DNA of 64,000 nucleotides. Origin: Elusimicrobiota bacterium. GTDB lineage: Bacteria > CG03 > SLGR01 > PWQF01. A program made the translations under genes and the position numbers. Below, piece after piece: positions 1-64,000 of the stretch (the first letter of the stretch is position 1; every line of letters starts with the position of its first letter). The stretch spans positions 4,938-68,937 of the forward strand of contig PWOI01000130.1 of NCBI GenBank assembly GCA_003557485.1, given 5' to 3'. The notes beneath the pieces were generated by a model that had not been told where the DNA came from, ran no database searches, and worked only from the letters and a program-made list of their open reading frames with translations.

Positions 1-586
1 GCCGGGGCTCATTCTCAAGCTCTATATCGGATAGAGCAGTGCGGCAGCGCGGGCAGAAATTAATCATATATTCCCCCCGGTAAATCAGCCCTTCTTCAAA
101 AAGAGTTACAAATGTCTCAGTTACGGCCTTTGAACATTGCCCGTCCATCGTGAAACGCATCCTATCCCAGTCGCAGCCGCAGCCGAGCATTTTCAGCTGG
201 TTTATTATGGTGCCGCCGGATTCCTCTTTCCACTTTTCCATTCTCTCCAAAAACTTTTCTCTGCCCATTTGAGTCCGCGTCCGGCCGTCCTCTTCAAGAA
301 TCAGCCTTTCAACTACATTCTGGGTCGCTATCCCGCCGTGGTCCGTACCGGGCTGCCACATAGTGTTAAACCCGTTGATCTTGTGGAATCTTATAACAAT
401 ATCCTGAATAACATTGTTGAGGGCATGCCCCATATGCAGCGCGCCCGTTATATTTGGAGGAGGAATTACTATAGAGTAAGGTTTTCTATTGTCGGGGGCT
501 GAAGAAAAAGTCTTATTCTCCAGCCAGTATTCTGCCCATTTTTTCTCGTATTCAGCGGGATTGTTTGTCTTCGAAAGCTGTTTCAT
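1..586 (-). CDS. valS: Valyl-tRNA synthetase, N-terminal part (cut by window edge)
   Basis: About 195 N-terminal residues are visible, read from the reverse complement. They carry the class I synthetase signature PPPNITGALHMGHA (HIGH motif as HMGH), then GTDHGGIATQ and FCPRCRTALSDIE, an order typical of ValS. The enzyme charges tRNA-Val in the cytoplasm. The ATG at 586 lies 2 bases after the stop of the upstream small outer-membrane gene, so both are probably co-transcribed. The C-terminal KMSKS and anticodon-binding parts lie outside the window. IleS and LeuS are less likely because of the GTDHGGIATQ block. Confidence 0.93.
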   Translation of the reverse strand, partial: MKQLSKTNNPAEYEKKWAEYWLENKTFSSAPDNRKPYSIVIPPPNITGALHMGHALNNVIQDIVIRFHKINGFNTMWQPGTDHGGIATQNVVERLILEEDGRTRTQMGREKFLERMEKWKEESGGTIINQLKMLGCGCDWDRMRFTMDGQCSKAVTETFVTLFEEGLIYRGEYMINFCPRCRTALSDIELENEPR

Positions 587-588
587 AA

Positions 589-1047
589 CTAAAAATAGTA
601 CCTTAAACCGGTCATTGCAGTAAATTCAAAAGCTGTATCCGGGACAACGCCGACAACCGGGGCCACTTCCAGAAACGCATCCATAGGGGCCTCGGGGAAA
701 ATATAGCTTATTCCTCCGGGAAACCGTAAACCTACTGTGCTCTTGTCAGGGTCGTCGTCCCTGATCCTGACTCTTGTCCCAAACCCGTAATATAGCGGGT
801 AAGATTGCTGTCCGTTGTCTATAATGTCAAAAAAATGCTTCAGGAAATTAACAGAAAATTTAAGCTCTCCACCCCACCAAGAAAGGACAGCGTCTATTGC
901 TGTATCCTCGGCTCGCCATGTTTTAATGCTTATACCGCTCAGGTCTCCAACAGCAATGCCGGTACCGATTGTTTTTTCTCGAATGTTTCCCATAACCGGA
1001 CCGGCTGTTAAAACCAGCGCCATCAGCGCCGGGAGAATGTATCTCAT
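589..1047 (-). CDS. Small predicted outer-membrane beta-barrel protein
   Basis: 152 residues. Residues 1-20 look like a signal peptide (hydrophobic core, PVMG cleavage region). The rest alternates polar and hydrophobic residues and ends in GLRYYF, an aromatic C-terminus typical of outer-membrane barrels. I do not recognise a named family; DUF3996-like small barrels of similar size are the nearest idea. Its ATG overlaps the stop of the flavin reductase gene by one base (TAATG), so it is translationally coupled. The function is unknown. Confidence 0.7.
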   Translation of the reverse strand: MRYILPALMALVLTAGPVMGNIREKTIGTGIAVGDLSGISIKTWRAEDTAIDAVLSWWGGELKFSVNFLKHFFDIIDNGQQSYPLYYGFGTRVRIRDDDPDKSTVGLRFPGGISYIFPEAPMDAFLEVAPVVGVVPDTAFEFTAMTGLRYYF

Positions 1048-1604
1048 TATTTCTCGTTTACTTCGGGCGAAAGGATACCGAAAACCCCGCCTCCGAGATG
1101 ATGTATTGTTCTACCGCTTTCCTTTTCGGGAGAAACCCTGTCGGTAAAACCGTCTTTTGACGCGCCGGCTTTAAGAGCTTCCCCTATTATCATAGCCACG
1201 GAACCTACTTGAAATTCCCCGTCCAGGGCGCACTCTATGTAGCCGGTAAAACCTTCCGGTATAAGAGCGTCTGCTTTTTCTCCCTTTTCGGTATTTACCG
1301 GGAACTTTTTAAACTTGTTTTCATCAGCGCCGGAAACCGAACCGCAGTACCTGACAAATTCTGCGGAGGAAAGATTCGGAATACAGATTATAAATTTCCC
1401 GGTGCTTTTTATGTTTTCATATGTTTTATGGGTTTTCCCAAGTCCTATAAGAATCTTGGATGGACTCTTGCGTACAGGACAATTCCATGCCACGGGAGCT
1501 ATATCGTAAACCCCTTCCGGTGATTTTGTGGAAACCATGACCACTGGGCCGTGATTTACAAGCCGGTAAGCAATGTCTATGGGTATTTCCTTGTAAGTAC
1601 TCAT
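1047..1604 (-). CDS. Flavin reductase-like (FMN-binding split barrel) protein
   Basis: 185 residues. The N-terminal pattern (PVVMVSTKSPEGVYDIAPVAW, then KTHKTYENIKSTG) matches the flavin reductase-like domain, a split barrel that binds FMN and often accepts electrons from NAD(P)H or serves as a flavoredoxin. In anaerobes such proteins act in electron transfer or oxygen defence; the exact partner cannot be told here. A good ribosome site (AAGGAG) precedes the ATG. It heads a tight group with the downstream small barrel gene and valS. Confidence 0.82.
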   Translation of the reverse strand: MSTYKEIPIDIAYRLVNHGPVVMVSTKSPEGVYDIAPVAWNCPVRKSPSKILIGLGKTHKTYENIKSTGKFIICIPNLSSAEFVRYCGSVSGADENKFKKFPVNTEKGEKADALIPEGFTGYIECALDGEFQVGSVAMIIGEALKAGASKDGFTDRVSPEKESGRTIHHLGGGVFGILSPEVNEK

Positions 1605-1621
1605 ATTTTATAAACTCCTTT

Positions 1622-1894
1622 TTATCCGAATTTATAGTGCTTTCTTATCTTCTTTGTTATTTTCCAGGTGCAGTCCATACCTTCCGGAAAAACAACATAA
1701 TCCCCCTCACTGAATTCAACCGGTTCGCCGCTGGAAGGTTTCACTTCGGCATGGCCCTCAAGTATGTAGCAGTGCTCTTCCGATGAATAATGCCAGGGAA
1801 ATTCTGACTCTTCTTTTTCCCAGATATCCCATCTGAAAACACCCAGATCCTCCAGTTCCTGTTTTGAAGGCTTACTGATTTCTATCTGTGCCAT
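1622..1894 (-). CDS. Cupin-domain protein (Cupin_3/DUF861-like)
   Basis: 90 residues forming a single small cupin: WHYSSEEHCYILEGHAEV contains the first cupin metal motif, and FSEGDYVVFPEGMDCTWKI the second. The pattern matches the short Cupin_3 (DUF861) family, whose members bind metals or small molecules and are mostly uncharacterised. It sits 17 bases before the flavin reductase start and 9 bases after the cyclophilin stop, in one minus-strand operon. Confidence 0.8.
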   Translation of the reverse strand: MAQIEISKPSKQELEDLGVFRWDIWEKEESEFPWHYSSEEHCYILEGHAEVKPSSGEPVEFSEGDYVVFPEGMDCTWKITKKIRKHYKFG

Positions 1895-1903
1895 AAATTC
1901 ACC

Positions 1904-2572
1904 TTACTTTTCAATTATTTCAACCCGTTCCATAACAACCGGTTGAGCAGGCCTGTCACCCGGACCGGTAGGGGTACGGGCAATTTCATAAACATAATCC
2001 ATTCCCTCAGTAACTTCTCCAAATATTGTATGCCTTCCGTCTAACCATGGCGTAGGGGAAACGGTAATAAAAAACTGGCTCCCGTTTGTATTGGGACCGG
2101 CGTTTGCCATTGCAAGGATTCCTGGACGGTCGAAACTCAATCCTTCAACTATTTCGCAGTCAAACTGGTAGCCCGGCCCGCCTCGCCCTGTTCCAAGCGG
2201 GTCGCCTCCCTGGATCATAAATCCATCGATAACCCTGTGAAAAATTAATCCATCGTAGAATCTTCCTGTTGTTAATTCTCCAGTTTGAGGATCCCGGTAC
2301 TCCCTGGTTCCGGAAGCAAGTCCCGTAAAGTTTTCCACCGTCTCGGGAGTTTTGTCGGAAAACAGTTTTATAACAATTTCACCGAGTTCTTCCCCCCCAA
2401 CGGAAACTTCTATACGCGCACCTGTGACCCCGGTTTTTTCTTCTAAATGTTCTTTATCCAAAGGAGCCTCCTCTTTAATTGAGATATCTTCCTTTAATAA
2501 CGACTCATCTTTCGAACAGCCGCCAACAACCAGTATGCCCGAAAGGCATATAACCGTAATAACTTTTTTCAT
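1904..2572 (-). CDS. Cyclophilin-type peptidyl-prolyl isomerase, lipoprotein
   Basis: 222 residues. The signal peptide ends in a lipobox (LVVGGC, Cys at about residue 19), so the protein is membrane-anchored outside the cytoplasm. After an acidic linker (20-50) comes a full cyclophilin domain with [47 protein letters not shown] and [12 protein letters not shown], all strongly conserved active-site blocks. It should catalyse cis-trans isomerisation of prolyl bonds in exported proteins. It starts 2 bases after the stop of the cysteine-cluster gene, so it is probably co-transcribed. Confidence 0.93.
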
Positions 2573-2574
2573 GC

Positions 2575-2919
2575 TTAAACCACCTCTTTCGCCACTTTTA
2601 TTCCCCTGCAGAAAGATTTTATTTTATCCAGTTGTCCGCTGTACCTGAAATTTTCATCCCAGAAGGGGAATGTCCTGCACTGGGAAGGCCTCTCCTTGTA
2701 TATAACACAACGGGAATCTTCAAGAAAAATACACGGCTTTTCGTAGTTTCCCTTCAACCTGAGGCTTCCCTGGAACCGTTCTGAATACCGCTGCAGAAAG
2801 TCTTCTTCCTTCATCCCCAGAAGCGCCGCCATAGAACGGGCCTCTCCGGAATCAATAAAAACATATCCATCCTGACAGCAGCATTGGCCGCAGGCCGTGC
2901 ATTTAAAATCTATTTTCAT
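2575..2919 (-). CDS. YkgJ-family cysteine cluster protein
   Basis: The N-terminus has the [16 protein letters not shown] block of the YkgJ (CxxCxxCC zinc or iron-binding) family, followed by [23 protein letters not shown] and a final Cys near 'FCRGIK'. Biochemical role is unknown. Two in-frame ATGs exist at 2925 and 2919. I chose 2919 because a TATTAT -10 box (2926-2931) overlaps the first ATG region and places the transcription start on the A of 2919; no Shine-Dalgarno is present, so the gene looks leaderless. Confidence 0.8.
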
Positions 2920-2925
2920 TTTCAT

Positions 2926-2953
2926 ATAATATCATTTAGAGCTTAAAAATCAA
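2926..2953 (-). promoter_or_regulatory. Promoter of the YkgJ gene (leaderless type)
   Basis: On the minus strand TTGATT (2948-2953), 16 bases, TATTAT (2926-2931). The ATG at 2919 follows six bases after the -10 box, which puts transcription start on the start codon. Confidence 0.55.
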
Positions 2954-2967
2954 CCGGAAAGAGGGAA

Positions 2968-4482
2968 TCAGTAGCTGAAGCCGCTGTCTCCTATGAATTC
3001 TCTAAGTATGGAAGTCTGCGGCACCTCGTCCGGCGCCAGGGGAAGAAAAAACTCCAGGTAGTTCAGCAGCCGGCACGCCTCATAATACTTGCCGGAACCG
3101 TCCGGCTCAATATCCTTGAGGAGTTTTTCTATCATAGGTTTCAGTACAGCCTGCTCATATATTATGGAAGAATTGAAAAAAATATTTGCCCGTTCCTGGA
3201 AAGGAAAAACATATTTTTCCTCACCGCTTCTTACTTTGGGAAACATCTTAAGCGTATCGCCGGCCTTATGGCTGCGGAACATGGAATCTCTCACTATTCT
3301 TCGCATAAGCCTGGAATCAGAAGTAAATATTCTTGAACTGTGATCTATACATAGCTGTGTCAGGGCGCTGACAAAAATCCTTACCTGGCCGCTGCATCCA
3401 GGACAATCCGTAAGCTGCGTATTAAGCCCGTGTATACCTTCAACAAGAAAAACAGTTTCCGGAACTTTCTTGATTAAGCGGCCGGATGTTCTCCGCTGTC
3501 CGGTTTTAAAATCAAAATCCGGCAGCTCCACAGCTTCCCCGGCAAGACAGGATTTCATATTACAGCGGAAAAGGTCCAAATCCATTGCCCTGATGCTTTC
3601 AAAGTCAGGTTCGCCTTCGGGAGTAAGAGGTGTCTTGTCCCGGGGCAGAAAATAATCGTCCAGGTGGATCATTTCCGGCATAAGCCCGTTGGCCCTAAGC
3701 TGTATGGCAAGCCTTTTTACAAATGTTGTTTTTCCCGAAGAAGAAGGCCCGGCTATGAAAACAAAATTGTTTCCGGGATGTTTTTCCGTTATCCCGTCAG
3801 CAATGCGTGCTATCTTTTTTTCATGAAAAGCTTCCTGTATTTTAATGAGCGTCGAGATTTCTCCGCTATCAATAGCGCTGTTGAGATCAGGCACGTGGTG
3901 TATTCCGAGTATGGCATTCCAATTTTTTGTCTCCTCATATACGCTGAAGAGTTTTTCCTGCCTGTCGGCATTTTTAGGAACAGATGAAATTTTACTTCCC
4001 GGATACTGAAGGACAAAACCGTGCCTGTACTGCATAAGCCGGAAGGAAGACAATATACCTGCGCTGGCTACGCAGTCAAGAAACATAAAATCAAAAAAAT
4101 CCCTTAGGAAGACAAGACCTATACGGGGTTTTTTAAGCCATCCGGCCGCAGCAACTTTATCGTACCTCTCTTCATTTTTGAACATCCCAATGGCTTTTTC
4201 CCGAAAGACCTTTGTAACTTTGAATTCAGCATCGCTTTTTACTATCTGGCGCATTCTTTTTTCAAGGTTTTTTACAATACCTGCAGGAAGGGGAGCGCGG
4301 CCGGCAGACTCAAAAAAGTATCCGTGCATAATAGACTGGCCCACCTGAAGTTTTAAGGTTGGATAAAGCTCCTTCTGGGCGCATTTCAGAAGAATAACAA
4401 GACTGCGACGGTAAATCTCCACACCGTGTTTTGTCCCGTAATCTGCTTCTTTTTTAAAAGCTGTTTTGAATACCGGTTTCAT
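2968..4482 (-). CDS. Nucleoside (uridine) kinase-like protein with ThrRS-type N-terminal domain
   Basis: 504 residues. The N-terminal third (LQVGQSIMHGYFFE and following) resembles the second additional domain of threonyl-tRNA synthetases. The C-terminal half is a uridine kinase/phosphoribulokinase domain with P-loop GPSSSGKTT, HLDDYFLPRD, ELPDFDFKTGQR and VFLVEGIHGLN. This fusion is known in several anaerobic bacteria, usually with a TGS domain in front; here no TGS is obvious. It probably phosphorylates a nucleoside, substrate unproven. The ATG lacks a Shine-Dalgarno and lies six bases after a TAATAT box (4489-4494), so it may be leaderless. Confidence 0.82.
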   Translation of the reverse strand: MKPVFKTAFKKEADYGTKHGVEIYRRSLVILLKCAQKELYPTLKLQVGQSIMHGYFFESAGRAPLPAGIVKNLEKRMRQIVKSDAEFKVTKVFREKAIGMFKNEERYDKVAAAGWLKKPRIGLVFLRDFFDFMFLDCVASAGILSSFRLMQYRHGFVLQYPGSKISSVPKNADRQEKLFSVYEETKNWNAILGIHHVPDLNSAIDSGEISTLIKIQEAFHEKKIARIADGITEKHPGNNFVFIAGPSSSGKTTFVKRLAIQLRANGLMPEMIHLDDYFLPRDKTPLTPEGEPDFESIRAMDLDLFRCNMKSCLAGEAVELPDFDFKTGQRRTSGRLIKKVPETVFLVEGIHGLNTQLTDCPGCSGQVRIFVSALTQLCIDHSSRIFTSDSRLMRRIVRDSMFRSHKAGDTLKMFPKVRSGEEKYVFPFQERANIFFNSSIIYEQAVLKPMIEKLLKDIEPDGSGKYYEACRLLNYLEFFLPLAPDEVPQTSILREFIGDSGFSY

Positions 4483-4555
4483 AATTACATATTACTTATT
4501 ACAGATTATTGATTTAATTTCAACTTTCAAGGTTGCAGTTTCTCTAAAAGTGTAA

Positions 4556-4584
4556 TTGCTTTTTGACAATTATTAATATATAAT
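4556..4584 (+). promoter_or_regulatory. Promoter of the RRM gene
   Basis: TTGCTT (4556-4561), 17 bases, TATAAT (4579-4584). A perfect TTGACA at 4563-4568 lies only 10 bases before the -10 box, too close to serve as its -35. An ATG at 4593 falls eight bases after the -10 box. Confidence 0.55.
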
Positions 4585-4652
4585 TTCTCCGGATGATGGA
4601 ACAGGCGGAAAAAACTGCCTGTGTCGTATTTAGTTTAACAGGAGTCATTAGA

Positions 4653-4919
4653 ATGCAAGGAAGCAAGTTGTATGTCGGAAACCTTAATTTCGACGTAAAG
4701 GAAGACCAGCTTAAAGAACTTTTTGCCTCACACGGTGAGATTAAAGACCTTATAATAATCAAGGACAAGTTCAGCGGCAGGTCAAAAGGTTTCGGGTTTG
4801 TTGAGTTTGCAAGTCCCGAGGAAGCAAAGAAAGCCGCTGATGCGCTTAACGACCAGGAGTTCGAGGGAAGAGGCCTAAGGATAGCCGAAGCCCAACCGAA
4901 AAGAGACGACAGAAGATAA
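4653..4919 (+). CDS. RRM-domain RNA-binding protein
   Basis: 88 residues from the ATG at 4653: RNP2 as KLYVGNLNF near residues 4-12 and RNP1 as KGFGFVEF near 45-52, with the usual spacing of a single RNA recognition motif. Bacterial RRM proteins of this size act as RNA chaperones, often cold-induced. I chose 4653 because AGGAG lies eight bases upstream and homologous proteins begin just before the LYVGNL strand. The frame is open back to an ATG at 4593, which could give a 20-residue extension. A strong terminator follows. Confidence 0.92.
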   Translation: MQGSKLYVGNLNFDVKEDQLKELFASHGEIKDLIIIKDKFSGRSKGFGFVEFASPEEAKKAADALNDQEFEGRGLRIAEAQPKRDDRR

Positions 4920-4941
4920 GTATAAATACACAAGTACTTAG

Positions 4942-4980
4942 ACGCCGCGCTTTACTAATACTTTAGCGCGGCGTTTTTTT
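4942..4980 (+). terminator. Rho-independent terminator after the RRM gene
   Basis: Inverted repeat ACGCCGCGCT (4942-4951) / AGCGCGGCGT (4965-4974) forms a 10-bp GC-rich stem with a 13-base loop, followed by a run of T to 4980. Confidence 0.93.
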
Positions 4981-5066
4981 ATATCTTAAATTATTTGACA
5001 AATTTTAAAATTTTTAGTAATTAAATATTACCGAAAAGTTAATATATTATTTAAGGAGCAGTTATC

Positions 5067-6254
5067 ATGACTAAAAAAATTACCGAAAGCGTACAGTGGG
5101 TGGGTAAAACCGACTGGGAACTCAGAAAATTTCATGGAAATGAATATTCAACGCACCGGGGAAGCACCTATAATTCCTATCTTGTTCGGGATGAAAAAAC
5201 AGCTCTTATTGATACTGTATGGAAACCCTTTGCCGGTGAATTTGTCAACAATCTCAAAAAAGAAATAGACCTAAAAGATATAGATTTCGTTGTAGCCAAT
5301 CACGCGGAAATTGATCACAGCGGCGCGCTTCCGGAACTTATCAGGGAAATACCGGACGTACCTGTCTACTGCACTAAAAACGGCATTGCTTCCCTGAAGG
5401 GGCATTATCATGGAGACTGGAACTTCAATCCCGTAAAAACGGGTGACCGCATCAGCCTAGGATCAAAGGAACTCATATTTGTAGAGGCCAAAATGCTCCA
5501 CTGGCCCGACAGCATGTTCTGCTATCTGACCGAAGAGAATATACTTTTTTCAAACGATGCTTTCGGTCAGCATTATGCTACCGAAGAACTTTTTAACGAC
5601 CGGGTAGATAGATGCGAACTTTACCAGGAAGCAGTTAAGTATTATGCAAATATCCTGACTCCTTTCAGCGCACTGGTTACAAGGAAAATTGACGAGCTTC
5701 TGTCTCTGAAGCTTCCCGTAGATATAATATGCCCGAGCCATGGAGTAATATGGAGAGACAATCCGCTGCAGATAGTAGAGCAGTACAAAAAATGGGCGGA
5801 CTCATATAAAGAGGACCAGGTATCTATAATTTATGATACTATGTGGAACGCTACCAAAAGAATAGCTGAGGCAGTCGCGGCAGGTATAAAAAAAACAAAT
5901 CCACAGACGCGCATAAAGCTTTTTAAAGTATCAGAATCTGACAGCAATGACGTAATCACCGAGGTATTCAAATCTAAGGCCGTTATAGCAGGTTCCCCTA
6001 CCATAAACAGGGGTATACTTACTTCAATGGCTGCGATACTTGAAGAAATAAGGGGCCTGGGTTTTAAAGGCAAAAAAGCTGCCGCTTTCGGCAGCTACGG
6101 CTGGAGCGGGGAATCTCCCGGATTAATTGATTCAAGGCTCAAGGATGCCGGTTTTCAAATGATGGGCGAGCCTTTGAAAATCTCCTGGAACCCGGACGAA
6201 TCACAGCTGCAGGAATCTTTAAAATGGGGAGAAACCCTTAAGATTAAGGATTAA
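5067..6254 (+). CDS. fprA: A-type flavoprotein (flavodiiron protein)
   Basis: 395 residues. The N-terminal metallo-beta-lactamase-like domain carries HAEIDHSG (diiron ligands of the H-x-E-x-D-H type), a later LHWPDSMFCYL and NDAFGQHYA; the C-terminal third is a flavodoxin domain (IIYDTMWNATKRIAEAV, AGSPTINRG, AFGSYGWSGES). Flavodiiron proteins reduce oxygen to water and/or nitric oxide to nitrous oxide in the cytoplasm of anaerobes, using electrons from rubredoxin. Length is normal. AAGGAG lies 8 bases before the ATG. It ends convergently with the next gene, overlapping it by four bases. Confidence 0.95.
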   Translation: MTKKITESVQWVGKTDWELRKFHGNEYSTHRGSTYNSYLVRDEKTALIDTVWKPFAGEFVNNLKKEIDLKDIDFVVANHAEIDHSGALPELIREIPDVPVYCTKNGIASLKGHYHGDWNFNPVKTGDRISLGSKELIFVEAKMLHWPDSMFCYLTEENILFSNDAFGQHYATEELFNDRVDRCELYQEAVKYYANILTPFSALVTRKIDELLSLKLPVDIICPSHGVIWRDNPLQIVEQYKKWADSYKEDQVSIIYDTMWNATKRIAEAVAAGIKKTNPQTRIKLFKVSESDSNDVITEVFKSKAVIAGSPTINRGILTSMAAILEEIRGLGFKGKKAAAFGSYGWSGESPGLIDSRLKDAGFQMMGEPLKISWNPDESQLQESLKWGETLKIKD

Positions 6255-7450
6255 TACTCCATCTGGAATCTGAGGCCCATCGATAACCCGCTGTAATTAT
6301 AGGGCAGGTAGCTTTCAAATTCCATATTGGATGACTGTGTCTGGTAAGTAAAAAACAGAGAAGTCGCAGAACTTTCCCCGGTCTGTTTCCTGAATCCCAT
6401 TGTGTTTACAAACAAGGTCCGGCGCTGGTTTTCATCTTTAATAAATTTTCCGTCACTGTCCCTGGGTTCCCTGCTTGTATAAAATCTCCAGCTTATCCGC
6501 GGAGAAAGAAAGAATGTCCAGTCCCTGCCTATATAGGTTGACATAGGCATAGTAAGAGAGGGTTCTATGTAATTAAAGAAACCCTCGTGAAAAGACATCG
6601 GCGCAGTTGAAGTAAGGAACTCAAAGTGCTGGTAGTTCTGGTTTGAGGACCGGAAAGAGATTTCAGCCCCGGGTTCTGAAACTATTCTGTCTGTAAGCAT
6701 CATAGAACGGCTTCCGTAAGCGCTTATTACAATATCCCTCTGGAGCGTATCGGAATAAAAACTGCCGTCCTTCTGCGCCTTGTCTACCGCAACTTTCTGG
6801 CGGGTATAGAATATAGGATTAAGTGAAAGCCCGAATCTTGTTCCTGATATATTTCCCGAATAGGCCAGCCTTATGCTGTGGTGGTTCTGAGTCCCCTCGG
6901 TATCGCTTGCGTCTGCACCGGCCCTGATCTCGGCAAGCAGGTCGCTGTAATTCGGAAAAGTGACATAATTATACCCTAAAGTAACTGCGGAACCTATACC
7001 CAGCAGTTTTCTCTCCATTGTTGTGCTTCCGCCGTAACGGTTAAAATTGTAAAGGCCGCTATCCCATGTTTCATTGGTCCCTGCGCGGCGGCGCTCCATC
7101 ATGACGCTGAATTGAGATTTAAGGACCATATCTCTCATATACCAGTGGTGGCGCCCCACAAAAATATGGTTAAGGTACCTTTCGCGAAACTCCCTTCCCT
7201 CCTGATGCTTGAGGCCCGGCCCCTGGTAGCTTAGCGAGTAGTAACCGATAACACTGTGATCGTCAATCGGACGGGCTATTACACCTATCTCGTTGGAAAG
7301 ATTTGCCAAAAAACCCCAGTCCCCGTCCGGAGAGAGAGAGACTCCCTGCCCCAGCTGGTAGTTATAATAAGGTGCTAGCTCCAGGGATGCAGCGGGCAGC
7401 GCTAAACATAGGCAGAAAAATAAAATTAATATTACTGTTTTTTTACTCAT
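6251..7450 (-). CDS. Predicted outer-membrane beta-barrel protein
   Basis: 399 residues from the ATG at 7450. Signal peptide with hydrophobic core (VILILFFCLCLALPAAS), then many amphipathic strands and a C-terminus ending LRFQMEY. No known family recognised. The start at 7450 follows the previous stop by 2 bases (TGA-AA-ATG); another ATG at 7471 would add seven residues and overlap the upstream gene. It is the last gene of the FecR operon, so it may form part of one surface or sensing structure with the FecR protein. Confidence 0.72.
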   Translation of the reverse strand: MSKKTVILILFFCLCLALPAASLELAPYYNYQLGQGVSLSPDGDWGFLANLSNEIGVIARPIDDHSVIGYYSLSYQGPGLKHQEGREFRERYLNHIFVGRHHWYMRDMVLKSQFSVMMERRRAGTNETWDSGLYNFNRYGGSTTMERKLLGIGSAVTLGYNYVTFPNYSDLLAEIRAGADASDTEGTQNHHSIRLAYSGNISGTRFGLSLNPIFYTRQKVAVDKAQKDGSFYSDTLQRDIVISAYGSRSMMLTDRIVSEPGAEISFRSSNQNYQHFEFLTSTAPMSFHEGFFNYIEPSLTMPMSTYIGRDWTFFLSPRISWRFYTSREPRDSDGKFIKDENQRRTLFVNTMGFRKQTGESSATSLFFTYQTQSSNMEFESYLPYNYSGLSMGLRFQMEY

Positions 7451-7452
7451 TT

Positions 7453-8217
7453 TCAGAAGTTCCATTTCCATCCTAGGAAGGGATGAACAACCAGAAGCCC
7501 TTCCGGATATATGTTGAAGCCCATTTCAAGATGTTTTCTTTTCCAGGCAATACGGGAAAAGATTTTGTTGTAATTAAAGCCATACCCCAGGTAGGCTGTT
7601 ATAGCCCTGTTTTCACCGGTAATATTTGATATGCCGGTAATGAGAATGTTGTCCTTTCTTCTAATTACCAGCTCACCAAGCGTTTCGTCATCGGTGATTT
7701 TTATTACGTCTGCTTCCGGCAAAACAATATCCAGAGAAACTACCGAATGGTGAAACCCGGCAAAAAGCGAAGTTTCATCCGAAACAGCTTTTGCAAGGGT
7801 CATACCAAAACTGTAGTTTGTCATAGAAGGTTCCGGAGCGTCATCATCCTCATCATCCATAAACGAGGGAAGCAGATCCAGCATCAGTATTCTCCCGTAA
7901 GCGCCGGTAAAGTCAACCTGCGGGACCCAGGGACTAAGGCCCCCGTCACCCAAAACTCTCACTTTAGCATTAAGGTTAAGCCAGGTAAGAGGCAATGTAG
8001 TAGGAAGGAAATTTGTCCTGAACTCCACTCTTTTATCGGCCCTACACGGGGAATAATCAACATTGTCAAGATGGAGATTATAGAAAAAATCATCCGGGTT
8101 GCTTATAAACCTAAGAGCCGTAGGGACAACCCAGGAAGGCACATCCGCACAGAGTCGGGCCGAAGCCGAAAAAACAATACATACAGCAATTAGTTTTTTT
8201 ACTGTTTTAATCATCAT
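7453..8217 (-). CDS. Predicted secreted/outer-membrane protein, middle gene of FecR operon
   Basis: 254 residues with an N-terminal signal peptide (LIAVCIVFSASARLCAD), beta-rich pattern, an acidic loop (MDDEDDDAPEP) near the middle and an aromatic end (FLGWKWNF), consistent with a small barrel. The family is not recognised. The stop of the FecR gene lies within its first codons (GATGATGATTAA), so translation is coupled; the ATG could be 8217 or 8214. An in-frame TTG at 8223 is less likely. Confidence 0.68.
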   Translation of the reverse strand: MMIKTVKKLIAVCIVFSASARLCADVPSWVVPTALRFISNPDDFFYNLHLDNVDYSPCRADKRVEFRTNFLPTTLPLTWLNLNAKVRVLGDGGLSPWVPQVDFTGAYGRILMLDLLPSFMDDEDDDAPEPSMTNYSFGMTLAKAVSDETSLFAGFHHSVVSLDIVLPEADVIKITDDETLGELVIRRKDNILITGISNITGENRAITAYLGYGFNYNKIFSRIAWKRKHLEMGFNIYPEGLLVVHPFLGWKWNF

Positions 8218-9913
8218 CGTCAATTGAACTCAGATCAACATTCTTTGCAATCTCTTCCAGCACATTAAACATAACGTCAGGAGTCGCAACAATGTCTATA
8301 TTGTTGGAAAAGAAATCGGTTGCCTTGTTAAAGCCCTCAAGGGCCAGTCGCCTGTTCTTGGGATTATCACTGTCTATAGAAATCTCTTCATCAGGAGAAA
8401 TATCATCACCTCCAAGAATGTAATCCTCAGTAAAACCGTAACGCGGCATAAAAGAGAGCTGGAAGGCAATTCTTCTCATAGCCTGGAAAGGGTTAATGTC
8501 TCCTGTTTCAATATCTTTTACGGAAAAAAGCCTTCCCTCGTTGTTTATCAGCCAGCCTTCCATTCCCAGTCGTATTATTTTTTCTTTACCGCCCTGCACA
8601 ATAGTTAATCCGGGAGAAATCGACCAGAAGGAAATCCTGTCATCTTCAGGATCTCTGAATATGCCGTCTCCGATTTCTATCGTTTCACCTTCGGGATCCT
8701 TTTTAGGTTTCCACTCTCCGTACTTGCGGCTTATAAAGGTTATATCGGGCTCTGCCATATCGTCTTCCTTATAGTCCCACTCGGATTCCATAACTATGCT
8801 GTCTTCGCGGTTTGAAAACCTTATGGTCTGTTTTGTGGGATGGAAATCCTTTTCGTCGCTGTCGGATATTTTATCAATAAATTTGAACCATCCGGACATT
8901 CTCTCGGGAATACGACGATTGAACTCTATTTTAGTTTCAACGTAGTCAAGCCGGCTGCCGGAAGACTCTACACCGAAATTACCCCGCCTGTACCTATAGT
9001 TATCCCTCTTTGTTATATTTATAAAATGAAGGGTATTAGATGCCGGGCGCATAAGGTGCTGCTCTACCCTGACGAGGTTTCCGTGATAGTCCCTGAGGGT
9101 CCTGCCGGTGCTGGTATCGGTTTCCCTTTTCTGTTCTACCGTATCCTGGGCCTGGCGAACATCAACCCTTATATCGGAAACTGCGGACCTTATCTCACTT
9201 CTCAGGTCCTGTTTTACTTCTGCTGCTTCATCAATAGTATCTTCCGGCTCATCAACAGGATCCTCATATTCATCATCTTCATAATCATTTTCTACCATTG
9301 ATTCGTCAAGATCACTGTCCCGTAACGTCTCGTCCGGATCGTCAAAATCTTCCGGATAAGAAGGGGCAACGTTTTTAAGTATCTTAGAAAACTGGCCGGC
9401 GCTGATTGATACTTCCTCTCCGGTTTCAAGTCCCAGTGCGGTTACAAGGCCGGAAAAAACCTTGACAAGGGTCTCGTTAAGCGATTCATCTACAGCAACC
9501 GAGAACTCCGTTCCTTTTACAGAAATAACAGACTCGGGAGTAGTTATATTATAGCTTTCGTTAGAGGTGAGCCTTCTTACCCTGGAAAAAAGTTCGCCGT
9601 TAAAAAGTTCTATATTGGTTTCCTCGTCAAGGGCGGCTATTTTCATATGGCTCCCCGGTCCGAGACGGGTCATATGTCCCTGGCTGAAACTGACCTCCGC
9701 CCAGGAATCCGGCTCTGTCCTGACCTTATCACCGGCTGAAAGAGATATCCCTTCTTCGGCTTTTTCCCATATATCCTGACCGGAAACCCGGTAAACGACC
9801 TCCCCCTCAAGAGCGCTTATTTTTGCCGTAAAGGCAAAAGCCCTTCCGGAAAAAACAAGAACTATCATCAGGGCAGTTGCTGCGCTGCTTATTAATATTT
9901 TTCTTAGCTTCAT
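8207..9913 (-). CDS. FecR-domain periplasmic protein
   Basis: 568 residues. Signal peptide 1-27 (ending GRAFA), then a FecR domain at about 30-170 with GEVVYR, LSAGDKVRTEPDSWAEV, IELFNGELFSRV, TPESVISVKGTEFSV and KVFSGLV, the classic two-block FecR pattern. After it come an acidic stretch (190-230), a coiled-coil-like segment and a long uncharacterised region. FecR domains bind ligands or partners in the periplasm. No anti-sigma or sigma factor gene is adjacent, so this is not a classical FecR/FecI signalling unit. It is first in a three-gene operon with two barrels. GGGGGAGGAG precedes the ATG. Confidence 0.85.
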   Translation of the reverse strand: MKLRKILISSAATALMIVLVFSGRAFAFTAKISALEGEVVYRVSGQDIWEKAEEGISLSAGDKVRTEPDSWAEVSFSQGHMTRLGPGSHMKIAALDEETNIELFNGELFSRVRRLTSNESYNITTPESVISVKGTEFSVAVDESLNETLVKVFSGLVTALGLETGEEVSISAGQFSKILKNVAPSYPEDFDDPDETLRDSDLDESMVENDYEDDEYEDPVDEPEDTIDEAAEVKQDLRSEIRSAVSDIRVDVRQAQDTVEQKRETDTSTGRTLRDYHGNLVRVEQHLMRPASNTLHFINITKRDNYRYRRGNFGVESSGSRLDYVETKIEFNRRIPERMSGWFKFIDKISDSDEKDFHPTKQTIRFSNREDSIVMESEWDYKEDDMAEPDITFISRKYGEWKPKKDPEGETIEIGDGIFRDPEDDRISFWSISPGLTIVQGGKEKIIRLGMEGWLINNEGRLFSVKDIETGDINPFQAMRRIAFQLSFMPRYGFTEDYILGGDDISPDEEISIDSDNPKNRRLALEGFNKATDFFSNNIDIVATPDVMFNVLEEIAKNVDLSSIDDDD

Positions 9914-9977
9914 AAATTTTCTCCTCCCCCCTTATACTGCACCTCGTTTATCTTAGAATAAAACAGTGATGCAGTCA

Positions 9978-9991
9978 GTGACTTAAGTCAC
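9978..9991. promoter_or_regulatory. Perfect 14-bp palindrome, operator candidate for the FecR operon
   Basis: GTGACTTAAGTCAC is its own reverse complement. It lies about 4-17 bases downstream of the expected transcription start of the FecR operon, where a bound repressor would block RNA polymerase. Confidence 0.55.
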
Positions 9992-10001
9992 AAGTATTTT
10001 C

Positions 10002-10030
10002 ATTATATATTATTTTTAAATACCCTTCAA
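10002..10030 (-). promoter_or_regulatory. Sigma70-type promoter of the FecR operon
   Basis: On the minus strand TTGAAG (10025-10030), exactly 17 bases, TATAAT (10002-10007). Transcription would start near 9995, leaving a leader of about 80 bases with a purine-rich ribosome site. Confidence 0.75.
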
Positions 10031-10040
10031 TTAAATAATA

Positions 10041-10604
10041 TTAACCTGGAATACGGCTTGCCGCCTCTTTAAGGCTTTTAACCCTGACAATACCGCCATT
10101 CAGCGGGAAACTTTTGTTCCAGGGCTGGTCAACCAGAAAAACAGTTGTTCCGGACCCGGCTATTTCACTGGCAAATTCCCACCGGTCTTCTATGAAATAA
10201 TCAAGATTGATTTTTTTCTTCTCCAAAGGAAGTAGCTTTGACTGCATATCAGTGAATACAACTTCCTTTGCGGGTATTGAACAGTCACTGATCCATTTAC
10301 GGGTAGCTGAAACTGCCTTTGGGGGACGGGAAGTTACAATATAAAGGTTGTGCTTTTCTCCTATTTTCATAAGACTTTCAAGCGCTCCTTCATAGAAAGG
10401 TATATCTTCCCAAATGCAGTCCCCGATCATTTTTTCCATTGCAAGAGAGGCCTGCTGCGGGGTTACTTCTATGCAGTCCTCAAAAAAATAAGAAGTCACC
10501 TGTTCCGGAACGAACGTTTTTCCGCATAACTCTTCCAGGTACCCCAGGTACACACGTACGGTATCTACAATGACACCGTCTATATCAACGCCTATGTTCT
10601 TCAA
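10041..10604 (-). CDS. HAD-family 5'(3')-deoxyribonucleotidase-like protein
   Basis: 187 residues. HAD motif I is VDIDGVIVD near residues 5-13, motif II is IVTSRPP near 94-100, and a late acidic motif lies around FIEDR. This pattern fits the 5'-nucleotidase (NT5C/YqfW-like) branch of HAD hydrolases, which dephosphorylate nucleotides in the cytoplasm; substrate is unproven. The ATG at 10604 overlaps the end of the PrcB-like gene by 20 bases, so the two are coupled. Confidence 0.75.
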   Translation of the reverse strand: MKNIGVDIDGVIVDTVRVYLGYLEELCGKTFVPEQVTSYFFEDCIEVTPQQASLAMEKMIGDCIWEDIPFYEGALESLMKIGEKHNLYIVTSRPPKAVSATRKWISDCSIPAKEVVFTDMQSKLLPLEKKKINLDYFIEDRWEFASEIAGSGTTVFLVDQPWNKSFPLNGGIVRVKSLKEAASRIPG

Positions 10605-11331
10605 AAACAGTTTCCTTTATATCATGCAATACCGGGAACATTACTATATGAAACGGGCTTGTTATCGCCTGGGTAACTATGCTGTCGGGGGACGGCTCTG
10701 AAAAACTATATAAAACATGCAAACGGCCGTTTTTTAAATAAATATTATCTATATTTACGGAATATCCTCCCGTAGATTTCTCGCCCATGAACACAGCAGC
10801 CAGAATTGTATTCTCAAAATCTATTTCAGGAATATCAGGAACAGGATAGTGGTGACTGTACATCATACCCCAAAGATCTTCCAATTCGTTGTGGTTGCTT
10901 ACTATAATAAAATGTTCTCTGTTGATTCCGCTGTAGGACCCTCTTTCAAAGGTGCTAAATTCAATTTCCGTCTTTTTCTCAGGGAGTTCTACCACGATAG
11001 CCTCCTCTTTGATACCCCAGATGCTGCACTCGGCCCTTATTCCTATTACCGTCCCCGTTGCCATGCCGGGAAAATAAAAAGAAGTTCTCTGTACTTTTTC
11101 ATCTCCCTGTTTTGAAAACTCCTGCATAGCCCTTGTCTCTCCGGAAAAAGCCGTAATCCACTTTATATAGTGAGAGCCGGAACGTTCAGTTTCATGAAAG
11201 ACGGAAACATCCAGAATTCCTCCGTAAATATTATATGAAGCTATTATTTCCTGAGGCGGATGCGCCGCTGCAAAGGAAAAAGAAAAAAAACAAACTAACG
11301 CCGCACTTACGGATAGTTTCAATTTATTCAT
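10585..11331 (-). CDS. Secreted protein with PrcB-like C-terminal domain
   Basis: 248 residues. Signal peptide 1-23 (FFSFSFAAAHP). The C-terminal half shows LEDLWGMMYSHH, ILAAVFMGEKSTGGYSVNI and YSFSEPSPDSIVTQAITSPFHIV, which match the PrcB_C domain of the treponemal dentilisin-complex protein PrcB and related proteins. The role is probably in protein-protein interaction outside the cytoplasm. No dentilisin-like protease is in the window. The start overlaps the stop of the next gene upstream by 8 bases. Confidence 0.68.
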   Translation of the reverse strand: MNKLKLSVSAALVCFFSFSFAAAHPPQEIIASYNIYGGILDVSVFHETERSGSHYIKWITAFSGETRAMQEFSKQGDEKVQRTSFYFPGMATGTVIGIRAECSIWGIKEEAIVVELPEKKTEIEFSTFERGSYSGINREHFIIVSNHNELEDLWGMMYSHHYPVPDIPEIDFENTILAAVFMGEKSTGGYSVNIDNIYLKNGRLHVLYSFSEPSPDSIVTQAITSPFHIVMFPVLHDIKETVFEEHRR

Positions 11332-11830
11332 TTACTGAATCCTTACCCCCCGACACTACCACAACATAAACATCCTCACCTGCCTCAAATGAAGTAAGCA
11401 GAAGCGTTTTTCCGTTACGGTTAAAGAAAGCTATCTCTTTTGGTATCCCCGGAACTCCGGCCGCAATATCTTTTATCCTCTCCATATTAAAATCTGAAAG
11501 AGCTTCGGAAACTTTTTCGGGACGCCATCCGGAAGAAACAGCGCCAAGAGAAACCCTGTCCATTATTTCTTCCGAGTTACCCGTAGCGCTTATTACAGAA
11601 AACTTAATGCCAGTTACGCCAGGTACCATGGGGACCCTTCTGGAAGTTACTTCTTCGGGAAGTGAAAACCCGAATAGATCAGGATCAAAATGAGCTGTTT
11701 TTTCAAAGGCCAGAGGGCCAAGCCAACGGTGTCCTATATAAACAGCCCCGGCAAGAAGAAATATAAAGAACAGCATGGCTGAAAAAAACTTGAGACACCC
11801 GCTTTTATTTTTCTCTTTTTTTTCTTTCAC
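11324..11830 (-). CDS. Hypothetical protein with one N-terminal membrane segment
   Basis: 168 residues, starting with GTG six bases after the ptsI stop. Lysine-rich N-terminus (1-14), a membrane helix at about 15-32 (FFSAMLFFIFLLAGAVYIG), then a soluble domain of about 130 residues. I do not recognise the family. The positive N-terminus suggests the soluble part is outside the cytoplasm. It sits between ptsI and the PrcB-like gene in one transcription unit. Confidence 0.6.
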   Translation of the reverse strand: MKEKKEKNKSGCLKFFSAMLFFIFLLAGAVYIGHRWLGPLAFEKTAHFDPDLFGFSLPEEVTSRRVPMVPGVTGIKFSVISATGNSEEIMDRVSLGAVSSGWRPEKVSEALSDFNMERIKDIAAGVPGIPKEIAFFNRNGKTLLLTSFEAGEDVYVVVVSGGKDSVNE

Positions 11831-11836
11831 CCTTTA

Positions 11837-13492
11837 TTACTTGTTATTGAGCCGGCCTGAAGCATTTTTTCTTACTTCAGGAATAAACCTGGGGCTAACG
11901 CTTACGGTGTTAATGCCGGTTGCAAGAATCTTCTTTAAAAACTCCATTTCCGCCGCCATCTCCCCGCATATTGAAATAGGCCTTTTATGTTTGGCTGCGG
12001 CATCGGCTATATTCTTCAGAAGAGCCCAGAAAACTTCCCGGTCCGGGTCATAGTCATAGGAAACCGAGTCATTGTTCCTGTCAACGGCAAAGAGGTACTG
12101 CACAAGGTCGTTGCTGCCTATGCTCGAAAAATCGGCTTCTTTTAGGATGCTGTCAGCCTGAAGACACGCAGCGGGCACCTCAAACATTGCGCCGAACCTG
12201 ATATCTCCGGTTTTCATATCCTTTACGGCTTTATTGAATTTTTTTCTTATGCTGAGAAACTGTTTGGTATCAATAACCATAGGCACCATAACATGAACGT
12301 CTCCGTGAAGAGATGCGCCCGCCAAGGCTCTCGCCTGGGCATTAAGCAGTTCTTCATTTGCTTCCAACAGCCTTGCCCCTCTCAACCCGAGCGCCGGATT
12401 TTCTTCTCTTATATACTTCAGGCCGGGCGACGGTTTATCGCTTCCAAGGTCAAGCATCCTGAAATAAACAGGTCTATCTTTCATTTCCTTTACGGCTTTT
12501 ACATAGTGCTGATACTGTTCATCTTCGGAGAGCATCTTGCCTTCTCTCATAAATTCAAATTCCGTTCTGTAAAGCCCTATTCCCTCGGCCTCCATTTCAA
12601 CTGCCTCGGCTATATCAGAGGTTGTGTTTACATTGGCCAGCACCTTAACATTTTTTACCGGGCTTACTTTCTGTACCTTTCTTAAGCTTTTTGCGTTTAT
12701 CTCCTTTACCTGGGTAACGGCTTCTTCCGAAGGGTTAACAACAACCTTTCCTTCATTGCCGTCAACGATAACCTCCATACCGCAGTTAAGGAAACTGTGT
12801 ATCCCGTTAAGCCCGCTGACTGCGGGTATTCCAAGGGCGCGGGCAAGAATGGCGGCATGAGAACCCGGGCCGCCTTTCTCGGTAATAAAACCTGATACAC
12901 TGGCAGTATTCATATCCATTGTAAGGTGGGGAGTAAGCTCTTCGGCTACAATTATCCTGTTCTGTCCGCGCACACAGAATCTCTGGTCCTGGCAGTTAAA
13001 TGCCGGATCCGTTTCCCCGAGCCTGGCAAGAATCCTGGATTTTATCTCGGCTATATCCGAACTTCTCTGTTTAAGATACTCATCATCAATTGAAGCTATC
13101 CTGTTTTCGTAATCCTCAAAAACTTCAGTGACGGCAGCTTCGGCGTTAAGGTGTTTCTGTTCAACGGCCGTGTTTATTTTGCGCCTGACGGAGCGGTCTT
13201 TCAGTATCATCAGATGTGCCTCAAAGATACCGGCTTCATTTTCACCGACCTTCTCTGCCGTCTCTTTTTTTATGGCTCCGGTTTTCTCTATTGCTTCATT
13301 AAAGGCTCTTTCTATGCGCTTCTTTTCGTTTTCTATATTATCTACATTAATTTTATAGAAGGCTGGCTGTCTGTGTACGGTGTCGTTGAAGAGACATATC
13401 CTGGCCACTGCAACGCCCCTGCTAATGGAGCGGCCGTTCAGTGTAAATTCTCTTTTTGATTTTATTTTTTTAGTGGTTTTTTCTACTGCCAT
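11837..13492 (-). CDS. ptsI: PTS enzyme I (phosphoenolpyruvate-protein phosphotransferase)
   Basis: 551 residues, normal length. The phosphorylated histidine lies in GGPGSHAAILAR (His212); the PEP-binding barrel shows GIGLYRTEFEFM, MLDLGSDKPSP, ALGLRGAR, IGSNDLVQYLFAVDR and ISICGEMA. It moves phosphate from PEP to HPr in the cytoplasm. No HPr or enzyme II gene is in the window, so it may feed a regulatory rather than transport PTS. The ATG lies 13 bases after a TATAAT box (13506-13511) with no clear ribosome site, giving a leader of about 7 bases. Confidence 0.93.
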   Translation of the reverse strand: MAVEKTTKKIKSKREFTLNGRSISRGVAVARICLFNDTVHRQPAFYKINVDNIENEKKRIERAFNEAIEKTGAIKKETAEKVGENEAGIFEAHLMILKDRSVRRKINTAVEQKHLNAEAAVTEVFEDYENRIASIDDEYLKQRSSDIAEIKSRILARLGETDPAFNCQDQRFCVRGQNRIIVAEELTPHLTMDMNTASVSGFITEKGGPGSHAAILARALGIPAVSGLNGIHSFLNCGMEVIVDGNEGKVVVNPSEEAVTQVKEINAKSLRKVQKVSPVKNVKVLANVNTTSDIAEAVEMEAEGIGLYRTEFEFMREGKMLSEDEQYQHYVKAVKEMKDRPVYFRMLDLGSDKPSPGLKYIREENPALGLRGARLLEANEELLNAQARALAGASLHGDVHVMVPMVIDTKQFLSIRKKFNKAVKDMKTGDIRFGAMFEVPAACLQADSILKEADFSSIGSNDLVQYLFAVDRNNDSVSYDYDPDREVFWALLKNIADAAAKHKRPISICGEMAAEMEFLKKILATGINTVSVSPRFIPEVRKNASGRLNNK

Positions 13493-13505
13493 TTTCGTTG
13501 TGCTT

Positions 13506-13511
13506 ATTATA
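13506..13511 (-). promoter_or_regulatory. -10 box of ptsI
   Basis: TATAAT on the minus strand; the -35 at 17 bases spacing (TTAAAC) is weak. The predicted transcript would start about 7 bases before the ptsI ATG. Confidence 0.45.
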
Positions 13512-13530
13512 GCAAAATTCCTTTAATTGT

Positions 13531-13899
13531 TTAATTCAAATCAGGCCGGTCAATTATCCCCCGGCAGGCAGGGAATCTTCTGCATCCCATAAATTTTTTT
13601 CCTTTATATCTACCGGTTTTTGCAGCCCTGACAACCATTCCGGAACCGCATTCAGGGCATATATTAGTTGCTTTTTGTCTTTTTCTTTCTGAAAACTTCT
13701 TTCTTCCGAAAGGACGCATAAAGCCATTTACTTTATTTTTTGACAAAACACCTTTAATCATATCAAACGCCGCAAAGATCATTAAACCTGCGGCAAGTAT
13801 AATAAAAAGAGGGGCAACCCGGCCGGCTAAAGTAATCAGCAAGTAGAGCAAACCGCATACAATTAATAATTTTAAAATGGCAATATTATATCTGCGCAT
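13531..13899 (-). CDS. Membrane protein with topoisomerase-type C4 zinc finger
   Basis: 122 residues. Two hydrophobic segments at about 8-25 and 29-48 form a short membrane hairpin. The C-terminal part carries a C4 zinc finger of the bacterial topoisomerase I tail type: ICPECGSGMVVRAAKTGRYKG, then FMGCRRFPACRG. In topoisomerases this finger binds DNA; free-standing membrane versions are known but uncharacterised. It lies between ptsI and the SbcC-like gene. Confidence 0.72.
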   Translation of the reverse strand: MRRYNIAILKLLIVCGLLYLLITLAGRVAPLFIILAAGLMIFAAFDMIKGVLSKNKVNGFMRPFGRKKFSERKRQKATNICPECGSGMVVRAAKTGRYKGKKFMGCRRFPACRGIIDRPDLN

Positions 13900-13923
13900 A
13901 ATTTTTACCTTTAATATATTGTA

Positions 13924-15993
13924 TCAGCCGATTTCGCTTAATGAGAATCCGCAGGAAGATTTGGCCGCGTACTTCTTAAAGAGATCTCTTATATGATCAT
14001 CCATTGTGAAATAAAACACCTGCCATCCTGATTCGGAAAGTGCAACAGCCCTGTCAACCATTTTTTCCCGACGTTTCCAGTCGGAATACTGAAAGGCGTC
14101 GTCCAGTATAAAAAACATCCTGTTTTTTCCTAAAAGCCGGGCTGCCATTCCTATACGCAGGCCAAGGAAAATCTGCTCGCGGGCGCCGTCACTGACTTCG
14201 TCAAGGCCGTACTCTGCGTAACCGTCCGACAGGTACAGCTTGTTCTCTTTTAGTTTAAAAGACTTATATTTCGCAGTAAACTTCTCAACGGGTTCTTTCA
14301 GTTCCTGATTTTCAAGCGCCATACGAACCTTTTCTTCTTCTCTTCCAGACATTTCATCAATAACACTTGCAAGGCAGGCGGTTCCTATTATTCCGGCTGT
14401 TGTCTGTCTGTATTCCTGCTGCACAATGCGGCGAGTTTGAAGAAGACTGTCTATAAGTTTTTCATCATCAACGGCATCAGAACCTGTAATACGGACTATT
14501 CGTGTTCTAATATCATCCAACGGTTCCCTTAGTTTCTGAAGTATTTCCTGCTGTTTCTGAAGTTCTTCAATGGTTTTTTCTTCTTTTTTCTCATCATAAT
14601 CGGAGGGTTCTTCACTTTTTATAAAGTCCTCTTCTTTTACTTTAAGTGACGCCAGCTCGCTGCTGCACTGGTTAATTTTTTTCTCTGTTTCCTTCCTTGT
14701 ATTTTCCTGCTGTTTTATTGTTTCTTCCCAGTCTTTTTCATCCGGAAGAGGCTTTGTAATATCAAGGAGCCACTTTTCTATTTTCGAGCCAGCATCCGTT
14801 ATCCTATCCTCAATATTCAAAAGGTTTTCCCGGACAGCTTCCAGTTTATGACTGATTTCTGTCAGTTGAGAAATTTTACTTTTGATTGTTGAAAAATCCT
14901 TTAATTCTTCTGCAAAATGCTCCCGGTAAGTATCTTTTATATTATCAACCTCCCGGTCGGAACTTATGCTGCGCGGTTTCATGAGCAGAACTGCTGCCGC
15001 TGAAGCAAGCATCGCAGCCAGCGCTGCCGGAGGATAAATAAAGACAAGAAGCGCAGATGCAGCTATTAAGGTTATTATGAGGCCACGGTAAAAACCGGGA
15101 GAGGCACCATCGCTTATTATAGATTCGTATGTTTCACGGGCTTCTTCAAGCCAGGGGAGATATTTAATCTGTTCTTCTTTGTATTTTATTTCAACTCTTT
15201 TTTCAGATGCTTCACGCTTAAGGTTTTTCCTGGCGGAAACTTCCAGGGAAAGCTTTTTGAGGTGTTCCTCTCCCGGCATATCCTGCAGGCGTTTTCGGAG
15301 CTGTTCTATTGTACTGCTTAACTTAAACGCATAGCGCCTTCTTGATTCCTCGTGCTGTTTTTTTTCCTTTTCAAGTTTTTCTATATACCTCTTACAGTCA
15401 ACAAGAGGCCCGAGACTGTACCTGCTGTTTAAATCCTCTTTAAGCTTGTCTATCTGTTGCAGCTTTTCGGCAGCGTTTTCCCTGCTTTTAACAATACCAA
15501 GTCCCCCGGGTATATTAATGGCGTTTTCTTCAATTACTGCCTTTCTGAGAGTTTTCCCTATTTTTCCGTCTATTTCCGAAAGAATCTTTTTCCCGGAAAG
15601 ATAGGCTTTCAATACTTCCATGTGATTGTCAGCACTTATTTCTTTTGTTGATATCTCGCTGTGGGCACCTTTTATTATCATAAGTTTGTCTATCTCAGCA
15701 GGGAGGCCCGGGAGACCCTCCTGAAGGTAGTCGTTAAGGCTTTCAGGCGAAGACGGAGTAAAAGCCGTTCCTTTTTTATCCGCCCCTTCTATAATTATCT
15801 TCCCTTCCGGTGAAATTTCCCTTAAATCCCAGTTTTTCCCGAAAAGACAGCTGATTATGAATTCCACAAGGAAGGTCTTGCCTGATTCATTTTTTCCGTA
15901 AACAAGATTAAGGTCTTCCGCTTTCAGGGAGAACCTGTCAACGGGTCCGAGTTTTCTTACATTTATCTCTTTTATTCTTATGCTTGAACTCAT
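13924..15993 (-). CDS. SbcC/YhaN-like ATPase with a membrane hairpin in the coiled coil
   Basis: 689 residues. Walker A is GKNESGKT at 33-40; the C-terminus has a signature-like VSDGAREQ and Walker B FILDDAFQ. The long middle is coiled coil, interrupted by two hydrophobic helices at about 304-338. This fits the YhaN branch of the SbcC/Rad50 family rather than classical SbcC, which is over 1000 residues with a zinc hook; no CxxC hook is seen. It probably works with the SbcD-like nuclease whose gene overlaps it by 4 bases, processing DNA ends at the membrane. Confidence 0.8.
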   Translation of the reverse strand: MSSSIRIKEINVRKLGPVDRFSLKAEDLNLVYGKNESGKTFLVEFIISCLFGKNWDLREISPEGKIIIEGADKKGTAFTPSSPESLNDYLQEGLPGLPAEIDKLMIIKGAHSEISTKEISADNHMEVLKAYLSGKKILSEIDGKIGKTLRKAVIEENAINIPGGLGIVKSRENAAEKLQQIDKLKEDLNSRYSLGPLVDCKRYIEKLEKEKKQHEESRRRYAFKLSSTIEQLRKRLQDMPGEEHLKKLSLEVSARKNLKREASEKRVEIKYKEEQIKYLPWLEEARETYESIISDGASPGFYRGLIITLIAASALLVFIYPPAALAAMLASAAAVLLMKPRSISSDREVDNIKDTYREHFAEELKDFSTIKSKISQLTEISHKLEAVRENLLNIEDRITDAGSKIEKWLLDITKPLPDEKDWEETIKQQENTRKETEKKINQCSSELASLKVKEEDFIKSEEPSDYDEKKEEKTIEELQKQQEILQKLREPLDDIRTRIVRITGSDAVDDEKLIDSLLQTRRIVQQEYRQTTAGIIGTACLASVIDEMSGREEEKVRMALENQELKEPVEKFTAKYKSFKLKENKLYLSDGYAEYGLDEVSDGAREQIFLGLRIGMAARLLGKNRMFFILDDAFQYSDWKRREKMVDRAVALSESGWQVFYFTMDDHIRDLFKKYAAKSSCGFSLSEIG

Positions 15994-17051
15994 TTTTCGT
16001 ATATCATCTTCAGTGACTCTTTTATCACATCCTCTTTTGAAGGTGACTCAGACTGAGAAAAATCCCACGGCAGTTCTTTATCTATATATTCCAGGCTCTT
16101 CAGCGCAAGTTCCATTCTTTCCGGATCCTCGGAAGCGGATATAAGCCGGGATATATCAGGTTCTTTATCGTAAAAGCAGTATCCGCTGAATTCGTCTTTC
16201 AAAGCAAGCCTTGCCTTTTCCCTGTCAGAAGTATAGCCGGAAGCTTTTATTCTTATAAGGCTTTTTTTCTTTTCCTTATCGGAAAGGCACCACTCTTCTT
16301 TCACTTTGCGAGCCTGATCCTTTATGGACTTAATCTCATTCTTAAGCGGGAGAATTAATATGTCAGCGCTGAAATAAAGCTGCTCCGTTTCAACCGGCAG
16401 GCGGCTTACCTCGCCTCCGGAGGTATCAAGAATAATAAAGCTCCTTCGGCCTGTCTCATTTATGTGCAGGGGAAATGGGGAACCGGGATAAAAAACCCTT
16501 TCGGAATCCATAGGTTTGTGAATATGGCCCAGTATAACTTTAAGGGGGTTAAAACGGGTTATGTCGGCTCTTGTAAGCGGCATATAAGTCCCTTCCTCAA
16601 GCGGATTAATTTCGGTCCGCCCGCCCAGCCAGTCTCCATGACCGGTTATACAGAAAGGTTTTTCCTTATCAAGTTGCGGCCGGGCCTGTTCTATACTTTC
16701 TCCCATTGATTTTCCGGCAGCGTACGGTATAAACATAATCTGCATCCCGCTGAACTCTTTTACTGAAGGAGTGCAATAGACATTTACATTGTCCCCAAGA
16801 ATTTTTCCCGTATCAAGTATTGGGTCGTGATTCCCCGGAATTATATGGAAGTTTATGGCTGGTTCTGAAATGCAGAGCCTTTCAAAATCGTTGGAGGGAG
16901 AACCTTCACTGTCAAAAACATCCCCGGCCAGAACAAGTTCGGTGATTTTTTCCTTTTTAATATTAGCGAGTATATTTTCAAAAGCCCTGAAGCGACCGGG
17001 TGCTTCACGGGAACTTTTTAAATGGAGGTCCGCTGTGAAAGCTATTTTCAT
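15990..17051 (-). CDS. SbcD/YhaO-like exonuclease (Mre11-type phosphoesterase)
   Basis: 353 residues. Metal ligands of the calcineurin-type fold are all visible: FTADLHLKS, LAGDVFDSEG, IPGNHDP, ITGHGDW and ILGHIHKP. The family contains SbcD, Mre11 and YhaO, manganese-dependent nucleases that act with an SMC-like ATPase. The next gene, overlapping by 4 bases, encodes that ATPase. The ATG at 17051 lies six bases after a TAAAAT box and has no ribosome site, so the mRNA is probably leaderless. Confidence 0.85.
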   Translation of the reverse strand: MKIAFTADLHLKSSREAPGRFRAFENILANIKKEKITELVLAGDVFDSEGSPSNDFERLCISEPAINFHIIPGNHDPILDTGKILGDNVNVYCTPSVKEFSGMQIMFIPYAAGKSMGESIEQARPQLDKEKPFCITGHGDWLGGRTEINPLEEGTYMPLTRADITRFNPLKVILGHIHKPMDSERVFYPGSPFPLHINETGRRSFIILDTSGGEVSRLPVETEQLYFSADILILPLKNEIKSIKDQARKVKEEWCLSDKEKKKSLIRIKASGYTSDREKARLALKDEFSGYCFYDKEPDISRLISASEDPERMELALKSLEYIDKELPWDFSQSESPSKEDVIKESLKMIYEK

Positions 17052-17057
17052 AAATGC

Positions 17058-17086
17058 ATTTTAAAACATACGGACTTTAAAGTCAA
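17058..17086 (-). promoter_or_regulatory. Promoter of the SbcDC-like pair (leaderless type)
   Basis: On the minus strand TTGACT (17081-17086), 17 bases, TAAAAT (17058-17063), six bases, ATG. Predicted transcription start coincides with the A of the start codon. Confidence 0.72.
17073..17084. promoter_or_regulatory. 12-bp palindrome overlapping the sbcD-like -35 box
   Basis: GACTTTAAAGTC is a perfect palindrome covering part of the -35 box of the SbcDC-like operon, a good place for a repressor. Its outer GACTT/AAGTC halves match those of the FecR-operon palindrome. Confidence 0.42.
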
Positions 17087-17113
17087 AAAAACACGCCCAT
17101 CCTTTTTTCCCGG

Positions 17114-17142
17114 TTGACGAAAAGTAAGGCAGAAGTTATAAT
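17114..17142 (+). promoter_or_regulatory. Sigma70-type promoter of the OB-fold/TctA-like/YdjM-like cassette
   Basis: TTGACG (17114-17119), exactly 17 bases, TATAAT (17137-17142), about 37 bases before the AGGAG-led ATG at 17186. It is divergent from the SbcDC-like promoter about 30 bases away. Confidence 0.8.
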
Positions 17143-17185
17143 TTTTATAGTACGCTCAGGCAAAGCTAAACAGGAGTATAAAAAA

Positions 17186-18442
17186 ATGACTCAGGAAAAC
17201 ATTAACCCTCCCAAAGACAAGTCCGGTGAAATAAAGGGCTCCGGATCTTACGAGTCCAACTGCCAGGTCTGCGGATATTATGTAGGGGCATCTTCAGTGT
17301 GCCACCGGTGCGGCGCCGGAACTAAGACAAGAACATCCATAAGAACGGTAAGGCTTGTTGCTCTTATCGGCTCCATAATCGGAGTAATTCTTCTCTGGGT
17401 GGCCGCATTTATTAAACAGCCTGATTTTATAAATATAGGTGATATCACGCCTACCATGAATAATGCGCTGGTAGTAATTGAAGGAAGTGTTGTAGAATCA
17501 ATACAGGATACCGAAACAAATACCTTCCGTATGACTGTATCAGACAATACCGGCAATATACGCATAAACGCCTTCAACCATCTTGAAAGTTTCCGCAGAC
17601 ATTTTGACGGCCGCCTTCCTTCTGTCGGTGATACTGTCAGCGTAACGGGTGCCCTCAATATTACCCAGGCCTGGGGAGCGGCTATGTTTCTCAGTATACC
17701 GGAAAGAGTGCGCGTCATTGAAAAATTTGAAATGAAGGAAATCCCGATAGGAGATATAACAGTTGGCCATTCGGGACAGCTGTTCCGCATTTCCGCTGAA
17801 GTGGCTGATTATGAACCGGGTCAAACCCGCGCCGGAGATCCGATGCACAGGATAACATTCCGCGACAATACGGGAAGAATATCTATGGTCCTCTGGGACA
17901 ACCAGTTTCAAGCTCTTTCCGAAGAAGCCCGGAAAGCAATCTCAAGGCCTGGAAGCAGGCTTAAACTTGCTGTCCGAGGAAGCGCTTTCCGGGACGAACC
18001 CCAGATTGAATTAATTGATCCGGAATCCCCGGATATGGCAGAGGTAGTAAGCATATCCGATACTGAGCTGCCGGCTCCAAGTCGCGTCTCTCCCCTCGAC
18101 CGGCTTAACTCAATGAAAATAGGCGACATAACAACCGCCCACGCGGGCAGAACTTTTAAGATAACGGTGACTGTAGAAGAGTACGAACTGGGACAGACCC
18201 GGGCCGGGGACCCGATGCACAGGGTAACGCTGGGAGATGAAACGGATATTATATCAATGGTTATATGGGCAACCCAGTTTGACTCCCTGCCCGGCAATGC
18301 CCGGGGAGCTTTTACAACCAAGGGCAGCAAGCTCACAATAGCTGTAGAGGGAGGTGAATTCAGGGGGCAGCCTCAGGTCTCTCTTATGGACGCTTCTGAT
18401 CCGGAAACGATAAAAGTCCTGAGTGTAGGAGAGGGACGCTGA
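17186..18442 (+). CDS. Zinc ribbon - membrane helix - triple OB-fold protein
   Basis: 418 residues from the ATG at 17186, chosen because AGGAG lies 9 bases upstream and a longer TTG frame would start inside the promoter. Four cysteines (26, 29, 39, 42) form a zinc ribbon; one membrane helix spans about 56-75; then three repeats each begin IGDIT (about residues 84, 188 and 309). The repeats read as OB folds; 2 and 3 share GQTRAGDPMHR. Arginines and lysines before the helix predict the zinc ribbon inside and the OB repeats outside the cytoplasm. Ligand unknown. First gene of a tight three-gene cassette. Confidence 0.72.
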   Translation: MTQENINPPKDKSGEIKGSGSYESNCQVCGYYVGASSVCHRCGAGTKTRTSIRTVRLVALIGSIIGVILLWVAAFIKQPDFINIGDITPTMNNALVVIEGSVVESIQDTETNTFRMTVSDNTGNIRINAFNHLESFRRHFDGRLPSVGDTVSVTGALNITQAWGAAMFLSIPERVRVIEKFEMKEIPIGDITVGHSGQLFRISAEVADYEPGQTRAGDPMHRITFRDNTGRISMVLWDNQFQALSEEARKAISRPGSRLKLAVRGSAFRDEPQIELIDPESPDMAEVVSISDTELPAPSRVSPLDRLNSMKIGDITTAHAGRTFKITVTVEEYELGQTRAGDPMHRVTLGDETDIISMVIWATQFDSLPGNARGAFTTKGSKLTIAVEGGEFRGQPQVSLMDASDPETIKVLSVGEGR

Positions 18443-18443
18443 A

Positions 18444-19865
18444 ATGATCTATTATTATATACCGGTTATTACATTCTATGTACTGCTGGGAACTCTGGCC
18501 GGGGCAATACTCTGTTTTATTCCCGCACTTCATATATATAACGTAGCGGGAATCGCGATAGTTGCATGGCTGACCGCCCGGCACCTGGTTCCTTATTACG
18601 CAGTAGCTCCGTTTTTCATGTCTCTTGTCGTAGCGTTTTCCTTTATGAATACCATACCGATGACTTTTTTCAATACTGTAGACGAATCAGCCGGAGCAAC
18701 TCTGCTGCCTTCAAATGCAATGGTAATGAGGGGAAGGGGAACAGAAGCGGCCATAATGAGCGGACTGGGAACTTTAATGGGAGCTTTTCTTCTAATCGCC
18801 CTTACTCCTTTCTTTTTTTATATATGGCCTTACCTCGCTGTTATTTTCGGAGGACACCTTCACTGGATACTGGGCCTTGTGATAGTACACTATATAATGA
18901 GCGAATGGCCCAAAGGCGCGGGACGCGGCAAGACGCCTTTCAAAAGATGGGCGGAAGCCTGCAGGAACTGCTTTGCCGGAATGCTGACCTTTTTTCTTGC
19001 TGCGGTTTTCGGGCTTATATTTTTAACCAAACCTATTCTTCCCCCTGAACTTGCTTTTCAGAATATTATGCCGGTTTTTGTCGGTTTTTTTGCTGTACCT
19101 TCAATAATCCAGTCTCTTCTTTCAAAGTTTAAGCCCCCACAACAGTACAAACCAAAAAGCATAAACGCAGACTGGAAGGATTTTTCTTACGGACTTCTGC
19201 CCGGTTTTGTAGGAGGAATGCTTGCGGCTTACCTTCCGGCTGTAACAGCCGGCATAGGAGCAATGCTGGCCGGACATACAACCAATCACCGCAACCTGGA
19301 CAGGGCAAGGTTCCGGGCGCCGCTGGAAGAAGGTGAAATAATACACCTTGAAACCCCCGAAATGTATTACAGGCAGGAGCGCAACTTCTTAATTGCAGGA
19401 GGAGTCGGAAAAATACTTTATTATGTCGGCGCTTTTCTTCTGCTGTTTACCATAACAGAGCTTACTCCCTACGGAACCGGCCGGGGCGGCCTTGCTTTCA
19501 TACTAAGGCCGGTCTTTTCAGCCGAGCCCGGTGACTTCTTTGTGATGGCATCTACAATAGTATTCAGCGGCTCCATTGCCTTCCTGATGCTAATTAAAGG
19601 TTCTCGCATAGCAGCTGAAATATCCCCTAAAATAAATATTACGGTTATGTATTCGCTGGTTTTGATAGCACTTTCTGCAATAGTTTATTTCATTGCAGGA
19701 GGATGGATAGGAATAGCGATTATGGCTGCCACAACCTGTATAGGAATGATACCGGTTTTCTACGGCTGCCGCAGGAGCCACTGTATGGCGGTGCTTCTGG
19801 TTCCTATAGCTCTCAATATGGCCGGTTACGGCGAAAGCATAGCCCGGCTGCTGGGACTGGTATAA
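18444..19865 (+). CDS. TctA-like membrane protein (COG1784/DUF112 type)
   Basis: 473 residues with about ten membrane helices. The N-terminal GTLAGAILCFIPALHIYNV and the central GLLPGFVGGMLAAYLPAV are two inverted-repeat-like glycine/proline blocks typical of the TctA superfamily; the overall form matches the COG1784 'TctA-like' proteins best known in archaea. True TctA permeases work with TctB and the binding protein TctC; neither is here, so classic tricarboxylate uptake is unlikely. It starts one base after the OB-fold gene ends and ends 3 bases before the next gene, so the three products probably work together. Confidence 0.7.
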   Translation: MIYYYIPVITFYVLLGTLAGAILCFIPALHIYNVAGIAIVAWLTARHLVPYYAVAPFFMSLVVAFSFMNTIPMTFFNTVDESAGATLLPSNAMVMRGRGTEAAIMSGLGTLMGAFLLIALTPFFFYIWPYLAVIFGGHLHWILGLVIVHYIMSEWPKGAGRGKTPFKRWAEACRNCFAGMLTFFLAAVFGLIFLTKPILPPELAFQNIMPVFVGFFAVPSIIQSLLSKFKPPQQYKPKSINADWKDFSYGLLPGFVGGMLAAYLPAVTAGIGAMLAGHTTNHRNLDRARFRAPLEEGEIIHLETPEMYYRQERNFLIAGGVGKILYYVGAFLLLFTITELTPYGTGRGGLAFILRPVFSAEPGDFFVMASTIVFSGSIAFLMLIKGSRIAAEISPKINITVMYSLVLIALSAIVYFIAGGWIGIAIMAATTCIGMIPVFYGCRRSHCMAVLLVPIALNMAGYGESIARLLGLV

Positions 19866-19868
19866 GCC

Positions 19869-21023
19869 GTGAAGGGGTTAACCCATTTTGTTTCCGGAGT
19901 TGCGGCGGCAACATTTATTCCGCAGGTTGTCAGGATGTCTGCAGCGGGAAGAATGGATGTCACCGGCGCGGCGTCAAGTTTTATAATAGTCCTGGCGGGA
20001 ATGTACGGCATAATGCCCGACACACTTGATTTTAAAGTCGGTCAATTTTTTGACAAACCAGACATAATTGTCGACCCCGACCCTCTTGATCCCGACCCAA
20101 AGGAGATGGCCCAAAAGTTTGCAGAAGCCGTAAGCCGTTCGGCGCGTGAAGGACGTATGATAAAAATACAGTATATGCCTATACAGCTAGGGGCCAACCG
20201 CTGGAGACAGTATCTCATCATATTCGGTGAAAAAGAAGTCAGCGTTCAGATTAACGAGGTTGTCAGCACTTCACAGATACCATACCAGGGAACTGCGCCT
20301 GACCCGGAAAAACGTTCCGCCACAGTTCCTCTAAGTCACAGGATAAAACCAACATCCTGTGATACCGACACCCTTAACAGGCTGGTCAGGAAAACCAGAA
20401 GATTTCTCAAGGGGGGAGAAAAAGAAAAAACTACCGTAAAGCCCTCTACTATAGATATCCTTTCCGGCACCACTTTCGGACTAAAAATGGAGTCAGACGG
20501 TGATATTTATTTTGACTGGCTTCCGTGGCACCGGACCTGGAGCCACAGTTATATACTGGGTCTGATGCTTGCCGCGCCCTGGGCGCTGGCGGCCTACCTT
20601 TTTAAACTTGATATGTGGTGGATGTACGGAGTTGTGGCATTCCTGGGTTTTGCAGTGCACATTACAGAGGATATGACCGGCCACATAGGGGGATCGCTTC
20701 TATGGCCCTTTTTAAAACCCAGGACGGAAGGTTTTGAAATGTTTAAGGCATCGGACCCCAGAACCAATTTCAGCATTATATACGCAGGTTTCATTCTTAT
20801 AGTTTTCAACCTCGACAGGTTCACTACAAACCTACTTACCGGGGGACCTGAATCGATATGGAGCTGGTGGTCCTTCCTCCTGGTTTTTCTTATTCTTCCT
20901 CTTGCCGTTTATTTTAAAATAGCAGCAAGAATATTAAAAAGGATAAAAAAAAGGGAAGCCGGACTCAAATTTACCCGCGAGGAAGAAGAACCTGACGGGA
21001 CAGGGGATCCTGTCATAGACTGA
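19869..21023 (+). CDS. DUF457/YdjM-like membrane protein with large insertion
   Basis: 384 residues, GTG start. The N-terminal THFVSGVAAATF and PDTLDF and the later WHRTWSHSY and HITEDMTGH are the histidine/aspartate blocks of the DUF457 (YdjM-like) inner-membrane 'metal-dependent hydrolase' family. A hydrophilic insertion of roughly 150 residues (about 65-215) separates them, unusual for this family, which is normally about 200 residues. The C-terminus adds two helices and a charged tail. The gene sits 3 bases behind the TctA-like gene. Function is unproven for the whole family. Confidence 0.7.
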   Translation: MKGLTHFVSGVAAATFIPQVVRMSAAGRMDVTGAASSFIIVLAGMYGIMPDTLDFKVGQFFDKPDIIVDPDPLDPDPKEMAQKFAEAVSRSAREGRMIKIQYMPIQLGANRWRQYLIIFGEKEVSVQINEVVSTSQIPYQGTAPDPEKRSATVPLSHRIKPTSCDTDTLNRLVRKTRRFLKGGEKEKTTVKPSTIDILSGTTFGLKMESDGDIYFDWLPWHRTWSHSYILGLMLAAPWALAAYLFKLDMWWMYGVVAFLGFAVHITEDMTGHIGGSLLWPFLKPRTEGFEMFKASDPRTNFSIIYAGFILIVFNLDRFTTNLLTGGPESIWSWWSFLLVFLILPLAVYFKIAARILKRIKKREAGLKFTREEEEPDGTGDPVID

Positions 21024-21033
21024 TCCCCTGTCC
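20998..21033. terminator. Perfect 12-bp inverted repeat at the end of the YdjM-like gene
   Basis: GGACAGGGGATC (20998-21009) and GATCCCCTGTCC (21022-21033) are exact reverse complements around a 12-base loop, spanning the stop codon. It lies between convergent genes and could end transcription from both sides, but neither side has a T-run. Confidence 0.5.
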
Positions 21034-21040
21034 GGTTAAT

Positions 21041-21481
21041 TTACCGGGCCAGATTCTGCCGGCCTATATAGTTGCCGTGCAGGTTGCAGTGTGAAACAAC
21101 AGCCAGTTCTCCTTCTGAAGTCTTGAGATGAAGGGATACTGCCGGATTCATATGTGCCGGATCAAATTTAATCCGGGATATGAACTCATTGTCCAGATAC
21201 AGATCAACAAACATAATCCAGTGTTTGTCCGGCTCCATAGGATGGAGTGTGCTTCCCACTTTTATATGGGCGTCAACACAGCCTTCAGCCATAGAACAAT
21301 CACCGCTTAAGGTAATCTCCGGGACATGTTTCTCTTTTAGTCCGGATTCGTCAGCATCCGTTTTTAAGGCGTCTTCCTGTTCTTCAAACTGGCTTGCCGG
21401 CGCGCCGCACTGTGGGCACTTTTCCGGAGGAGCATCTTTGAGCTCAACATATCCGCACATTTTGCATACAAATTTTTTCAT
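21041..21481 (-). CDS. Superoxide reductase with N-terminal rubredoxin-like domain
   Basis: 146 residues. Residues 1-30 form a rubrerythrin-type rubredoxin knuckle pair (Cys6, 9, 22, 25). From about 49 a neelaredoxin-type superoxide reductase follows: EKHVPEI (His52), LHPMEPDKHW (His80, His87) and HCNLHG (Cys132, His135), the square-pyramidal iron ligands. It reduces superoxide to peroxide without making oxygen. Classic desulfoferrodoxins carry a desulforedoxin domain instead, so this fusion brings its own electron donor. It follows rubrerythrin by 17 bases, which would remove the peroxide formed. Confidence 0.92.
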   Translation of the reverse strand: MKKFVCKMCGYVELKDAPPEKCPQCGAPASQFEEQEDALKTDADESGLKEKHVPEITLSGDCSMAEGCVDAHIKVGSTLHPMEPDKHWIMFVDLYLDNEFISRIKFDPAHMNPAVSLHLKTSEGELAVVSHCNLHGNYIGRQNLAR

Positions 21482-21498
21482 TTTGTTTCTCCTAATTT

Positions 21499-22074
21499 TT
21501 ACCAGTTTTCGCAGAGCGCTTCAAAATGGGCCTGGGGATGTGCGCAAGCGGGACATTTCTGGACAGCTTCATCTCCTTCGTGAACATATCCGCAGTTAAG
21601 GCATCTCCATGTTAAGCTCTGGTCTTTTTTGAAAACTTTTCCGTTTTCAATATTTGCCGCAAGCGCCCTGTATCGTTTTTCGTGCTGTTTTTCGGCAACG
21701 GCTATTGATTCCATCGCAGACGCTATTTCTTCAAAACCCTCTTCCCTTGCTGTGTCTGCAAAAGAGGGGTACATTTCAGTCCACTCATGATTTTCTCCAT
21801 CTGCAGCGGCCTTAAGATTTTCAACGGTGCTTTTAATTTCACCTGCAGGAAATCCGGCCGTTATTTCAACTTCTCCGCCTTTGAGAAACTTGAAGAGCCT
21901 TTTGGCGTGTTCTCTCTCCTGGTTGGCAGTCTCCTCAAAAATTTCAGACATCTGCCTGTATCCTTCCTTTCTAGCTACAGATGAATAATAGGTGTAGCGG
22001 TTACGCGCCTGTGACTCACCTGAGAATGCTTTCAGCAGGTTTTTTTCCGTTTCGGTTCCTTTTAATGAACTCAT
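21499..22074 (-). CDS. rbr: Rubrerythrin
   Basis: 191 residues. Ferritin-like diiron domain with [30 protein letters not shown] and EKQHEKRY, followed by a C-terminal rubredoxin domain (CLNCGYV...CPACAHP). Rubrerythrin is an NADH-linked peroxidase in the cytoplasm of anaerobes. AGGAGG lies upstream of the ATG. Gene order perR - rbr - superoxide reductase is a classic oxidative-stress unit. Confidence 0.96.
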
Positions 22075-22124
22075 TTCAGTCCTCCTTCTTTCTTTTTAAC
22101 TTCTTCCGTCATAACCTTAAGTTC

Positions 22125-22547
22125 CTATTTTTCACTTTCTCTGCAATTGCGGCACTGCCCCCTGAAATAACCCTGAATACTGTCTATGGCATGCCCTTCT
22201 ATATCCTTTTTTCTGAAGAAAGATGGCATTATATCCAGATCATAAACTATGCCGCATATATCACATACAAAATGAAAATGAGGATCAGGGTTTGAATCAA
22301 AACCGGCCAATCCCTCAGAAACCGTTAACTTCATAGCAAGTCCTTTTTCGGCAAATAGGTTAAGTGTATTATATACTGATGTTTTTGAAAGAACCGGAAG
22401 TTCTTCCTTTAAATCTCTGTATACAGTATCCACCCCGGGATGATCAGTATTATTTTCAAGGTACTCAAGGATCTTAAGCCTTATGAGAGTTGGGGATATG
22501 TCCCTGTTTTTAAGTTTTTCTTTAAATCTTTCCATTTTTGTATTCAT
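22125..22547 (-). CDS. perR: Fur/PerR-family metalloregulator
   Basis: 140 residues. Winged-helix N-terminus (SPTLIRLKILEYLENN, HPGVDTVYRDL, SKTSVYNTLNLF) and a metal-binding C-terminus with HFHFVCDICG and CRNCRE (structural zinc site). Context with rubrerythrin and superoxide reductase favours the peroxide sensor PerR over Fur. The ATG at 22547 lies eight bases after the -10 box with no ribosome site, so the mRNA would be leaderless; a second ATG at 22535 also lacks one. A palindrome across the -10 box suggests autoregulation. Confidence 0.85.
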   Translation of the reverse strand: MNTKMERFKEKLKNRDISPTLIRLKILEYLENNTDHPGVDTVYRDLKEELPVLSKTSVYNTLNLFAEKGLAMKLTVSEGLAGFDSNPDPHFHFVCDICGIVYDLDIMPSFFRKKDIEGHAIDSIQGYFRGQCRNCRESEK

Positions 22548-22550
22548 TAC

Positions 22551-22568
22551 AGTTTTATATACAAAACT
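22551..22568. promoter_or_regulatory. Near-palindromic operator candidate over the perR -10 box
   Basis: On the minus strand AGTTTTGTATATAAAACT, palindromic except for one central-flank pair. It covers the -10 box of perR, where PerR/Fur-type repressors commonly bind their own promoter. Confidence 0.55.
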
Positions 22569-22584
22569 CCCGTTGTTTTGTCAA
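22556..22584 (-). promoter_or_regulatory. Promoter of perR
   Basis: On the minus strand TTGACA (22579-22584), 17 bases, TATATA (22556-22561). Transcription would begin about 2 bases before the ATG. Confidence 0.72.
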
Positions 22585-22608
22585 GCGCATTGCATAAAGA
22601 ATCAGGAT

Positions 22609-23775
22609 TCAGGAAAGAATTTCTTCGGCGCAGGACTTATAAAATGCATCCCTCTCCGAGGGATCCGGTAATTCTTTTCTTTCAACTACCGTAACATTCG
22701 GGCCCTCGGGCCTGTCAAAGGACTGTTCAACAAAAAGTTTAACAACTCCGGCCGGAACAGCATAAAGTATGTCAAAAGGATCCTGCTGTTTTTTTCCGGA
22801 TGAAATTTCTTTTGTTCTTTCAAGGGTGCGCAGATAGTTGTTTTTTATCATTTCAAGTATTCCGGCAACCTTAACGGAGTATTTTGAAAGATCCATTTCC
22901 TTTATATCGTTTTCCCAGAGATTTACTGATTTAAGTTCTTCGAGCTCTTCCCTGTTAAGATCAAACGGCGGCTCGAAATAAACTATCCTGATATCGTAAG
23001 GTATTCCCTGAAAGAGCGGGTCGTTATCCTCCATAGTAATAGGAGAACGATATTCAAGATCCGTATTAACGCCGTTATAAAAAACGCTGTATCCCCGGGA
23101 AATGTAAAGGTCAACCAGCCTGTTCACTACCCACCAGGAAAGACAGCTTTCCCAGGATGTAAAACACGGCCCGAATTCTTTGAAAAGCAGGTAGCGTATA
23201 TTATCGCAGGATATATTAACGACATTCGGAAGCTGGCGGTAGAGAGTTGATTTTCCGCAGCCGGCAGCGCCTACCGGCATAATCAATACAGGATTGTCCG
23301 AAGTAAGAGTCTCTTTATCCCAAGCAGGATTGGTTTTGAGAGACATTCTTATCAGATCTTTTATATGTTTTTCCCCTTTCTTAATCAGGTTTTTAAGTTT
23401 AAATCCTGTGACCTGGGCCTCTACAACAGCAAGATAGGTATTTATTATATGGTATGGACTCAGCTTAAAGCAGAAGTCATATTTTTTCATTTCTTTAAGG
23501 GCGCTGTCGAAATCCGGCTCATTTTTTATCAGGTATCTGCCTTCCGGCTCATTAACGGCAAAAACAGGTGAGCCGTAAACATTCTTTGCTTCTTTAAGTT
23601 TCTCAAGCGTATTCCCTTCACTGTAAAAAGCAGCAGTAATTTCTTTCAGGGATATATAAATATCGCTTTTAAAAAGCTTAGAGTTTCCGTCGGCCAGAAC
23701 GCTTTTTAATTTATCAAGCCCATAAACTTCGGCAAGTTTTTTCAGTATTCCGGTTGTTCTTTCATCTGTTTCCAT
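22609..23775 (-). CDS. P-loop (AAA_33/polynucleotide-kinase-like) protein
   Basis: 388 residues from the ATG at 23775, chosen because CCGGAGG lies 5 bases upstream; a TTG 24 bases earlier is unlikely. The N-terminal half is uncharacterised (IIKNEP-like repeats absent, mostly helical). The middle has Walker A MPVGAAGCGKST, then ISCDNIRYLLFKEFG and YSVFYNGVNTDLEYR, as in zeta-toxin/polynucleotide-kinase-type P-loop enzymes. It may phosphorylate a nucleic acid or small molecule. Neighbours give no clue; no antitoxin-like gene is adjacent. Confidence 0.65.
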   Translation of the reverse strand: METDERTTGILKKLAEVYGLDKLKSVLADGNSKLFKSDIYISLKEITAAFYSEGNTLEKLKEAKNVYGSPVFAVNEPEGRYLIKNEPDFDSALKEMKKYDFCFKLSPYHIINTYLAVVEAQVTGFKLKNLIKKGEKHIKDLIRMSLKTNPAWDKETLTSDNPVLIMPVGAAGCGKSTLYRQLPNVVNISCDNIRYLLFKEFGPCFTSWESCLSWWVVNRLVDLYISRGYSVFYNGVNTDLEYRSPITMEDNDPLFQGIPYDIRIVYFEPPFDLNREELEELKSVNLWENDIKEMDLSKYSVKVAGILEMIKNNYLRTLERTKEISSGKKQQDPFDILYAVPAGVVKLFVEQSFDRPEGPNVTVVERKELPDPSERDAFYKSCAEEILS

Positions 23776-23806
23776 GTTAACCTCCGGTTTCCATAACAAT
23801 AAAACA

Positions 23807-23835
23807 CCCCTTAGGGGAGGCAGCTAAAAAGCCTC
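23807..23835 (-). terminator. Weak hairpins after the DUF4870 gene
   Basis: CCCC-TTA-GGGG (23807-23817) and GAGGC...GCCTC (23817-23835) lie just past the stop of the minus-strand DUF4870 gene; on that strand the first is followed by TGTTTTA. The stems are short. Confidence 0.35.
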
Positions 23836-23873
23836 TTTTAAAAAATAACAGTGATTTGAATTGGGCCTGATTT

Positions 23874-24344
23874 TTAAATCTGAGGCGAAGAGGTATCTTC
23901 TTCCTTCTTTTCTTCTCCGGACTGTTCTGCTGCCGGTTCAACAGCGGGAGTAGCGGGTGTTTCTTCCGCCGAAGGTTTCTGCGGTTCTGATGCCTGCGAA
24001 GCTATCTCATCGGCTTTTGACATTAAAGTTCCCTCAACGAAATCTCCTGCAACGGGAACCATATATTTTTCACCCTTGAAGGCTTTTATCATTAAAAATA
24101 TCCATAAAAACAGTGAGAGGAACATAATAAGAAGAGCTATAAGGCCCCCTATTATCGGAACTAATCCTATAAATATACTTATAATCCACAGTCCCAGGAA
24201 AACAACAAGCGACTGCAATGCATGAAACTTAACAAACTTGTTATCTCTTTCAATAGCAAACATTATTATGCCGCTAAAAAAACCGAAAACGTAACAAAGA
24301 AGTCCCGCTACATTTTCTTCAAGACCAATTTTTGTTTTAGCCAT
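23874..24344 (-). CDS. DUF4870-like membrane protein
   Basis: 156 residues. Three hydrophobic segments in the first 95 residues (ENVAGLLCYVFGFFSGIIMF, a long second/third helix pair) with the FVKFHALQSL motif typical of DUF4870/Tic20-like small membrane proteins. The C-terminal 50 residues are acidic and rich in Pro, Glu and Ala, likely disordered. GGGAGG precedes the ATG. Function unknown. Confidence 0.8.
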   Translation of the reverse strand: MAKTKIGLEENVAGLLCYVFGFFSGIIMFAIERDNKFVKFHALQSLVVFLGLWIISIFIGLVPIIGGLIALLIMFLSLFLWIFLMIKAFKGEKYMVPVAGDFVEGTLMSKADEIASQASEPQKPSAEETPATPAVEPAAEQSGEEKKEEDTSSPQI

Positions 24345-24473
24345 TACCTTCCTCCCTTTTCAAAAACGCTTCCATTAAACTGCTAATACCTGTTTTTTAA
24401 TACTATATTTACACTGAAAAATCAAGTTGTTGTCAGCGCAAAGCCGGTTTGAGCAAAATAGAAATGTCCGGTC

Positions 24474-24501
24474 TTGAAGAATTTTTTAAATTTGATATTA
24501 T
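24474..24501 (+). promoter_or_regulatory. Possible promoter of the MEDS gene
   Basis: TTGAAG (24474-24479), 16 bases, TATTAT (24496-24501). An overlapping TATAAT at 24503-24508 is a better -10 but has no fitting -35. Confidence 0.42.
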
Positions 24502-24545
24502 TTATAATAGGATAAATAGACAAGTATGGGGGGAAGGAGTTCCTA

Positions 24546-25127
24546 TTGGACCTTTGTCCTGAAGAACAATTCGAACATATAGAGTCCGACAAGCATTCAG
24601 CGGTATTCTATAAAAATCAGAGAGAACAGCTTGCCGTTGCCGTACCTTTTATAGTCAGGGGCCTTGAAGGGGGCGAAAAATGCATCTATATCACGTCTGA
24701 AAACACGGTAACCAAAATAGTGGAATCTATCCGCAGATCCTACAAAAAAGCCTCGGAAGCCCTTGAATCGAAACAGCTCAGCGTGGTTCTTGCAAGAGAT
24801 TCGTATCTCAGAAAAGGAAATTTCGATCCTCAGACCTGCTATGATGATATCGAAGAATTTTACAATACGATGGAAAAAGAGAATTACCGCGGGCTCAGGT
24901 GCACGGGTGATATGGACTGGATATTTAAAAATTTTGAATTCCTCGGATCCCTGAGAGAATACGAAATAGGTTTAAATTCTCAGCTCGAAAAATATAAAAA
25001 CATTACCCTTCTTTGCCAATATAATATGAAAGCCTACACAAACGAATACCTTAAAGACATGATCATGGTCCACTCATCTGTAATAAGCGGAGACTTCAGG
25101 GGAGGAATGTTTCCTTATCACTCGTAA
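24546..25127 (+). CDS. MEDS-domain sensory protein
   Basis: 193 residues, TTG start with AAGGAG seven bases upstream. The sequence (HSAVFYKNQREQLAVAVPFIVRG, GEKCIYITSENT, then RGLRCTGDMDWIF and LCQYN) matches the MEDS domain found in methanogens and methylotrophs, a sensor of the DcmR type that often binds hydrocarbon derivatives. Most MEDS proteins carry a kinase or DNA-binding output domain; here the domain stands alone, so it must signal to a separate partner. Confidence 0.8.
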   Translation: MDLCPEEQFEHIESDKHSAVFYKNQREQLAVAVPFIVRGLEGGEKCIYITSENTVTKIVESIRRSYKKASEALESKQLSVVLARDSYLRKGNFDPQTCYDDIEEFYNTMEKENYRGLRCTGDMDWIFKNFEFLGSLREYEIGLNSQLEKYKNITLLCQYNMKAYTNEYLKDMIMVHSSVISGDFRGGMFPYHS

Positions 25128-25162
25128 CTTTCTCTTACCTCCCTATCCTTTCATTTATATTT

Positions 25163-25363
25163 TTATTCTTCTTCTTTTTTTTCTGCGCCGGGTTCTGTTT
25201 TGACTTCACTTGGGTTCAAAAAACGGGTAGCCACAAAATTGATCTGAAGCCCGGCGCTGTTGAATTCTTTTGTTTCTCCCGTAAGGGAATCTGTAACAGT
25301 TCCCCTGTACTCCGGCTTTACTTCCTCAATCTCAAGGATGAATTTTCTTTTTTCTTCTGCCAT
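25163..25363 (-). CDS. Small hypothetical protein
   Basis: 66 residues, soluble and charged, with a beta-like core (FILEIEEVKPEYRGTVTD) and a Lys/Glu-rich tail. AAGGAG lies eight bases before the ATG, and no other gene overlaps, which supports it as real. No family recognised. Confidence 0.6.
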   Translation of the reverse strand: MAEEKRKFILEIEEVKPEYRGTVTDSLTGETKEFNSAGLQINFVATRFLNPSEVKTEPGAEKKEEE

Positions 25364-25556
25364 TTTTCAGCTCCTTTTAGTTTTCACCTTTTCTCCTGCC
25401 GAAAAACTGCCTCTTTTAATTAAAAGACCTTTGTTATGCTGTTTTTACTATAGCAAATCAGAGGGTGGGGTTCAAATTTTTTGCATTAACCGCTAATATT
25501 TGTTAAGTATAAAGATGGGTAACTAAAGATGAAGTAGGAGATTAAATGGAGGTTCT

Positions 25557-26153
25557 ATGTTTTTAAAGACAATTGCAGCAGGATTTATTGCAGTAATTTC
25601 TGCATCTTTTCCGCTGCAGGCCCAGGAAATGCAGATGATGCCGGCACAACAGCAGCCGGCGGATGAAGTTGTTGCAACAGTTGACGGGGAAGAAATATAT
25701 ATGAGCGAGCTTGAAAATGCCGCTCAGACCCAGATGCTTGCTCTGCAGATGATGCAGATAGTCCCCCAATTCGGACAGTTTCTTCAAAGCGAATCCGGGC
25801 AGCATACGCTTGATGAGTACAGGAGATTTGTACTTGACAATGTAATTGACGAAAAGCTCCTGGCCCAGAAGGCCGGCCGAGAAGGAATAGAAGTATCGGA
25901 AGCTGAAATAGACGAACACTTTGACCGCCATATAAACAACATTAAAACACAGCACGGACTCACCGAAGAAGAACTTGCAAGCACGCTTCAGCAGCAGGGA
26001 ATTTCATCCCTTGACGAGTATAAGGATATCTTTGTCGAACATTCTAATCTTGAAGAACAGAAGCTTCTTGAAGAAGCCGGTATCGAAGCTGACGGACTGG
26101 AAGAATATGTTCATCAACTGCGGCAGGAAGCCGAAATAGAAATACGGCTTTAA
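25557..26153 (+). CDS. SurA N-domain periplasmic chaperone-like protein
   Basis: 198 residues. Signal peptide 1-22 (ASFPLQAQ), Gln/Met-rich linker, then a SurA N-terminal domain (VATVDGEEIYMSELENA, DNVIDEKLLAQKAGREGIEVSEAEIDEHF). No parvulin PPIase domain follows, so this is a chaperone-only form. It lies just before tamB and tamA-like genes, which fits a role in outer-membrane protein delivery. GGAGG precedes the ATG. Confidence 0.82.
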   Translation: MFLKTIAAGFIAVISASFPLQAQEMQMMPAQQQPADEVVATVDGEEIYMSELENAAQTQMLALQMMQIVPQFGQFLQSESGQHTLDEYRRFVLDNVIDEKLLAQKAGREGIEVSEAEIDEHFDRHINNIKTQHGLTEEELASTLQQQGISSLDEYKDIFVEHSNLEEQKLLEEAGIEADGLEEYVHQLRQEAEIEIRL

Positions 26154-26214
26154 CCCTAAAAAAACATACGACTGAAACTATAAAAACAGCCGGAGCGCAA
26201 AACAGCCTTTATTG

Positions 26215-26243
26215 TTAACATTTAGGCTCTTTTGAGCTATAAT
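26215..26243 (+). promoter_or_regulatory. Promoter of tamB (leaderless type)
   Basis: TTAACA (26215-26220), 17 bases, TATAAT (26238-26243), eight bases, ATG. A second overlapping TATAAT begins at 26243. The predicted leader is about 2 bases and no ribosome site is present. Confidence 0.72.
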
Positions 26244-26251
26244 ATAATAGT

Positions 26252-29200
26252 ATGGCTAAAAAAAGAAAACTACTTTTTCTATGCGTTCTCTTGCTTGTTT
26301 TAATACTGCTGCCGGCAATTTTATTTAGAGCTGCCGCTCCTTTTGTAAAGGAAGTATTTATAGAAGAGACCCGGAAGGCTACCGGACTGCAGCTTGATAT
26401 TGAAACACTGAGGCTGCAGTTCCCCGGCCTTATACAGGCTGAAGGAGTTAACCTGTCAGACAGAAACGGAGCTTCTCTTATTTCTGCAGGGACTATAAGA
26501 GCCAGTATATCACTTCCGGCTCTCGCCAGAAAGAATATCACGGTGACCCGCCTTTCTATTGACTCTCTTTTCCTGCATGATTCTCTTGCGGATTCTTTAA
26601 CTGCCCCTGATAATGAAAAAGATGCTTCCAAAGCAGGCCCCTTTATTTCTATAAACAATATTTCCCTGACAAATTCTGCCTTTTTTATAAGCGGCCGTAA
26701 AACGGAAATAGAAATAGGAAGGGGTAACTTGACTTACAACCCTGACAGCAATATGGATATTTTTCTGGATTCCGTATCTCTGTCAGGGGCCGGGAGTAAA
26801 GCCGAAGTTCAGACCCTTAAAGCCTCACTGAATATGTCCGGAAACTTTCCCGGAATCAGGAACCTTCTGGTTGAAACTGAAGGGCTCAAGGCTTCAGGAA
26901 GTCTTTACTCTGAAACGGAAAAAGGTGAAATGAACGGTTATTTTGAAGCCGGTGGACGCCTTGAAACTCTGAGGGACCTGGCTATTTCCGTTGCGCATAT
27001 TAATCTGCCGGAACTTAAAGGCAACTTCAAACTGCTTTCAGATATATCCGGGACCCTTCAGTTGCCATATGCAACCGCTGAGCTCTACTTTGAAGAATTT
27101 TCGTCTGGAGGCAGGCTGTTTTCTGCACTTGAAATTAATGCGTTAGCGGATGGGTCTCATATAAATCTTGAGAAGGCGGAAATCACCGGAATCCATGGAG
27201 AAAAAGCCTTTCTTTCCGGGAAATATGATCTTTATTCTCATTTGGCAGATAATTTTCAACTAAAAATATATCAAGCTCCGGCAGACGGTTCGTTCAGGAT
27301 CCCGGGTTCTCCCGAAGAAATTGAGGGGGGATTAATAAACGCCTCTCTTGTTTTTTCCGGACCGGCAGGAGAACCGCAGCTTTGGGATTCGGCAGGAAAT
27401 TTCAGCTTAACCGCCGCCCGTTTAAGCGGAAAGGAGCTTCCCGGAGTAACCGGAGATTTCCTGTTCAGGGAATCAGCCGGAAACCTGAAAATTAAATCTG
27501 ATTACGCCTTTATCGACGCCCGGGTCAAATACGGCAATCCTGTATTTGAAGGCGGTTATAACCTTAAAGTTGAGGAAATAGAAAGCCTTCTCATTTACGC
27601 GGGTATTGAAGATATTTCCGGAAGTTTGGATATTTCCGGCAGTTTTAATTACTCCCGGGGAGACTTCCGGGCCACCTCCGAAATAGAAAAGGCGCAACTC
27701 CTTTACAGTTCCATTCCCCTTAATATTGAAAGCGGGAAAATATTCCTGGACAGAAGCGGTGTTTCATTCAGAGATATTACCGGTAGGGGAAAATTTATCA
27801 TTGAGGACTCCCCTTTTCTATCAGAGACCGAACCGCGGCTTGGCGGCTATATGTCATATGTCTTTACGGCCCATGGCAGCACCGATGACCCGAAAGCAGA
27901 ATTTGAAATAATACTGGCGGACCCTCTCTTTGATACTTTTAATGCAGACGAATTTTACTTCTCCGGTAGTTACGGAAACGCATTACTTGAAATTTCCTCA
28001 TTTTACTTGAAAAAGGGGCGTTTTCTTGTACTCTCTGAAAGTTCCTTTCACCCCATCTCTATGAAAGGAAATATGGAAATGCTTACATTTAGAACGCCTA
28101 TTGCGGATTTACCCGAAGGCCAAGAACTTTTTGATAAAGCTATCAGAGATTTTGAAAGAGCCGGAAAATCTTCATTTTCTTTTGATTTACAACGTGAAGA
28201 GGATATTTTTCTACATTATTCAGAAGAATCATTTGATATTGAAACCGGCGCCGAGTTATTAGAACTACCCTATCCGCTGGAGGGCAAGTTAAGTGCAGAT
28301 ATTCTTTTCAGGGGCAGCGCCTACGACCCTGAAATAAAGGCCACTGTCTCCATTGAAGACTCAACCATCAACGGAACAGCTATAACAAACGCTTTTATTG
28401 ACGCACAACTACGGGAAGGAATTGTATCGGTAAAAGAATTTAATCTTGCAGGCCCGCGGTCGGGAAAAGTGCAGGGAAAATTTTCATTTAAGGCCCGGGA
28501 TATTGCAGGCGGTGTTTTTTTCCCGGATATAAACCATTACTCCGAGGGGACACTTTTAATAGAACAGCTGGATGCTACTCTTCTGAATTTTTTTACCAGG
28601 GAAGATGCTGTTGCTTCCGGTTCAGTCTCTGCAACCCTTGAGTGGCGCGGCCTGCCGGTAAGCCCGGCAGCGGAAGGTTTTATACGACTTGAAGATTTCA
28701 CCGTAATAGCCGGAGACGAAAAAATTCCGGATATCAGCCTGTATGCTTATTTCAGTGAGCGCAAGCTTTTACTTGAAAATTTTTCAGCTACTCTAAATAA
28801 TAATCCGCTTACCGCGGCCGGTACTGTGGAATACCCCTCAAGAGACCGTTATTTATGGGACCTTGCCATTAAAATCGCAGGAGAAGAGAGAGCTCTTCTT
28901 ACCGGTACAATAGAAAATAGCCGAATAGAGGCTCTATGCAGAATAATGTCACTTAATCTTGCAGATTTTTCCGGGTATCTTCCCGTTGAAAAACCGGAAG
29001 GCAGAGTGAGTGCGGATATAAAGATTGAAGGTTTTCAGGAGTCTCCCGAAATTTACGGTAATCTTAGGGCCACCAGGCTGGCCGGAAATATAGAGGCCCT
29101 AAAACATCCTATTTCCGGCGGCGCTGCTGACATATTATTTAACAGGAATGAAATTGAAATAAGAAGAATTTTTGCGCGCTCCGGACGAGGGGTAATAAAT

Positions 29201-30265
29201 GCCTCCGGCCGAATAACACATAAAAATGCTTCGCCCCAGAGCTCAGACATATCACTAAACGCATCCGCTCTGGAAGTAGAATTAGATAATATAGGAAATG
29301 GGATTGTAAGTCTTGCCGATCTAGGTTTCAAAGGAGAAGAAGGCCTTTTTGTTTTAAACGGGGAAGTTCATATGTCGGAGTTTTTTGTTACTGCCGACGA
29401 ACATTCAGCCGCTAGGAGAGAAGTTTCGGACGGATTCACGGAACAAATACAACTTGCCCTGGCCCTGCACACCGGCCGCAATATGTGGGTATATAACCAG
29501 GCAGGAAGAATTCGCCTTGACGGACAGCTTAGGGCGGCAGGTACTGCAGCAAGGCCTGTTCTTACGGGAAGAATAGAAACAAAAGAAGGATATGTAATGT
29601 ACCTGGACAGAAAATTCAACATAGCCGACGGATATGTTGATTTTGACGGAAGGCCTGAAAATATTCCATATATAGATGTCAGCGCCCGGACAAGGGTCAG
29701 GAGCCTGCGGCAGGTTGAAGACCGCCCTTACGATATTACTTTAAGGGCCACCGGCTATGTAAATGACATACAGATATATCTGACTTCGAGACCGCATCTG
29801 GAGTTTGCAGACATCGTTTCCCTTCTGACTTTCGGAGCAACCAGAACCCAGATGACTGAAAGCGAAAGACTGCTTACCCTTAGGGCCGAAGAACTTGCAA
29901 GCGTAAGGGTTGCCGGCTATATCTCCGCTTATGCAGGGAATATGCTTAACCTTGATGTAGTCGTTATTGATGGTAATGTATTCAGGGCAGGTTCTCCGCA
30001 CGGACCACGGATACAGGCGCAGAAAGGAATTTCAGAGAATATAGCGCTGGCATACGTAGGGAACCTCAGCCCCGAGGACAGCGCGCTGGTTGCAAGGCGG
30101 GCAGCAGGACGTACGGAAATAATCTACACCGAAGGAATAGGCCGCACCGAGCAGCAGAAACTTCAGCTGAGATACAGCCTGACTCCGTCCCTTGCAGCCG
30201 AAGCTCTCACCGATCACACCGGCCGGTCTAACATCGGGCTTAAATACAGCATATGGATACCGTGA
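26252..30265 (+). CDS. tamB: TamB-like translocation/assembly protein (AsmA-like, DUF490)
   Basis: 1337 residues, normal for TamB. An N-terminal signal anchor (about 7-28) is followed by a very long run of beta-strand repeats and a conserved C-terminal DUF490 region (GRIETKEGYVMYLDRKFNIADGYVDFDG, SRPHLEFADIVSLLTFG, GRTEIIYTEGIGRTEQQKLQLRYSLTPSL). TamB proteins bridge the periplasm and help lipid transport or barrel assembly with TamA. The tamA-like gene overlaps its end by 13 bases. The start codon follows a TATAAT box by eight bases. Confidence 0.9.
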   Translation: MAKKRKLLFLCVLLLVLILLPAILFRAAAPFVKEVFIEETRKATGLQLDIETLRLQFPGLIQAEGVNLSDRNGASLISAGTIRASISLPALARKNITVTRLSIDSLFLHDSLADSLTAPDNEKDASKAGPFISINNISLTNSAFFISGRKTEIEIGRGNLTYNPDSNMDIFLDSVSLSGAGSKAEVQTLKASLNMSGNFPGIRNLLVETEGLKASGSLYSETEKGEMNGYFEAGGRLETLRDLAISVAHINLPELKGNFKLLSDISGTLQLPYATAELYFEEFSSGGRLFSALEINALADGSHINLEKAEITGIHGEKAFLSGKYDLYSHLADNFQLKIYQAPADGSFRIPGSPEEIEGGLINASLVFSGPAGEPQLWDSAGNFSLTAARLSGKELPGVTGDFLFRESAGNLKIKSDYAFIDARVKYGNPVFEGGYNLKVEEIESLLIYAGIEDISGSLDISGSFNYSRGDFRATSEIEKAQLLYSSIPLNIESGKIFLDRSGVSFRDITGRGKFIIEDSPFLSETEPRLGGYMSYVFTAHGSTDDPKAEFEIILADPLFDTFNADEFYFSGSYGNALLEISSFYLKKGRFLVLSESSFHPISMKGNMEMLTFRTPIADLPEGQELFDKAIRDFERAGKSSFSFDLQREEDIFLHYSEESFDIETGAELLELPYPLEGKLSADILFRGSAYDPEIKATVSIEDSTINGTAITNAFIDAQLREGIVSVKEFNLAGPRSGKVQGKFSFKARDIAGGVFFPDINHYSEGTLLIEQLDATLLNFFTREDAVASGSVSATLEWRGLPVSPAAEGFIRLEDFTVIAGDEKIPDISLYAYFSERKLLLENFSATLNNNPLTAAGTVEYPSRDRYLWDLAIKIAGEERALLTGTIENSRIEALCRIMSLNLADFSGYLPVEKPEGRVSADIKIEGFQESPEIYGNLRATRLAGNIEALKHPISGGAADILFNRNEIEIRRIFARSGRGVINASGRITHKNASPQSSDISLNASALEVELDNIGNGIVSLADLGFKGEEGLFVLNGEVHMSEFFVTADEHSAARREVSDGFTEQIQLALALHTGRNMWVYNQAGRIRLDGQLRAAGTAARPVLTGRIETKEGYVMYLDRKFNIADGYVDFDGRPENIPYIDVSARTRVRSLRQVEDRPYDITLRATGYVNDIQIYLTSRPHLEFADIVSLLTFGATRTQMTESERLLTLRAEELASVRVAGYISAYAGNMLNLDVVVIDGNVFRAGSPHGPRIQAQKGISENIALAYVGNLSPEDSALVARRAAGRTEIIYTEGIGRTEQQKLQLRYSLTPSLAAEALTDHTGRSNIGLKYSIWIP

Positions 30266-32028
30266 AGACTTTTTTAATTTTTATTATCATTACAGCGTTT
30301 TTTGCATCAACTCCGGCAAAAAGTTATGCCGCAAGGCCTAAAATTACCCGGGTTTCTTTTGAGGGAAACGAAGTCTATTCCGATCGCGCATTACGCCGTA
30401 TGATAGTCACGAGAAAATCTTCTCTATTTAAAACAAGACGCCTTTTCCGTGAAGTGCTTAAAGAAGATATTAGAAAAATACTCACTTTTTACCAGAACAA
30501 CGGATACCTGGCATCTGAAGTCCGCGAAGAAACTTCGATTGAACCGGAGAAAAATGAGGCAAACGTAACTATAAAAATAAATGAAGGAGAACGTTTTACT
30601 GTTTCAACAGTAATGACCCTGGGAAACGAGTTTTATTCTGATAGTAAACTCTTTGAAAAAGCAGGTATCAACCCTGGTGATTACTTTACAAAAAGTAAAC
30701 TTGACGCAGCAACTTCGCGCATACTTTCAACCTACTCGGATAACGGCTTCAGTGATGTTGAACTCAATACCGATCTCAATGTAAACCATCTGCACAATAC
30801 GGTATCGGTGGATTTTTTCATTATTGAAAGAGACCGTTACCGCATATCGGATGTATTAATACGGGGCAATATTAAAACACGTCCCTCGGTACTGAAACGC
30901 GAATTAACTTTCAGGAAGGGAGAGTATGTAAATTTTTCGAGAATATTCAGATCAAGGCAGAATCTTTTGAGAACAGGGCTTTTCAGGTCGGTTTTCATTA
31001 ACCATATCCCGGCAATCTCGGAGCACGAAAGCCCCAAAAAAGATATAGTTGTGCAGGTCGAGGAAAGAGACTCCATAGAACTGGCGGCTTCGGCGGGATA
31101 TGACACTCGGGAGCATTTCTGGCAGCAGGCGGAAATAACCAACCGGAATCTTTACGGAACAGCGCGCAGGGGGGGGATTGTCCTGCGGAGAAGCTCTATC
31201 GAAAAAAAAGCAGAGGCTTCCTTAAGCTCTCCCTGGACATTCGGCATGCCATTGCTTCTGGACCTTAATTTATTTTATGGATATACAAAGGAACCGGGAT
31301 TTGAGGTTGTTGAGGCCGGAGGCGGCGCTGCACTGAGCAGAGCATTCATGGAAACTGTCCGGGTTATGCTGTCTTATGATCACAAGGTATCAGAGTTCCG
31401 CAGAATAGAAAGAGACGCCTTCACCAAAAAAAGAGTCTCAAAAAATATAATAACCCTGCAGGGCACCCATGACACACGCGACAGCCTTTTTTATCCCGGC
31501 AAAGGAACTTATGCTAGACTTAAGAACGAACTTATGTTCGGGGAAATATCATTTCTCAGGACCTCCGCGGACGCAAGGATTTTTCATCCCGTAACACCGT
31601 CTATTGTAGGCGGATCGGCCCTCAGATACTCGGTAATATTCAGCAATCTCGAATCGCGGGAGATCCCTCCCGATGAACGCCTTTATACCGGCGGGCCTTA
31701 TTCGGTAAGAGGGTTTAAATATCATTCGCTGGGCCCGCTTGACTACAGGTCAAAACCTGTCGGGGGAAAAGCCAGCCTGGTATGGAATATAGCCGAAGCC
31801 CGGATGAACCTCTACAAGAGCTTGGGCCTGACGGCATTTGCCGACGCTGGCAATGTCTGGCAGACTATCGAAGAAACAGACCTTACTGACTTAAGAACCT
31901 CCGCGGGAGGCGGCTTACTTTTGACTCTTCCCTTCGGAGTTTTCCGTCTTGAATATTCACTTAACCTTGACAGAAAAAAAGGGGAAACCCCCGGCATTTT
32001 GTTTTTCGGCTCAGGAATGGTCTTCTAA
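30253..32028 (+). CDS. tamA: TamA/BamA-family outer-membrane assembly protein
   Basis: 591 residues. Signal peptide 1-27, POTRA-type repeats in the first 270 residues (ITRVSFEGNEVYSDRALRRM, FTVSTVMTLGNEFYSD, RISDVLIRGNIKTRPSVLKRELTFRKGEYV), then a 16-strand Omp85 barrel with RLYTGGPYSVRGFKY (the VRGF/Y motif) and an end in FGSGMVF. About three POTRA domains and the overlap with tamB favour TamA over BamA. Role: insertion of proteins or lipids into the outer membrane. Confidence 0.88.
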   Translation: MDTVKTFLIFIIITAFFASTPAKSYAARPKITRVSFEGNEVYSDRALRRMIVTRKSSLFKTRRLFREVLKEDIRKILTFYQNNGYLASEVREETSIEPEKNEANVTIKINEGERFTVSTVMTLGNEFYSDSKLFEKAGINPGDYFTKSKLDAATSRILSTYSDNGFSDVELNTDLNVNHLHNTVSVDFFIIERDRYRISDVLIRGNIKTRPSVLKRELTFRKGEYVNFSRIFRSRQNLLRTGLFRSVFINHIPAISEHESPKKDIVVQVEERDSIELAASAGYDTREHFWQQAEITNRNLYGTARRGGIVLRRSSIEKKAEASLSSPWTFGMPLLLDLNLFYGYTKEPGFEVVEAGGGAALSRAFMETVRVMLSYDHKVSEFRRIERDAFTKKRVSKNIITLQGTHDTRDSLFYPGKGTYARLKNELMFGEISFLRTSADARIFHPVTPSIVGGSALRYSVIFSNLESREIPPDERLYTGGPYSVRGFKYHSLGPLDYRSKPVGGKASLVWNIAEARMNLYKSLGLTAFADAGNVWQTIEETDLTDLRTSAGGGLLLTLPFGVFRLEYSLNLDRKKGETPGILFFGSGMVF

Positions 32029-32079
32029 ATTATTTAACAAGTTAAACTCAGAGGTGATTTTTTTATTGTTTTATATTAT

Positions 32080-32085
32080 TATAAT
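32080..32085 (+). promoter_or_regulatory. -10 box of the diadenylate cyclase gene
   Basis: TATAAT, six bases before the ATG at 32092, which puts transcription start on the start codon. The -35 position holds only a T-rich run. Confidence 0.5.
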
Positions 32086-32091
32086 ATCGTT

Positions 32092-32679
32092 ATGGACAAA
32101 GTAAATAGCTTATTTCAGGATATATGCACAGATAAGAGACATGTAAACCCGCGGACTCTCAACCATGTCATAGAGCTTGCGGTGGAAATAGCAAGAGAAG
32201 GCCGGGAGGGACGCAAGGTTGGAACCATATTTCTTGTCGGAGACACTGAGAATACAATTAAAAGGTCAAGATGCCTGATACTTGACCCGCTCAAAGGACA
32301 TCCCCCAGCTTCAAAGAAAATAAGTGATCCCAATATGCGGGAAACCCTTAAAGAACTTGCGCAGCTAGATGGCTCTTTTATAATATCAGACGACGGCATT
32401 GTTCTATCAGCAGCGCGCTATATCAATGCCTCTTTCGAGGGAATAAACCTTCCGCTAGGGCTGGGAGGCAGACACCTGGCCGGGGCATCCATATCCAGGG
32501 AAACCGGGTGCGTTGCAATTGTGGTTTCGGAAAGTTCCATAGTCCGGATAATAGATGACGGGGAAATCGTTTCCGAAATAATACCCGAACTCTGGATGCT
32601 TAAGGATACCAGCCTGCATATGAAGGGGCCGCTTAAGCACAGGACCAAAGACAACGTAAGGGTAATCAGCAGGAAATAG
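32092..32679 (+). CDS. DisA_N (diadenylate cyclase-type) domain protein
   Basis: 195 residues, soluble. The fold pattern (KVGTIFLVGD, LDGSFIISDDGIVLSAARY, GGRHLAGASISRETGCVAIVVSESS) matches the DAC domain that makes c-di-AMP from ATP. The two key motifs are altered: Asp93-Gly94-Ser95 instead of DGA, and Arg127-His128-Leu129 instead of RHR. No membrane helices (unlike CdaA) and no HhH DNA-binding part (unlike DisA), so it resembles stand-alone types. Activity is uncertain. The mRNA appears leaderless. It overlaps the next gene by one base. Confidence 0.8.
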   Translation: MDKVNSLFQDICTDKRHVNPRTLNHVIELAVEIAREGREGRKVGTIFLVGDTENTIKRSRCLILDPLKGHPPASKKISDPNMRETLKELAQLDGSFIISDDGIVLSAARYINASFEGINLPLGLGGRHLAGASISRETGCVAIVVSESSIVRIIDDGEIVSEIIPELWMLKDTSLHMKGPLKHRTKDNVRVISRK

Positions 32680-33047
32680 TGTATTTTGAAGACTTCGAGA
32701 AGGAAGTATCTCTTGCCGTAAAACGGTTGCCTTCCAAGTACCGGGCCATTCTTGACAGAGAAGAGATAAAAATAATACCCAGGGAAAAAGTGCCCCTCAA
32801 AATCCGGGAAGCCTATCCCGGAAGTATTGTTTTCGGCGTTTTTACCGGCACTTCATTAAAGGACCGCAGCGTAAATTACGCTTATCCCGAACCTACAAGA
32901 ATAGAGATTTACATGGAAAGTTTCGAAAACGCCTATGGAAACGAGTTGTCGGACAAAGTCAGAGAGAGAATATACAGGACCGTAATTCACGAGATTGCCC
33001 ATTACTTCGGATTTGACGAAGACGAGGTCCGGGCCCGCGGCTACTGA
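32679..33047 (+). CDS. Zincin-like metallopeptidase family protein
   Basis: 122 residues, GTG start sharing its G with the previous stop. The C-terminus carries the HExxH zinc motif IHEIAHYFGFDEDEV with the downstream acidic DEDEV typical of this small metallopeptidase family (DUF1025 type). Substrate unknown. Coupling with the diadenylate cyclase-domain gene suggests a shared process. Confidence 0.85.
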   Translation: MYFEDFEKEVSLAVKRLPSKYRAILDREEIKIIPREKVPLKIREAYPGSIVFGVFTGTSLKDRSVNYAYPEPTRIEIYMESFENAYGNELSDKVRERIYRTVIHEIAHYFGFDEDEVRARGY

Positions 33048-33051
33048 ACTG

Positions 33052-33810
33052 TCAGTGGTGAGTCAGCAGGTCTACCAGAAACATTGCAACTATACCCAAC
33101 AGGAAAACTCCCAGGGTTATAAGACTTTTATGCATCTTCCCGCATCTTTGTATTTCAGGTATAAGGTCGGCAGCGCCTATGTAGATAAAGCCACCCGCTG
33201 CAAACGGTACTACGTAAGCGGGATTTAAGATACCCGCGCTGAAGTATGCAGTAATGCCTCCGGCAACGATAATCAGGGAAACCCCGAAATTTACCGTAAG
33301 AGCCTTCATTCTCTCCCACCCGCCGTATACGAGTATGCCGTAATTTCCAAGTTCCTGCGGAAGTTCATGCGCGGCAACCGCTATGGAGGTAGTTATTCCC
33401 AGGGGTATATTTACAAGAAATGCAGCTCCGACAAGGATGCCGTCTACAAAATTATGTATACCGTTGGCAACAAGTATCATTATTGAAAAAGGCGTTTTAG
33501 TATGTTCTGAAGGAGTCCTGTGACAGTGGTGCCAGTGCAGATACTGCTCCAGTATGAAAAAAAAGACAAACCCTGCCAGTATTAAAAGCGGTCCCGCGGA
33601 ACTGTGCCCGTGTCCGCACGTCGTATTGTGCAGGGCCTCCGGTATAAGATGAATAAAGGAAACCCCTATCAGGGTTCCTGCAGCAAATGCAACAAGCAGG
33701 TTAAGAAGCTTTTTGAAAGATTCTTCCTTAAGGGCAAAAGTAAATATACCTACCCAGGCCAGTATCGCAATTAAAAACGTTGATCCTGTAATCCAAAGCA
33801 GTTCTTTCAT
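33052..33810 (-). CDS. ZIP-family divalent metal transporter
   Basis: 252 residues with about eight membrane helices. Helix IV/V motifs [13 protein letters not shown] and [17 protein letters not shown] are the ZIP metal path, and a His-rich loop ([12 protein letters not shown]) lies before them. ZIP proteins import zinc, iron or manganese across the inner membrane. GGAGG precedes the ATG, and a strong promoter with a short leader lies upstream. Confidence 0.92.
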
Positions 33811-33854
33811 ATTCGGCCTCCATTTACGTTAACCATTCCTGACGGGATGCATAT

Positions 33855-33883
33855 ATTCTATACGCGGAGAGCGACTCTGTCAA
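33855..33883 (-). promoter_or_regulatory. Promoter of the ZIP transporter gene
   Basis: On the minus strand TTGACA (33878-33883), 17 bases, TAGAAT (33855-33860). Leader about 38 bases with a ribosome site. Confidence 0.7.
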
Positions 33884-33948
33884 ATCCACGGTCTTGCAGG
33901 AAACGCTTCAATTAATTAAAATAATATAAGTAAAAGGAGATTATTCAC

Positions 33949-34194
33949 ATGCAGTACATAATAATATTCATATTACTGTTGCTTATAGGAGCAGCTGCGG
34001 CATATTTTCTGGCCTCTTCCCCTAACAAGGAAACGCGCCTGAGAAACAGGTATATCTGTCTTTCCAGCCAGCCTCCCAATATAGCGCAGGAAACTCTCAA
34101 TGAAGAAATCAAAAGACTGAGAAAAAAACATCCGGGTAGAGGTATTAACTGGTACCTGGAAAAAATCATATACGATATGCAGAAGGACAGGTAA
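33949..34194 (+). CDS. Small hypothetical protein with one membrane helix
   Basis: 81 residues: a membrane helix at about 3-24, then a charged soluble tail containing RLRKKHPGRGINWYLEKIIYDMQKD. AAAGGAG precedes the ATG. Its stop directly abuts the nitroreductase start (TAAATG), so both are co-translated. No family recognised. Confidence 0.65.
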   Translation: MQYIIIFILLLLIGAAAAYFLASSPNKETRLRNRYICLSSQPPNIAQETLNEEIKRLRKKHPGRGINWYLEKIIYDMQKDR

Positions 34195-34776
34195 ATGGAT
34201 TTCAGCAGGCTTGTAGAGCAGCGCCGCAGCTGCAGAAAATATTTACCCTCTCCGGTTGAAAGAGAAAAACTCCAAAGGTGTCTTCAGGCGGCGCGCCTCT
34301 CTCCTTCGGCATGCAACGCTCAGCCCTGGCGTTTTATTGTCCTTGATGAAAAAGATGCCAGGGAAAATCTTGCAGAGGCCGCCTGTTCGGGAATATACCG
34401 TATGAGCAAGTTTATAAAATCCGCACCTGTAATTATAGCTGTATGCGCGGACGTGAAAAGTTTTGCCTCAAAAGCCGGGTCGTTTGTAAGAGGTACCAAT
34501 TTTTACCTTATTGATATCGGCATAGCCTGCCAGAATCTTGTTCTTCAGTCCACCGAAGATGGCCTCGGCACCTGTTATATAGGCTGGTTCAATGAAAGGA
34601 AAGTCAAAAAAGCGCTAGGCCTGGGCAAGAAAATAAAAATCCCGCTCCTCATATCAATGGGTTACCCGGAAGACCGGCATACCGAAAAAGATCCCATAAG
34701 GCGCCGCGCCGGAGGAGATAAAAGAAAACCCATCGAGGAAATTGTAAGTTACAACCCCCCGGCCGAAGATTTTTAG
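34195..34776 (+). CDS. Nitroreductase-family flavoprotein
   Basis: 193 residues. [25 protein letters not shown] and [16 protein letters not shown] are the FMN-binding N-terminal blocks, and [17 protein letters not shown] the later conserved stretch. Such enzymes transfer electrons from NAD(P)H to diverse small molecules; natural substrate unknown. The end overlaps the end of glnS by four bases on the other strand. Confidence 0.9.
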
Positions 34777-36440
34777 GCTCCCTCTTTTTTAACTATCTTT
34801 GCCCAGGTGTCTTTCAGGGAAACTATACGGTTGAATACAGGACGGCCTTTCACTGAATCCTTTATGTCGGCAATGTAGTAGCCGTGCCGGAAAAACTGGA
34901 CCCTTTTTCCAGGGTCAATATCCTTAAGCGAGCACTCCGCCATGCATTTATCGTTTACGGTAAGAGAATCCGGATTTATGCATTCGCGAAAATCATCCGC
35001 TCCATCCGGGTTTTCCCGGTTGAAAAGCCTGTCGTACTGTCGCACGGTAACATTGAGAGCGCTCCCGGCGTATATCCAGTGCAGTGTTCCGCTTACTTTC
35101 CTTCTGTCGGCGGTATCTCCTCCTCTGGACTCGGGGTCATATGTGCAGTGCAGCTCTTCTATGATCCCATTTGAATCTTTAATAACTTCATTGCAGGTAA
35201 TGTAGTATGCGCTCTTAAGCCGGCTTTCCCTTCCGGGAGCAAGGCGGAAGAATTTTTTTGGCGGGGTTTCCATAAAATCTTCCCGTTCTATATACAATTC
35301 TCTGCCGAACTGCAGCTTTCTTGTACCGGAAGCCGGGTCTTCGGGATTGTTTTCAACCTCAAAATACTCGGTTTTATCTTCAGGATAGTTGGTTATTACA
35401 ACTTTCAGCGGGTCAAGAACGGCAAAGACCCTGTCGGCGGTTTTATTAAGCTCTTCCCGTACGCAGTGCTCAAGCAGCGCAGCGTCTACTGTGCTGTTTG
35501 CCTTGGCCACACCAATTCTTAAAGCAAAATCCCTTATTGATGCAGCTGTATAACCCCTTCTGCGCAGCCCCGATATCGTAGGCATTCTAGGATCATCCCA
35601 TCCGTCAACCATATTTTCACTTACAAGGATTCCCAGTCTTCTTTTACTCAGAACGCTATAGGATATATTAAGCCTGGCAAATTCTATCTGCTGCGGATGA
35701 TGAAGGCCAAGCTCCTCAAGAAACCAATCGTAAAGAGGCCTGTGGTCTTCAAACTCCAGTGTGCATATTGAATGTGTTATCTTTTCTATCGAATCTTCAA
35801 GGCAGTGGGCAAAATCATACATAGGATATATGCACCACTCATCACCCGTCCTGGGATGAGAAGCGTGCAGTATCCGGTAGATAACGGGATCGCGCATATT
35901 TAAATTTGGTGAAGCCATATCTATCTTTGCTCTAAGGACTTTTTCACCGTCATTAAACTCCCCATTTTTCATTCTTTCAAAAAGATCAAGATTCTCTTCA
36001 ATTACGCGGTCCCTGCAAGGGCTTTCCTTTCCGGGTTCAGTAAAAGTACCCCGGTATTCTTTTATCTTCTCCTGGCTGATATCATCTACATACGCTTTGC
36101 CTTTTTTAATCAGCTCAACAGCGCACTGGTACATCCGCCCGAAATAATCCGAAGCGTAGTATTCCCTGTCCTGCCAGTCAAAACCGAGCCAGGCCACATC
36201 TTCCTTTATGGAGTCTATGTACTGCTGCTCTTCTTTAACGGGGTTGGTATCATCAAACCTGAGGTTGCATGTTCCGGAATACTGTTCTGCAAGAGAGAAG
36301 TTAAGGCATATTGATTTGGCATGGCCTATATGAAGAAAACCGTTGGGTTCGGGAGGGAACCTTGTAGCAACCCTGCCGGACCATTTGCCGGTTCTGTTAT
36401 CCTGATCTATTATATCTTTTATAAAATTCCCTGTACTCAT
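34773..36440 (-). CDS. glnS: Glutaminyl-tRNA synthetase
   Basis: 555 residues, normal bacterial length. HIGH motif in [16 protein letters not shown], catalytic core TRFPPEPNG through [17 protein letters not shown]-like loop as VLSKRRL, and a C-terminal anticodon domain. Charges tRNA-Gln directly, so the organism does not need to rely only on the amidotransferase route. The ATG lies eight bases after a TATATT box with no ribosome site: a leaderless gene, divergent from the TSUP gene. Confidence 0.96.
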
Positions 36441-36448
36441 TGCCTGCT

Positions 36449-36477
36449 AATATACAAATTTATGGAAATGTTTTCAA
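36449..36477 (-). promoter_or_regulatory. Promoter of glnS (leaderless type)
   Basis: On the minus strand TTGAAA (36472-36477), 17 bases, TATATT (36449-36454). Predicted leader about 2 bases. Its -35 overlaps the -35 of the divergent TSUP gene. Confidence 0.72.
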
Positions 36478-36499
36478 AACGGGATTTTTCCGTTATAAT
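36471..36499 (+). promoter_or_regulatory. Promoter of the TSUP gene (leaderless type)
   Basis: TTTTCA (36471-36476), 17 bases, TATAAT (36494-36499), nine bases, ATG. Predicted leader about 3 bases. Confidence 0.65.
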
Positions 36500-36508
36500 A
36501 ATTTTGTT

Positions 36509-37255
36509 ATGGATATATTACTTTTAAGCCTTCTCTTTTTCCCTATAAGTATGGTCGGGGTATCCACCGGAGGGCTATCCCTTGTCACTGTTCCGCTTCT
36601 GATATTTTCCGGACTTTCTCCCCACAATGCAGTTGCTACAAATATGTTCGGCCTGATCTTTATGAGCCTCAGCGGGGCTGCCGGATTTGCTCCGGAAATC
36701 AAAAAAACACCGGTTTCTCTTACATTAAAACTATCGGTTATTACCGCTGTCGCTTCGTTTGCCGGAGCAGGGATAGTGCTTGCCGTTGACGAAAAAGCCC
36801 TGCGCAGCGTGATTGCAGTAGTTATACTTGCAGTAACTGTCATAGTTTTTTTCAACAGGCGGGCAGGACTGAATGAAAGGACTGATTCCCCCAGACGCGG
36901 CAGGACTGCCGGCTGGATAGCCGTTTTCGTACTAGGTATTTACGGAGGGTTTTTCAGCGGCGCCTATATAACTATACTTACATACGTTTTCATACTTCTG
37001 TGGGGTATGAGTTTTCTGAGAGCCGCCGGACTTACAAAAGTTCTTAATACTTTCTCCTCGGCGGCGGCCTGTGCCTATTTTATCTATTACGGCGCAGTAG
37101 ATTTCAGTTACGCCCTGCCTATATCGGCAGCAATGTTTGCCGGCGGATATGCCGGAGCCCGGATTGCGGTACTGAAGGGAAACCGTTGGCTGAGAAATAT
37201 ATTTATGGCAGCGGCGGCGGCGATGAGCATTCTGCTTCTTTCCGGACGGTTTTAG
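36509..37255 (+). CDS. TSUP-family (TauE/SafE) membrane transporter
   Basis: 248 residues from the ATG at 36509, with about eight membrane helices. LLSLLFFPISMVGVSTGGLSLVTVPLL and GIYGGFFSGAYITILTYV are the two repeated GG-containing blocks of the TSUP family, which exports sulfite or organosulfonates. I rejected a start at 36440 because the longer frame would begin opposite the glnS start and add residues before the first helix. No ribosome site; leaderless. Confidence 0.85.
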   Translation: MDILLLSLLFFPISMVGVSTGGLSLVTVPLLIFSGLSPHNAVATNMFGLIFMSLSGAAGFAPEIKKTPVSLTLKLSVITAVASFAGAGIVLAVDEKALRSVIAVVILAVTVIVFFNRRAGLNERTDSPRRGRTAGWIAVFVLGIYGGFFSGAYITILTYVFILLWGMSFLRAAGLTKVLNTFSSAAACAYFIYYGAVDFSYALPISAAMFAGGYAGARIAVLKGNRWLRNIFMAAAAAMSILLLSGRF

Positions 37256-37259
37256 GGCT

Positions 37260-37287
37260 TTAACGAGTCAGGTATTTTTGTTATAAT
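37260..37287 (+). promoter_or_regulatory. Promoter of pcm
   Basis: TTAACG (37260-37265), 16 bases, TATAAT (37282-37287), with a leader of about 16 bases that contains AAAGGAA. Confidence 0.55.
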
Positions 37288-37309
37288 TACATTAAAGGAA
37301 CAGAAACCA

Positions 37310-38071
37310 ATGAAATATTTTTACTCTGCAGCATTGTTTTTCATCTTACTTTACTGCGCACCTTATGCCGGCGCGGCTGCATCCAGGCCGCCTGAGACTT
37401 CCGGTGAAGAGGAACCTGCCTCGCACCAGGACGGCACTGGGACCATTCATCCTGATGCGGAACGAATGGTAGAAAATCAGATTAAAAACAGAGGCATTGA
37501 GGACCCCGCGGTATTAAATGCCATGCTTCGGGTCCCCAGGCACCGTCTCGTACCGGAGCGAATGGTTTCTTCCGCATACGATGACAGGCCCCTGCCCATA
37601 GGATGGGGACAGACTATATCCCAGCCCTACATAGTTGCCTATATGACTGAAATTGTTAATCCGCTTCCTAATCACAGAGCGTTGGAAATAGGTACCGGAT
37701 CAGGATACCAGGCGGCAGTCCTGGCAGAAATAGTTGAAGATGTCTATACCATTGAAATAATCGAACCTCTGGGAACCAGGGCAAAGAATGACCTCAAGGA
37801 ACTTGAATATAAAAACATTGAGGTAAAACTTGCCGACGGATACTGGGGATGGGAGGAAAAAGCCCCCTTTGACTGCATAATTGTAACAGCAGCGGCAGAA
37901 TACATACCGCCTCCGCTGGTAAGACAGCTTGCCGATGGCGGCAGTATGATTATACCGGTCGGGCATCCATACCAGACACAGTATCTTGTTCTGGTAGAAA
38001 AAAACGGCGAAGAAATAACCACACGCCGCCTGATGCCGGTAAGGTTCGTTCCGTTTACCCGCAGCCAGTAA
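37310..38071 (+). CDS. pcm: Protein-L-isoaspartate O-methyltransferase, secreted form
   Basis: 253 residues. An N-terminal signal peptide (1-23, ending YAGAAA) and a Pro/Glu linker precede a full Pcm domain: VPRHRLVPE, GWGQTISQPYIVAYMTE, ALEIGTGSGYQAAVLAEI, and FDCIIVTAAAEYIP. Pcm uses S-adenosylmethionine to repair damaged aspartyl residues. Export is unusual because SAM is cytoplasmic, yet signal-peptide versions are known. Followed closely by the large membrane protein gene. Confidence 0.88.
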   Translation: MKYFYSAALFFILLYCAPYAGAAASRPPETSGEEEPASHQDGTGTIHPDAERMVENQIKNRGIEDPAVLNAMLRVPRHRLVPERMVSSAYDDRPLPIGWGQTISQPYIVAYMTEIVNPLPNHRALEIGTGSGYQAAVLAEIVEDVYTIEIIEPLGTRAKNDLKELEYKNIEVKLADGYWGWEEKAPFDCIIVTAAAEYIPPPLVRQLADGGSMIIPVGHPYQTQYLVLVEKNGEEITTRRLMPVRFVPFTRSQ

Positions 38072-38078
38072 TTTTTCA

Positions 38079-40424
38079 ATGAAAAAAAGCCTGTACCTGA
38101 CAGTCGCCCTGCTTTCGGCGGCCCTCATATCCTACCAGGTCATCCTGATGCACATCCTTTCTATAGTTCAGTGGCACCATTTTGCCTACATGATTATTTC
38201 AGCAGCTATGCTGGGCTTCGGGGCTAGCGGAACCATTTTGGCTCTCTTTAAAGAAAGAAAGTTTTTCCAGTCCGATTCAGTTGTTTTTATACTTTTAATT
38301 CTTACAAGCGCAGCAATCCTTATATCTCCGCTTCTTACCTCTCTGCCACTACTCAGCTTTGACAGCTATCTTGTATTGAGCAGGACTGCCCATATGTTCA
38401 GGCTTATCCTGAACTACGCAGTATTTTTTATTCCGTTCCTTACAGGAGCGCTTGTAATGGCCCTTCTTTTTACCCGGCATATCGTTTCAACTGCTAAACT
38501 TTATTTCTCCAACCTGCTGGGCTCCGCCGCGGGGGCGATAATCCCCCTTTTAATGATAAGAACCTTCGCCCCCGAAAGCCTTATCCCTATTGCAGCCCTT
38601 ATCCCCCTGACCGGAGCGCTTGCCGCTTTCCCGGAAAAAAGAAAAAAATTCAACTGTATTATTATCGGCTTAGCGGCAGGGCTTGCCTTAATTCTGGTGT
38701 TTTCCCCGCCGCCTTTTCATATCTCTCAGTATAAGTCCATAAGCTACGCAATGAACCAGCCGGGAGCAAGAATACTCGAAAGAAAGCTCAGCGTTCACGG
38801 GCTTATTGAGTACGCAGAAACTCCCGCAAGCAGGTTCGCTCCGGGGTTGAGCCTTGCTTATGAAGGAGAAATTCCGGTATCCGATACCATATTCCTAAAC
38901 GGGGACGAACTGGGGCCGGTTTTCAGTTCAGAAGAAAGTTATTCCGTACTTTCGCATACGCCAAAGGCAATCCCGTTCAGAATATCATCCATAGACAGAG
39001 TACTCTCTCTTGAAGCCGGCACTTTCCACAGCGCTTTTTATGCAGCACATGAAGGAGCATCCTATATAACAGCAGCCGACCCTGCTGCAGAAGAAACAGC
39101 GCAACTCATAAGCAAAAATGCAGGCCTGGACATGTCAGGAATCAACCCCAAAGCCGTTGACCCGAGAACTTTCCTTTTCATAACGGAAGACAAATACGAC
39201 CTCATAACTCTTCCGGCTGCTAATACCTTCCGCGGGACAGCGGGCCTATACGCGCTGAGAGAAAAATATATACTTACTCTTGAATCCCTGGATAGAATGA
39301 TGGACCTGCTTTCAGATAAAGGGATTCTTTACATACCGGCCTGGACAGACTATCCTTATAGAACATCACTCAAGCTGCTGGCGTCGCTTGCCCAAACTCT
39401 TGAAGAAAGGGGAATGGACCCTAAAACCCATATAACCGCCGTGCGGGACTGGAATATGATACATTTCATGGTGTCGGCTTCTCCGCTAACGGATACGCAG
39501 ATATATATATTAAGCGAGTTCTGCGAGAAAAAACTTTTTGACGCAGCAATACCTGAAGGACTTCAAGATCATTTCTACCACTCACTTCCCGATGATGACT
39601 ACTCAGTCTATATAAGCAGAATACTCTCACCTGACCGGGAAAGTTTTTACCGGGATTACAAGTTCAACATAAGGCCGGCAACGGACAACAGGCCCTTTTT
39701 CCTGAATTTCATAACCTTTAGAAGCGCCAGGCATATGATAAAAGAGGGATCTTTCAGAGACTTCTCTTTTATGGAACTGGGCTATCTGATACTTGCCTTT
39801 ACCTTCATACAAGTCTCACTGGCCGCCTTTATACTTATAATCCTGCCTCTTTTTAAATTAAAAAATAAGCTTACCAATAAACTTTTTTCTATTTCCTACT
39901 TCAGCTGCCTGGGGCTTGGGTTCATATTTTTAGAAATGGTGCTAATACAGAAATTTACATTCTACTTCGGCAGCCCGGTCTATTCTGCCGCCTTTGTAAT
40001 TGCTTTTATGTTGCTGGCGGCGGGTATAGGAAGCCGTGTATCTCACGGATTTGAGGCCTCGCGTATAAATATTGCAAAGGTGTGCGTCGCCGTTGCGGCT
40101 TTTGTTCTATTATATTTACTGTTTTTGGAAAGGTTATTCTACGCTACGGTACATTTTGATACTTTTTTAAAGGTCCTTATCTCATTTGTCATTATCTTTC
40201 CGGCTGGATTTCTGATGGGTATGCCGTTCCCGCTTGGCCTGGGCAGCATTGGAAGAGAAAACCCCTCCAATGTTCCCTGGTGCTGGGGTATTGACGGCTG
40301 TTTTTCGGTTATAGCAGCCTCCCTTGCCACTTTAATTTCACTTAATGGAGGCTTTACTGTTATACTTTTATGTGTTTCGGTTCTTTACCTGACAGCAGCA
40401 ATATCGGCTGCCGCCCTTGATTAA
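38079..40424 (+). CDS. Large membrane protein with spermidine-synthase-like middle domain
   Basis: 781 residues. Six or so helices in the first 210 residues, a soluble middle of about 350 residues with a Rossmann-like pattern (SIDRVLSLEAG, HEGASYITAADP, YDLITLPA), and six to seven helices at the C-terminus. This arrangement matches membrane-embedded spermidine/spermine synthase-like proteins. The SAM-binding glycine motif is poor, so catalysis is doubtful. It starts 7 bases after pcm and ends convergently, overlapping the next gene by 4 bases. Confidence 0.68.
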   Translation: MKKSLYLTVALLSAALISYQVILMHILSIVQWHHFAYMIISAAMLGFGASGTILALFKERKFFQSDSVVFILLILTSAAILISPLLTSLPLLSFDSYLVLSRTAHMFRLILNYAVFFIPFLTGALVMALLFTRHIVSTAKLYFSNLLGSAAGAIIPLLMIRTFAPESLIPIAALIPLTGALAAFPEKRKKFNCIIIGLAAGLALILVFSPPPFHISQYKSISYAMNQPGARILERKLSVHGLIEYAETPASRFAPGLSLAYEGEIPVSDTIFLNGDELGPVFSSEESYSVLSHTPKAIPFRISSIDRVLSLEAGTFHSAFYAAHEGASYITAADPAAEETAQLISKNAGLDMSGINPKAVDPRTFLFITEDKYDLITLPAANTFRGTAGLYALREKYILTLESLDRMMDLLSDKGILYIPAWTDYPYRTSLKLLASLAQTLEERGMDPKTHITAVRDWNMIHFMVSASPLTDTQIYILSEFCEKKLFDAAIPEGLQDHFYHSLPDDDYSVYISRILSPDRESFYRDYKFNIRPATDNRPFFLNFITFRSARHMIKEGSFRDFSFMELGYLILAFTFIQVSLAAFILIILPLFKLKNKLTNKLFSISYFSCLGLGFIFLEMVLIQKFTFYFGSPVYSAAFVIAFMLLAAGIGSRVSHGFEASRINIAKVCVAVAAFVLLYLLFLERLFYATVHFDTFLKVLISFVIIFPAGFLMGMPFPLGLGSIGRENPSNVPWCWGIDGCFSVIAASLATLISLNGGFTVILLCVSVLYLTAAISAAALD

Positions 40425-40696
40425 CCGAACCTCCCCGCAACCATAAGGACCCCTATTATAACAAACAACGCGCCGCCTCCTATCCTTATGGCCTGTGGCG
40501 GCAGATACCTGCTTATATAGGCACCAAGGGTAACACTGACAGCTGTCACTATCATAAATGCTGTTACAGACCCCAGCCATACGCTGAAAGGCCTTCCGGA
40601 TTTTCCGGCCAGCGTTATTCCCATAAGCTGGGTTTTGTCTGCAAGTTCGGCAACCAGTATGGCCATAAAAGTAGTCAGAAATATTCTAAAATCCAA
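40421..40696 (-). CDS. UPF0016/GDT1-family membrane protein
   Basis: 91 residues, TTG start with AGGAGG upstream. Three helices and the signature LVAELADKTQLMG of UPF0016 (TMEM165/Gdt1) proteins. Bacterial members export manganese; short forms carry one ExxD(K/R)(T/S) motif and work as paired subunits. No second UPF0016 gene is adjacent. Only one copy of the motif is present. Confidence 0.85.
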   Translation of the reverse strand: MDFRIFLTTFMAILVAELADKTQLMGITLAGKSGRPFSVWLGSVTAFMIVTAVSVTLGAYISRYLPPQAIRIGGGALFVIIGVLMVAGRFG

Positions 40697-40781
40697 TAAT
40701 ATGTCCTCCTTCTCTCTTTAGTTCCCATCCGGCAGAAAGATACACCTCACCATAGGCATGGAAACCATACTTTACAACCTG

Positions 40782-40799
40782 GAAATATTTAAATATTTC
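40782..40799. promoter_or_regulatory. 18-bp perfect palindrome upstream of the UPF0016 gene
   Basis: GAAATATTTAAATATTTC reads the same on both strands. It lies 86 bases upstream of the UPF0016 start, downstream of the cold-shock gene. A metal-responsive operator is possible but unproven. Confidence 0.45.
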
Positions 40800-40821
40800 A
40801 ATTGGGTTAGGTATAGGAAAG

Positions 40822-40844
40822 CCGTCCGGCTAATTGCCGGACGG
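40822..40844 (-). terminator. GC-rich hairpin after the cold-shock gene
   Basis: CCGTCCGGC and GCCGGACGG form a perfect 9-bp stem with a 5-base loop, 42 bases past the cold-shock gene stop. The following minus-strand bases (CTTTCCTAT) make a weak U-run. Confidence 0.5.
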
Positions 40845-40885
40845 TATAGCCTGAGCAGGTCCGAATAATGATAATTAAATAATAT

Positions 40886-41080
40886 TTAATCTATCTTTTT
40901 TACGTTTACCGCTTTAGGTCCTTTCTGTCCGTCTTCAGCTTCAAATTCCACCCTGTCTCCTTCATTCAGAGAATCTCCCTGAACATCATTGCGATGTACG
41001 AAAAGGTCTTTTCCGCCTTCGTCGGGTTTAATGAAACCAAAATTTTTCAGATCATTGAAAAATTGCACTGTTCCTTTCAT
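40886..41080 (-). CDS. cspA: Cold-shock domain protein
   Basis: 64 residues, the usual size. RNP1 as KNFGFIKP and RNP2 as DLFVHRNDV are both present, so it binds single-stranded nucleic acid as an RNA chaperone. AGGAGGTGA, a near-perfect ribosome site, precedes the ATG, and a leader of about 60 bases is predicted. It is one of three RNA-remodelling genes in the window, with the RRM protein and the DEAD-box helicase. Confidence 0.95.
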   Translation of the reverse strand: MKGTVQFFNDLKNFGFIKPDEGGKDLFVHRNDVQGDSLNEGDRVEFEAEDGQKGPKAVNVKKID

Positions 41081-41143
41081 GTTTTTTCACCTCCTTTCTT
41101 TTTTGAATTTTTCCTTAAAGGGATTCTAATGTAATGGTATGTC

Positions 41144-41173
41144 CTTATAATCTTTCTGTACTGCTTTCATCAA
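41144..41173 (-). promoter_or_regulatory. Promoter of the cold-shock gene
   Basis: On the minus strand TTGATG (41168-41173), 18 bases, TATAAG (41144-41149). The -35 box overlaps the last codon of the response regulator gene. Confidence 0.5.
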
Positions 41174-41589
41174 TTGTCATTTGATTCGATGTCACAACTT
41201 CTCTGTATTAATCCGTACTTCTTAAGTACCTCATCAATTTTATCCATAAGAAAACTGGTTTTAAATGGTTTTGCCACATAGCGATCGGCTTTTTTATTGA
41301 CCGCTCTTTCAAAAGAATCGGCGTCCGTATTTGCGGTAAGCATTATAACGGGAATTCCGGCCGTGGAAGGATTTTCTTTTACTCTCTCCAAAACCTCAAG
41401 GCCATTCATCTCAGGCATATCTATATCAAGAAGTATCAAATCCGGCTTGTTAAGAATTATTTTCTCCAGGGCATAAGATCCGTCGCTTGCAGTATCTATT
41501 TCGTATCCCCGGCTCTTAAGAAGAACGCTCAGCAATCTGACAATATCCTTATCATCGTCTACTATCAGGACCTTTATTTTATTTTCCGT
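41170..41589 (-). CDS. Single-domain response regulator with probable ACG start
   Basis: 139 residues from ACG at 41589. A complete receiver domain reads VLIVDDDKDI (acidic pocket), LILLDIDMPEMNG (phospho-Asp), PVIMLTA and KPF. Using ATG, GTG or TTG the first possible start is a TTG at 41535, which would remove the acidic pocket. AGGAGG at 41601-41606 lies 11 bases before ACG; no other plausible start lies near it. A sequencing error turning ATG into ACG is the main alternative. Stand-alone receiver, no output domain and no kinase nearby. Confidence 0.75.
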   Translation of the reverse strand, partial: TENKIKVLIVDDDKDIVRLLSVLLKSRGYEIDTASDGSYALEKIILNKPDLILLDIDMPEMNGLEVLERVKENPSTAGIPVIMLTANTDADSFERAVNKKADRYVAKPFKTSFLMDKIDEVLKKYGLIQRSCDIESNDN

Positions 41590-41630
41590 GTCGACCTGTT
41601 CCTCCTGTTCGCGGACTGCGCGTCTCCTGC

Positions 41631-42140
41631 CTAAAACCTTATGCCCAGCCCAAATCCAATATGGAGCATTATCAGCATGTTGTCATCGAACTCTTTATCA
41701 TAAACAAAAGTCCCTCTCAGCAGTGCATCAGCAAAAATAGGATTTCTTGCCGAAGCCAGGCGGGCGCCAAGTCCCATTGAGGCTCCAAAATTACTGCTTT
41801 CGTATGTTTTGGCTTCTGTGTAGTAAACTCCGGCTGTTGTCTGTATGTAGGGTTTTATATCTCCCAGAGTGAAAAAGTTGTAACGTATTACAGCTGTTAT
41901 GGGTATGGTGTCCACATTTTTTGCAATAGGGAGCTGTCCGCTCTCAAACCCGACTTCATAATCAGAAAACATACTGCCTGCTATTAAAATCCGCGCTGTA
42001 TAACCAAGTCCGCCCGTATCACCGGATATATCCGGATGAAGAACTGTTCCAAAATTCGGCGCAATGGTAATTTCCACAGCTTCGGCAGGCACATAAAGGC
42101 ATAAGGAAAGCAGACCGGCAATAACAATAAACTTTTTCAT
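41631..42140 (-). CDS. Small outer-membrane beta-barrel protein
   Basis: 169 residues. Signal peptide 1-21 (SLCLYVPAEA), alternating strands and a C-terminus of GFGLGIRF. Resembles 8-strand porin-like/opacity-type barrels in length. The phrase SARNPIF also occurs in the barrel gene at 47910-48389 (PARNPIF), so the two may be related. Function unknown. Confidence 0.7.
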   Translation of the reverse strand: MKKFIVIAGLLSLCLYVPAEAVEITIAPNFGTVLHPDISGDTGGLGYTARILIAGSMFSDYEVGFESGQLPIAKNVDTIPITAVIRYNFFTLGDIKPYIQTTAGVYYTEAKTYESSNFGASMGLGARLASARNPIFADALLRGTFVYDKEFDDNMLIMLHIGFGLGIRF

Positions 42141-42339
42141 TTAACTAAACTCCCTGAACCAAATAAACGTTTTCTCAAATCGGGCCGGCGGCCCGTATAT
42201 GTTCTTATATACGTGTTTTTAACATATTATTGAGGCTGTTGTCAACAACCTGCCTCTTTTTAACTTTTCGATTGCATATCACCGGGGGCTTTAGTAAGAT
42301 ACCAGGGGCATAATAAATTAATAAACACAGAGAGACAAA

Positions 42340-43374
42340 ATGAAGGAAAAAATAAATCTTCTAGATAAGGATTTCAAAGAGATGCAAGCCCTGATGAAGC
42401 AGTTCAAACTGCCTCCATTCAGGGCACGGCAGCTTTTTAACTGGATATACTCCCATAGGGTTTCTTCATTCAGCAGTATGGTTAACCTGCCGAAATCAAT
42501 GATAGCTATGCTTGAGGAAAAAGCCCGTTTTGACCCTCTTGAAATTATCTCGCTTCAGCGTTCAAAAGACGGGACAAGAAAATTCCTATTTGCCCTTGAA
42601 GACAAAAAACAGGTAGAAGCTGTTTACCTTCCTTATAAAGGAACCAGAACAAGCGTATGCCTTTCAACGCAGGCTGGCTGTTCAATGGGGTGCAGCTTCT
42701 GCGCCACTGCAAAGCTCCCACTTGGGCGAAACCTGAGCTGCGGCGAGATAATAAATCAGCTCCTGACAATAGAAAAGAAAGTTTCGCGAAGGATAAGCAA
42801 CGTCGTATTAATGGGAATGGGAGAACCCCTTGCCAACTACAGCAACGTACTTAAAGCAGTATCTATTATAAACCATAGCGATGGACTTGATGTGGCAATG
42901 AGAAAGATAACACTGTCAACCTGCGGGCTTGTAAAGGAAATATACAGACTCGCCGAGGAGAAGCTTCAGCTTACACTGGCCATATCGCTTAACGCTGCAA
43001 CCGATTCTCTAAGAGACACCCTTATGCCTGTAAATAAAAAATACCCATTAAGTGAGCTTATGAAAGCCTGCAGGCATTATGCTTCTGTTACCGGGAGAAG
43101 AGTCACATTTGAATATGTTATGATTGACGGAGTAAATGATTCAAGGGACCAGGCTATTGCTCTTGCCGGCCTGCTTAAAGGATTCCTGTCTCATGTTAAC
43201 CTTATACCGCTGAACCCTGTTCAATCGATAAGAATGAAGCCGGCTTCCATCGGCGCCATTGATATGTTCAAGGCAATACTTGAAATCAGAACAATACCGG
43301 TATCAATAAGGCAGGAAAGAGGAAAAGACATAGATGCGGCCTGCGGCCAGCTGACCGGCAGAAATAGAAACTAA
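42340..43374 (+). CDS. rlmN: 23S rRNA (adenine2503-C2)-methyltransferase, radical SAM
   Basis: 344 residues, normal length. Radical SAM cluster CSMGCSFC (Cys114, 118, 121) within STQAGCSMGCSFCAT, then VLMGMGEPLANY, STCGLV and NLIPLNP. Two further conserved cysteines needed for RlmN chemistry are present (CLST near 107 and DAACGQL near the end). It methylates A2503 of 23S rRNA and often A37 of tRNA. Confidence 0.96.
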   Translation: MKEKINLLDKDFKEMQALMKQFKLPPFRARQLFNWIYSHRVSSFSSMVNLPKSMIAMLEEKARFDPLEIISLQRSKDGTRKFLFALEDKKQVEAVYLPYKGTRTSVCLSTQAGCSMGCSFCATAKLPLGRNLSCGEIINQLLTIEKKVSRRISNVVLMGMGEPLANYSNVLKAVSIINHSDGLDVAMRKITLSTCGLVKEIYRLAEEKLQLTLAISLNAATDSLRDTLMPVNKKYPLSELMKACRHYASVTGRRVTFEYVMIDGVNDSRDQAIALAGLLKGFLSHVNLIPLNPVQSIRMKPASIGAIDMFKAILEIRTIPVSIRQERGKDIDAACGQLTGRNRN

Positions 43375-43376
43375 AT

Positions 43377-43985
43377 TTAAAAAGACCCCCTGATTCCCAG
43401 TCCCACAATATTTGACCCCTGCGCATCCTGAAATAAGCCGAATACTCCGGACCGGTGGTGAACCCTTAAAAAAAGGCTCCATCCGTCAAGACCCGGCAGG
43501 ATAGCTTCTTTTTCAATCATCATATATTTAAGCGGCCTTACAGGATCGGAAGTTTTCCGGCGGCGCTCTATTGAAGGCGTTCCGCCGGCATAGGAGATAC
43601 CGCTACCGAAAGCAAGAGAGGTGTTGAGGTGTCTATCCCACGGGAACTTTTTCCACCGCAAAGAAAGAAGAGCGTTTATCTCGGGATGAGTCTGCTTTCC
43701 GCAATGTTTACCTGCATTAATCTCACCTTCCGCCTGAAGATTTTTTCCAAAAGAAAATATGTCCTTTCCAATCCCGGCTGCTGTTATCCAGCTATCGCGG
43801 AAATCAGTTTCCAGCCTGAATACAATTCTTACAAATATGGTTTTGCTCCACCTGCCGCGATAGGCGTAAAACCTCCATCCCTGAAAAGGATCCGTTTCGG
43901 CGCAATAAATCCGGACCGGTAAGGCTAATATTATAACAGCTGTCAGTAAAGCAGATGCATATCTTTTTACAAAAATTATACCCAT
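43377..43985 (-). CDS. Outer-membrane protein, possibly PagL-like lipid A deacylase
   Basis: 202 residues with an N-terminal signal peptide (about 8-30). The C-terminus reads RVHHRSGVFGLFQDAQGSNI then GLGIRGSF; the H-x-S within it and the following Gly/Phe pattern recall the catalytic His-x-Ser of PagL lipid A 3-O-deacylases. The Glu partner is not certain. Otherwise it can only be called a predicted barrel. It ends 3 bases after rlmN on the other strand. No Shine-Dalgarno is evident. Confidence 0.5.
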   Translation of the reverse strand: MGIIFVKRYASALLTAVIILALPVRIYCAETDPFQGWRFYAYRGRWSKTIFVRIVFRLETDFRDSWITAAGIGKDIFSFGKNLQAEGEINAGKHCGKQTHPEINALLSLRWKKFPWDRHLNTSLAFGSGISYAGGTPSIERRRKTSDPVRPLKYMMIEKEAILPGLDGWSLFLRVHHRSGVFGLFQDAQGSNIVGLGIRGSF

Positions 43986-44038
43986 TTAATAATGCTAATA
44001 GTTGGAAAGGATAAAAATCAACTGCAATAGAAGGAGTA

Positions 44039-45184
44039 TCAGAGGCGGGGCTTTTTGCGGGAAGGCCGGTATTTTATCTTTTTGAAATTATCTTTATTCA
44101 TATCCGACACTTTTTTTATTTCCTCAAACTTTTCTTTTTCACCGGATGAGACAAAAGAAACTGATACTCCCTCTTCCCCCATACGGGCAGTACGGCCGCT
44201 CCTGTGTATATAAATTTCCGCGTTCTGCGACACTTCGTAGTTTATGATATGGCTGACATTTTGAACATCTATACCCCTTGCCATTACATCCGTTGTTATA
44301 ATAAATTTTATCTTTCTGTTGCGGAAACTTCTCAATATTTTTTCGCGCTGATGCTGTTTTAATCCTCCGTGAAGAAAATCTGTTCCGCCAACAAATTCTT
44401 TAATTTTTTTTGCCAGCTGTTCGGCCCTGCGGCGCGTATTGCAGAAAATAATTGCCTGGGATATATCCTCCTGAGCAAGAAACTCCCTAAGTGCCTTTTC
44501 CTTGTCCCTGCTGCTAACACTTACCATACAGTGGTTGAGGTTTTCGGGCTGGGCCCGCCTGCCGGTAAGCTTTACGTGTTCGGCTTCTTTAAGGTACTTT
44601 CTGGCAAGTTTTTTTATGGGAGGAGGCATTGTAGCTGAAAAAAACAGGGTCTGATGCCGGTGTATCATACACTTTCTTATAAAATCAATGTCCTCAATAA
44701 ACCCCATTTTCATCATTTCATCGGCTTCATCTATGACAAAGGTTTTTACGCTGTCCAGCGGGAACTGCCTGTTATACATAATATCGGTCAGTCTGCCGGG
44801 TGTAGCAACAAGTATATGGACTCCGTCTCTCAGCTTTGCCATCTGTATGTCTATGTCAAATCCGCCGTAAACGACAAAAGCCTTAACTCCGTAAGGTTTT
44901 CCTATAGAGGAAACCTCATTAAGATACTGTATGGCCAGCTCACGAGTCGGTGTAAGAATAAGCGCCTGAATATCGTTTACTTTTCTGTCCACCAACTGGA
45001 CCAGCGGTACCGCACAGGCGGCGGTTTTACCCGAACCGGTTTCCGCCTGCCCTATAAGATCCTTTCCTTCAAGTATGAAGGGGATTGTTTTTTCCTGAAT
45101 GGGCGTAGGAGTAACATACCCGATACTTTTCAGTATAGAGTCTATTTCATCATTTATTCCGAGTTTTTTAAAACTGTCATTCAT
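44039..45184 (-). CDS. DEAD-box ATP-dependent RNA helicase
   Basis: 381 residues. All helicase motifs are visible: Q-motif (GYVTPTPIQ), AETGSGKT, PTRELA, GG, TPGRL, DEAD, SAT, IIFCNTRR, ARGIDVQ and HRSGRTARMG. A short basic tail (KIKYRPSRKKPRL) ends the protein, as in RhlE/DeaD-like minimal helicases. I chose ATG 45184; a TTG at 45196 with AGGAG just before it is an alternative. It unwinds RNA in ribosome assembly or cold adaptation. Confidence 0.93.
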   Translation of the reverse strand: MNDSFKKLGINDEIDSILKSIGYVTPTPIQEKTIPFILEGKDLIGQAETGSGKTAACAVPLVQLVDRKVNDIQALILTPTRELAIQYLNEVSSIGKPYGVKAFVVYGGFDIDIQMAKLRDGVHILVATPGRLTDIMYNRQFPLDSVKTFVIDEADEMMKMGFIEDIDFIRKCMIHRHQTLFFSATMPPPIKKLARKYLKEAEHVKLTGRRAQPENLNHCMVSVSSRDKEKALREFLAQEDISQAIIFCNTRRRAEQLAKKIKEFVGGTDFLHGGLKQHQREKILRSFRNRKIKFIITTDVMARGIDVQNVSHIINYEVSQNAEIYIHRSGRTARMGEEGVSVSFVSSGEKEKFEEIKKVSDMNKDNFKKIKYRPSRKKPRL

Positions 45185-45305
45185 CTTTTGATACAATACT
45201 CCTGATTAATATTTTGATTATTCCGTCCGATACGGCCGGGGGGATATCAGGCGGTATAAGTAATAATAACAAAATTGAAGGCTTTACGCAATGAGATACG
45301 TCAAT

Positions 45306-45335
45306 TTGACAACTCTTTCGCATATCATTTACTAT
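45306..45335 (+). promoter_or_regulatory. Promoter upstream of the RF-like gene
   Basis: TTGACA (45306-45311), 18 bases, TACTAT (45330-45335). The predicted start is the A of the ATG at 45342. Confidence 0.55.
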
Positions 45336-45341
45336 ATCTAT

Positions 45342-45428
45342 ATGAATCCTTCTTTTTTAAAAAAATTTAATTCGCCGGGCCGGCAAAAAAGCACTAAATC
45401 CCAAGCAAGCGTAACGGATCCGCATTAA
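45342..45428 (+). CDS. Possible 28-residue leader ORF
   Basis: A short open frame (MNPSFLKKFNSPG..., 28 residues, basic) begins exactly at the predicted transcription start of the promoter at 45306-45335 and stops one base before the RF-like ATG (TAA-A-ATG). That gene has no clear ribosome site of its own, so the short frame may serve to bring ribosomes to it. It may also be chance. Confidence 0.38.
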   Translation: MNPSFLKKFNSPGRQKSTKSQASVTDPH

Positions 45429-45429
45429 A

Positions 45430-45855
45430 ATGGGCAAATTCGGAGTCAGCCAGGCAAAAGAGAAGAAACTTCTTGAAAAAATGCGCCGTTACAAAATACG
45501 GGAGAAAGATCTGAAGGAGAATTTTATATCCGCTGCAAAAAAAGGCGGGACAAAAACCAATAAAACCTCCAGCGGAGTCTACTTGAAGCATCTGCCTACC
45601 GGCACGGAGGTCAAATGTTCCTCCAGCCGGTCCAGGCCTGTAAACAGGTTCCTTGCCAGGAGACGCCTTGCCGATAAGATAGAAAACGCGGTAGAAGGCA
45701 GAAAATCACGGCTACAGAAAAAAATTGAAAAGATACGGAGACAAAAAAGAAAACGATCCAAACGGGCAAAAGAAAAAATCCTTCGCGAAAAAAAAATAAA
45801 CGCGGAGAAGAAATCTCTGAGAGGAAAAGTTAAATATGATGAAAATAAAACTTAA
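45430..45855 (+). CDS. Peptide-chain-release-factor-like protein with degenerate GGQ
   Basis: 141 residues. The middle matches the RF-1 catalytic domain of ArfB/YaeJ-type rescue factors: TKTNKTSSGVYLKHLPTGTEVKCSSSRSRPVNRFLARRRL. The universal GGQ is changed to Gly39-Gly40-Thr41. The C-terminal 45 residues are very basic, like the tail of ArfB that enters the mRNA channel. If the Gln is truly missing, peptidyl hydrolysis should be weak; a binding or regulatory role is possible. It overlaps tspO by 20 bases. Confidence 0.8.
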   Translation: MGKFGVSQAKEKKLLEKMRRYKIREKDLKENFISAAKKGGTKTNKTSSGVYLKHLPTGTEVKCSSSRSRPVNRFLARRRLADKIENAVEGRKSRLQKKIEKIRRQKRKRSKRAKEKILREKKINAEKKSLRGKVKYDENKT

Positions 45856-46309
45856 CTATTTTACTGTCCCGCTTGTAACAATTGCCGTAGCGGTATCGGG
45901 AAGCTACTTCACGTCACTGGGCCTCAACGGGTGGTATGATCAGCTTTCTAAGCCCGGGTGGACGCCCGGAGGAGGATTTATAGGCGCAATGTGGACCTTC
46001 CTTTATATTCTTGTAACAATAGTAGTCCTAGGTTTTGTTAACCGTCACCGGCAGGCAGGCCGCTACAGTATAATAATAGCTTTTTTCATAGTAAACGCCG
46101 TTCTCAACGCTACCTGGTCCCTTATATTCTTCTCAATGAATCTAACGGGCCTGGCACTACTGTGGATAATACTGCTTAACCTGACAATAATATACCTTAT
46201 AATACTTATATGGCCATATTCTAAACTTCTCGCTGCGGGTCTTATTCCCTATGCCGCCTGGGTATCGGTTGCGGGAACCCTCAACTATATGATCTGGGTA
46301 ATGAACTGA
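45836..46309 (+). CDS. tspO: TspO/MBR-family membrane protein
   Basis: 157 residues with five membrane helices. WYDQLSKPGWTPGGGFIGAMWTFLY and NATWSLIFF are diagnostic of the TspO family, which binds porphyrins and handles oxidative or porphyrin stress. Two ATGs in a row (45836, 45839). The gene overlaps the RF-like gene by 20 bases. Confidence 0.93.
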   Translation: MMKIKLNYFTVPLVTIAVAVSGSYFTSLGLNGWYDQLSKPGWTPGGGFIGAMWTFLYILVTIVVLGFVNRHRQAGRYSIIIAFFIVNAVLNATWSLIFFSMNLTGLALLWIILLNLTIIYLIILIWPYSKLLAAGLIPYAAWVSVAGTLNYMIWVMN

Positions 46310-46316
46310 TAATTAG

Positions 46317-47840
46317 ATGGAAAAAGTAATAGACATTACCGTAGCTCCGGAACGTATTAACGACTACGGTTACATAAAAAAAATTGCCCTTGAAAAGGCG
46401 GGCTTACCGAACGGCCGTATAAAAATTCTTAAGAGATCCGTAGACGCAAGGCACAAACCCGTATACCGTATTAAAGCAGCCATCTATACCGGAAAGCTTC
46501 CGGAACCAGAACCGCCCGCTGTATTTAAAAATACAGAGGATGCGAAACCTGTCTTTATAGCGGGCGCCGGACCGGCAGGCCTTTTTGCGGCGCTTCAGCT
46601 GCTTATACTGGGAGTAAAGCCCGTAATATTTGAGAGGGGCAAAGATGTGGATTCAAGAAAAAAAGACATAAAAGACCTTGAACTCTCCAACAGCCTCAAG
46701 GCCGATTCCAATTACTGTTTCGGTGAGGGCGGTGCGGGGGCCTTCAGCGACGGCAAACTCTATACAAGAGCGGTAAAGCGCGGCAGCCCCCGACAGGTTC
46801 TTGACCTGCTGGTAAAGCACGGAGCTTCTCCGGAAATACTGATAGACTCCAGGCCCCATATCGGCTCAGACGCCCTACCGGAAGTAATAAAATCAATAAG
46901 GAAAACAATTATAGGCCACGGCGGAGAGATAAACTTCAATTCATATATATCTTCACTGACTGTAAAAGAAGAAAAACTTGTCTCGGTAACTATAAACGAA
47001 AAAGAAAAAATCCCCTGCAGCGCCCTAATACTTGCAACCGGACATTCTGCCGCCTCGACTTACAGGATGCTCCACAATCAGGGTATAACTCTTGAATCCA
47101 AGCCGTTTGCAGTAGGTGTAAGGGTAGAGCACAGACAGCAGGTTATAGATTCTATACAGTACGGCTCTTCTCCCAGGCCGGAAGGGTTGCCCCCCGCCTC
47201 CTATGTGCTCAAAAGTTCTTTTAAGGGAAGGGGCGTATATTCCTTCTGTATGTGCCCGGGCGGAATGATCATCCCGTCTTCTACATCAGAAAGAGAGCTG
47301 GTTTTAAACGGCATGTCTCCTTCAGGAAGAAATCTACCTTTTGCCAATGCGGCAATAGTAACCCAGGTATCGGCAGAAGATTTCGGCAACGGTGTATTTG
47401 CGGGCCTTGAGTTCCGGGAAAAACTTGAGAGCGACGCTTTTAATATAACAGAGAGCCTTACCGCGCCGGCGCAGAGACTTGCAGATTTTGTAAACGGGAA
47501 AAAATCAGAAACACTGCCGGAATCCTCTTATCCACCGGGGATAACAAGTTTTCCCCTGGCCGAACTCTTTCCCGGATACGTCACCCAGGCGTTGATAAAA
47601 GGATTTAAAGACTTTTCGAGCAAAATGAAAGGATTTCTTACACAGGAAGCAGTTCTTCTTGCCCCGGAGACCAGAACAAGCTCGCCGGTCAGGATTCCCA
47701 GAAACAAAACTACGTTGATGCATCCCGTGGCAGAAGGGCTCTTTCCCTGCGGCGAGGGGGCGGGGTATTCAGGCGGAATACTTTCGTCTGCGCTGGACGG
47801 AATAAAATGCGCCCTTGCCGCGCAAGCTTTTATCCAATAA
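46317..47840 (+). CDS. NAD(P)/FAD-dependent dehydrogenase (COG2509 type)
   Basis: 507 residues. An N-terminal ferredoxin-like region (1-75) precedes the FAD-binding GAGPAGLFAALQLL, then GGAGAFSDGKLYTR, ILATGHSA and a late PCGEGAGYSGGI, the order seen in the COG2509 'uncharacterised FAD-dependent dehydrogenase' group. Substrate unknown. It starts 7 bases after tspO and probably shares its transcript. Confidence 0.88.
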   Translation: MEKVIDITVAPERINDYGYIKKIALEKAGLPNGRIKILKRSVDARHKPVYRIKAAIYTGKLPEPEPPAVFKNTEDAKPVFIAGAGPAGLFAALQLLILGVKPVIFERGKDVDSRKKDIKDLELSNSLKADSNYCFGEGGAGAFSDGKLYTRAVKRGSPRQVLDLLVKHGASPEILIDSRPHIGSDALPEVIKSIRKTIIGHGGEINFNSYISSLTVKEEKLVSVTINEKEKIPCSALILATGHSAASTYRMLHNQGITLESKPFAVGVRVEHRQQVIDSIQYGSSPRPEGLPPASYVLKSSFKGRGVYSFCMCPGGMIIPSSTSERELVLNGMSPSGRNLPFANAAIVTQVSAEDFGNGVFAGLEFREKLESDAFNITESLTAPAQRLADFVNGKKSETLPESSYPPGITSFPLAELFPGYVTQALIKGFKDFSSKMKGFLTQEAVLLAPETRTSSPVRIPRNKTTLMHPVAEGLFPCGEGAGYSGGILSSALDGIKCALAAQAFIQ

Positions 47841-47909
47841 CCTCTCCTGAAATTAACCGATAATAACCAATGCCAGCCAGGGTATAAAATCTCTCCCGTT
47901 TTTAACTGA

Positions 47910-48389
47910 TTAGAACCTGCGCGTGACCCCTGCCCTGAAAATAGGATTCCTTGCCGGAGAATTTTTGTCAATAGCAAGGTCGTAAAGGATCATTGCGTAA
48001 GCCTGTGTTTTAGGATCAAGGTTCTGCCTGTAGCCCGCGCCGACAGGAAACGATACCACCCATCTGCGGTCATCCTGGTCGGCGGGCCTGCCTATATTTG
48101 TAAGCTGCACCTCGCTGTGCGCATAGACATTCCTGAGCAGGGTAACCTGAAGGTAAGTCCTGCCGCCATATGTGTACCTAACGCGGTCATACCTGTCAGT
48201 ATAGGAGTAAAAAGCGCCTACTCCAACGTCAAGGATATTGTAACGGTAACCTATAACCGGTGAAACCTCAGCGTAAAAACCCCTGTCGTCCACATGTCCG
48301 CTTATAGACCCTCCGGTATAAACATACCCGTGGACAGCAGACGCTGCAAAAAGACAGCCGCCAATAACCAGTAAAGTAATTTTCTTCAT
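47910..48389 (-). CDS. Small outer-membrane beta-barrel protein
   Basis: 159 residues. Signal peptide 1-21, many aromatic-rich strands (YTDRYDRVRYTYGGRTYLQV) and an end in GVTRRF. AGGAGG lies before the ATG. The closing segment SPARNPIFRAGV resembles the barrel at 41631-42140. Function unknown. Confidence 0.7.
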   Translation of the reverse strand: MKKITLLVIGGCLFAASAVHGYVYTGGSISGHVDDRGFYAEVSPVIGYRYNILDVGVGAFYSYTDRYDRVRYTYGGRTYLQVTLLRNVYAHSEVQLTNIGRPADQDDRRWVVSFPVGAGYRQNLDPKTQAYAMILYDLAIDKNSPARNPIFRAGVTRRF

Positions 48390-48479
48390 AAAACAACCTC
48401 CTGAAAAACAACCGGTCCCGGTTTCAATATACTATATTTCCTCTCCGGCGCGCAAACATTATAAACATTTTCGGAAGTT

Positions 48480-48977
48480 TTAAGATTTAATGAAAATTTC
48501 GAATCTTTCCTTTTTTGCTTTACATACAGGACAGACATCCGGCGGAGTTTTCCTTGCGCATAGATAACCGCACACCTTACATCTCCACACATCTATAGAA
48601 ACTCCTGATACTTTGTTTGCTTTAAGTTCCTTTTTATGTCCTCTCCGCTCCGGAACAGGTTTTAGCTCCTTTTTACCGTTAACCACTTCTTCTGACACAT
48701 AAAGGGCGCAGTAGCAGGCCCCGTATTGAGAAATATCGTCATCCCGGTAATCACAGGGACATATTATATCAATATCTTTTTCCCTGGAACCTCCGGAGAG
48801 GCGGCAGGGGCAGGAACTGTAGCCATAACGTTTGCTGTTTACAATAAGTCCTTCAACTAGATTATCGGTAAACTCACTGTCAGGGTTTAAGTAATACCCT
48901 GATTTATCCGCGTCTCGATGAAGTTGTTTTCTGTATTGTTTTATTTCGCTTCCAGATACTTCTATCGAAGGTTTCAT
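48480..48977 (-). CDS. Ferredoxin:thioredoxin reductase catalytic domain fused to rubredoxin
   Basis: 165 residues. Cys56/58 (CPC), Cys73/75 (CPC) and Cys88/90 (CYC) are the [4Fe-4S] and redox-disulfide cysteines of the FTR catalytic subunit. After a Lys-rich linker, Cys133, 136, 149 and 152 form a rubredoxin domain. FTR passes single electrons from ferredoxin to a disulfide; the fused rubredoxin could replace ferredoxin as donor. It overlaps the glutaredoxin gene by 4 bases, naming the likely electron acceptor. Confidence 0.93.
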   Translation of the reverse strand: MKPSIEVSGSEIKQYRKQLHRDADKSGYYLNPDSEFTDNLVEGLIVNSKRYGYSSCPCRLSGGSREKDIDIICPCDYRDDDISQYGACYCALYVSEEVVNGKKELKPVPERRGHKKELKANKVSGVSIDVWRCKVCGYLCARKTPPDVCPVCKAKKERFEIFIKS

Positions 48978-49228
48978 TTTGAAAGTTCGCGCTCAAATCC
49001 ATCGGTATCAAAACCCATAACTACAACACCATCAATAACAACCATAGGGAACCCTTTCTGAGTACTATGCTGCTTCATCTCTGCCTTTGCCTTTGAAGAT
49101 TCCGGATCTTCAAGAAGATCTACAAATACATGATCAAATTCACATTCTTTCTCTTTAAAGTAGTCAAGCGTTTTTTTACACCAGATACACGTGCTGAGGG
49201 CATATATTTTTATCTCTTTATTCTTCAT
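48974..49228 (-). CDS. Glutaredoxin-like thiol oxidoreductase
   Basis: 84 residues from the ATG at 49228 (GGGAGG upstream; an in-frame TTG at 49240 would include that site). Redox motif CIWC near residue 15, then KGFPMVVIDG and GFDTDGF, a thioredoxin-fold glutaredoxin of the NrdH/Grx type seen in anaerobes. Its gene lies between the rubrerythrin-type gene and the FTR gene, so it probably takes electrons from FTR. Confidence 0.9.
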   Translation of the reverse strand: MKNKEIKIYALSTCIWCKKTLDYFKEKECEFDHVFVDLLEDPESSKAKAEMKQHSTQKGFPMVVIDGVVVMGFDTDGFERELSK

Positions 49229-49240
49229 ATTACCTCCCAA

Positions 49241-49750
49241 TCAATCTTTTGAAAAATCAAGATGGTCTATCTCAATTTCCACAAGGGCTTCAAATATCTC
49301 TTTTACCCTGGGGTCGGCTGCCTCGCCGGCTGCTTTTTTGTAAAACTCTATAGCCCTTGTTTCCCTATCATGGGATTCTTTTAGGTTTTCAGCCTTACTT
49401 GAGTGGCAGCTTTCTTTTACTTCCGGCACTTCTTTAAGTTTAAGTATTTTTCTCCATATACTCGCATGCTCGGCTTCCACTTTACCGAGAGCCTTAAAAA
49501 GCAGTTTCATTTCAGTTTCTTCCGAGGCCCCGGATGCGCAGGAATAAAACGCAGCGTTACTGAGTTCTACCTGCAGCGCGCGCTCGGCGTTTGCCCTGTC
49601 GGTATCATTGAGATCAACATCAAACTCGGCAACTGCAGATGAAGCTTCCTTTATATAATTTATGTGGGCGCCGCAGAACGGGCAGTTAGCAGGCGCAGAC
49701 TCGCCTATATAAGGATCACCGCAAATTTCACATCTGAACAACTTAACCAT
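49241..49750 (-). CDS. Rubrerythrin-like protein with N-terminal rubredoxin
   Basis: 169 residues. Rubredoxin domain first (Cys7, 10, 23, 26), then a ferritin-like diiron domain (ERALQVELSNAAFY, KVEAEHASIW, DRETRAIEFY, EIEIDHLDF). Domain order is reversed compared with the rbr at 21499-22074, as in 'reverse rubrerythrins' that reduce peroxide or oxygen. It heads an operon with glutaredoxin and FTR. AAGGAG precedes the ATG. Confidence 0.9.
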   Translation of the reverse strand: MVKLFRCEICGDPYIGESAPANCPFCGAHINYIKEASSAVAEFDVDLNDTDRANAERALQVELSNAAFYSCASGASEETEMKLLFKALGKVEAEHASIWRKILKLKEVPEVKESCHSSKAENLKESHDRETRAIEFYKKAAGEAADPRVKEIFEALVEIEIDHLDFSKD

Positions 49751-49820
49751 ATTCTTCTCCTTTCATTACAACAACTACAACGATATTTTTATATATAATT
49801 TTACCCTTGCGGGCAAATAC

Positions 49821-50855
49821 TCATAGAAACGATCTGCAGAAAGAAATTACAGTTCCGTACCTGTTTTTATCCGGCATTATTGATGACAGAATTTCTTTAG
49901 CCTTGCCGGATAGATCTTTAATCTCTTTTTCAGCGCGTTCGATACTGCCTGATTTTATATATAGACGCACCATATTGCGGCAGTCTTCAACTGAAGGGTT
50001 TTCAAGCGACAAAAACTTACGGACACCCTCTTTGGCCCCGCTGTATCCGGACACATAGGTATAATGCATAAGCATTGTTTTCTTTTTACTCATGAGGTCC
50101 TCGTAAGGCTCACGGCCCTTTATGTTTTCGGTTATGTCTATTATATCGTCTCTAATCTGAAAAGCTGTTCCCATAAGGCGGCCCCCGGTAAAAATCTCTT
50201 CCCTGTCATTTTCAGGGGCTCCTGCCAGAATTGCGCCCGCCAGCATAGGGCAGGCAAAAGTATACCTTGCAGACTTGTAATCATATATTTTTAAAATATC
50301 CTCTCTATTTAAATCCTCAATTTTTTCGCTCTCATAAACAAGTTCGCTGAATTCTCCAATCCCGGTTAAGAAGGCCGCTTTCATAACTTCATCGGCAGCA
50401 AGACATTTAAGCGAAGGGTTAGCCCCGGCTTCCATAAAAAGTTTTAAACCCATACCGTACAGAATATCTCCGGCTACAATTGCGAGATCTTTTCCTTTTT
50501 GACTGTCTCTCTTTCCGGAAACTTTATTAAGAAGGAGATGCATCGCCTTACCTCCCCGCCGGCAATCGGCTTTATCAACTATGTCGTCGTGTATAAGGGC
50601 GCATGCGTGAAGAAGTTCAAGCCCTGCAGCAGCAGGAATAACTTTTTCTATAGAATCTGAAGAATATGCCTGCCAGGAGAGAATAAGAAGTATGGAGCGT
50701 ATCATTTTGCTTTCCCTGCTCAAAAAATCTTCAATGGCGCCATATAGTTTTTCTATGTGTTTATCTTTTCCGTGCACGGCGCGGGTTTCATCAAGAAAAT
50801 CAAAAATATTTTCCCTGATTAACGCTGACAGTTTTATATAGTAATTACTATTCAC
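49821..50855 (-). CDS. Polyprenyl diphosphate synthase
   Basis: 344 residues. First aspartate-rich motif IHDDIVDKADCRRGG (DDxxD type), second IRDDIIDI, with the usual isoprenoid synthase pattern between. Makes the long prenyl chain, in the cytoplasm. Its start overlaps the MenA-like gene by 4 bases, so the chain is probably used for a quinone. Confidence 0.88.
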   Translation of the reverse strand: MNSNYYIKLSALIRENIFDFLDETRAVHGKDKHIEKLYGAIEDFLSRESKMIRSILLILSWQAYSSDSIEKVIPAAAGLELLHACALIHDDIVDKADCRRGGKAMHLLLNKVSGKRDSQKGKDLAIVAGDILYGMGLKLFMEAGANPSLKCLAADEVMKAAFLTGIGEFSELVYESEKIEDLNREDILKIYDYKSARYTFACPMLAGAILAGAPENDREEIFTGGRLMGTAFQIRDDIIDITENIKGREPYEDLMSKKKTMLMHYTYVSGYSGAKEGVRKFLSLENPSVEDCRNMVRLYIKSGSIERAEKEIKDLSGKAKEILSSIMPDKNRYGTVISFCRSFL

Positions 50856-51751
50856 ATTAAGGCACCAAGGAAAAAAGAAAAAGCGATAATAGTGTTGACC
50901 CCGGCATATATTTGAAGTGTTTTTAAATCTATGGTATCAAGATGTTTTTCTCTCTTTTTCAATATCTTTGAATATTTCACGGCAGCCGGAATAAAAATTA
51001 ATGATATAAGGGAAAGTAGAGGATAGTATCCCAGCACTGCCATAATAATTATCCATATAAACACTGAAAAAAGAACAGATGCATAAATATAAGAAGCTTT
51101 TTCTAAACCGGTTCTAATCGGCATCGTTTTTATCCCGGCCGCCCGGTCTTTGTCAATATCCCTTATATTATTGGATATAAGAACCGCTGTTATAAGCAGG
51201 CCCGGAGGCAAAGATGCGGCAATGGCGACAAATGAAAGTTCTCCGGTAAGAGCAAGGTAAATACCTGACCCCAGAAGAGGCCCCATAAAAAGAAGTATCA
51301 TTATTTCACCTGCACCCCGGTATTTATAGGCAAGAGGCGGACCTGTATATGAATATCCTCCGGCAAAACCCAAAACACCCAGCACAAAAAGTAAAAATCC
51401 TCTGTAAAATGAAAGTATAACAAGGCACCCGAAACCCAAGGCAAATGTTAAAATCATAAAAATTAAAACTTGGCCGGCGGATACCTCCCCGGATGCCAGT
51501 GGATGTACTCTGTCATACTTTGCAGGCAGATCAACCCCTCTTCTGAAATCAAAGTATTCATTTACAAGATTTACAAAAAAATGAAGACAGGCTACCCCAA
51601 AAAGTATAACCGGAAAAAGAACCCAAGCCGCAGCTGCGTTCAGGTAAGCAGCAACACCTGCAGCTATAGCGGCAGGAATAAGAGAGGAAATAAGAAAGTT
51701 AGCCCTGGCGGCTTTAAAAAAAACAGGTAACCGCAAGGTTCTAGTTTTCAT
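50852..51751 (-). CDS. UbiA/MenA-family prenyltransferase
   Basis: 299 residues, about nine helices. NLVNEYFDFRRGVD is the first Asp-rich motif (NxxxDxxxGxD) and NNIRDIDKDRAAGIKTMPIRTG the second, both close to MenA, which joins a prenyl chain to 1,4-dihydroxy-2-naphthoate for menaquinone. Other UbiA-family functions cannot be excluded as no other men genes are in the window. ATG 51751 chosen; GTG 51760 is possible. Confidence 0.85.
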   Translation of the reverse strand: MKTRTLRLPVFFKAARANFLISSLIPAAIAAGVAAYLNAAAAWVLFPVILFGVACLHFFVNLVNEYFDFRRGVDLPAKYDRVHPLASGEVSAGQVLIFMILTFALGFGCLVILSFYRGFLLFVLGVLGFAGGYSYTGPPLAYKYRGAGEIMILLFMGPLLGSGIYLALTGELSFVAIAASLPPGLLITAVLISNNIRDIDKDRAAGIKTMPIRTGLEKASYIYASVLFSVFIWIIIMAVLGYYPLLSLISLIFIPAAVKYSKILKKREKHLDTIDLKTLQIYAGVNTIIAFSFFLGALM

Positions 51752-52610
51752 TTCTTTCACCCTTAAGTATATTTATTTCTTTTATTATACGGTTCCCGGG
51801 GTCAAGAATCTCGGCTTGGGCAGCATATTTCTCATACAATTCAAAATTCCCTTTGATAAAATATAATTTGGCAATTGTGGCATGAATATCGGCGAAACCA
51901 GGATCTTTTGCCAAAGCATCGTAAAGATATTTTTTAGCTTTAGTTATATCCCTTCCGGCTAAACGCGGGGCCATCAAATAATAACTGCCCCAGGCAAACA
52001 ACACCCCCGGATAGTCAGGATCCAGTTCTCTGGCCTGACGCAGATGGCTGCGGGCGGCAAGTCCTCTTGAAATTCTTCCGAAAACAAAAGATTCCATAGC
52101 TGCAGACCCCATTGCTCCACCGGCAATCAGGTGGGCCCTTATCAGGTTTGCCCTGTCTGTTTTCTCTTCCATAGATATAATCCGACGGGCAAGGCGTACC
52201 GCCTGCGTATAATTGCCTTTCTCGAAGTGTATGTATGCCTTAGTTACCAGGGCGGGTGCAAAATCAGGTTTTTTTTCCAGAACATCTTCCAGAAGAGCAA
52301 TGCTTTCAGAAAAAAGCCTGCGGCGCCTGTATATTTCTGCAATTCCCCATTGCGTTTCAGGTGAATTTTCTGTGAGTTCTGCCGTTATCCTAAACCATTT
52401 TTCGGCTTCATCATCAAGCCGCCTGGTCAGAAGGTTCACTGCAAGCATATATGCGGCCGGCGCAGAATAAGGATAAGTTGAAATATTGAGTTCAGCATCC
52501 TGATACTTATACACATGGTTATGTATTTCAATCCATTCAAAGTTCCCGGCCAATGCCCCAGAAACAAAAATTGAGCTGCAAAAAATGAAAAAAAACAGGA
52601 ACTTTTTTAT
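51741..52610 (-). CDS. Secreted TPR protein with probable ATA start
   Basis: 289 residues from ATA at 52610. The first 22 residues (KKFLFFFIFCSSIFVSGALA) make a clear signal peptide, followed by three or more tetratricopeptide repeats (YRRRRLFSESIALLEDVLEKKPDFAPA, HFEKGNYTQAVRLARR). With standard start codons the frame would begin at TTG 52553, inside the cleavage site. GGAG (52618-52621) lies seven bases before ATA, and the previous stop is one base away. A base-calling error or other near-cognate start remains possible. Likely a periplasmic scaffold. Confidence 0.72.
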   Translation of the reverse strand: MKKFLFFFIFCSSIFVSGALAGNFEWIEIHNHVYKYQDAELNISTYPYSAPAAYMLAVNLLTRRLDDEAEKWFRITAELTENSPETQWGIAEIYRRRRLFSESIALLEDVLEKKPDFAPALVTKAYIHFEKGNYTQAVRLARRIISMEEKTDRANLIRAHLIAGGAMGSAAMESFVFGRISRGLAARSHLRQARELDPDYPGVLFAWGSYYLMAPRLAGRDITKAKKYLYDALAKDPGFADIHATIAKLYFIKGNFELYEKYAAQAEILDPGNRIIKEINILKGERNEN

Positions 52611-52611
52611 A

Positions 52612-53040
52612 TTAATTCTCCAGGTTAAATCCTTCTCTGCGCCAGCTATTGACCCCTCCGGACATATTATAAACCCGGGAGAACCCTTTTCCTTCCATTA
52701 TCCTCATTGCGCTTCTGCTTCTGCCTCCAACTGCGCAATAAACAAGGTAGGTCTTTTCCCTGTGGAGTCCGTCAATCTCTTTATTGAAATCAGCACCCCC
52801 GATGTCAATAAGCAATGAATTTTCTATATGACCGGCTTCGTATTCCCTTTTTGTTCTGACATCTATTATGACAAAACCGGAATTGTCATGGTTTTGGTTT
52901 ATAAGTTCATAAGCTTCTGAAGAAGAAATGTTTTCTGCAGCAGGAACTTCCTGTAAGTCATTATTAATTTCTATCTTTTCCCTGGCGCAACCGTATAAAG
53001 AAAAAAAGCTTAACAGGGCTGCAAAAATGAATTTATTCAT
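52612..53040 (-). CDS. Rhodanese-domain lipoprotein
   Basis: 142 residues. Signal peptide ending in a lipobox (LYGCA, Cys near residue 18). Rhodanese domain with VIIDVRTKREYEAGHI and the active-site loop CAVGGRS, and GGVNSW at the end. Transfers sulfur or acts in redox chemistry outside the cytoplasm. The ATG lies inside the end of the previous gene (8-base overlap). Confidence 0.88.
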   Translation of the reverse strand: MNKFIFAALLSFFSLYGCAREKIEINNDLQEVPAAENISSSEAYELINQNHDNSGFVIIDVRTKREYEAGHIENSLLIDIGGADFNKEIDGLHREKTYLVYCAVGGRSRSAMRIMEGKGFSRVYNMSGGVNSWRREGFNLEN

Positions 53041-53290
53041 CAAATATCATTTTCCCTATCTTAACACCTTCAATACTCCTGAGTTCCTTTTCAAGATTAT
53101 TTTTCTCTTCGGGACTGCCGCATAGTTCAAGAATAATTATTCCGCTGGCGCTGCAGCTCTCGCTACCCGCCTCGTGAAGGCCTATCCTGGCCTTTATGCT
53201 GCATCCATATTTTGTAAGAACTTCCTGAACCTTTCCGGCCTCTTTGACCCTGTTTTCAATACAGACTCCCATGATTTTTTTACAGCTCAT
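53033..53290 (-). CDS. TM1266-like (iron-only hydrogenase system regulator-like) ACT-type protein
   Basis: 85 residues. VKEAGKVQEVLTKYGCSIKARIGLHEAG followed by SGIIILELCG is the small ACT/NikR-C-like fold of the TM1266 family, found beside [FeFe]-hydrogenase maturation genes. No hydrogenase genes are in the window, and two further cysteines (CSASG, ELCG) could bind metal. The gene overlaps its upstream small cysteine-rich neighbour by 11 bases. Confidence 0.72.
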   Translation of the reverse strand: MSCKKIMGVCIENRVKEAGKVQEVLTKYGCSIKARIGLHEAGSESCSASGIIILELCGSPEEKNNLEKELRSIEGVKIGKMIFDE

Positions 53291-53468
53291 TTAGCGGACT
53301 CCTTTTTTTAAATAAACACGGCGCATTCTTTGCAACTATTCTGCCTGACTTCCCGCAGTACAGCGCAACAAAAGTCCTGCAGGACTTTGCCCCGTCCAGA
53401 GCCTCCTCTTCAGGCCACCGGGCATACCGGCACTTGAGGTCGCACCACTTACTTCTGAAATTATTCAT
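53280..53468 (-). CDS. Small cysteine-rich protein
   Basis: 62 residues with five cysteines (9, 13, 30, 38, 50), conserved-looking ARWPEEEALDGAKSCRTFVAL and KNAPC. Probably metal-binding. I do not know a function. Its promoter (53485-53513) and the overlap with the TM1266-like gene suggest they act together. No Shine-Dalgarno seen. Confidence 0.65.
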   Translation of the reverse strand: MNNFRSKWCDLKCRYARWPEEEALDGAKSCRTFVALYCGKSGRIVAKNAPCLFKKRSPLNEL

Positions 53469-53484
53469 AAACTATATAATTTAT

Positions 53485-53513
53485 ATTATGTAAATTTAAA
53501 ACACTATATGCAA
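53485..53513 (-). promoter_or_regulatory. Promoter of the cysteine-rich/TM1266-like operon
   Basis: On the minus strand TTGCAT (53508-53513), 17 bases, CATAAT (53485-53490). Leader of about 10 bases. Confidence 0.5.
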
Positions 53514-53524
53514 TATTTATCATA

Positions 53525-54337
53525 TCACCCCTTGATCCCGCCTATAGATATTCCCTGTATGAGTTTTTTCTGCCCTACAAGGAAAAGAACGAATGTAGGG
53601 ATGGTTATTATAACCACTGCTGCCATAAGACGGACATAATCTGTAGCAAACTGTTCCTGAAAGACGCTTAGTCCCAGCTGAACATTTCGCATATCACTGG
53701 AATGTGTGAATATCAGCCACCTGAACAGGTCGTTCCATTCAGCCACAAAAGTGAATATAAAAAGAGTCCCGGCGGCCGGAAGCGCCTGTGGAAAAACCAC
53801 TTTCCACAGTGTAGTCCACCTTGAAGCTCCGTCCACAGCGGCGGCCTCTTCAAGTTCTACGGGAACTTTTTTGAAAAACTGCCGGAAAAGATATATGCCG
53901 AATCCGTTGGCAAGCATAGGTATTATCATTCCGCGGTATGTGTTTATCCAGCCGAACCGTGAGAGCATTACAAAAAGAGGAACAATCAGAATATGATACG
54001 GGATTATAAGTGTAGCAAGAACCGACATAAATATAACTTTTTTACCTTTGAACTCCATACGGGCCAGTGCGTAGCCGGCCAGGGCAGATGTCAAAATCTG
54101 ACCGAGTGTGACTGATACGGCTACGGTAAACGAATTAAAGAACTGGCGCGGAAAGTTTGTTGCCTGCCAGGCCGATACATAGTTTTCCCAGTTAAACTGC
54201 CTTATTATAAGAGAATATTCGCTAAGTACTTCAAGCCGTCCTCTGAGAGATGTAATTACTATCCATATAAACGGAAATATGAAAACAAGGCTGACTGCTA
54301 TTAGCAGTATATGGGTAATTGCGCGGGAAACTTTCAT
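53525..54337 (-). CDS. Sugar ABC transporter permease (MalG-type)
   Basis: 270 residues with six helices. The EAA loop is visible as VELEEAAAVDGASRWTTLWKVVFPQALPA, typical of carbohydrate-type (CUT1) permeases of the inner membrane. It directly follows the MalF-type gene (0 bases) and the binding-protein gene. No ATPase gene is nearby, so a shared MsmX-like ATPase encoded elsewhere must be used. Confidence 0.93.
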   Translation of the reverse strand: MKVSRAITHILLIAVSLVFIFPFIWIVITSLRGRLEVLSEYSLIIRQFNWENYVSAWQATNFPRQFFNSFTVAVSVTLGQILTSALAGYALARMEFKGKKVIFMSVLATLIIPYHILIVPLFVMLSRFGWINTYRGMIIPMLANGFGIYLFRQFFKKVPVELEEAAAVDGASRWTTLWKVVFPQALPAAGTLFIFTFVAEWNDLFRWLIFTHSSDMRNVQLGLSVFQEQFATDYVRLMAAVVIITIPTFVLFLVGQKKLIQGISIGGIKG

Positions 54338-55198
54338 TTATTCTTTCTCACCGAAAAATCTCAGGTAGAACCAGGTTGCCGCCATGACTATAGAAAAAAG
54401 AACCATTGTAGCGGCAGCTGCCATTCCAATATTAAACTCTGAAAAAGCCGTCTCGTATATGTGATAGACCAGCGTAGTGGTGGCTCTCATCGGCCCCCCC
54501 CTCGTCATAACGTATATCTGGTCAAAGTCCCGAAATGCGAATATGAGATTTATAACAAGCACGAACGAAGTAGTGGGCAGAAGGTTTGGCCAGGTTACGT
54601 ATCTGAACCTTTTCAGACCGTTCGCGCCGTCAATCATAGCCGCTTCGTAAAGATTGCGGGGAATTACCTGCAGTCCCGCAAAAAAGATAACCATATTATA
54701 ACCTATTCTTTGCCATAGTGTTACGATTATAACTGATAGAAGCGCCGTATCAGGGCTACCCAGCCAGTTTATCCTTGATATTCCAGCTCCTGCAAGAATG
54801 TGGTTAAGTATCCCGCTTCGGTAGTCGTATATCCACAGCCATATTACTCCGCTTGCCGCAAGGGAAACTATTACGGGTATAAATACCGAACTTCTGTAGA
54901 TGGAGAATATCTTAATTTTTTCATTTACAAGCGCGGCAATAATCAATCCTATAGCCATTGACAGGGGGACAACTCCGGCCGCATAGACAGCTGTATTGCG
55001 GGCTGCCTGGAAAAAGACCGGGTCGGAGAGCATTTCAATATAGTTTTTAAGGCCTGCGAATGAGTAAACCCCTGATATCATATCCCAATTAAAAAAAGAA
55101 AGTAACAGCAGAAATATTATAGGTATTACAATAAAAATTATCAGGCACACCAGGCCCGGAGAAAGATAGAGATAGGGTTCCAGGGGCTTATGCCTCAA
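54338..55198 (-). CDS. Sugar ABC transporter permease (MalF-type)
   Basis: 286 residues with six helices; EAA loop as NLYEAAMIDGANGLKRFRYVTWPNLLP. Pairs with the MalG-type subunit to make the membrane channel. Its ATG overlaps the end of the binding-protein gene by 4 bases. Confidence 0.93.
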   Translation of the reverse strand: MRHKPLEPYLYLSPGLVCLIIFIVIPIIFLLLLSFFNWDMISGVYSFAGLKNYIEMLSDPVFFQAARNTAVYAAGVVPLSMAIGLIIAALVNEKIKIFSIYRSSVFIPVIVSLAASGVIWLWIYDYRSGILNHILAGAGISRINWLGSPDTALLSVIIVTLWQRIGYNMVIFFAGLQVIPRNLYEAAMIDGANGLKRFRYVTWPNLLPTTSFVLVINLIFAFRDFDQIYVMTRGGPMRATTTLVYHIYETAFSEFNIGMAAAATMVLFSIVMAATWFYLRFFGEKE

Positions 55199-56457
55199 AG
55201 AAGATCCCCGGCCTCCTGTGCCGCTTTACGGAGCGCTTCTACGGGAGAAACCCTTAGATAGAGGGCGCTTTCAATTGCCCTTCCTATCCTGTCAGATATG
55301 CGGGAATATTCCTTTACAGGAGGCCTCGCCCTTCCAAACTCCATTGAATCCACAAAAGTTTTTATGAAAGGATTTTCTTCAAGAAACTGCCGGTATTCCG
55401 CGGATTCGGCAGCAAGGCGGTTTACAGGAAGATAGCCTGTATTAATTGCCCACTCTACCTGAAATTCTTCTGACATTATGAATTTTGCGAATTCCCAGGC
55501 TGCCGCTTCCTTGGGTGCAGTAGACCTGAAGATATAGAGGTTCTCTCCTCCTATGTTGGTAGCTTGTTTTTTATCTCCCGGAAGAGGAAAAGAACCATAG
55601 TTTACTGTATCCTGCTGCTGAAGTACGGGATAGTTCCAGGGGCCGTTAATCATCATTGACACACGGCCGGCAAGAAAAGGATCCAGTTTGTATCCGGCGT
55701 TTCTTTCGGAAAAAACCGCGCATTCATACTTATGTATAAGATCTATCCAGTACTGCAGGGCCCTTATGCCTTCCTGACTGTCGAACCTGGGCACTGTCAT
55801 CGTATCGTCCAGGATATCACCGCCGGCCTGCCACAGGAAGGTCTGCCAGGTCCACACTGTCCATTCTTCTGTGCCCAGGGGGATCAGCATTCCGAATCGT
55901 TCTATAAGGTCGCTTTCGGCAGAATGCTCTGTAATTTTGATGGCTGTATCACGCAAATCTTCCCAGGTGCGGGGCAATTCAGTTATACCTGCCTCCTGGA
56001 AATGGTCCTTGTTGTAGTATACGGCAAGACAGTTTGTTTCAAACGGCACTGTATAGATAACACCGTTATAGCGGCCGGTATCAAGTATCCCTTCATATAT
56101 TTTAGACGGGTCAAAACCGGTATCTTTTTCGATGAATTTTTCCGCCGGAAAAAGTTTTCCGCTTTCGGCAATCCTGCCTGTATAGACGGGCGCGAACCAG
56201 AGAAGGTCGGGCTGGCGGCCGGCGCTGAGAGCAGTCATTATGCGGGGCATAGCCCGGTCCTGAGCGCCTATGTTTTCAAGCTCTATTTTTATATCAGGGT
56301 TTCTTTCTTCAAAGAGCCGAACCTTCTTCTCAAGGAGCCGGTTGTTTTCAGGGCTTTCTATGCCGTGCCAGAACCTCAGCACAACCCTGTCGGAAAGACC
56401 CCTTCCGCATCCTGATATAAAAACAAGAGATAAGACTGCAAAAAGTTTTACCATCAT
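55195..56457 (-). CDS. Extracellular solute-binding lipoprotein of a sugar ABC transporter
   Basis: 420 residues. Signal peptide with lipobox (VFISGC, Cys at about 17), then the CUT1 binding-protein pattern: LRFWHGIESPENN, FEERNPDIKIE, PDLLWFAPVYTGRIAESGKL, YTVPFETNCLAVYYNKDHF, MMINGPWNY. Binds a sugar or sugar phosphate such as glycerol 3-phosphate; the substrate cannot be read from sequence. AGGAGG precedes the ATG. Confidence 0.93.
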   Translation of the reverse strand: MMVKLFAVLSLVFISGCGRGLSDRVVLRFWHGIESPENNRLLEKKVRLFEERNPDIKIELENIGAQDRAMPRIMTALSAGRQPDLLWFAPVYTGRIAESGKLFPAEKFIEKDTGFDPSKIYEGILDTGRYNGVIYTVPFETNCLAVYYNKDHFQEAGITELPRTWEDLRDTAIKITEHSAESDLIERFGMLIPLGTEEWTVWTWQTFLWQAGGDILDDTMTVPRFDSQEGIRALQYWIDLIHKYECAVFSERNAGYKLDPFLAGRVSMMINGPWNYPVLQQQDTVNYGSFPLPGDKKQATNIGGENLYIFRSTAPKEAAAWEFAKFIMSEEFQVEWAINTGYLPVNRLAAESAEYRQFLEENPFIKTFVDSMEFGRARPPVKEYSRISDRIGRAIESALYLRVSPVEALRKAAQEAGDLL

Positions 56458-56647
56458 GGAAACCTCCTATGGTATTCTTCAGCATTCTACTGTTAAAAAC
56501 ATATTAACTAATAATTTTTAAATATCAAAATTAAAAGCGCATAACTGTCAATTTGCCTTTGACCTATATTTTTTGCTATATAAAGGCACCTTAGAGGTTA
56601 ATTTTGTAGCTTTCTTATGGAGGCGGATTCGTAAAAGGGAGGAAAGA

Positions 56648-57124
56648 ATGGCTAAAGTACTGATTGTGTATTTCTCAAAAACAGGCAATACCCGAAAAAT
56701 GGCGGAATACGTTGAAGAGGGTGCCCGGCAGGCAGGCGCGGAAACGGAACTTAAAGATGTAAATGACACATCACCGGAAGATTTAGTTGAAGCCGACGGC
56801 ATAATAATCGGTTCACCTACTTATTACGGTCTTCCATCTTACGAAATCAAAGAACTTATTGATGAAAGCGTGAAATTTCACGGCAAACTGGAAGGCAAGG
56901 CTGGAGGCGCCTTTTCCTCTGCCGCAAATACCGGGGGCGGCAACGAAACTACAATAATGGCTATAATACAGGCTTTGCTGATTCACGGTATGGTTGTGGC
57001 AGGAACATCCAAAGGAGACCATTACGGTCCGGTATCACTCGGCTCCCCTGACGAAAGAGTAAAATCCCAATGTATCTCTCTTGGAAAAAGGGTGGCTCTA
57101 CTGGCAGAAAAATTAACTTGCTGA
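56648..57124 (+). CDS. Flavodoxin-like NAD(P)H:quinone oxidoreductase (WrbA-like)
   Basis: 158 residues from the ATG at 56648, chosen for GGGAGG seven bases upstream; a longer frame reaching back to 56573 has no support. FMN phosphate loop IVYFSKTGNTRKMAEYVEEG, then GSPTYYGLPS and SSAANTGGGNETT, as in WrbA-type flavodoxins. Carries electrons or reduces quinones. The downstream transporter gene may overlap its end. Confidence 0.9.
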   Translation: MAKVLIVYFSKTGNTRKMAEYVEEGARQAGAETELKDVNDTSPEDLVEADGIIIGSPTYYGLPSYEIKELIDESVKFHGKLEGKAGGAFSSAANTGGGNETTIMAIIQALLIHGMVVAGTSKGDHYGPVSLGSPDERVKSQCISLGKRVALLAEKLTC

Positions 57125-58023
57125 AAATTCTCTTAAACAGAAATTTTATTTTTTCCGCAAGCGTAATCATCGGGCTTGCTGCAGGTGATGTTATGGGAAA
57201 ACTTTCCTTTCTCAATATGCCTATTCTTATGATTATAATGACTATTTCCTTAACGGAAACCGATTTTTCAGCATTCAGGGATATTAAAAAATCCGCAAGT
57301 CCGGTTGCGGCAGGCATTGTTTTTAACTATATCCTGACATTTTTTGCAGTTATAGCTGTAGGTAAACTTTTTCCTCTGGGAGAATCCGTATGGGCAGGAC
57401 TTGTCCTTGCCGCCGCTACGCCGCCGGGCCTGGCAATAGTTCCTTTTACAGCACTTCTGGGCGGAAACCTGTTTTATGCCTCCACCGCCACTCTTTCGGC
57501 TTTTCTTGCAACTCTTTTCCTGATGCCGTGGCTGACCGCTTCCTTTACCGGCAGCAAGGCGGTAAGCTTTTTATCCATACTCAACCTTATGATACTGCTT
57601 GTTATCATACCTCTCATTCTGGGAGTAATATTCCGGCGAATAGGGTTTGCTGATATCGCAAAAAAAATACACGGCCCGGCCGTAAACCTGGGATTCGGAA
57701 TAATATTTATAGTTATATTCGGCGTAAACAGGATTTTTCTTGTAACCGAGCCGGGTTATATCATAAAGCTTCTTATAATTTTCACAATTGTTGTTTTCGG
57801 CATCGCCTACGGGATGAAATATGCCCTGAAGAATAAAAACATCAGCAGGGAAGACAAGATAAGCATCATAATAGTATCCACAATAAAGAACTCTGTATTC
57901 GGAGCTACTGCGGGACTTTCGCTTCTGGGGCCTGAGGGAGCTCTACCCGGAACAGTTATGTCCTTTGTTATACTGGTTTACCTTATATTTATAGATAAGA
58001 TAATCAGGCCTGAAACACTTTAA
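57070..58023 (+). CDS. BASS-like (bile acid:sodium symporter fold) membrane protein
   Basis: 317 residues as given from ATG 57070, or about 301 from the TTG at 57118. Ten helices with the conserved crossover AAATPPGLAIVPFTALLGGN and the late IVSTIKNSVFGATAGLSLLG resemble the sodium/bile acid symporter fold. Substrate unknown. The overlap of 55 bases with the flavodoxin gene is long; a shorter start (TTG) just at its stop is possible. Confidence 0.72.
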   Translation: MYLSWKKGGSTGRKINLLKILLNRNFIFSASVIIGLAAGDVMGKLSFLNMPILMIIMTISLTETDFSAFRDIKKSASPVAAGIVFNYILTFFAVIAVGKLFPLGESVWAGLVLAAATPPGLAIVPFTALLGGNLFYASTATLSAFLATLFLMPWLTASFTGSKAVSFLSILNLMILLVIIPLILGVIFRRIGFADIAKKIHGPAVNLGFGIIFIVIFGVNRIFLVTEPGYIIKLLIIFTIVVFGIAYGMKYALKNKNISREDKISIIIVSTIKNSVFGATAGLSLLGPEGALPGTVMSFVILVYLIFIDKIIRPETL

Positions 58024-58033
58024 AACAAGATTA

Positions 58034-58465
58034 TTAGCCTTCGTTTATTTCAAGGACTTTAACGTTAAACAGAAGGTTCTCTCCGGCAAGGGGATGATTG
58101 AAATCGATTTTTATATCTTCTTCCTCTACCTCTACAACTTTTACCGGCATCACCTGACCGGAAGGATTCTGGGTCTGAAGCATCATCCCTTCTTTGGGTT
58201 CCAGTCCTTCGGGAAGCTGAGAACGGGGAACTGTTTTTACCAGTTCTTCGTTTCTTGAACCATACGCGTTATCAGAGTCTATCTTAAATTCTTTTTCCTC
58301 GCCGATTTCCATTCCCATTACCGCATGGTCAAACCCCGGGATAACCTGTCCGGCCCCGGCAGTAAATTCCAGGGGCTTATCATCCTGAGATTTATCAAAT
58401 ACCTGGCCGCTTTCAAGTTTGCCTTCGTACTGAATTTTAACCTTATTCCCTTTTTCTACAGCCAT
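58034..58465 (-). CDS. FKBP-type peptidyl-prolyl isomerase (SlyD-like)
   Basis: 143 residues. VKIQYEGKLESGQVFDKSQ, then PLEFTAGAGQVIPGFDHAVMGM, the FKBP active site, followed by an IF domain (AYGSRNEELVKTVPRSQLP) as in SlyD, and DFNHPLAGENLLFNVKVLEI at the end. The His-rich metal tail of E. coli SlyD is missing. Cytoplasmic (no signal peptide). GGAGG precedes the ATG. Confidence 0.95.
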   Translation of the reverse strand: MAVEKGNKVKIQYEGKLESGQVFDKSQDDKPLEFTAGAGQVIPGFDHAVMGMEIGEEKEFKIDSDNAYGSRNEELVKTVPRSQLPEGLEPKEGMMLQTQNPSGQVMPVKVVEVEEEDIKIDFNHPLAGENLLFNVKVLEINEG

Positions 58466-58578
58466 TTTTCCTCCTTAAGCTGGTTCTTTTTACTTCCTGA
58501 AACTGTAAGAACCTAACAAATATGGAAGTATAATGCAAATAACCTCTTTTTGATTATGTATGTAGAATTGCAGGTATG

Positions 58579-59400
58579 TTACCTGGATATGGAGTATTTT
58601 CTGTATTTGCCGGTTTTCAGGTTGATGATAGCGTAATCAAAGTTTCCCCCCTGTCCCGGTTGTATACATACGGTTTTTCCAAGTTTGGCTGTCCATTTTT
58701 CAGAGACATAAGGCGATTCGTGTATATGCCCGTGAAGAGAGAACCGGGGCTGTTTTTCTTTTATGAAATTATATACTGCCTTTGAACCTACCCTGTCTCC
58801 CGTAAGGCAATGGTCAAGCCCAAGCCGGACGGGAGGCATGTGAATAATATATATTGCTTTTCGTGTATCTTTCGGGACCGGCAGTTTCTTAAGCTCTTCA
58901 TCAAGAGTGGGCAGTTCTGATGCGCGTTTCATCCAGTTAATGTATTTAAACCCTTTTTTTGTGGAAACAACTCCTTTCATTCTATCTTCTTTAAGCCTGT
59001 ATTTATCGGTGTCTCTTCTGCACCTGTCCTTGAGCAGAAAGGGATAGTCTGCGACAAGGTTCATTCCTATGAATTCATAGTCCCCAATTTTTTTCTTCTT
59101 CCGGGCAATAGAGTAAACATATTTTAACTGTTTAAGAGTATTCTCGAACAATTTATCGAATACTTTAAGGTCATCGTTTCCCGGCATGGAAAGATAGTAT
59201 ATTTTTGATTTTTCGAACTCTTTGAAGTAATTTTCAAGAAAGCCGGAAATAAACTTGTCCTGCCTGAACGGATCCCAATCACTCGGGAACATATCTCCGC
59301 CGTTTATCGCCACATCTACTTTTTTTCCCTTGGAAGCTTTGTACATCTGTTCGTACTTCCATTTATCTCCGTGCAGGTCAGTCGCGTATAATATTTTCAT
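58579..59400 (-). CDS. Calcineurin-type metallophosphoesterase
   Basis: 273 residues from ATG 59400. Metal ligands: YATDLHGDK, INGGDMFPSD, MPGNDD (GNHD form with Asp), IIHMPP and LHGHIH. A longer GTG start overlapping the CPBP gene is unlikely; this ATG follows that stop by seven bases. Substrate unknown. Confidence 0.85.
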   Translation of the reverse strand: MKILYATDLHGDKWKYEQMYKASKGKKVDVAINGGDMFPSDWDPFRQDKFISGFLENYFKEFEKSKIYYLSMPGNDDLKVFDKLFENTLKQLKYVYSIARKKKKIGDYEFIGMNLVADYPFLLKDRCRRDTDKYRLKEDRMKGVVSTKKGFKYINWMKRASELPTLDEELKKLPVPKDTRKAIYIIHMPPVRLGLDHCLTGDRVGSKAVYNFIKEKQPRFSLHGHIHESPYVSEKWTAKLGKTVCIQPGQGGNFDYAIINLKTGKYRKYSISR

Positions 59401-59407
59401 TTTTTTC

Positions 59408-60259
59408 TCATCTTTCTTCAAGCGCAATAATGAAGGTGACACTATTTTTCTTTTTTAACCATTTTGATGATAATGTCAAAAGAATTATTGCAGCAAACCC
59501 CGCAACTATGGTCTGGCCCGTCATAAAATCTGCCGTACCTTTCCAGGGATAGAAGCCGTTAAGCATCCAGTGGATAAGAAAAGCGCTTGTAATCCTGCCT
59601 CCCGTAGAGTTATAGGCAATGTTCATAAATACGGTTATGATGAATATATTCGCAGTAAATCTTGCCAGGGCTGCCGGCAGGGGCATCGAAGAGGCAAAAT
59701 GAGTATCCGATGCAAATGTAATTATAAACGCCGGGGCATGCCAGAGGCTGTGAATCAGGGCTAAAACAATGACAACTTTAACCGGAGACATATAGCGCTG
59801 CATAAGTGGCTGAGCAAATCCGCGCCAGCCGAATTCCTCAACCGGTCCGGCTGTTGCGCGCAGGAAGAATAGAAAAACAAATAAAAACCACGATCCTCTA
59901 TACCACGAAAGAGAATCTGCAGTGCCCATCGCCAGTTCCAGTAAAGCTCCGGAAAAATAGATTGCCGGAATTCCTATAAGAGCAAAAATCCACCAGAATC
60001 CTCCTATTTTCCAGTCAAGTATTCTTGCAGCGTAAGACCTTACTCCCTTTAAACCGTAAAGTTTAAGCATAATTAAAAATGCGGATATGGCAGGCCCCCA
60101 TACCGCTATGAAATAAAACGGGGTATACATCTTAAGGCTGAACGAAAACGAGGGTATTAGTCCCGCTAGTATTAACCCGGCGGCTGGTATTCCCCATGAA
60201 AAAGCAAAAGTCAGCAGGAAAAAAGAGAACAGGTGTTTTTTTGTAATTGGTTTTTCCAT
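59408..60259 (-). CDS. CPBP-family intramembrane metalloprotease
   Basis: 283 residues with about eight helices. Catalytic motifs EEFGWRGFAQP and HSLWHAP are the EExxxR and HxxxH of the CAAX-protease/bacteriocin-processing (CPBP) family. The ATG lies six bases after a TATAAT box (60266-60271) and lacks a ribosome site, so the mRNA is probably leaderless. No bacteriocin gene is nearby. Confidence 0.88.
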   Translation of the reverse strand: MEKPITKKHLFSFFLLTFAFSWGIPAAGLILAGLIPSFSFSLKMYTPFYFIAVWGPAISAFLIMLKLYGLKGVRSYAARILDWKIGGFWWIFALIGIPAIYFSGALLELAMGTADSLSWYRGSWFLFVFLFFLRATAGPVEEFGWRGFAQPLMQRYMSPVKVVIVLALIHSLWHAPAFIITFASDTHFASSMPLPAALARFTANIFIITVFMNIAYNSTGGRITSAFLIHWMLNGFYPWKGTADFMTGQTIVAGFAAIILLTLSSKWLKKKNSVTFIIALEER

Positions 60260-60265
60260 TTTAAG

Positions 60266-60271
60266 ATTATA
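60266..60271 (-). promoter_or_regulatory. -10 box of the CPBP gene
   Basis: TATAAT on the minus strand, six bases before the ATG; the -35 region (T-rich) is weak. Confidence 0.45.
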
Positions 60272-60317
60272 TAAAAGTTTCGCTGATTAGAAAAAACCCT
60301 GGAGAAAGCTTTTTTTC

Positions 60318-62264
60318 TTAGACTTTACCCGGGATTAAGGGAGGAACGGGACAGCCTATCGCATCGGCAGTCACCCTGATAAGTTCTGCCTGGCTGACTG
60401 TTATATGCCCATCGGCGGCAACACAGGAAACCGCGGCATCGATTATTTGCTTTTTTATCCCGGGTGCGGCCCTGTTTATTTTTTCAAGAGCCAGATCAAA
60501 CTTTTTAAGATCGCACTCTGACAGGGGTAAAAGCCCTCCACGCTGCAAAGATATCCCCAAAGATGCCGCAGACTTTTCAAAAGCGGCAGTCTTTTTTGTT
60601 TCGTCATCTATGCCGTGATTTGCCAGCATAGACAAAAGCAACCGCAACTCCTCCGCCAGCTGTTTAATAGTTCTGTAATTAACCTTTGGAGATGAGGGCT
60701 TGCCGAAAGCCGGCTGAAGGTGGCGCAGCAGCATAGACTGCACTGTATATTCAAAGAGAGATATTTTACCGTCTGCATCTACAAGTTTTTTAACATACTC
60801 CTTAAATTTGCCGTATTGCTGTAATGAAATATCCCGCAATGTTGCTATTGACATATCCAGAATAGGAAGACGGTAACCGGCTTCCAGCGTTGCAATTTTC
60901 GATGCAATATCTTGAACCGTATTGAATACGTTTTTTTCTGTATTTGCCTTCAGCATATCAATCTGGTTTCTCTTTATATCCTCATCCCTGCTTAAAAGAA
61001 GAGCATATACAACAGCCTGGGACCCTGATTTGGTGTGAGAGGCTCTCAGTAGTAATCCCGGCATTTTCCTGTGCAGCGAAGAGGCATAACTCAAATACTC
61101 TGAATCTGTTGTACCTACCGAAGATACAACACGCTTTGGGTCTACGCTGAATTTCCCGCCGCTTCCGGCAGCAAAACCCGCAACGCGGGACTCCGGGGAT
61201 GCTGCTTTTGAATCAGAACGACCGGTTTTACCCTCAAAAGAAGGATCAATCTTTTTTATTCTTTCATCAAGGGGAGGATGGGTCGACATCAGCTTATTCA
61301 AAAACCCGGTGAAGTTGCTTGAAAAGAAAAGGTGGCTGGCCTCGGACGCATGTTTGTTCTCAACTTTTGATCCATCAGCGAAATTCCCTATCTTTTTAAG
61401 GGCCCCGGCTATACCGGAAGGATTTCTGGTATACTGAACAGAAGAGGCGTCTGCAAGATATTCGCGCTGGCGGGATATGGCGCTCTTGATGAGGTTGGCA
61501 AAAAATACCCCGATATAGCCTATCAGCATAAGTGCCAGCCCCAGAACAATAATTGCAAGCTTGCCTCCCCCTCCTTCACGGCTCGAGCGGGAGCGGCGGC
61601 CGTAGGCAGAAGAATAAAATGATGAGCGGAGTATCATGATTCCAATAAAAGCTATGACCAGTATACCGAAGAGAACTCCCATTAATTTTACGTTAAGCCG
61701 CATATCACCGTTTATGATATGGCTGAACTCATGGGCAATGACTCCCTGCAGCTCCTCACGGGACAGGTTCTCCAGGCATCCCCGGGTTACTCCTATTACG
61801 GCATCATCCGGAGAAAATCCGGCTGCAAACGCGTTTATACCCTTTTCTCCATCAAGCATATATATCCGCGGCACCTGAGAGCCGGAAGCTATAGCCATCT
61901 CCTCTACTATATTTAGAAGTTTTTTCTCCCCGGGATCGGTAGTGTCGCGTTCCACCTGCCGCCCGCCTAGTAACTCCGCTACTGACTTGCCTCCTGTCGA
62001 TAGCTGGTGAACTTTATGAAGAGTCCCTCCGGCTATTATAAGGACAGTTATGCCTGCAACTGTAATAAAAAGTCCGGGGTCCCAAAAGGAAGGTTTTACA
62101 AGTGACTCCTGTGAAGCTCCCCAGTAGACAAAAATCAAGACAGATACCGCATAAACTGCGATAATAATAAAAATAACCGCCAGAATATAATAAAATAGCA
62201 AAACCCCCGTTTTACGGCGGGCCCAATCCTGGCTTTCAAAAAAATCCATTACACGGGCAGCCAT
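60318..62264 (-). CDS. htpX: M48 family metalloprotease (HtpX-like) with long C-terminal extension
   Basis: 648 residues. Two N-terminal helices, zinc motif VIAHEFSHIINGD (His178, Glu179, His182), further helices and SAISRQREYLADASSVQYT with the third ligand. Classical HtpX is about 290 residues; here about 300 extra residues follow (from 350), partly with DADGKISLFEY and VAADGHITVSQAE, an EF-hand/TerB-like pattern. Known extended forms share this layout. Role: membrane protein quality control. It follows lemA by 10 bases. Confidence 0.9.
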   Translation of the reverse strand: MAARVMDFFESQDWARRKTGVLLFYYILAVIFIIIAVYAVSVLIFVYWGASQESLVKPSFWDPGLFITVAGITVLIIAGGTLHKVHQLSTGGKSVAELLGGRQVERDTTDPGEKKLLNIVEEMAIASGSQVPRIYMLDGEKGINAFAAGFSPDDAVIGVTRGCLENLSREELQGVIAHEFSHIINGDMRLNVKLMGVLFGILVIAFIGIMILRSSFYSSAYGRRSRSSREGGGGKLAIIVLGLALMLIGYIGVFFANLIKSAISRQREYLADASSVQYTRNPSGIAGALKKIGNFADGSKVENKHASEASHLFFSSNFTGFLNKLMSTHPPLDERIKKIDPSFEGKTGRSDSKAASPESRVAGFAAGSGGKFSVDPKRVVSSVGTTDSEYLSYASSLHRKMPGLLLRASHTKSGSQAVVYALLLSRDEDIKRNQIDMLKANTEKNVFNTVQDIASKIATLEAGYRLPILDMSIATLRDISLQQYGKFKEYVKKLVDADGKISLFEYTVQSMLLRHLQPAFGKPSSPKVNYRTIKQLAEELRLLLSMLANHGIDDETKKTAAFEKSAASLGISLQRGGLLPLSECDLKKFDLALEKINRAAPGIKKQIIDAAVSCVAADGHITVSQAELIRVTADAIGCPVPPLIPGKV

Positions 62265-62274
62265 GGATCTTCAG

Positions 62275-62865
62275 TCAGAAAGAAACTTTTGGCGCTTCTT
62301 TTTCCTTCTCGTCCTCTATCTTAAAAAGAACCGCTTCCTTGAACCCCATCGGGCCTGCAAGGACAACATTGGGAAAAATTTCTCTTTTGGTATTGTAAGC
62401 CATAACCGCATCATTATAGGCCTGGCGGGCAAAGGAAACCTTGTTTTCGGTTGAGGTAAGCTCTTCGCTAAGCTGGCGCATGTTCTTGTCCGCCTTGAGG
62501 TCCGGGTATCTTTCCACAGTAACGAGAAGCCGCCCAAGAGCGCCGCCAAGCTGACCCTCTTTTTGAATAAGTTCCTGCATAGCCTGGGGGTCTTCGGGAT
62601 GCTGCGAAGCCTTCTCCTCAGCAGAAGAAGCCTGGCTGCGAGCTTTGACAACAGCTTCCAGAGTTTCTCTTTCATGTTTAATATAGCCTTTTGCCGTTTC
62701 AACCAGGTTGGGAATAAGATCGTACCGGCGTTTGAGCTGAACATCAATCTGCGCAAAAGCGTTTTTAAACCTGTTTCTTAACTTAACCAGTGTGTTGTAA
62801 ACCTTGACCGCAACTAAAACAAGAATTACAAGAACCACCAATAATACAATAGCTGTAGGATTCAT
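62275..62865 (-). CDS. lemA: LemA-family membrane protein
   Basis: 196 residues. One N-terminal helix (AIVLLVVLVILVLVAV), then the diagnostic FAQIDVQLKRRYDLIPNLVETAKGY block and helical repeats. LemA genes sit beside HtpX-like proteases in many bacteria, probably as partner or adaptor. AAAGGAG precedes the ATG. Confidence 0.95.
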   Translation of the reverse strand: MNPTAIVLLVVLVILVLVAVKVYNTLVKLRNRFKNAFAQIDVQLKRRYDLIPNLVETAKGYIKHERETLEAVVKARSQASSAEEKASQHPEDPQAMQELIQKEGQLGGALGRLLVTVERYPDLKADKNMRQLSEELTSTENKVSFARQAYNDAVMAYNTKREIFPNVVLAGPMGFKEAVLFKIEDEKEKEAPKVSF

Positions 62866-63010
62866 AGAAAGTTTCTCCTTTAATTTTTAATCCCAAATTC
62901 CGCAATTAATTATATTTTATGAAACAACGAATAACGTGTCAAACTGATAAAAAGATATTTATATATACCCTATTCTTCGTTCTTTTCTTAAGATTATCCA
63001 AAATTTTTCT

Positions 63011-63550
63011 TTAAAACTTCCAGTTAACAAAAACCATAGCCGGAGAAAGTTCCCCCGGAAGGTTGGCCAAAAATTCATTCTGAGGAATTATATTTATCAT
63101 TCCTATCTGCAGGCCACTGTCAACTCTTGAAGCGTAATTAAGAAACCCGAACTGCACGCCCGTAAGACGGCTGGCGTAATTTATGGTGCCCGTCTGCAAA
63201 CCCGTCATCCGCCCGTCGGTATAGTTTAAAAACCCGGACTGCCACCCGGTAAACTCGCGGGTTGTCAGATTTATAGCTGCCCACTGTATACCTTTGTACC
63301 TGTTAGCATAGTTAAGCAGAAAAGCAATACTGAATCCGGAACTCTCACCCGGAGCCCCTTGAATAATTCCCAGGGCAAGCGCGCTCTGGGGATTCTCTCC
63401 CCATACGCCTATTGTTATACCTTTAATTGTTTCGCTCCGCGGGCGAAGAGCTATTTCAGGCGTAAGGCTCAACTGAAACGGACTGGCCGCAAAAACAACA
63501 TTTACTGCAGAAACAGTTAAAATAACCAACAAAACAAAAATCTTTTTCAT
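63011..63550 (-). CDS. Surface protein with LA_2272-type repeats
   Basis: 179 residues with a signal peptide (1-22). The middle consists of about four near-repeats of the form G(L/V/W)Q(F/S/T)G..NY(A/T): GWQSGFLNYT, GLQTGTINYA, GVQFGFLNYA, GLQIGMINI. This matches the LA_2272-type surface repeat family of Leptospira and others, likely a beta-helix or barrel. It ends in an aromatic residue (VNWKF). GGAGG precedes the ATG. Confidence 0.8.
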   Translation of the reverse strand: MKKIFVLLVILTVSAVNVVFAASPFQLSLTPEIALRPRSETIKGITIGVWGENPQSALALGIIQGAPGESSGFSIAFLLNYANRYKGIQWAAINLTTREFTGWQSGFLNYTDGRMTGLQTGTINYASRLTGVQFGFLNYASRVDSGLQIGMINIIPQNEFLANLPGELSPAMVFVNWKF

Positions 63551-63642
63551 TTATTGCCTCCCTTGTTCTGTCTCCCGGTCCACAAATACTGTAACTCCTG
63601 TTTTTATGCTACTTATTTAAGAACAGTTATCAAGAATAAATG

Positions 63643-64000
63643 TTAGTTGAACCGGTACCCCATTGAAACCCTGTGGGTCAGCCCAAGGTCTTCAAATGAG
63701 GCAAATCCGTAATCAAATACTATATCCGAGTACTCCACACCGAACCCCGTAGTAAGGTGGCTCAGAGCGTCAAGGCCTTCAGCATAGGATTTAAAACCAA
63801 GACGCAGCGAAAGCAGAAAATCTCCCGCAGGGTAGCCGGCATTTACTCCGGCATTGAACTTAAACGGAACGTCATTAGATAAATCAGTCTCGGCAGACCC
63901 CAGCATATTAAACGGGCCCAGAACAAATGGATATGAAGCCCCAAGGCGCACTATCAGAGGAAGCGGGTCGGAATCATTGCGGTATTTCATCTCTGTACCC
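63643..64000 (-). CDS. PorV/PorQ or UPF0164-like outer-membrane protein, C-terminal part (cut by window edge)
   Basis: The frame stays open past the ATG at 63990 to the end of the window, so the gene probably starts beyond it. The visible C-terminal 119 residues (PLIVRLGASYPFVLG, FLLSLRLGFKSYAEG, LTTGFGVEYSDIVFDYGFASFEDLG, LTHRVSMGYRFN) match the end of PorV/PorQ and UPF0164-type barrels. An outer-membrane role is likely; details are lost with the missing half. Confidence 0.72.
   Translation of the reverse strand, partial: GTEMKYRNDSDPLPLIVRLGASYPFVLGPFNMLGSAETDLSNDVPFKFNAGVNAGYPAGDFLLSLRLGFKSYAEGLDALSHLTTGFGVEYSDIVFDYGFASFEDLGLTHRVSMGYRFN

Follow-up and report, generated by a model that had tools for sequence, protein, structure and literature searches.

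The window, i.e. the entire 64,000-nucleotide stretch of Elusimicrobiota DNA analyzed here, contains a unit of three plus-strand genes that encode, in this order, an OB-fold protein, a TctA-like protein and a YdjM-like protein. Intergenic gaps of only 1 and 3 bases agree with the tight spacing noted in the original prediction, and the strong shared promoter proposed there corresponds to a near-consensus sigma-70-like site upstream of the first gene (a consensus match only). Chance alone would yield 6.3 promoter-like sites and the scan gave 10, which leaves just this one noteworthy. The features of the unit are the following:

17114..17142, plus strand: promoter, sigma-70-like TTGACG-17-TATAAT, 11/12 consensus positions
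17172..17176, plus strand: ribosome-binding site AGGAG, 9 bases 5' of the ATG at 17186 (read from the sequence)
17186..18442, plus strand: gene 1, OB-fold protein, 418 aa (PF01336, E 5.6e-12; family alignment; topology)
17261..17311, plus strand: zinc ribbon C26-x2-C29-x9-C39-x2-C42, its 4 Cys invariant across 10 relatives
17357..17413, plus strand: single transmembrane helix, residues 58-76 (hydropathy and positive-inside count)
17432..17695, plus strand: OB fold 1 (PF13742 match at residues 95-165, below the PF13742 cut-off)
17744..18043, plus strand: OB fold 2 (PF01336 match at residues 202-270)
18116..18421, plus strand: OB fold 3, a recent duplicate of OB fold 2 (internal alignment score 281)
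18444..19865, plus strand: gene 2, TctA-like (COG1784-type) polytopic membrane protein, 473 aa (PF01970, COG1784-type motifs)
19869..21023, plus strand: gene 3, YdjM/DUF457-like membrane protein with a putative metal site, 384 aa (PF04307)
20034..20519, plus strand: hydrophilic insertion in the YdjM fold, ~160 residues (model and alignment)

The OB-fold protein is predicted to be anchored N-in, with a cytoplasmic zinc ribbon and three external OB folds. The 12 residues N-terminal to its helix hold 4 K/R and no D/E, and in all ten relatives the same stretch has 2-4 K/R against 0-2 D/E; this excess of positive charge points to OB domains outside the cytoplasm, as had been claimed from the window protein. 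The number of OB folds per family member ranges from one to several, and PF01336 is a nucleic-acid-binding type of OB model. In the window protein the OB ectodomain carries a net acidic charge (-13), and charge across the family spans -23 to +17; such an acidic and variable charge counts against a role in DNA uptake.

The second gene product matched PF01970 with an E-value of 7e-33 (114 bits, cut-off 28.9), and membership of the TctA family at this level is what the unit has in common with TctABC. The two differ in motifs, phylogeny and partners. PGxHxxN-type and D[DE]..P..GRGYEA-type motifs replace the canonical PGLGP and DGYPM in cassette and archaeal TctAs, which are split together from canonical TctA in the tree (support 100/100). 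Another 100/100 branch divides the cassette TctAs from the two-gene and solo archaeal TctAs, making these sister groups. In five archaea the cassette coexists with a separate COG1784 TctA; this coexistence, together with the clade of their own that the cassette TctAs form, suggests that function may have diverged. The TctC receptor (PF03401) was found in none of 28 genomes, most of them cassette-bearing, while controls were positive; they include the window's genome, a MAG that is 87% complete, and the original description of a TctA without its TctC partner holds there. No TctB was found beside the cassette. Mutual exclusion of canonical and cassette TctA was considered and discarded, as no genome had both but the genomes were too few (p 0.39). 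The plasmid database PLSDB held no TctA match. In a fold search, the predicted structure (pLDDT 84.9) was closest to YS1 (OPT; Z 11.9), followed by NaS1/INDY/TRAP (Z 5.6-7), and this likeness to small-solute carriers counts against a reading in terms of DNA uptake.

The third gene product matched PF04307 (E 9.6e-13, 48.4 bits, cut-off 29). It is the C-terminal half of the cassette protein that fits the YdjM/DUF457 profile, and the His/Asp motifs are kept among cassette members. H6, D51, D54, H221, H226, H264 and D268 are invariant in 27 relatives; being of metal-ligand type, they mark the protein as a putative membrane metal-hydrolase. In contrast to YdjM/DUF457, the cassette form adds a conserved insertion of ~135-260 residues. 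In the window protein this lies between DxxDF and the HR motif and measures ~163 residues, close to the ~150 first estimated. The insertion of the Thermococcus kodakarensis YdjM holds an OB fold, which links genes 1 and 3. A fold search with the YdjM model gave no usable match and none that supports a nuclease assignment; matches to nitric oxide synthase (Z <5, rmsd ~7, insertion only) look like chance. No sequence relatives of the OB, TctA or YdjM families were found in the PDB.

The cassette is real and ancient, and its three genes form one unit. Among the assessable loci, the OB gene adjoins TctA in 35 out of 36 and the YdjM gene adjoins in 34 out of 35, and the cassette is distributed over many bacterial lineages plus nine archaeal genomes. 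In a survey of 337 bacterial genomes, the cassette TctA was found in 20; 19 of these, and no others, also had the insertion-bearing YdjM (Fisher p 4e-30). The gene order thus recurs in distant bacteria and archaea, as expected of the single unit originally proposed, and the co-occurrence is not limited to close relatives. No other recurrent neighbor of the cassette was found among the loci examined, nor any recurrent competence neighbor at the bacterial ones, the latter a point against DNA uptake. A ComEA-like protein with a double HhH and a protein combining MBL, HhH and OB adjoin one bacterial cassette (L169), and the complete three-gene form is present in the naturally competent T. kodakarensis. 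In strain KOD1 it spans about 1,836,475-1,842,185 of the chromosome, with the OB gene at 1,839,210-1,842,185, the TctA gene at 1,837,882-1,839,210 and the YdjM gene at 1,836,475-1,837,872; this archaeon has a second COG1784 gene as well. Our literature search found no description of the three-gene unit.

Two of the three genes do have published relatives. Deletion of either MMJJ_13020 (OB, one TM helix) or MMJJ_13030 (TctA-like) in Methanococcus maripaludis abolishes transformation, which is restored by complementation (PMC10133366), and published genetics show that the TctA homologue is likewise essential in Methanoculleus thermophilus. We identified the M. maripaludis locus through the published transposon coordinates (PMC10133366): the insertions 1,193,041/88/89 and 1,194,079 fall within its ORFs, at 1192953-1193561 and 1193565-1194758. 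Profiles of the window families hit this pair with E 1.3e-29 (TctA) and 1e-6 (OB), and genes 1 and 2 are homologous to MMJJ_13020 and MMJJ_13030. The statement that none of the families has a proven biochemical role in this form is consequently out of date, since the OB/TctA pair has a published genetic one (PMC10133366); the accompanying guess that a polymer is moved fits the DNA-uptake role of these archaeal relatives. In both systems an OB gene precedes a TctA gene by a few bases, the OB protein is anchored N-in by one helix, and the TctA motifs are shared and unlike those of canonical TctA. MMJJ_13020, however, has one OB fold and no N-terminal zinc ribbon, and MMJJ_13030 belongs to the sister clade, outside that of the cassette TctAs, so the cassette is not classed as a member of the archaeal pair. 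The M. maripaludis locus also lacks a YdjM gene, an absence that counts against DNA uptake by the three-gene unit. Beside the two-gene form in three archaea (G167, G207, G123) lies a prepilin peptidase, joined at the G167 and G207 loci by class III signal-peptide proteins.

A comparison with ComEC, which combines an OB fold (DUF4131), a competence channel and a metallo-beta-lactamase nuclease (PMC12455585), reveals a comparable trio, namely OB fold, polytopic membrane protein and metal-hydrolase-like protein. In the cassette, by contrast, these parts are encoded by separate genes and the membrane part is of TctA type, not PF03772. No match to the Competence domain PF03772 was found in any of the three cassette proteins, and no metallo-beta-lactamase domain (PF00753) in the cassette. 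Similarity to DUF4131 was weak, with E-values of 6.5e-4 for MMJJ_13020, 1.5e-3 for the better of two family members and 0.003 for the OB protein of T. kodakarensis; the window OB protein had no match among those listed. ComEC (PF03772) itself was found in each of the 16 bacterial cassette genomes tested and in 57 out of 61 relatives, and the idea that the cassette replaces ComEC in bacteria was rejected on these counts. With ComEC in every tested bacterial cassette genome, a second inner-membrane DNA channel is not obviously needed. To our knowledge, ComEC is not present in archaea.

We see about an even chance that the cassette is a membrane complex for nucleic-acid uptake or handling, related to the archaeal OB/TctA transformation pair. 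In such a complex, the multi-OB protein, anchored N-in, would bind DNA (or RNA) as it arrives outside the inner membrane, and the TctA-like protein would be the conduit or carrier within that membrane. By the positive-inside rule, the His/Asp cluster and insertion of the YdjM-like protein are predicted to face the cytoplasm; this protein might either process the substrate, as a metal-dependent phosphodiesterase, or receive it. This outline would recall ComEC's OB fold, membrane channel and nuclease, spread over three proteins without ComEC domains. More tentatively, and with doubt prevailing, the cassette could be a ComEC-independent DNA importer of archaea and bacteria, i.e. a three-protein ComEC analogue with an external OB receptor, a TctA-derived conduit and a membrane-embedded metal nuclease, which would supply part of the missing inner-membrane importer in Thermococcales and a second route beside ComEC in bacteria, and would have been exchanged between the domains.

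Other functions are conceivable, the least improbable being secondary transport of a small solute (carboxylate, metal chelate or nucleotide), with TctA as an ordinary carrier and OB and YdjM as regulators or accessory subunits. The Pfam family, the closeness of the model to the YS1 (OPT), NaS1/INDY and TRAP carriers and the carboxylate transport proposed for COG1784 by Makarova et al. 2015 all speak for this, yet we consider it unlikely given the replaced canonical motifs, the lack of TctC across the 28 genomes, the near-obligate OB and YdjM partners and the need for the archaeal homologue in transformation. Oligosaccharides can also be ligands of OB folds. Slightly less likely again is an envelope system for an oligosaccharide or a lipid-linked polymer, in which OB binds sugar, TctA moves the lipid carrier or the polymer, and YdjM, an inner-membrane protein with a metal-type site, hydrolyzes a phosphodiester or lipid. 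Such a system would suit the diverse bacterial and archaeal envelopes that the cassette spans, but it sits poorly with the DNA-uptake phenotype of the homologous archaeal pair, the nucleic-acid-binding type of the OB Pfam model and the finding that glycan genes are not recurrent beside the cassette. We are still more doubtful that the unit, instead of conducting DNA, serves type IV pili or pilus retraction as an accessory, so that its loss would block transformation indirectly. Archaeal transformation requires pili (published) and the two-gene archaeal loci adjoin pilin-processing genes, but pilus genes do not recur at cassette loci. The T4P-type ATPase family, found in 28/28 genomes searched, occurs equally in non-cassette relatives and all 14 controls, and was rejected as a discriminating clue because it is universal among them. 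Finally, a DNA-repair-linked system with the divergent SbcD/SbcC-like pair beside the window cassette, which scores below the SbcD cut-off and had been offered as a clue, is very improbable, as the pair adjoins the cassette only within the same genus (window and L002/L177) and is absent from every other cassette neighborhood examined.

The M. maripaludis OB/TctA pair is the sole candidate that we found in the literature for the passage of DNA across the archaeal membrane. It is now tied to a strictly conserved three-gene unit of bacteria and archaea, with a third component, the YdjM protein with its insertion, that had not been linked to it before. As the full unit occurs in T. kodakarensis, which is naturally competent and has gene-deletion tools, the question of DNA passage is testable in a few strains. 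By implication, an archaeal-like module for nucleic-acid transport may operate in bacteria beyond the model organisms.

The cassette consists of three genes separated by gaps of 1 and 3 bases and preceded by a promoter-like site matching 11 of 12 consensus positions, an arrangement that the original prediction had described correctly, as it had the insertion in the YdjM-like protein.

Cassette genes and neighboring features in the window
17186-18442, + strand: gene 1, OB-fold protein (zinc ribbon, membrane helix, OB folds)
18444-19865, + strand: gene 2, TctA-family protein (PF01970, 114 bits)
19869-21023, + strand: gene 3, YdjM-family protein, fold split by an insertion of ~160 residues
13924-17051, divergent pair: SbcD-like/SbcC-like (AAA_27-type), distantly related, scoring under the SbcD family cut-off
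21041-22547, other strand: oxygen-stress cluster (desulfoferrodoxin, rubrerythrin, Fur-family regulator), directly downstream of the cassette
26252-30265: TamB-like protein, large (1337 aa), in the vicinity of the cassette

The gene 1 protein combines a zinc ribbon of four cysteines with a single N-in membrane helix and three OB folds, of which the second and third are a recent duplication. The SbcDC-like pair, previously taken as a possible hint of DNA handling, stays beside the cassette only within the same genus, and the hint was therefore dropped. The MAG containing the window is 2.07 Mb and its nearest relative is a MAG labelled Elusimicrobia; labels conflict among the relatives, since one same-order genome (G003, seemingly identical to G061/L003) carries the label Sumerlaeota.

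The OB-TctA-YdjM cassette is a real unit. By employing the TctA protein as query against GTDB genomes, we obtained 18 loci, which kept this gene order wherever the contig was long enough. Profiles for TctA (A1) and the insertion-bearing YdjM (A2) matched 20 and 19 of 337 bacterial genomes, respectively, and all 19 were common to both (Fisher p 4e-30). In the single genome with A1 and without A2, G394, the only TctA is a divergent one; in another, G387, TctA and YdjM sit at the edges of different contigs, the pattern that an assembly break between them would produce. Among 38 non-redundant cassette-type loci, L018 included, OB adjoined TctA in 35 of the 36 that could be assessed and YdjM did so in 34 of 35, and sequence clustering of 36 neighborhoods revealed no other family recurring beyond close relatives. 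The gene order thus recurs, in distant bacteria and also in archaea.

In the latter, the TctA profile matched 168 of 247 genomes, in two tiers. The first (E below 1e-100) comprises nine genomes carrying the complete cassette, frequently with a pair of OB genes, and the second TctAs standing alone or joined only to OB as a two-gene pair. Both tiers occur together in five genomes (G077, G078, G084, G086 and G185). In G185, the two OB genes of the cassette come after a gene (L067, 955-4206) for a protein of 1084 aa with a PKD domain and OB folds. Pairwise distances of TctA and YdjM correlate (r 0.94), and bacterial locus L171 pairs with archaeal L067 in both trees, which suggests that the cassette moved between the domains as one unit. 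Another tier-one genome, G298, is that of Thermococcus kodakarensis, an archaeon with natural competence (PMC7936305). Its contig opens with a DNA polymerase of 1671 aa, taken to be that of strain KOD1; the first 400 residues gave a full-length, top-scoring match to PDB 1WNS. The YdjM insertion in this genome contains an OB fold (PF01336, E 2.3e-6), a fusion that ties gene 3 to gene 1.

H6, D51, D54, H221, H226, H264 and D268 are invariant in 27 bacterial and archaeal YdjM members, and gene 3 probably encodes a metal-dependent hydrolase. By our reading of the positive-inside rule on the model's helices, these residues and the insertion would face the cytoplasm. Neither Foldseek nor a second look returned a usable structural relative of the model.

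In the openly accessible papers searched, COG1784 figures either as a candidate carboxylate transporter on its own (PMC5898192) or as one member of a gene pair for transformation (PMC10133366). We found none there that describes the three-gene unit, its bacterial presence or YdjM as partner, and priority for the unit is not certain. In Methanococcus maripaludis, natural transformation requires each gene of the pair, MMJJ_13020 (OB fold, one TM helix) as well as MMJJ_13030 (TctA-like), and both were complemented in trans; a TctA homolog is likewise essential in Methanoculleus thermophilus (Fonseca et al. 2023, PMC10133366). We located the M. maripaludis locus in G332 (ORFs 1192953-1193561 and 1193565-1194758), where the published transposon positions fall exactly within the two ORFs, and the window-family profiles matched them (TctA E 1.3e-29, OB E 1e-6). 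The M. maripaludis OB protein (L135, 4954-5562) has a cysteine-rich C-terminal tail, CPYG...CSYC, which may be a second metal-binding element that the bacterial proteins lack. In cassette and archaeal transformation TctAs alike, the motifs of canonical TctA (PGLGP; PG..A...DGYPM) give way to PGxH..N, a histidine motif, and to an acidic one with GRGYEA after it; a tree including ten canonical TctAs split the canonical proteins from all others at 100/100. A prepilin peptidase adjoins the two-gene form in three archaeal genomes, two of which also have adjoining proteins with class III signal peptides. Furthermore, the second cassette of G397 (L169, 8831-12497) lies beside a secreted double-HhH (ComEA-like), a CorA-like and an MBL + HhH + OB protein. 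These archaeal prepilin-peptidase and bacterial ComEA-like neighbors, the latter a single case, are suggestive of DNA uptake.

ComEC joins OB fold, channel and nuclease (PMC12455585), and the cassette parts are alike in outline, but none of the three proteins is a ComEC domain by Pfam. Many relatives have a second ComEC-like frame of ~980-1000 aa (G003:C214, G006:C11, G033:C47 and similar), its PF03772 match split by an insertion. A role in nucleic-acid uptake or handling is made less likely by the finding of ComEC in each of the 16 tested bacterial genomes with the cassette, by the resemblance of the TctA model to carriers (YS1 Z 11.9; NaS1, INDY and TRAP lower), by an OB ectodomain that is not consistently basic, and by the cassette TctAs forming a sister clade to the TctA of the tested M. 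maripaludis pair, so that function may differ. We consider it about an even chance that the cassette serves in nucleic-acid uptake or handling.
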